From: an uncultured Prevotellaceae bacterium
GTDB taxonomy: Bacteria; Bacteroidota; Bacteroidia; Bacteroidales; Bacteroidaceae
DNA: 7,889 bases
Assembly: GCA_946644025.1 (NCBI GenBank)
Contig: CAMPCG010000129.1
Span: 1-7,889, forward strand
Direction of reading: 5' to 3'
The notes under the pieces: generated by a model
What the model saw: the letters and a program-made list of their open reading frames with translations, nothing else
Told to the model about the DNA's origin: nothing
Databases searched by the model: none
Made by a program: the position numbers and the translations under genes
In this document: positions 1-7,889 of the stretch, one piece after another
Numbering within the stretch: the first letter of the stretch is position 1
Layout of the letters: each line of letters starts with the position of its first letter

Positions 1-478
1 CGTAGGTCAGGGCCTCGAGTCCGTAGTTCTTGCGGGCCTTCTTAAACAGCGTCGGCATGGCCAGCCGACGGCCCGTGCGCTGTCCGTCGAGGTGGTACTC
101 GAAGACCTCGTTGTCGGCCTCGCCGCTGATGAAGACGGTCTCGGTGGACGGGCAGTAGCAGATGCCCTCCATGTCGCGGTTGGGCAGGCCGCTGCTGCGG
201 TAGCCCTCGTTCTCCACCTCAGCGATGCGCCCTTTCACGCTGTCGATGACGATGCGGAAGACGTAGAACCCGTCCTCGGCTGCCTTGTCGTCGACCACGG
301 CGTAGCGGTCATTGCCTATCGGGCAGATGCCGCTGTAGTTGCCGGCTGGCAGCTCGTGATGGAAACGCTGGCGCACCACGGAGGACTGTGGCCAGGCGAA
401 AAAGGGAAAAGTGGCCAAAAGGAGCAGCCAACGGCCTAAATGAGCAGTGAGAAATGGGAAATGAGAAGTTTTCGGCAA
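1..478 (-). CDS. Secreted phytase-like (esterase-like activity of phytase, PF13449-type) protein, N-terminal part
   Basis: The minus strand has an open frame of 159 codons from a proposed TTG start at 478 to the left window edge, so the C-terminal part is missing. A hydrophobic segment (about residues 17-30, WLLLLATFPFFAWP) preceded by arginine looks like a signal peptide, implying export. The body contains blocks seen in the phytase-like beta-propeller family: NRDMEGICY (about 100-108), ISGEADNEVFEYHLDGQ (about 117-133) and NYGLEALTY (about 151-159). Family members are extracytoplasmic and of poorly defined activity, possibly phosphoesterases; the substrate cannot be told. The start is uncertain. 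The frame has no ATG upstream of the hydrophobic segment and is closed by a TAA near 530, so TTG at 478 is the best non-ATG choice, and its first codons lie inside an AT-rich repeat. It is transcribed divergently from the downstream glycoside hydrolase. Family call is fairly good; start call is weak. Confidence 0.72.
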   Translation of the reverse strand, partial: MPKTSHFPFLTAHLGRWLLLLATFPFFAWPQSSVVRQRFHHELPAGNYSGICPIGNDRYAVVDDKAAEDGFYVFRIVIDSVKGRIAEVENEGYRSSGLPNRDMEGICYCPSTETVFISGEADNEVFEYHLDGQRTGRRLAMPTLFKKARKNYGLEALTY

Positions 479-511
479 GGTGATAAATTGTAAATTGGTA
501 GATTGTAAATA
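441..511. repeat. AT-rich degenerate short-period intergenic repeat
   Basis: Two runs of imperfect short units lie side by side. One is built from variants of gaaatggga/aatgagaag (about 450-470). The other is built from variants of aaattgtaaattg and agattgtaaat (about 484-511). They look like the low-complexity filler found between genes in Bacteroidales rather than a regulatory site. The run reaches into the proposed N-terminal codons of the minus-strand gene. The rest of the divergent gap (about 512-694) holds promoters on both strands and no gene that can be supported. Confidence 0.5.
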
Positions 512-558
512 TGTGTGTCTCGTCTCTTAAACTGCGATTCCATCGCAGCAATTCCGCA

Positions 559-590
559 CAAAGTTAGGCATTTGTGCCGACGTGTACAAA
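559..590 (-). promoter_or_regulatory. Bacteroidetes-type promoter for the minus-strand phytase-like gene
   Basis: Read on the minus strand, TTTG (587-590) is followed after 20 bases by TAACTTTG (559-566). This matches the Bacteroidetes primary sigma consensus of a -33 TTTG and a -7 TAnnTTTG at about the usual spacing. Transcription should start near 550-555, leaving a leader of about 75 bases before the proposed TTG start at 478. The sequence match is direct; activity is inferred. Confidence 0.6.
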
Positions 591-651
591 TTTTTATTCC
601 TTGCAAGTGTTTTTTTTAACAAAAGTAGACGGCGATTTGAAAAATAGTTTG

Positions 652-659
652 TATCTTTG
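652..659 (+). promoter_or_regulatory. -7 box (TATCTTTG) upstream of the GH3 gene
   Basis: TATCTTTG fits the Bacteroidetes -7 consensus TAnnTTTG and ends 35 bases before the ATG at 695, a normal leader length. No convincing TTTG is found 19-21 bases further upstream; the nearest TTTG (636-639) is too close. The -33 element therefore appears weak or degenerate. The short leader is AT-rich and lacks a Shine-Dalgarno sequence, as is common in this phylum. Confidence 0.5.
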
Positions 660-694
660 CCCAAAATTTGTAGTAAACCTTAATTTTAATAACA

Positions 695-2953
695 ATGAAA
701 AAACTATTTGTTTTGGCTTCGTTCGCCTTAGCAACGATGACCGCGGCCGCCCAGCAGGTGGCCAAGTATCTTGACCCGCAGGCTCCGCTTGAGGAGCGAG
801 TGAAAGACGCACTGAGCCGCATGACTGTACACGAGAAGATTCAGATGCTCCATGCGCAGAGCAAGTTTACCTCGGCCGGCGTGCCCAGGCTGGGCATACG
901 TCAGCTGAACATGGACGACGGACCTCACGGTGTTCGCGAGGAGCTGGAGTGGAACACCTGGAACCCCGCCCGCTGGACCAACGACTCCATCGTGGCCTTC
1001 CCTTCGCTCACCTGTCTGGCCGCAACGTGGAACCGCGACCTGGCCCGTAACTATGGCCACAGCGTCAGCGAGGAGTTCGCCTTCCGCGGAAAGGACATCA
1101 TGCTTGGCCCCGGCGTGAACATTGCCCGCACGCCGATGAACGGGCGTGCCTTCGAGTATATGGGCGAAGACCCCTTCCTGGCCAGCGAGATTGTAGTGCC
1201 CTACATACAGGGAGCACAGAACAACGGCGTGGCCTGCTGTCTGAAGCACTTCGTGCTGAACGACCAGGAGGTGGACCGCTTCAACGTGAACGTGAACGTC
1301 TCTGAGCGTGCCCTGCACGAAATCTACCTGGAGCCCTTCCGCCAGGCCGTGAAGCGGGCTCACGTGTGGACCATCATGGGCTCGTACAACCTGTGGAAAG
1401 GTGTCCACGCCACTCATAACGACGAGCTCATCAACGGCATACTGAAGCGCGGATGGAACTGGGACGGTGCGGTCATCAGCGACTGGGGCGGCACTACCAA
1501 TACGCAGCAGGCCGTATACGGAGGTCTGGACATCGAGATGGGAACCTATACCGACGGCAAGGTGAAGGAGTCGGAGTTCGGCTACAACGACTACTACCTG
1601 GCCGACAAGTTCGAACAGCTCGTTAAGGAGGGCAAGGTGCCCATGTCCGTGCTCGACGACAAGGCAGCCCGCGTGCTGCGCACCATCTTCCGCTCGGCCA
1701 TGAACCCGAAGAAGGTCATAGGCAAACAGTGCTCGGAAGACCACTACGACGTCTGCCGCCAGATAGGCGAGGAGGGCATCGTGCTGCTTACCAACGGTGG
1801 CGTGCTCCCGCTCGACCTCTCTAAATACAATAATATATTAGTGGTGGGCGAGAACGCTACGCGGTCGCTTACGCAGGGCGGAGGCTCCAGCGAGCTGAAG
1901 ACCCTGCGCGACATCTCGCCCCTGCAGGCACTGCAGCAAGTGGTGAAAGGCAAGGTAGAGTTTGCCCAGGGCTATGCCTCCGGACGGGCCATCTACGACC
2001 ATGTGGACAAGGTGGACCCGGCGCTGAACGAGCGTCTGAAGGCCGAGGCACTTGAAAAGGCCAAGAAGGCCGACCTCATCGTCTACATCGGCGGAATGAA
2101 CAAGAACCACCACCAGGACTGCGAGAACGGAGACCGCGAGAGCTACGACCTTTCTTTCGGACAGAACGAGCTCATCGACGCCCTCGTCAGCAGTAAACCC
2201 GCCCCTTGCAAGCTGGTCGTCGTCACCTTTGGCGGCAATCCCTTCGCCACACCCTGGCTGCAGAAGGTCGATGCCTTCGTCCACTGCTGGTACCTGGGCA
2301 GCGAGGCTGGCACCGCCCTCGCCAACGTGCTCACCGGAAAGGTCAACCCCAGCGGCAAGCTGCCCGTGACCTTCGCCAAGAGCTATAACGACTATCCCTT
2401 CGCCAGCTTCGGAGAGAGGGCCTATCCCGGACTGACCGGCATAGCAGCTCCCGCCAACAGCGCAGGAGAGGTGCCCAACCGTCAGGTGTATTACGACGAG
2501 GACATCTTCGTGGGCTACCGTGGCTTCGACAAGCTGGGCCGACAGGCTAACTTCCCCTTCGGATTCGGACTGAGCTACACCACGTTCCAATACGCAAAGC
2601 CCACCATCGAGAAAACGGCCGACGGCAGCTGGAAGGTGACCGTCAGCGTGACCAACACCGGTAGCCGTGAGGGCAAGGAGACGGTGCAGCTCTACGTGGG
2701 ACAGCAGCGCTATGCCAAGGTGACAAAGAAGCTGAATTACCAGACCGAGCGTCCCGTGAAGGAGCTGAAGGACTTTGCCAAGCTGAGCCTGAAGCCCGGA
2801 GAGACCAAGACCGCAACGTTTACCATCAATGCTGCCAAACTGGCCATCTGGGACGAGGCCACCCACCAGTGGACCACGCCCTCAGGCAAGTACAGGGCCT
2901 ACATCGGCGCCTCTTCGGCCGACATCAAGGGAACGGCAGATTTCAGCCTGTAA
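695..2953 (+). CDS. Secreted family 3 glycoside hydrolase (beta-glucosidase type)
   Basis: This complete 752-residue protein probably releases terminal beta-linked sugars from oligosaccharides in the periplasm. Residues 1-20 (MKKLFVLASFALATMTAAAQ) form a signal peptide with a likely cleavage site after the Ala run; there is no lipobox Cys. The N-terminal GH3 barrel follows, with DDGPHGVR (74-81), the KH pair in CLKHFVLNDQE (K184/H185) and the nucleophile motif VISDWGG with Asp263. The C-terminal alpha/beta domain (about 360-565) carries ENGDR (477-481); Glu477 is a candidate acid/base but not certain. NPSGKLPVTF (551-560) and FPFGFGLSYTTF (620-631) are typical GH3 landmarks. A fibronectin III-like domain (about 645-740, with GKETVQLYVG) closes the protein. 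The ATG at 695 is chosen because it begins the signal peptide. Length and domain order are standard for beta-glucosidases of this subgroup. Beta-xylosidase or another specificity cannot be excluded. The gene has no obvious functional link with the hut genes that follow. Confidence 0.92.
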   Translation: MKKLFVLASFALATMTAAAQQVAKYLDPQAPLEERVKDALSRMTVHEKIQMLHAQSKFTSAGVPRLGIRQLNMDDGPHGVREELEWNTWNPARWTNDSIVAFPSLTCLAATWNRDLARNYGHSVSEEFAFRGKDIMLGPGVNIARTPMNGRAFEYMGEDPFLASEIVVPYIQGAQNNGVACCLKHFVLNDQEVDRFNVNVNVSERALHEIYLEPFRQAVKRAHVWTIMGSYNLWKGVHATHNDELINGILKRGWNWDGAVISDWGGTTNTQQAVYGGLDIEMGTYTDGKVKESEFGYNDYYLADKFEQLVKEGKVPMSVLDDKAARVLRTIFRSAMNPKKVIGKQCSEDHYDVCRQIGEEGIVLLTNGGVLPLDLSKYNNILVVGENATRSLTQGGGSSELKTLRDISPLQALQQVVKGKVEFAQGYASGRAIYDHVDKVDPALNERLKAEALEKAKKADLIVYIGGMNKNHHQDCENGDRESYDLSFGQNELIDALVSSKPAPCKLVVVTFGGNPFATPWLQKVDAFVHCWYLGSEAGTALANVLTGKVNPSGKLPVTFAKSYNDYPFASFGERAYPGLTGIAAPANSAGEVPNRQVYYDEDIFVGYRGFDKLGRQANFPFGFGLSYTTFQYAKPTIEKTADGSWKVTVSVTNTGSREGKETVQLYVGQQRYAKVTKKLNYQTERPVKELKDFAKLSLKPGETKTATFTINAAKLAIWDEATHQWTTPSGKYRAYIGASSADIKGTADFSL

Positions 2954-2957
2954 GTAA

Positions 2958-3087
2958 GAGGCCCCTGAGGCCCCCCCTTCGGCCCCCGAGGGGAAGGCCC
3001 CCCCTTCGGCCCCCGAGGGGGCTACTATAGACTCTCCCCACAAAACTATAGTGCCCCCCTCGGGGGACGAAAGGGGGGGCTTTAGGG
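2958..3087. repeat. GC-rich palindromic repeat element, copy A (intergenic)
   Basis: An imperfect palindrome fills most of the 163-base gap between the GH3 gene and ftcD. The left arm (about 2994-3030) ends in ACTATAG. A 15-base loop (3031-3045) follows, and the right arm (3046 to about 3083) begins CTATAGT. The arms pair over about 37 bases with a few mismatches, and each contains a small inner palindrome of the CCCCCGAGGGGG type. The outer half of the left arm is duplicated in tandem with a 27-base period (units beginning at 2969 and 2996). The left edge carries GAGGCCCCTGAGG, whose complement appears as AGGGGCCTC units at the right edge of copy B. Bases 2969-3086 match 6100-6216 with about six substitutions and one single-base length change (G7 versus G6). 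As RNA it would fold into a strong hairpin and could act as a terminator or mRNA 3' stabiliser; that role is inferred. Confidence 0.85.
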
Positions 3088-3116
3088 GTTTCTATTCAAT
3101 TTAAATATCCTTTTCT

Positions 3117-4832
3117 ATGATAGCTAAAGACCAAATTGTGGAGTGCGTGCCCAACTTCAGTGAAGGGCGCGACATGAATGTTATTAAACAGATTACCAAC
3201 GCGATAGAGTCCGTAGAAGGCGTCAGCCTGCTCAACGTTGACCCCGGCGAGGCCACTAACCGCACAGTAGTGACGTTTGTGGGCTCGCCGGAGTCTGTGG
3301 TGGAGGCTGCCTTCCGGGCCACGAAGAAGGCCGGAGAGGTCATCGACATGCGCCGTCACCACGGAGCCCATCCACGCATGGGGGCCACCGACGTGCTGCC
3401 CCTCATCCCCGTCAGCGGTATCACCCTCGAGGAGTGTGCCGAGCTGGCACGCACGCTGGCCAAGCGCATTGCCGACGAGGCAGCGATTCCCTGCTACTGC
3501 TACGAGGCATCGGCCTTCCGTCCCGAACGGAAGAACCTGGCCGTCTGCCGTGCTGGAGAGTACGAGGCACTGCCCGACAAGCTTGCCGACCCCGACCGTC
3601 GCCCCGACTTCGGCGCAAGACCATTCGACGAGGGCGTGGCACGCACAGGCTGCACCGTCGTCGGAGCGCGTGACTTCCTCATCGCCGTCAACTTCAACCT
3701 CAACACCACCAGCACCCGCCGCGCCAACGCCATCGCCTTCGACGTCCGCGAGAAAGGCCGACCCAAGCGCGAAGGCAACCCCATCACCGGCCCTGTAGTG
3801 CACGATAAGGACGGCAAGCCCGTCATGATTCCCGGCACACTGAAGTGTACCAAGGCCATAGGCTGGTACATCGACGAGTATGGCATTGCCCAGGTGTCGA
3901 TGAACATGACCAACCTGAAGGTGACGCCCCTTCACGTGGCCTTCGACGAGGTGTGCCGCTGTGCCGCCGCCCGTGGCATCCGCGTCACCGGTACCGAGAT
4001 TGTGGGCCTCGTCCCCAAGCAGACGCTCATCGACGCCGGGCGCTATTTCCTGGAGAAGCAACACCGCTCTACCGGCATACCCGAGGACGACATCATCAAG
4101 ATTGCCGTCAAGTCGATGGGACTGGACGACCTCAAGCCCTTCAACCCCCGCGAGAAGGTCATCGAGTACTTGATGGAAGATAGCGAGCCGGACGATGGAC
4201 CCCAGCTGACCGCCCTCTCAGTGAAGGCTTTCGCCGAAGAGACGTCGAGAGAGAGTCCTGCCCCCGGCGGCGGCACGGTGGCAGCCTATATGGGTGCCCT
4301 CGGTGCCGCCCTCGGCACGATGGTGGCCAACCTTTCGGCCCACAAGGCGGGATGGGACGACCGCTGGCAGGAGTTCTCGCGCTGGGCCGACCACGGTCAG
4401 GCGTTCAGATGCCTGTTGCTCAGTCTTGTCGAGGCCGACACCATGGCTTTCAACGACGTGATGGCAGCCATGCAGATGCCGAAGAAGACCGAGGCCGAGC
4501 GCGCAGCCCGACAGGAGGCCATCGAGGCCGCCACGTTTCAGGCCGCCAATGTTCCCTTGCTGACCATGGACACCGCCATGCAGGTGTTCCCGCTATGCAA
4601 GGCCATGGCCGAGGAGGGCAATCCCGCCAGCGTCAGCGATGCCGGCGTCGGAGCCTTGGCCGCCCGTGCCGCCGTGCTCGGGGCGGGGCTGAACGTGAAA
4701 ATCAATGCCGCCCAGCTTGCCGACCGCGACACGGCCCAGAAACTTGTCGACGAGGCCGACGCCTTCATTGCTCAGGCCATCGAGGCCGAGAAGGAAATCA
4801 TGGAAATAGTTGAGAATAAAATAAAAGCGTAG
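3117..4832 (+). CDS. ftcD: Bifunctional glutamate formimidoyltransferase / formiminotetrahydrofolate cyclodeaminase
   Basis: This cytosolic enzyme catalyses the last steps of histidine degradation by the folate route. The N-terminal half moves the formimino group of N-formimino-glutamate to tetrahydrofolate, releasing glutamate. The C-terminal half converts formimino-THF to 5,10-methenyl-THF and ammonia. VECVPNFSEGRD (8-19) is the formiminotransferase N-terminal signature, and HHGAHPRMGATDV (81-93) holds the histidine that aligns with catalytic His82 of the mammalian enzyme (probably His81 here). The transferase spans about 1-330. A linker leads to the cyclodeaminase domain (about 365-571), with SPAPGGGTVAAYMGALGAA (380-398) and ADTMAFNDVMAAM (440-452), whose Asp441 sits where the catalytic Asp is expected. 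At 571 residues it is close to the 541 of human FTCD; many bacteria keep the two activities as separate proteins. The start is ATG at 3117 with an AT-rich, SD-free leader. No TAnnTTTG box is seen upstream. The stop is two bases before hutU, so the two are surely co-transcribed. Confidence 0.93.
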   Translation: MIAKDQIVECVPNFSEGRDMNVIKQITNAIESVEGVSLLNVDPGEATNRTVVTFVGSPESVVEAAFRATKKAGEVIDMRRHHGAHPRMGATDVLPLIPVSGITLEECAELARTLAKRIADEAAIPCYCYEASAFRPERKNLAVCRAGEYEALPDKLADPDRRPDFGARPFDEGVARTGCTVVGARDFLIAVNFNLNTTSTRRANAIAFDVREKGRPKREGNPITGPVVHDKDGKPVMIPGTLKCTKAIGWYIDEYGIAQVSMNMTNLKVTPLHVAFDEVCRCAAARGIRVTGTEIVGLVPKQTLIDAGRYFLEKQHRSTGIPEDDIIKIAVKSMGLDDLKPFNPREKVIEYLMEDSEPDDGPQLTALSVKAFAEETSRESPAPGGGTVAAYMGALGAALGTMVANLSAHKAGWDDRWQEFSRWADHGQAFRCLLLSLVEADTMAFNDVMAAMQMPKKTEAERAARQEAIEAATFQAANVPLLTMDTAMQVFPLCKAMAEEGNPASVSDAGVGALAARAAVLGAGLNVKINAAQLADRDTAQKLVDEADAFIAQAIEAEKEIMEIVENKIKA

Positions 4833-4834
4833 CC

Positions 4835-6985
4835 ATGACACAAGAAACATTCATCAGAGATATTCGTCAGGGCATACCTGACACCCTGCCCGAGGCGCAG
4901 GAATACGACCCCAACGTGAACCATGCCCCCAAGCGCAAGGACATCCTCACGCCCGAAGAGAAACGGCTGGCGCTGCGCAATGCCCTGCGCTATTTTCCCA
5001 AGCACCTTCACAGTCAGCTCGCCCCGGAGTTTGCCGAAGAGCTGAAGCAGTACGGCCGTATCTACATGTACCGTTACCGTCCTACGTATGAGATGTATGC
5101 CCGTCCCATCGACGATTATCCACATCGCTCCACGCAGGCGGCCGCCATCATGATGATGATACAGAACAACCTCGACCCTCGTGTGGCCCAGCACCCCCAC
5201 GAGCTGATTACATACGGCGGCAACGGTGCCGTGTTCCAGAACTGGGCGCAGTACCGGCTGGTGATGAAGTACCTCTCGGAGATGACCGACGAGCAGACGC
5301 TTGTCATGTATAGCGGCCATCCCCTCGGGCTGTTCCCCTCCCACCGGGATGCTCCCCGTGTGGTCGTCACCAACGGTATGGTCATCCCCAACTACTCCAA
5401 GCCCGACGACTGGGAGCGCGACAACGCACTCGGTGTCTCGCAGTACGGCCAGATGACTGCCGGCTCGTATATGTATATCGGTCCGCAGGGCATCGTCCAC
5501 GGCACCACCATCACCGTGCTCAATGCCGCCCGGCGGGTGGGTTGCTGTGATACAGCAACAAACCGGACACCGCTCTTCGTCACCGCCGGACTCGGGGGCA
5601 TGAGCGGTGCGCAACCCAAGGCCGCCAACATTGCCGGAGTGGTGAGCATCACCGCCGAGATTAACCCCAAGGCTGCTCAGAAGCGCTACGACCAAGGATG
5701 GGTGGACGAGCTGCACGACAATCTTGACGAGCTGATAGCCGCCGTGCGCAAGGCTGTTGACGAGGGGCGGGTGGTGTCGTTGGCCTACGTGGGCAACGTC
5801 GTAGACCTCTGGGAACGGCTGGCCGACGAGGATATCCGCGTCGACCTGGGCAGCGACCAGACGTCGCTCCACAATCCCTGGGCGGGCGGCTACTATCCCG
5901 TGGGCTACACCTTCGAGCAGTCGAAGTACATGATGGCCGAGGAGCCTGAACGGTTCAAGGCCGCCGTGCAGGCATCCCTTCGCCGGCAGGTGGCCGCCAT
6001 CAACCGGCTGGCCGACCGCGGCATGTACTTCTTCGACTACGGCAACGCCTTCCTCCTCGAGGCCAGTCGTGCCGGTGCAGATTTAGCCCCCAAGACTCCG
6101 GCCCCCCCTTCGGCCCCCGAGTGGAAGGCCCCCCCTTCGGCCCCCGAGGGGGCTACTATAGATTCTTCCCGCAAAACTATAGTGCCCCCCTCGGGGGGCG
6201 AAAGGGGGGCTTCAGGGGCCTCAGGGGCCTCAGGGACTTCCTTCCGCTACCCCTCCTACGTGCAGGACATCATGGGACCGATGTTCTTCGACTACGGCTT
6301 CGGCCCCTTCCGCTGGGTGTGCTCCAGCGGCGACCCCAAGGACTTGGCCGTTACCGACCGTCTGGCTGCCGAGGTGCTGGAAGACATGCTGAAGACTGCC
6401 CCCGACGACATCCACGGCCAGCTGGCCGACAACCTGCACTGGATTCGTGAGGCAGGCCGCAACCATCTCGTCGTTGGCTCACAGGCCCGCATCCTCTATG
6501 CCGACGCCGAGGGCCGCACCCGCATTGCCCTTGCCTTCAACGAGGCCATCCGCCGTGGCGAGATTTCCCGTCCGGTAGTCTTGGGCCGAGACCACCACGA
6601 CGTCTCCGGCACAGACTCGCCCTATCGTGAGACCTCAAACATCTACGACGGTTCGAACCGCTGCGCCGACATGGCCGTGCAGAACGTCATCGGCGACGCC
6701 TTCCGCGGCGCTACCTGGGTGTCGCTGCACAATGGCGGCGGAGTAGGGTGGGGCGAGGTCATCAACGGCGGCTTCGGCATGGTCATCGACGGCTCTGAAG
6801 ACTGCGACCGCCGCATACGTCAGATGCTCTTCTGGGATGTGAACAACGGCATTGCCCGCCGCTCCTGGGCCCGCAACAAAGGCTCCATGGACGCCATACG
6901 CCGCGAAATGGACCGCACCCCGCAGCTGCAGGTCACCATGCCAAACCTTGTGGACGACGACATCGTCAACGCCATCGCGTTCTGA
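4835..6985 (+). CDS. hutU: Urocanate hydratase (long UROC1-like type) with in-frame palindromic insertion
   Basis: The enzyme hydrates urocanate to 4-imidazolone-5-propionate in the cytosol using tightly bound NAD+. Recognisable blocks are ITYGGNGAVFQNWAQY (125-140), the glycine-rich NAD-contact motif TAGLGGMSGAQPKA (250-263), GSDQTSLHNPWAGGYYPVGY (339-358), FFDYGNAFLLEASRAGAD (399-416), FRYPSYVQDIMGP (470-482), FDYGFGPFRWVCSSGDP (485-501), RDHHDVSGTDSPYRETSN (585-602) and SLHNGGGVGWGEVINGGFG (630-648). It belongs to the long class (human UROC1 is 676 residues), not the roughly 557-residue Pseudomonas/Bacillus class. At 716 residues it is about 40 too long. The excess sits at about 417-469, between two conserved blocks, and is encoded by a copy of the palindromic element also found at 2958-3087. 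That stretch is rich in Pro, Ala, Gly and Ser, with a 9-residue tandem repeat (APPSAPEWK / APPSAPEGA) and a GAS triplet run, so it is probably a disordered loop. All catalytic-half motifs continue in frame after it, so the enzyme is likely functional. Confidence 0.94.
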   Translation: MTQETFIRDIRQGIPDTLPEAQEYDPNVNHAPKRKDILTPEEKRLALRNALRYFPKHLHSQLAPEFAEELKQYGRIYMYRYRPTYEMYARPIDDYPHRSTQAAAIMMMIQNNLDPRVAQHPHELITYGGNGAVFQNWAQYRLVMKYLSEMTDEQTLVMYSGHPLGLFPSHRDAPRVVVTNGMVIPNYSKPDDWERDNALGVSQYGQMTAGSYMYIGPQGIVHGTTITVLNAARRVGCCDTATNRTPLFVTAGLGGMSGAQPKAANIAGVVSITAEINPKAAQKRYDQGWVDELHDNLDELIAAVRKAVDEGRVVSLAYVGNVVDLWERLADEDIRVDLGSDQTSLHNPWAGGYYPVGYTFEQSKYMMAEEPERFKAAVQASLRRQVAAINRLADRGMYFFDYGNAFLLEASRAGADLAPKTPAPPSAPEWKAPPSAPEGATIDSSRKTIVPPSGGERGASGASGASGTSFRYPSYVQDIMGPMFFDYGFGPFRWVCSSGDPKDLAVTDRLAAEVLEDMLKTAPDDIHGQLADNLHWIREAGRNHLVVGSQARILYADAEGRTRIALAFNEAIRRGEISRPVVLGRDHHDVSGTDSPYRETSNIYDGSNRCADMAVQNVIGDAFRGATWVSLHNGGGVGWGEVINGGFGMVIDGSEDCDRRIRQMLFWDVNNGIARRSWARNKGSMDAIRREMDRTPQLQVTMPNLVDDDIVNAIAF
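6091..6239. repeat. GC-rich palindromic repeat element, copy B, inside hutU coding sequence
   Basis: The core (6100-6216) is about 94% identical to the intergenic copy at 2969-3086 and lies in the same orientation. It has the same parts: two tandem 27-base half-arm units (from 6100 and 6127), a left arm ending ACTATAG (6155-6161), a 15-base loop and a right arm starting CTATAGT (6177-6183). The right edge continues into three 9-base units (caggggcct, 6213-6239, the last one divergent) that encode Gly-Ala-Ser repeats. The outer limits are uncertain, because the uninserted ancestral sequence is not in the window and no clear target-site duplication could be identified. The element keeps the hutU frame open and encodes about residues 420-468. 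Confidence 0.85.
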
Positions 6986-6988
6986 ATT

Positions 6989-7050
6989 CCCCACGCCCAC
7001 TACAACACCCACAATACCCACAATACCCACTTCCCCCACAACACCCACTC
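6989..7050 (+). repeat. C-rich, G-free 9-base iteration between hutU and hutH
   Basis: The 75-base gap between the hutU stop and the hutH ATG is made of imperfect copies of acccacaat, with two exact units at 7007-7015 and 7016-7024 and variants such as cccccacaac and acccactc around them. No G occurs on the plus strand from 6996 to the ATG. The RNA would be unstructured and cytosine-rich, a composition like that of Rho-loading sites. The final accttaaaaa before the ATG is the A-rich start context common in Bacteroidetes and contains no Shine-Dalgarno sequence. Confidence 0.6.
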
Positions 7051-7060
7051 ACCTTAAAAA

Positions 7061-7889
7061 ATGCCTACACATTTTATTTCTTCCGACCATCTGACCATCG
7101 AGCGTATCGGCGAGATTGTCTATGGCGGCTACAAGCTTGAACTTTCAGAGGATGCGAAGCAGCGCATCCGCAAATGCAGAAACTATCTTGACAAGAAGAT
7201 AGGATATGGCAACGCGCCCATCTACGGCGTGACGACGGGCTTCGGCTCGCTGTGCAATGTCTCCATAGGCCGCGACCAGCTGTCGCAGCTGCAGGTGAAC
7301 CTCATCAAGAGCCATGCCTGCGGAACGGGCGAGCGTGTGCCCAACGACATTGTGAAGATGATGCTCTTCCTCAAGATTCAGTCACTCTCCTACGGCTACA
7401 GCGGCTGCAAGATGGACACCGTGCAGCGGCTGGTGCAGTTCTTCAACAACGATGTTTACCCCGTAGTTTACCGGCAAGGCTCTTTGGGAGCCTCGGGCGA
7501 CCTGGTGCCACTGGCTCATCTGTGCTTGCCGCTCATCGGACTGGGCGAGGTGGAGTATCAGGGCAAGACCATCAGCGGCGAGGAGCTGTGCCGCAAGAAA
7601 CGCTGGAAGCCCATCGAACTGGGTTCGAAGGAAGGTCTGGCCCTGCTCAACGGTACGCAGAACATGAGTGCCTTCGCCGTGTGGAGCCTGCTTGAGGCAC
7701 AGCGGCTGAGCGACTGGGCAGATACGATAGCAGCCATGAGTCTCGATGCCTTCGACGGCCGTATAGAACCGTTTACCCACGCCGTACATGCCGTCCGACC
7801 GCATCTCGGACAGATAGAAACGGCCAAGCGCATGAGGGAGATGCTGGAGGGCAGTCAGATCATTACTGGCATCAAAGCCCACGTGCAAG
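7061..7889 (+). CDS. hutH: Histidine ammonia-lyase, N-terminal 276 residues
   Basis: This enzyme opens the Hut pathway by removing ammonia from L-histidine to give trans-urocanate. The frame is open from ATG 7061 to the right edge, so roughly the last 220 residues of a protein normally about 500 long are outside the window. The Ala-Ser-Gly triad that cyclises to the electrophilic MIO cofactor is present at 144-146 within GSLGASGDLVPLAH (140-153). Other active-site landmarks are YGVTTGFG (55-62, Tyr55 matching the catalytic Tyr53 of the Pseudomonas enzyme), SHACGTG (84-90, His85) and LLNGTQ (196-201, Asn198). The ATG was chosen because MPTHFISSDHLTIERIGEIV is a normal HAL N-terminus and nothing upstream continues the frame sensibly. 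It follows hutU by 75 bases on the same strand and is probably in the same operon, although the C-rich spacer could reduce read-through. Phenylalanine or tyrosine lyase activity is possible in this superfamily but unlikely given the hutU and ftcD neighbours. Confidence 0.94.
   Translation, partial: MPTHFISSDHLTIERIGEIVYGGYKLELSEDAKQRIRKCRNYLDKKIGYGNAPIYGVTTGFGSLCNVSIGRDQLSQLQVNLIKSHACGTGERVPNDIVKMMLFLKIQSLSYGYSGCKMDTVQRLVQFFNNDVYPVVYRQGSLGASGDLVPLAHLCLPLIGLGEVEYQGKTISGEELCRKKRWKPIELGSKEGLALLNGTQNMSAFAVWSLLEAQRLSDWADTIAAMSLDAFDGRIEPFTHAVHAVRPHLGQIETAKRMREMLEGSQIITGIKAHVQ

Follow-up and report, generated by a model that had tools for sequence, protein, structure and literature searches.

A palindromic repeat inserted in frame in a urocanase gene and its dispersed copies in Prevotella-type genomes

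Introduction

The closest described systems are the palindromic elements of Rickettsia (RPE), stem-loops of 105-146 bp that are dispersed both between genes and in frame within unrelated conserved genes, and whose mover is unknown (PMC2229807, in its portion on Ogata et al. 2000, 2002). According to the same portion of that source, the first report concerned 19 reading frames. Protein-coding palindromic repeats are also named in Wolbachia and in Methanocaldococcus jannaschii in the section drawn on from PMC2996958, which further outlines PARCEL, a palindromic coding sequence that has spread between genes and forms tandem amphipathic domains, much of it in surface or membrane proteins.

As for REPs, the excerpts of PMC3733652 used here place GTAG and CGTC REPs inside genes, including DNA repair genes, with sometimes two per gene; many REP units lie downstream of genes, their termini often giving the stop codon, and CGTC repeats occur in Bacteroidetes, one of five phyla. 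As a whole, the available parts of PMC2229807, PMC2996958, PMC3733652, PMC6649704 and PMC5771137 describe the class for Rickettsia, for Wolbachia and for one archaeon, with intragenic REPs in other organisms. In the open-access literature searched, which lacks most subscription papers, no account of such in-frame elements was found for Prevotella or for any other member of the Bacteroidota.

Results

The hutU insert and its intergenic sister copy

The window (the whole stretch of 7,889 nucleotides that was analysed) presumably carries part of a hut-type cluster, as judged from its open reading frames (ORFs). Apart from hutU, gene names are provisional: we take 695-2953, upstream of the intergenic palindrome, to be a glycosidase-like gene, 3117-4832 to be an ftcD-like fusion, the next gene 5' of hutU, and the region from 7061 onward to be a partial hutH. 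HutU itself has 716 residues, vs. about 676 for the related human urocanase, and is encoded by one open frame that aligns with the solved urocanase 6uek on either side of the insert (query residues 7-417 and 468-711), in agreement with the intact frame claimed by an earlier reading of the letters alone (hereafter the sequence-only reading). The latter had placed the insert at 6085-6240 and attributed about 40-50 extra residues to it. Reading of the edges refined this placement (Table 1), and the net gain of 141 nt over the 13-residue loop of the relative P0002 falls within the range.

Table 1. Positions of hutU, of its insert and of the two palindrome copies in the window
Feature	Position	Strand	Remarks
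hutU (urocanate hydratase)	4835..6985	+	single ORF, 716 aa, frame unbroken through the insert
In-frame insert	6083..6241	+	residues 417-469, SRAGAD to FRYPSYVQ; net +47 aa vs. P0002; by codon arithmetic
Extra outer left arm (partial tandem duplication)	6100..6126	+	edges by reading; direct-repeat families D1 and D3
Palindrome left arm, hutU copy	6128..6164	+	inverted pair I4
Palindrome right arm, hutU copy	6174..6210	+	inverted pair I4
Intergenic copy	2956..3095	+	starts 3 nt past the stop codon of the preceding gene (last base 2953); ends 21 nt before an ATG (3117)
Left arm, intergenic copy	2994..3030	+	inverted pair I3
Right arm, intergenic copy	3046..3082	+	inverted pair I3

The near-identical intergenic copy that had been reported 3.1 kb upstream was recovered: positions 6100-6209 and 2969-3078 form a direct repeat of 110 nt with 95% identity (94.2% over 120 nt), and the loop similarity of the two copies is 0.81 at this distance. 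In both copies, the arms are 86% complementary over 37 nt, and the left arm of the hutU copy is partly doubled. The predicted RNA folds reach -95.6 kcal/mol for positions 6086-6235 (z = -4.6) and -101 kcal/mol for the intergenic positions 2955-3095 (z = -7.8), with none of 200 shuffles as good in either case. The same insert is present in P0001, a separate database protein that is 97% identical to the window HutU and comes from one 8,884-base contig (source ena); there, it is 15 residues shorter, the difference lying in the extra-arm part.

Concerning the structure of the insert, the AlphaFold model of HutU (35 sequences) was poor overall, with a mean pLDDT of 58.3 and a pTM of 0.52. Residues 421-467 of the insert have a pLDDT below 50 and no secondary structure, as does much of the region 126-226, so that the low score of the insert carries little weight. 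The insert peptide probably forms a disordered linker.

The urocanase loop

The loop could be cut between SRAGA and RYPSYVQ in 118 of the 120 listed homologues, among which its length ranges from 13 to 66 residues. With these script-defined edges, the window loop has 60 residues, vs. 13-14 in the four closest relatives with a plain loop (P0002-P0005). A comparison with close relatives had been set beforehand as a test that could refute the insertion, and the idea survives, since the nearest ones have short, plain loops. On a FastTree phylogeny of 138 sequences from which the loop had been removed (47 of the 133 inner branches being drawn open), the window groups with P0001 in a clade (support 100), which is joined to the plain P0002-P0005 with a support of 85. 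Most simply, the hutU copy would have entered the lineage leading to the window and P0001 once P0002-P0005 had split off; at the DNA level, no empty site was recovered for the window's own copy. Ordinary linker drift was considered as the origin of the insert and rejected.

Along the tree, the loop state changes five times for palindrome 1 and four times for a palindrome-2-like type, without these changes distinguishing gain from loss. The loop types are regular-expression labels put on proteins: some 'plain' loops look palindrome-2-like (P0037, P0107) and the label 'C_palindrome3?' is unsure. Half-elements are present in the hutU loops of genomes G253 and G215, that of G215 being outside the tree, and a different palindrome (palindrome 2) is found in the hutU loops of genomes G259 and G003. 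A blastn search at 1e-3 matched the element to none of 80 hutU loci taken from named genome contigs. By these sequence comparisons, the urocanase loop is a recurrent site.

Palindrome 2 (TTGCGACTNAGTCGCAACA) is short and unrelated to the first element. It is dispersed in three of the ten genomes tested, at about 9, 10 and 19 places respectively, and its reversed control had no match in any of the ten. Under a looser stop-to-stop rule, spanning frames, in two phases, cover 13 of the 15 places that are away from locus edges; random intervals in the same loci gave a mean of 11.4 out of 15 and at least 13 in 52 of 200 draws. As random draws reach 13 this often, the intragenic share of palindrome 2 is read as chance placement. 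A separate observation on urocanases is that the loops of others resemble translated tandem repeats.

Distribution among genomes

With the intergenic copy as a query, two of the eight genomes reached through hutU loci matched, namely those of Prevotella sp. UBA2739 (L002/G002) and Prevotella sp. RGIG3646 (L003/G003). In a sample from the genus of the latter, a metagenome-assembled genome (MAG), 66 of 299 genomes had a match; apart from G003, none was obtained in 392 order-sampled genomes, a sample in which genus membership is unmarked. Three rich genomes gave 75, 87 and 95 matches at E ≤ 1e-3, both strands being counted, and 40 candidates were scored in each. Phage and plasmid records had no match at 1e-5, viral contigs had none to an exact 20-base core pattern, and Rfam had none at gathering scores.

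The copy census (blastn at 1e-6 on loci L081-L286 and the window) provided 159 merged hits, or 119 after removal of identical element sequences, a step that may discard genuine copies of identical sequence located elsewhere. All of them were detected through their resemblance to the intergenic copy of the window, and two draft genomes, G253 and G067, account for 62 of the 119. The usual length of the element is about 85-155 bp, 102 of the 119 merged hits having at least 83 nt. Judged from these matches, the element is a dispersed palindromic repeat family, larger than the hutU case. The sequence-only reading had suggested a mobile or copy-spreading element able to settle in genes as a tolerated disordered loop: copies dispersed well beyond hutU favour its spreading, while mobility is deduced from dispersal and from presence or absence, and the disordered loop was weakly tested.

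Copies inside genes

Leaving aside five copies under 60 nt and five near locus edges, 109 copies were scorable, of which 89 lie within an ORF having at least 60 residues on either side. The search of related genomes proposed in the sequence-only reading thus extended its claim from hutU to a large set of open genes. Clustering of the flanks brings the 89 copies to about 76 sites, a count in which the two element halves of L268 are two sites and those of L272 share a cluster with L283. When intervals of matching length were drawn at random from these loci, 72.7 on average fell in genes (sd 4.8), with a maximum of 89 in 200 draws; genes are therefore not avoided, and may be somewhat favoured. 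As far as predicted ORFs show, an in-gene location is the rule for this element family.

Coding calls rely on ORF length, except for 30 ORFs that were scanned against NCBIfam or Pfam. Domain matches flanking or crossing the element were found in 25 of these, including three (SufS, an outer-membrane efflux protein and GH106) for which the position of the second stretch was not printed. Besides SufS, the hosts among the 25 include MutS2 (two sites), LigA, PolA, LeuRS, PyrG (two sites) and TrpE (two sites), as well as an OPT transporter (two sites), an AcrB-type pump and GH95. The other five (DapF, RlmN, a truncated FtsX-type ORF, a SufBD protein and an AraC-type regulator) had a domain match on one side only.

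Concerning the non-spanning copies, 11 of the 20 have an edge lying -10 to 15 nt from the stop codon of an ORF with at least 100 codons, vs. 135 of 2000 (7%) random non-spanning intervals in the same loci. Several others are in frame near a gene end, and no clearly split gene was seen by eye among the 20.

Reading phase and orientation

With spanning ORFs as the selection rule, 83 of the 89 in-gene copies, plus one A-like unclassified copy, are in a single phase (phase A, APPSAPEGATI..KTIEAPSGAVGGAS), whose peptide is a Pro/Ala/Gly/Ser linker. Phase B (PPFGPRGGYYSF..) was called for five copies, four of which represent one clustered site in an FtsX-type permease family; the fifth call (L279) is doubtful, a long phase-A frame being present on the other strand. 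By reading, the third frame runs into a TAG. The reverse strand reads APPTAPEGASI..SIVAPSGAEGGAS, i.e. nearly the same peptide, because the arms are complementary.

Relative to the host gene, 64 copies are sense, 11 antisense and 14 ambiguous (p = 3e-10, assuming independent copies), as scored with self-written regular expressions; an earlier scoring gave 68, 10 and 11, respectively. Some similar neighbours residing in opposite-strand genes are flipped with the gene (G067 C17, 72200/85806; G253 C191, 10159/23115), with one exception (G253 C191, 13254). Transcription may underlie this direction bias, or else selection on the peptide, the latter because the two readings are not identical (the reverse one has Thr in place of Ser and Glu in place of Val).

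Local similarity and fate of the sites

Loop similarity was compared with distance in G253 and G067, the inner loops being parsed in 41 of the 62 copies and one pair of tandem FtsX paralogues being included. In G253, copies within 5 kb have a loop similarity of 0.733 vs. 0.475 for the others (31 copies, permutation p = 4e-4). In G067, the values are 0.777 within 20 kb vs. 0.403 (10 copies, p = 0.0014), a single pair being available within 5 kb (p = 0.07). Loops are alike in six of the seven ORFs with at least two parsed copies, L149 being the exception, and in L243 a third copy is somewhat different. The three same-ORF pairs of G253 have a mean of 0.90 vs. -0.21 for other pairs (p = 1e-4), in a test where the multi-copy ORFs L259, L268 and L272 are among several unparsed ones. 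Unlike neighbours also occur (G253 C90, C6, C25 34267 and C124 517; G067 C34). Since nearby copies tend to share their loop sequence, spreading looks local.

Sites are common to orthologues at 77-91% protein identity. PyrG site 1 is decayed in L134, and the right half of the SufS element is in another phase in L239 than in L101, the frame being regained afterwards. At MutS2 site 2, the second copy of G253 is absent from three aligned orthologues, one of which (L221) has a translated (CAACTCT)n-like repeat in the same linker. For a comparison with the target-site duplications of MITEs, the orthologous sites are too diverged for the edges to be defined.

Discussion

We consider it quite probable, for origin, translation and mechanism taken jointly, that the hutU feature is a copy of a non-autonomous palindromic repeat that has spread in some Prevotella-type genomes and is translated where it lies in genes, as read from open frames and conserved flanks. 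Persistence in genes would come from a net length that is a multiple of three and from two of the three frames being open per strand: an in-phase insert would add a soluble, probably disordered linker, the peptide having little or no function of its own, and out-of-phase copies would be purged. New copies would arise mainly from a neighbouring copy, by local copying of its hairpin (through template switching, or through repair where the hairpin is single-stranded), and this copying would proceed without a RAYT. Hairpin-templated local copying fits the distance effect seen in loop similarity. That the element is a transposase-free mobile palindrome, copied over short range and in sense orientation via an mRNA or a single-strand-hairpin template, with a linker near-identical from either strand, is a tentative and rather unlikely extension.

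The likeness between neighbours could also be secondary, with gene conversion homogenising copies whose births are themselves non-local. Similar loops are also found in genes next to each other and at separations of 10-16 kb, and the half-arms, being repeated, are suggestive of frequent recombination or slippage. At MutS2 site 2, however, three orthologues are without the second copy of G253, which must therefore have arisen there, and conversion alone leaves the gain of a second copy by a gene unexplained; we view it as unlikely, while giving it some weight. A different source of new copies would be a REP-associated tyrosine transposase (RAYT, Y1_Tnp) moving a REP-type repeat. Y1_Tnp matches were obtained in 155 of the 299 genomes, i.e. 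in 44 of the 66 carriers vs. 111 of the 233 non-carriers (odds ratio 2.2, p = 0.008, raw for genome size and completeness), yet they are absent from 22 of the 66 carriers and, among the 25 carriers with at least 20 first-look candidates, present in 16 and absent from nine, these carrier genomes being drafts. Likewise, GTAG precedes the small stem in 61 of 100 arm instances (one strand) and is missing in 39, and in-gene REPs are already known from the excerpts of PMC3733652, but the element exceeds the 20-40 bp stated for REPs. Moreover, none of 16 Y1_Tnp loci (12 from carriers) holds an element copy at 1e-6, the one weak match nearby (L237; E = 9e-5, 66 nt) being about 1.8 kb from the gene. 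A RAYT mover is possible and not supported, and we hold this explanation to be improbable.

The remaining alternatives concern what becomes of the insert, or whether it is real. The linker could be adaptive, selected for solubility, partner binding or mRNA stability, as a single predominant phase and orientation and the sites common to orthologues might indicate. The host genes are unrelated, though, half or worn copies exist (the hutU loops of G253 and G215, PyrG site 1 of L134) and the same linkers are filled by other repeat types, which makes selection of this kind decidedly improbable. Bypass of the hairpin by the ribosome, leaving the insert untranslated, would have a precedent in the mitochondrial elements of Magnusiomyces (PMC6649704, in the part consulted) and would suit the very stable predicted hairpins. 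Inserts that are bypassed, however, can do without an open frame and can have any length, divisible by three or not, whereas phase A is kept in 83 or 84 of the 89 copies (selected by spanning ORFs), and the non-spanning copies revealed no clearly split gene by eye; the chance of this being the explanation seems very small. As for an assembly artefact joining the repeat to hutU, GC-rich repeats do break assemblies and the genomes used are mostly drafts, but the insert of P0001, on a separate contig and at another length, argues against it, as do the sites in many genomes and the domains found on both sides in most scanned ORFs. It can practically be dismissed.

Under the reading of a spreading, translated palindrome, unrelated proteins would have a route to acquire an identical segment, and annotators should be aware that a low-complexity linker in a Prevotella enzyme can have been captured as a repeat. 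Protein-coding palindromes have so far come mainly from intracellular bacteria (Rickettsia, Wolbachia), in which their mode of movement is unknown according to the parts of the literature cited above. A gut-bacterial family with tens of copies in each genome, mostly intragenic and with closely similar sisters within one gene, would open birth, direction and loss to tests in culture.

Compared with REPs, which the excerpts of PMC3733652 present as short, tagged repeats found mostly outside genes, those of the GTAG type accompanying RAYTs, the present element is longer and mostly intragenic; its incomplete GTAG association and the lack of copies at 1e-6 in the 16 Y1_Tnp loci also separate it from GTAG REPs. 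Palindrome 2 is nearer to REPs in size. PARCEL, as outlined in the section of PMC2996958 drawn on here, differs in turn, the element occurring as single inserts, in enzymes (LigA, PyrG) and in transporters. Three features of protein-coding palindromic repeats as a class, on the other hand, are found here: an imperfect palindrome of about 100-150 bp, many dispersed copies, and in-frame positions in unrelated conserved genes. By description, the likeness to the repeats of Wolbachia and M. jannaschii lies in in-frame palindromes in housekeeping genes and in unstructured segments, the hosts being others (same section). The likeness to RPE, again by description (the portion of PMC2229807 cited above), concerns the long stem-loop, its dispersal and its in-frame insertion in unrelated conserved genes. 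The differences are another phylum, a GC-rich sequence and the intragenic position of most sampled copies (89 of 109, at about 76 sites); a Rickettsia RPE proper requires a Rickettsia host, and the carriers here are Prevotella sp. Sense bias and loop similarity by distance were measured for the Prevotella-type element. By analogy, this element behaves as do the palindromes that code for protein in Rickettsia and Wolbachia.

Palindromic elements in coding sequences

In FtsX-type permeases, the dispersed palindrome found in frame in hutU (palindrome 1) is read in its other open phase, phase B (PPFGPRGGYYSF..NYSSPLGGRRGGF), and is adjoined by a hydrophobic stretch; at locus L249, the phase-B palindrome is common to tandem FtsX-type paralogues. 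In SufS of L239, the right half of the element lies in a different phase from that of the orthologue in L101 and the frame is restored afterwards, as if compensating indels had arisen inside the insert.

A second palindrome (palindrome 2), TTGCGACTNAGTCGCAACA, is dispersed in Prevotella sp. RGIG3646 (G003) and in genomes G259 and G080; the table gives three of its places as examples. Frames span it at 13 of the 15 non-edge places, a share not above chance, and its translated frames read VATESQQT or CCDSVATN.

Repeat copies and urocanase-loop repeats
Feature	Locus or protein	Position or repeat	Basis
Palindrome 2	L222	9888-9904	
Palindrome 2	L245	1003-1019	
Palindrome 2	L311	538-554	
Phase B, FtsX-type permease	L277	1611-1713	
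Phase B, FtsX-type permease	L249	2404-2499	
Phase B, FtsX-type permease	L249	4828-4928	
Phase B, FtsX-type permease	L152	1501-1595	
Element in SufS	L239	1759-1875	
hutU loop	P0116	EHSPLNI	protein sequence
hutU loop	P0046	DKLTSKQV	protein sequence
hutU loop	P0067	KTENGEL	protein sequence

Apparent tandem repeats in the same loops

What look like (CAACTCT)n repeats occupy the same loops as palindromes. NSQLSTLNSQL-type linkers occur in the hutU loops of homologues P0013, P0014, P0016 and P0030, among others, and a (CAACTCT)n-like tandem repeat lies near the second linker of MutS2 in L221. Such linkers look like translated (CAACTCT)n heptanucleotide repeats, read at the DNA level in L221 and a short stretch of L162/L187, and from protein sequence in the P-numbered loops. 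Further tandem repeats, seen at the protein level, seem to be translated in the same loop of three other urocanases (table).

Replication and repair genes

Palindrome 1 is hosted by genes for MutS2 (L185, L221), LigA (L244), PolA (L121) and a UvrD/RecB-like protein (L278). Intragenic GTAG and CGTC REPs are also reported in DNA replication or repair genes (PMC3733652), as with these individual host genes.
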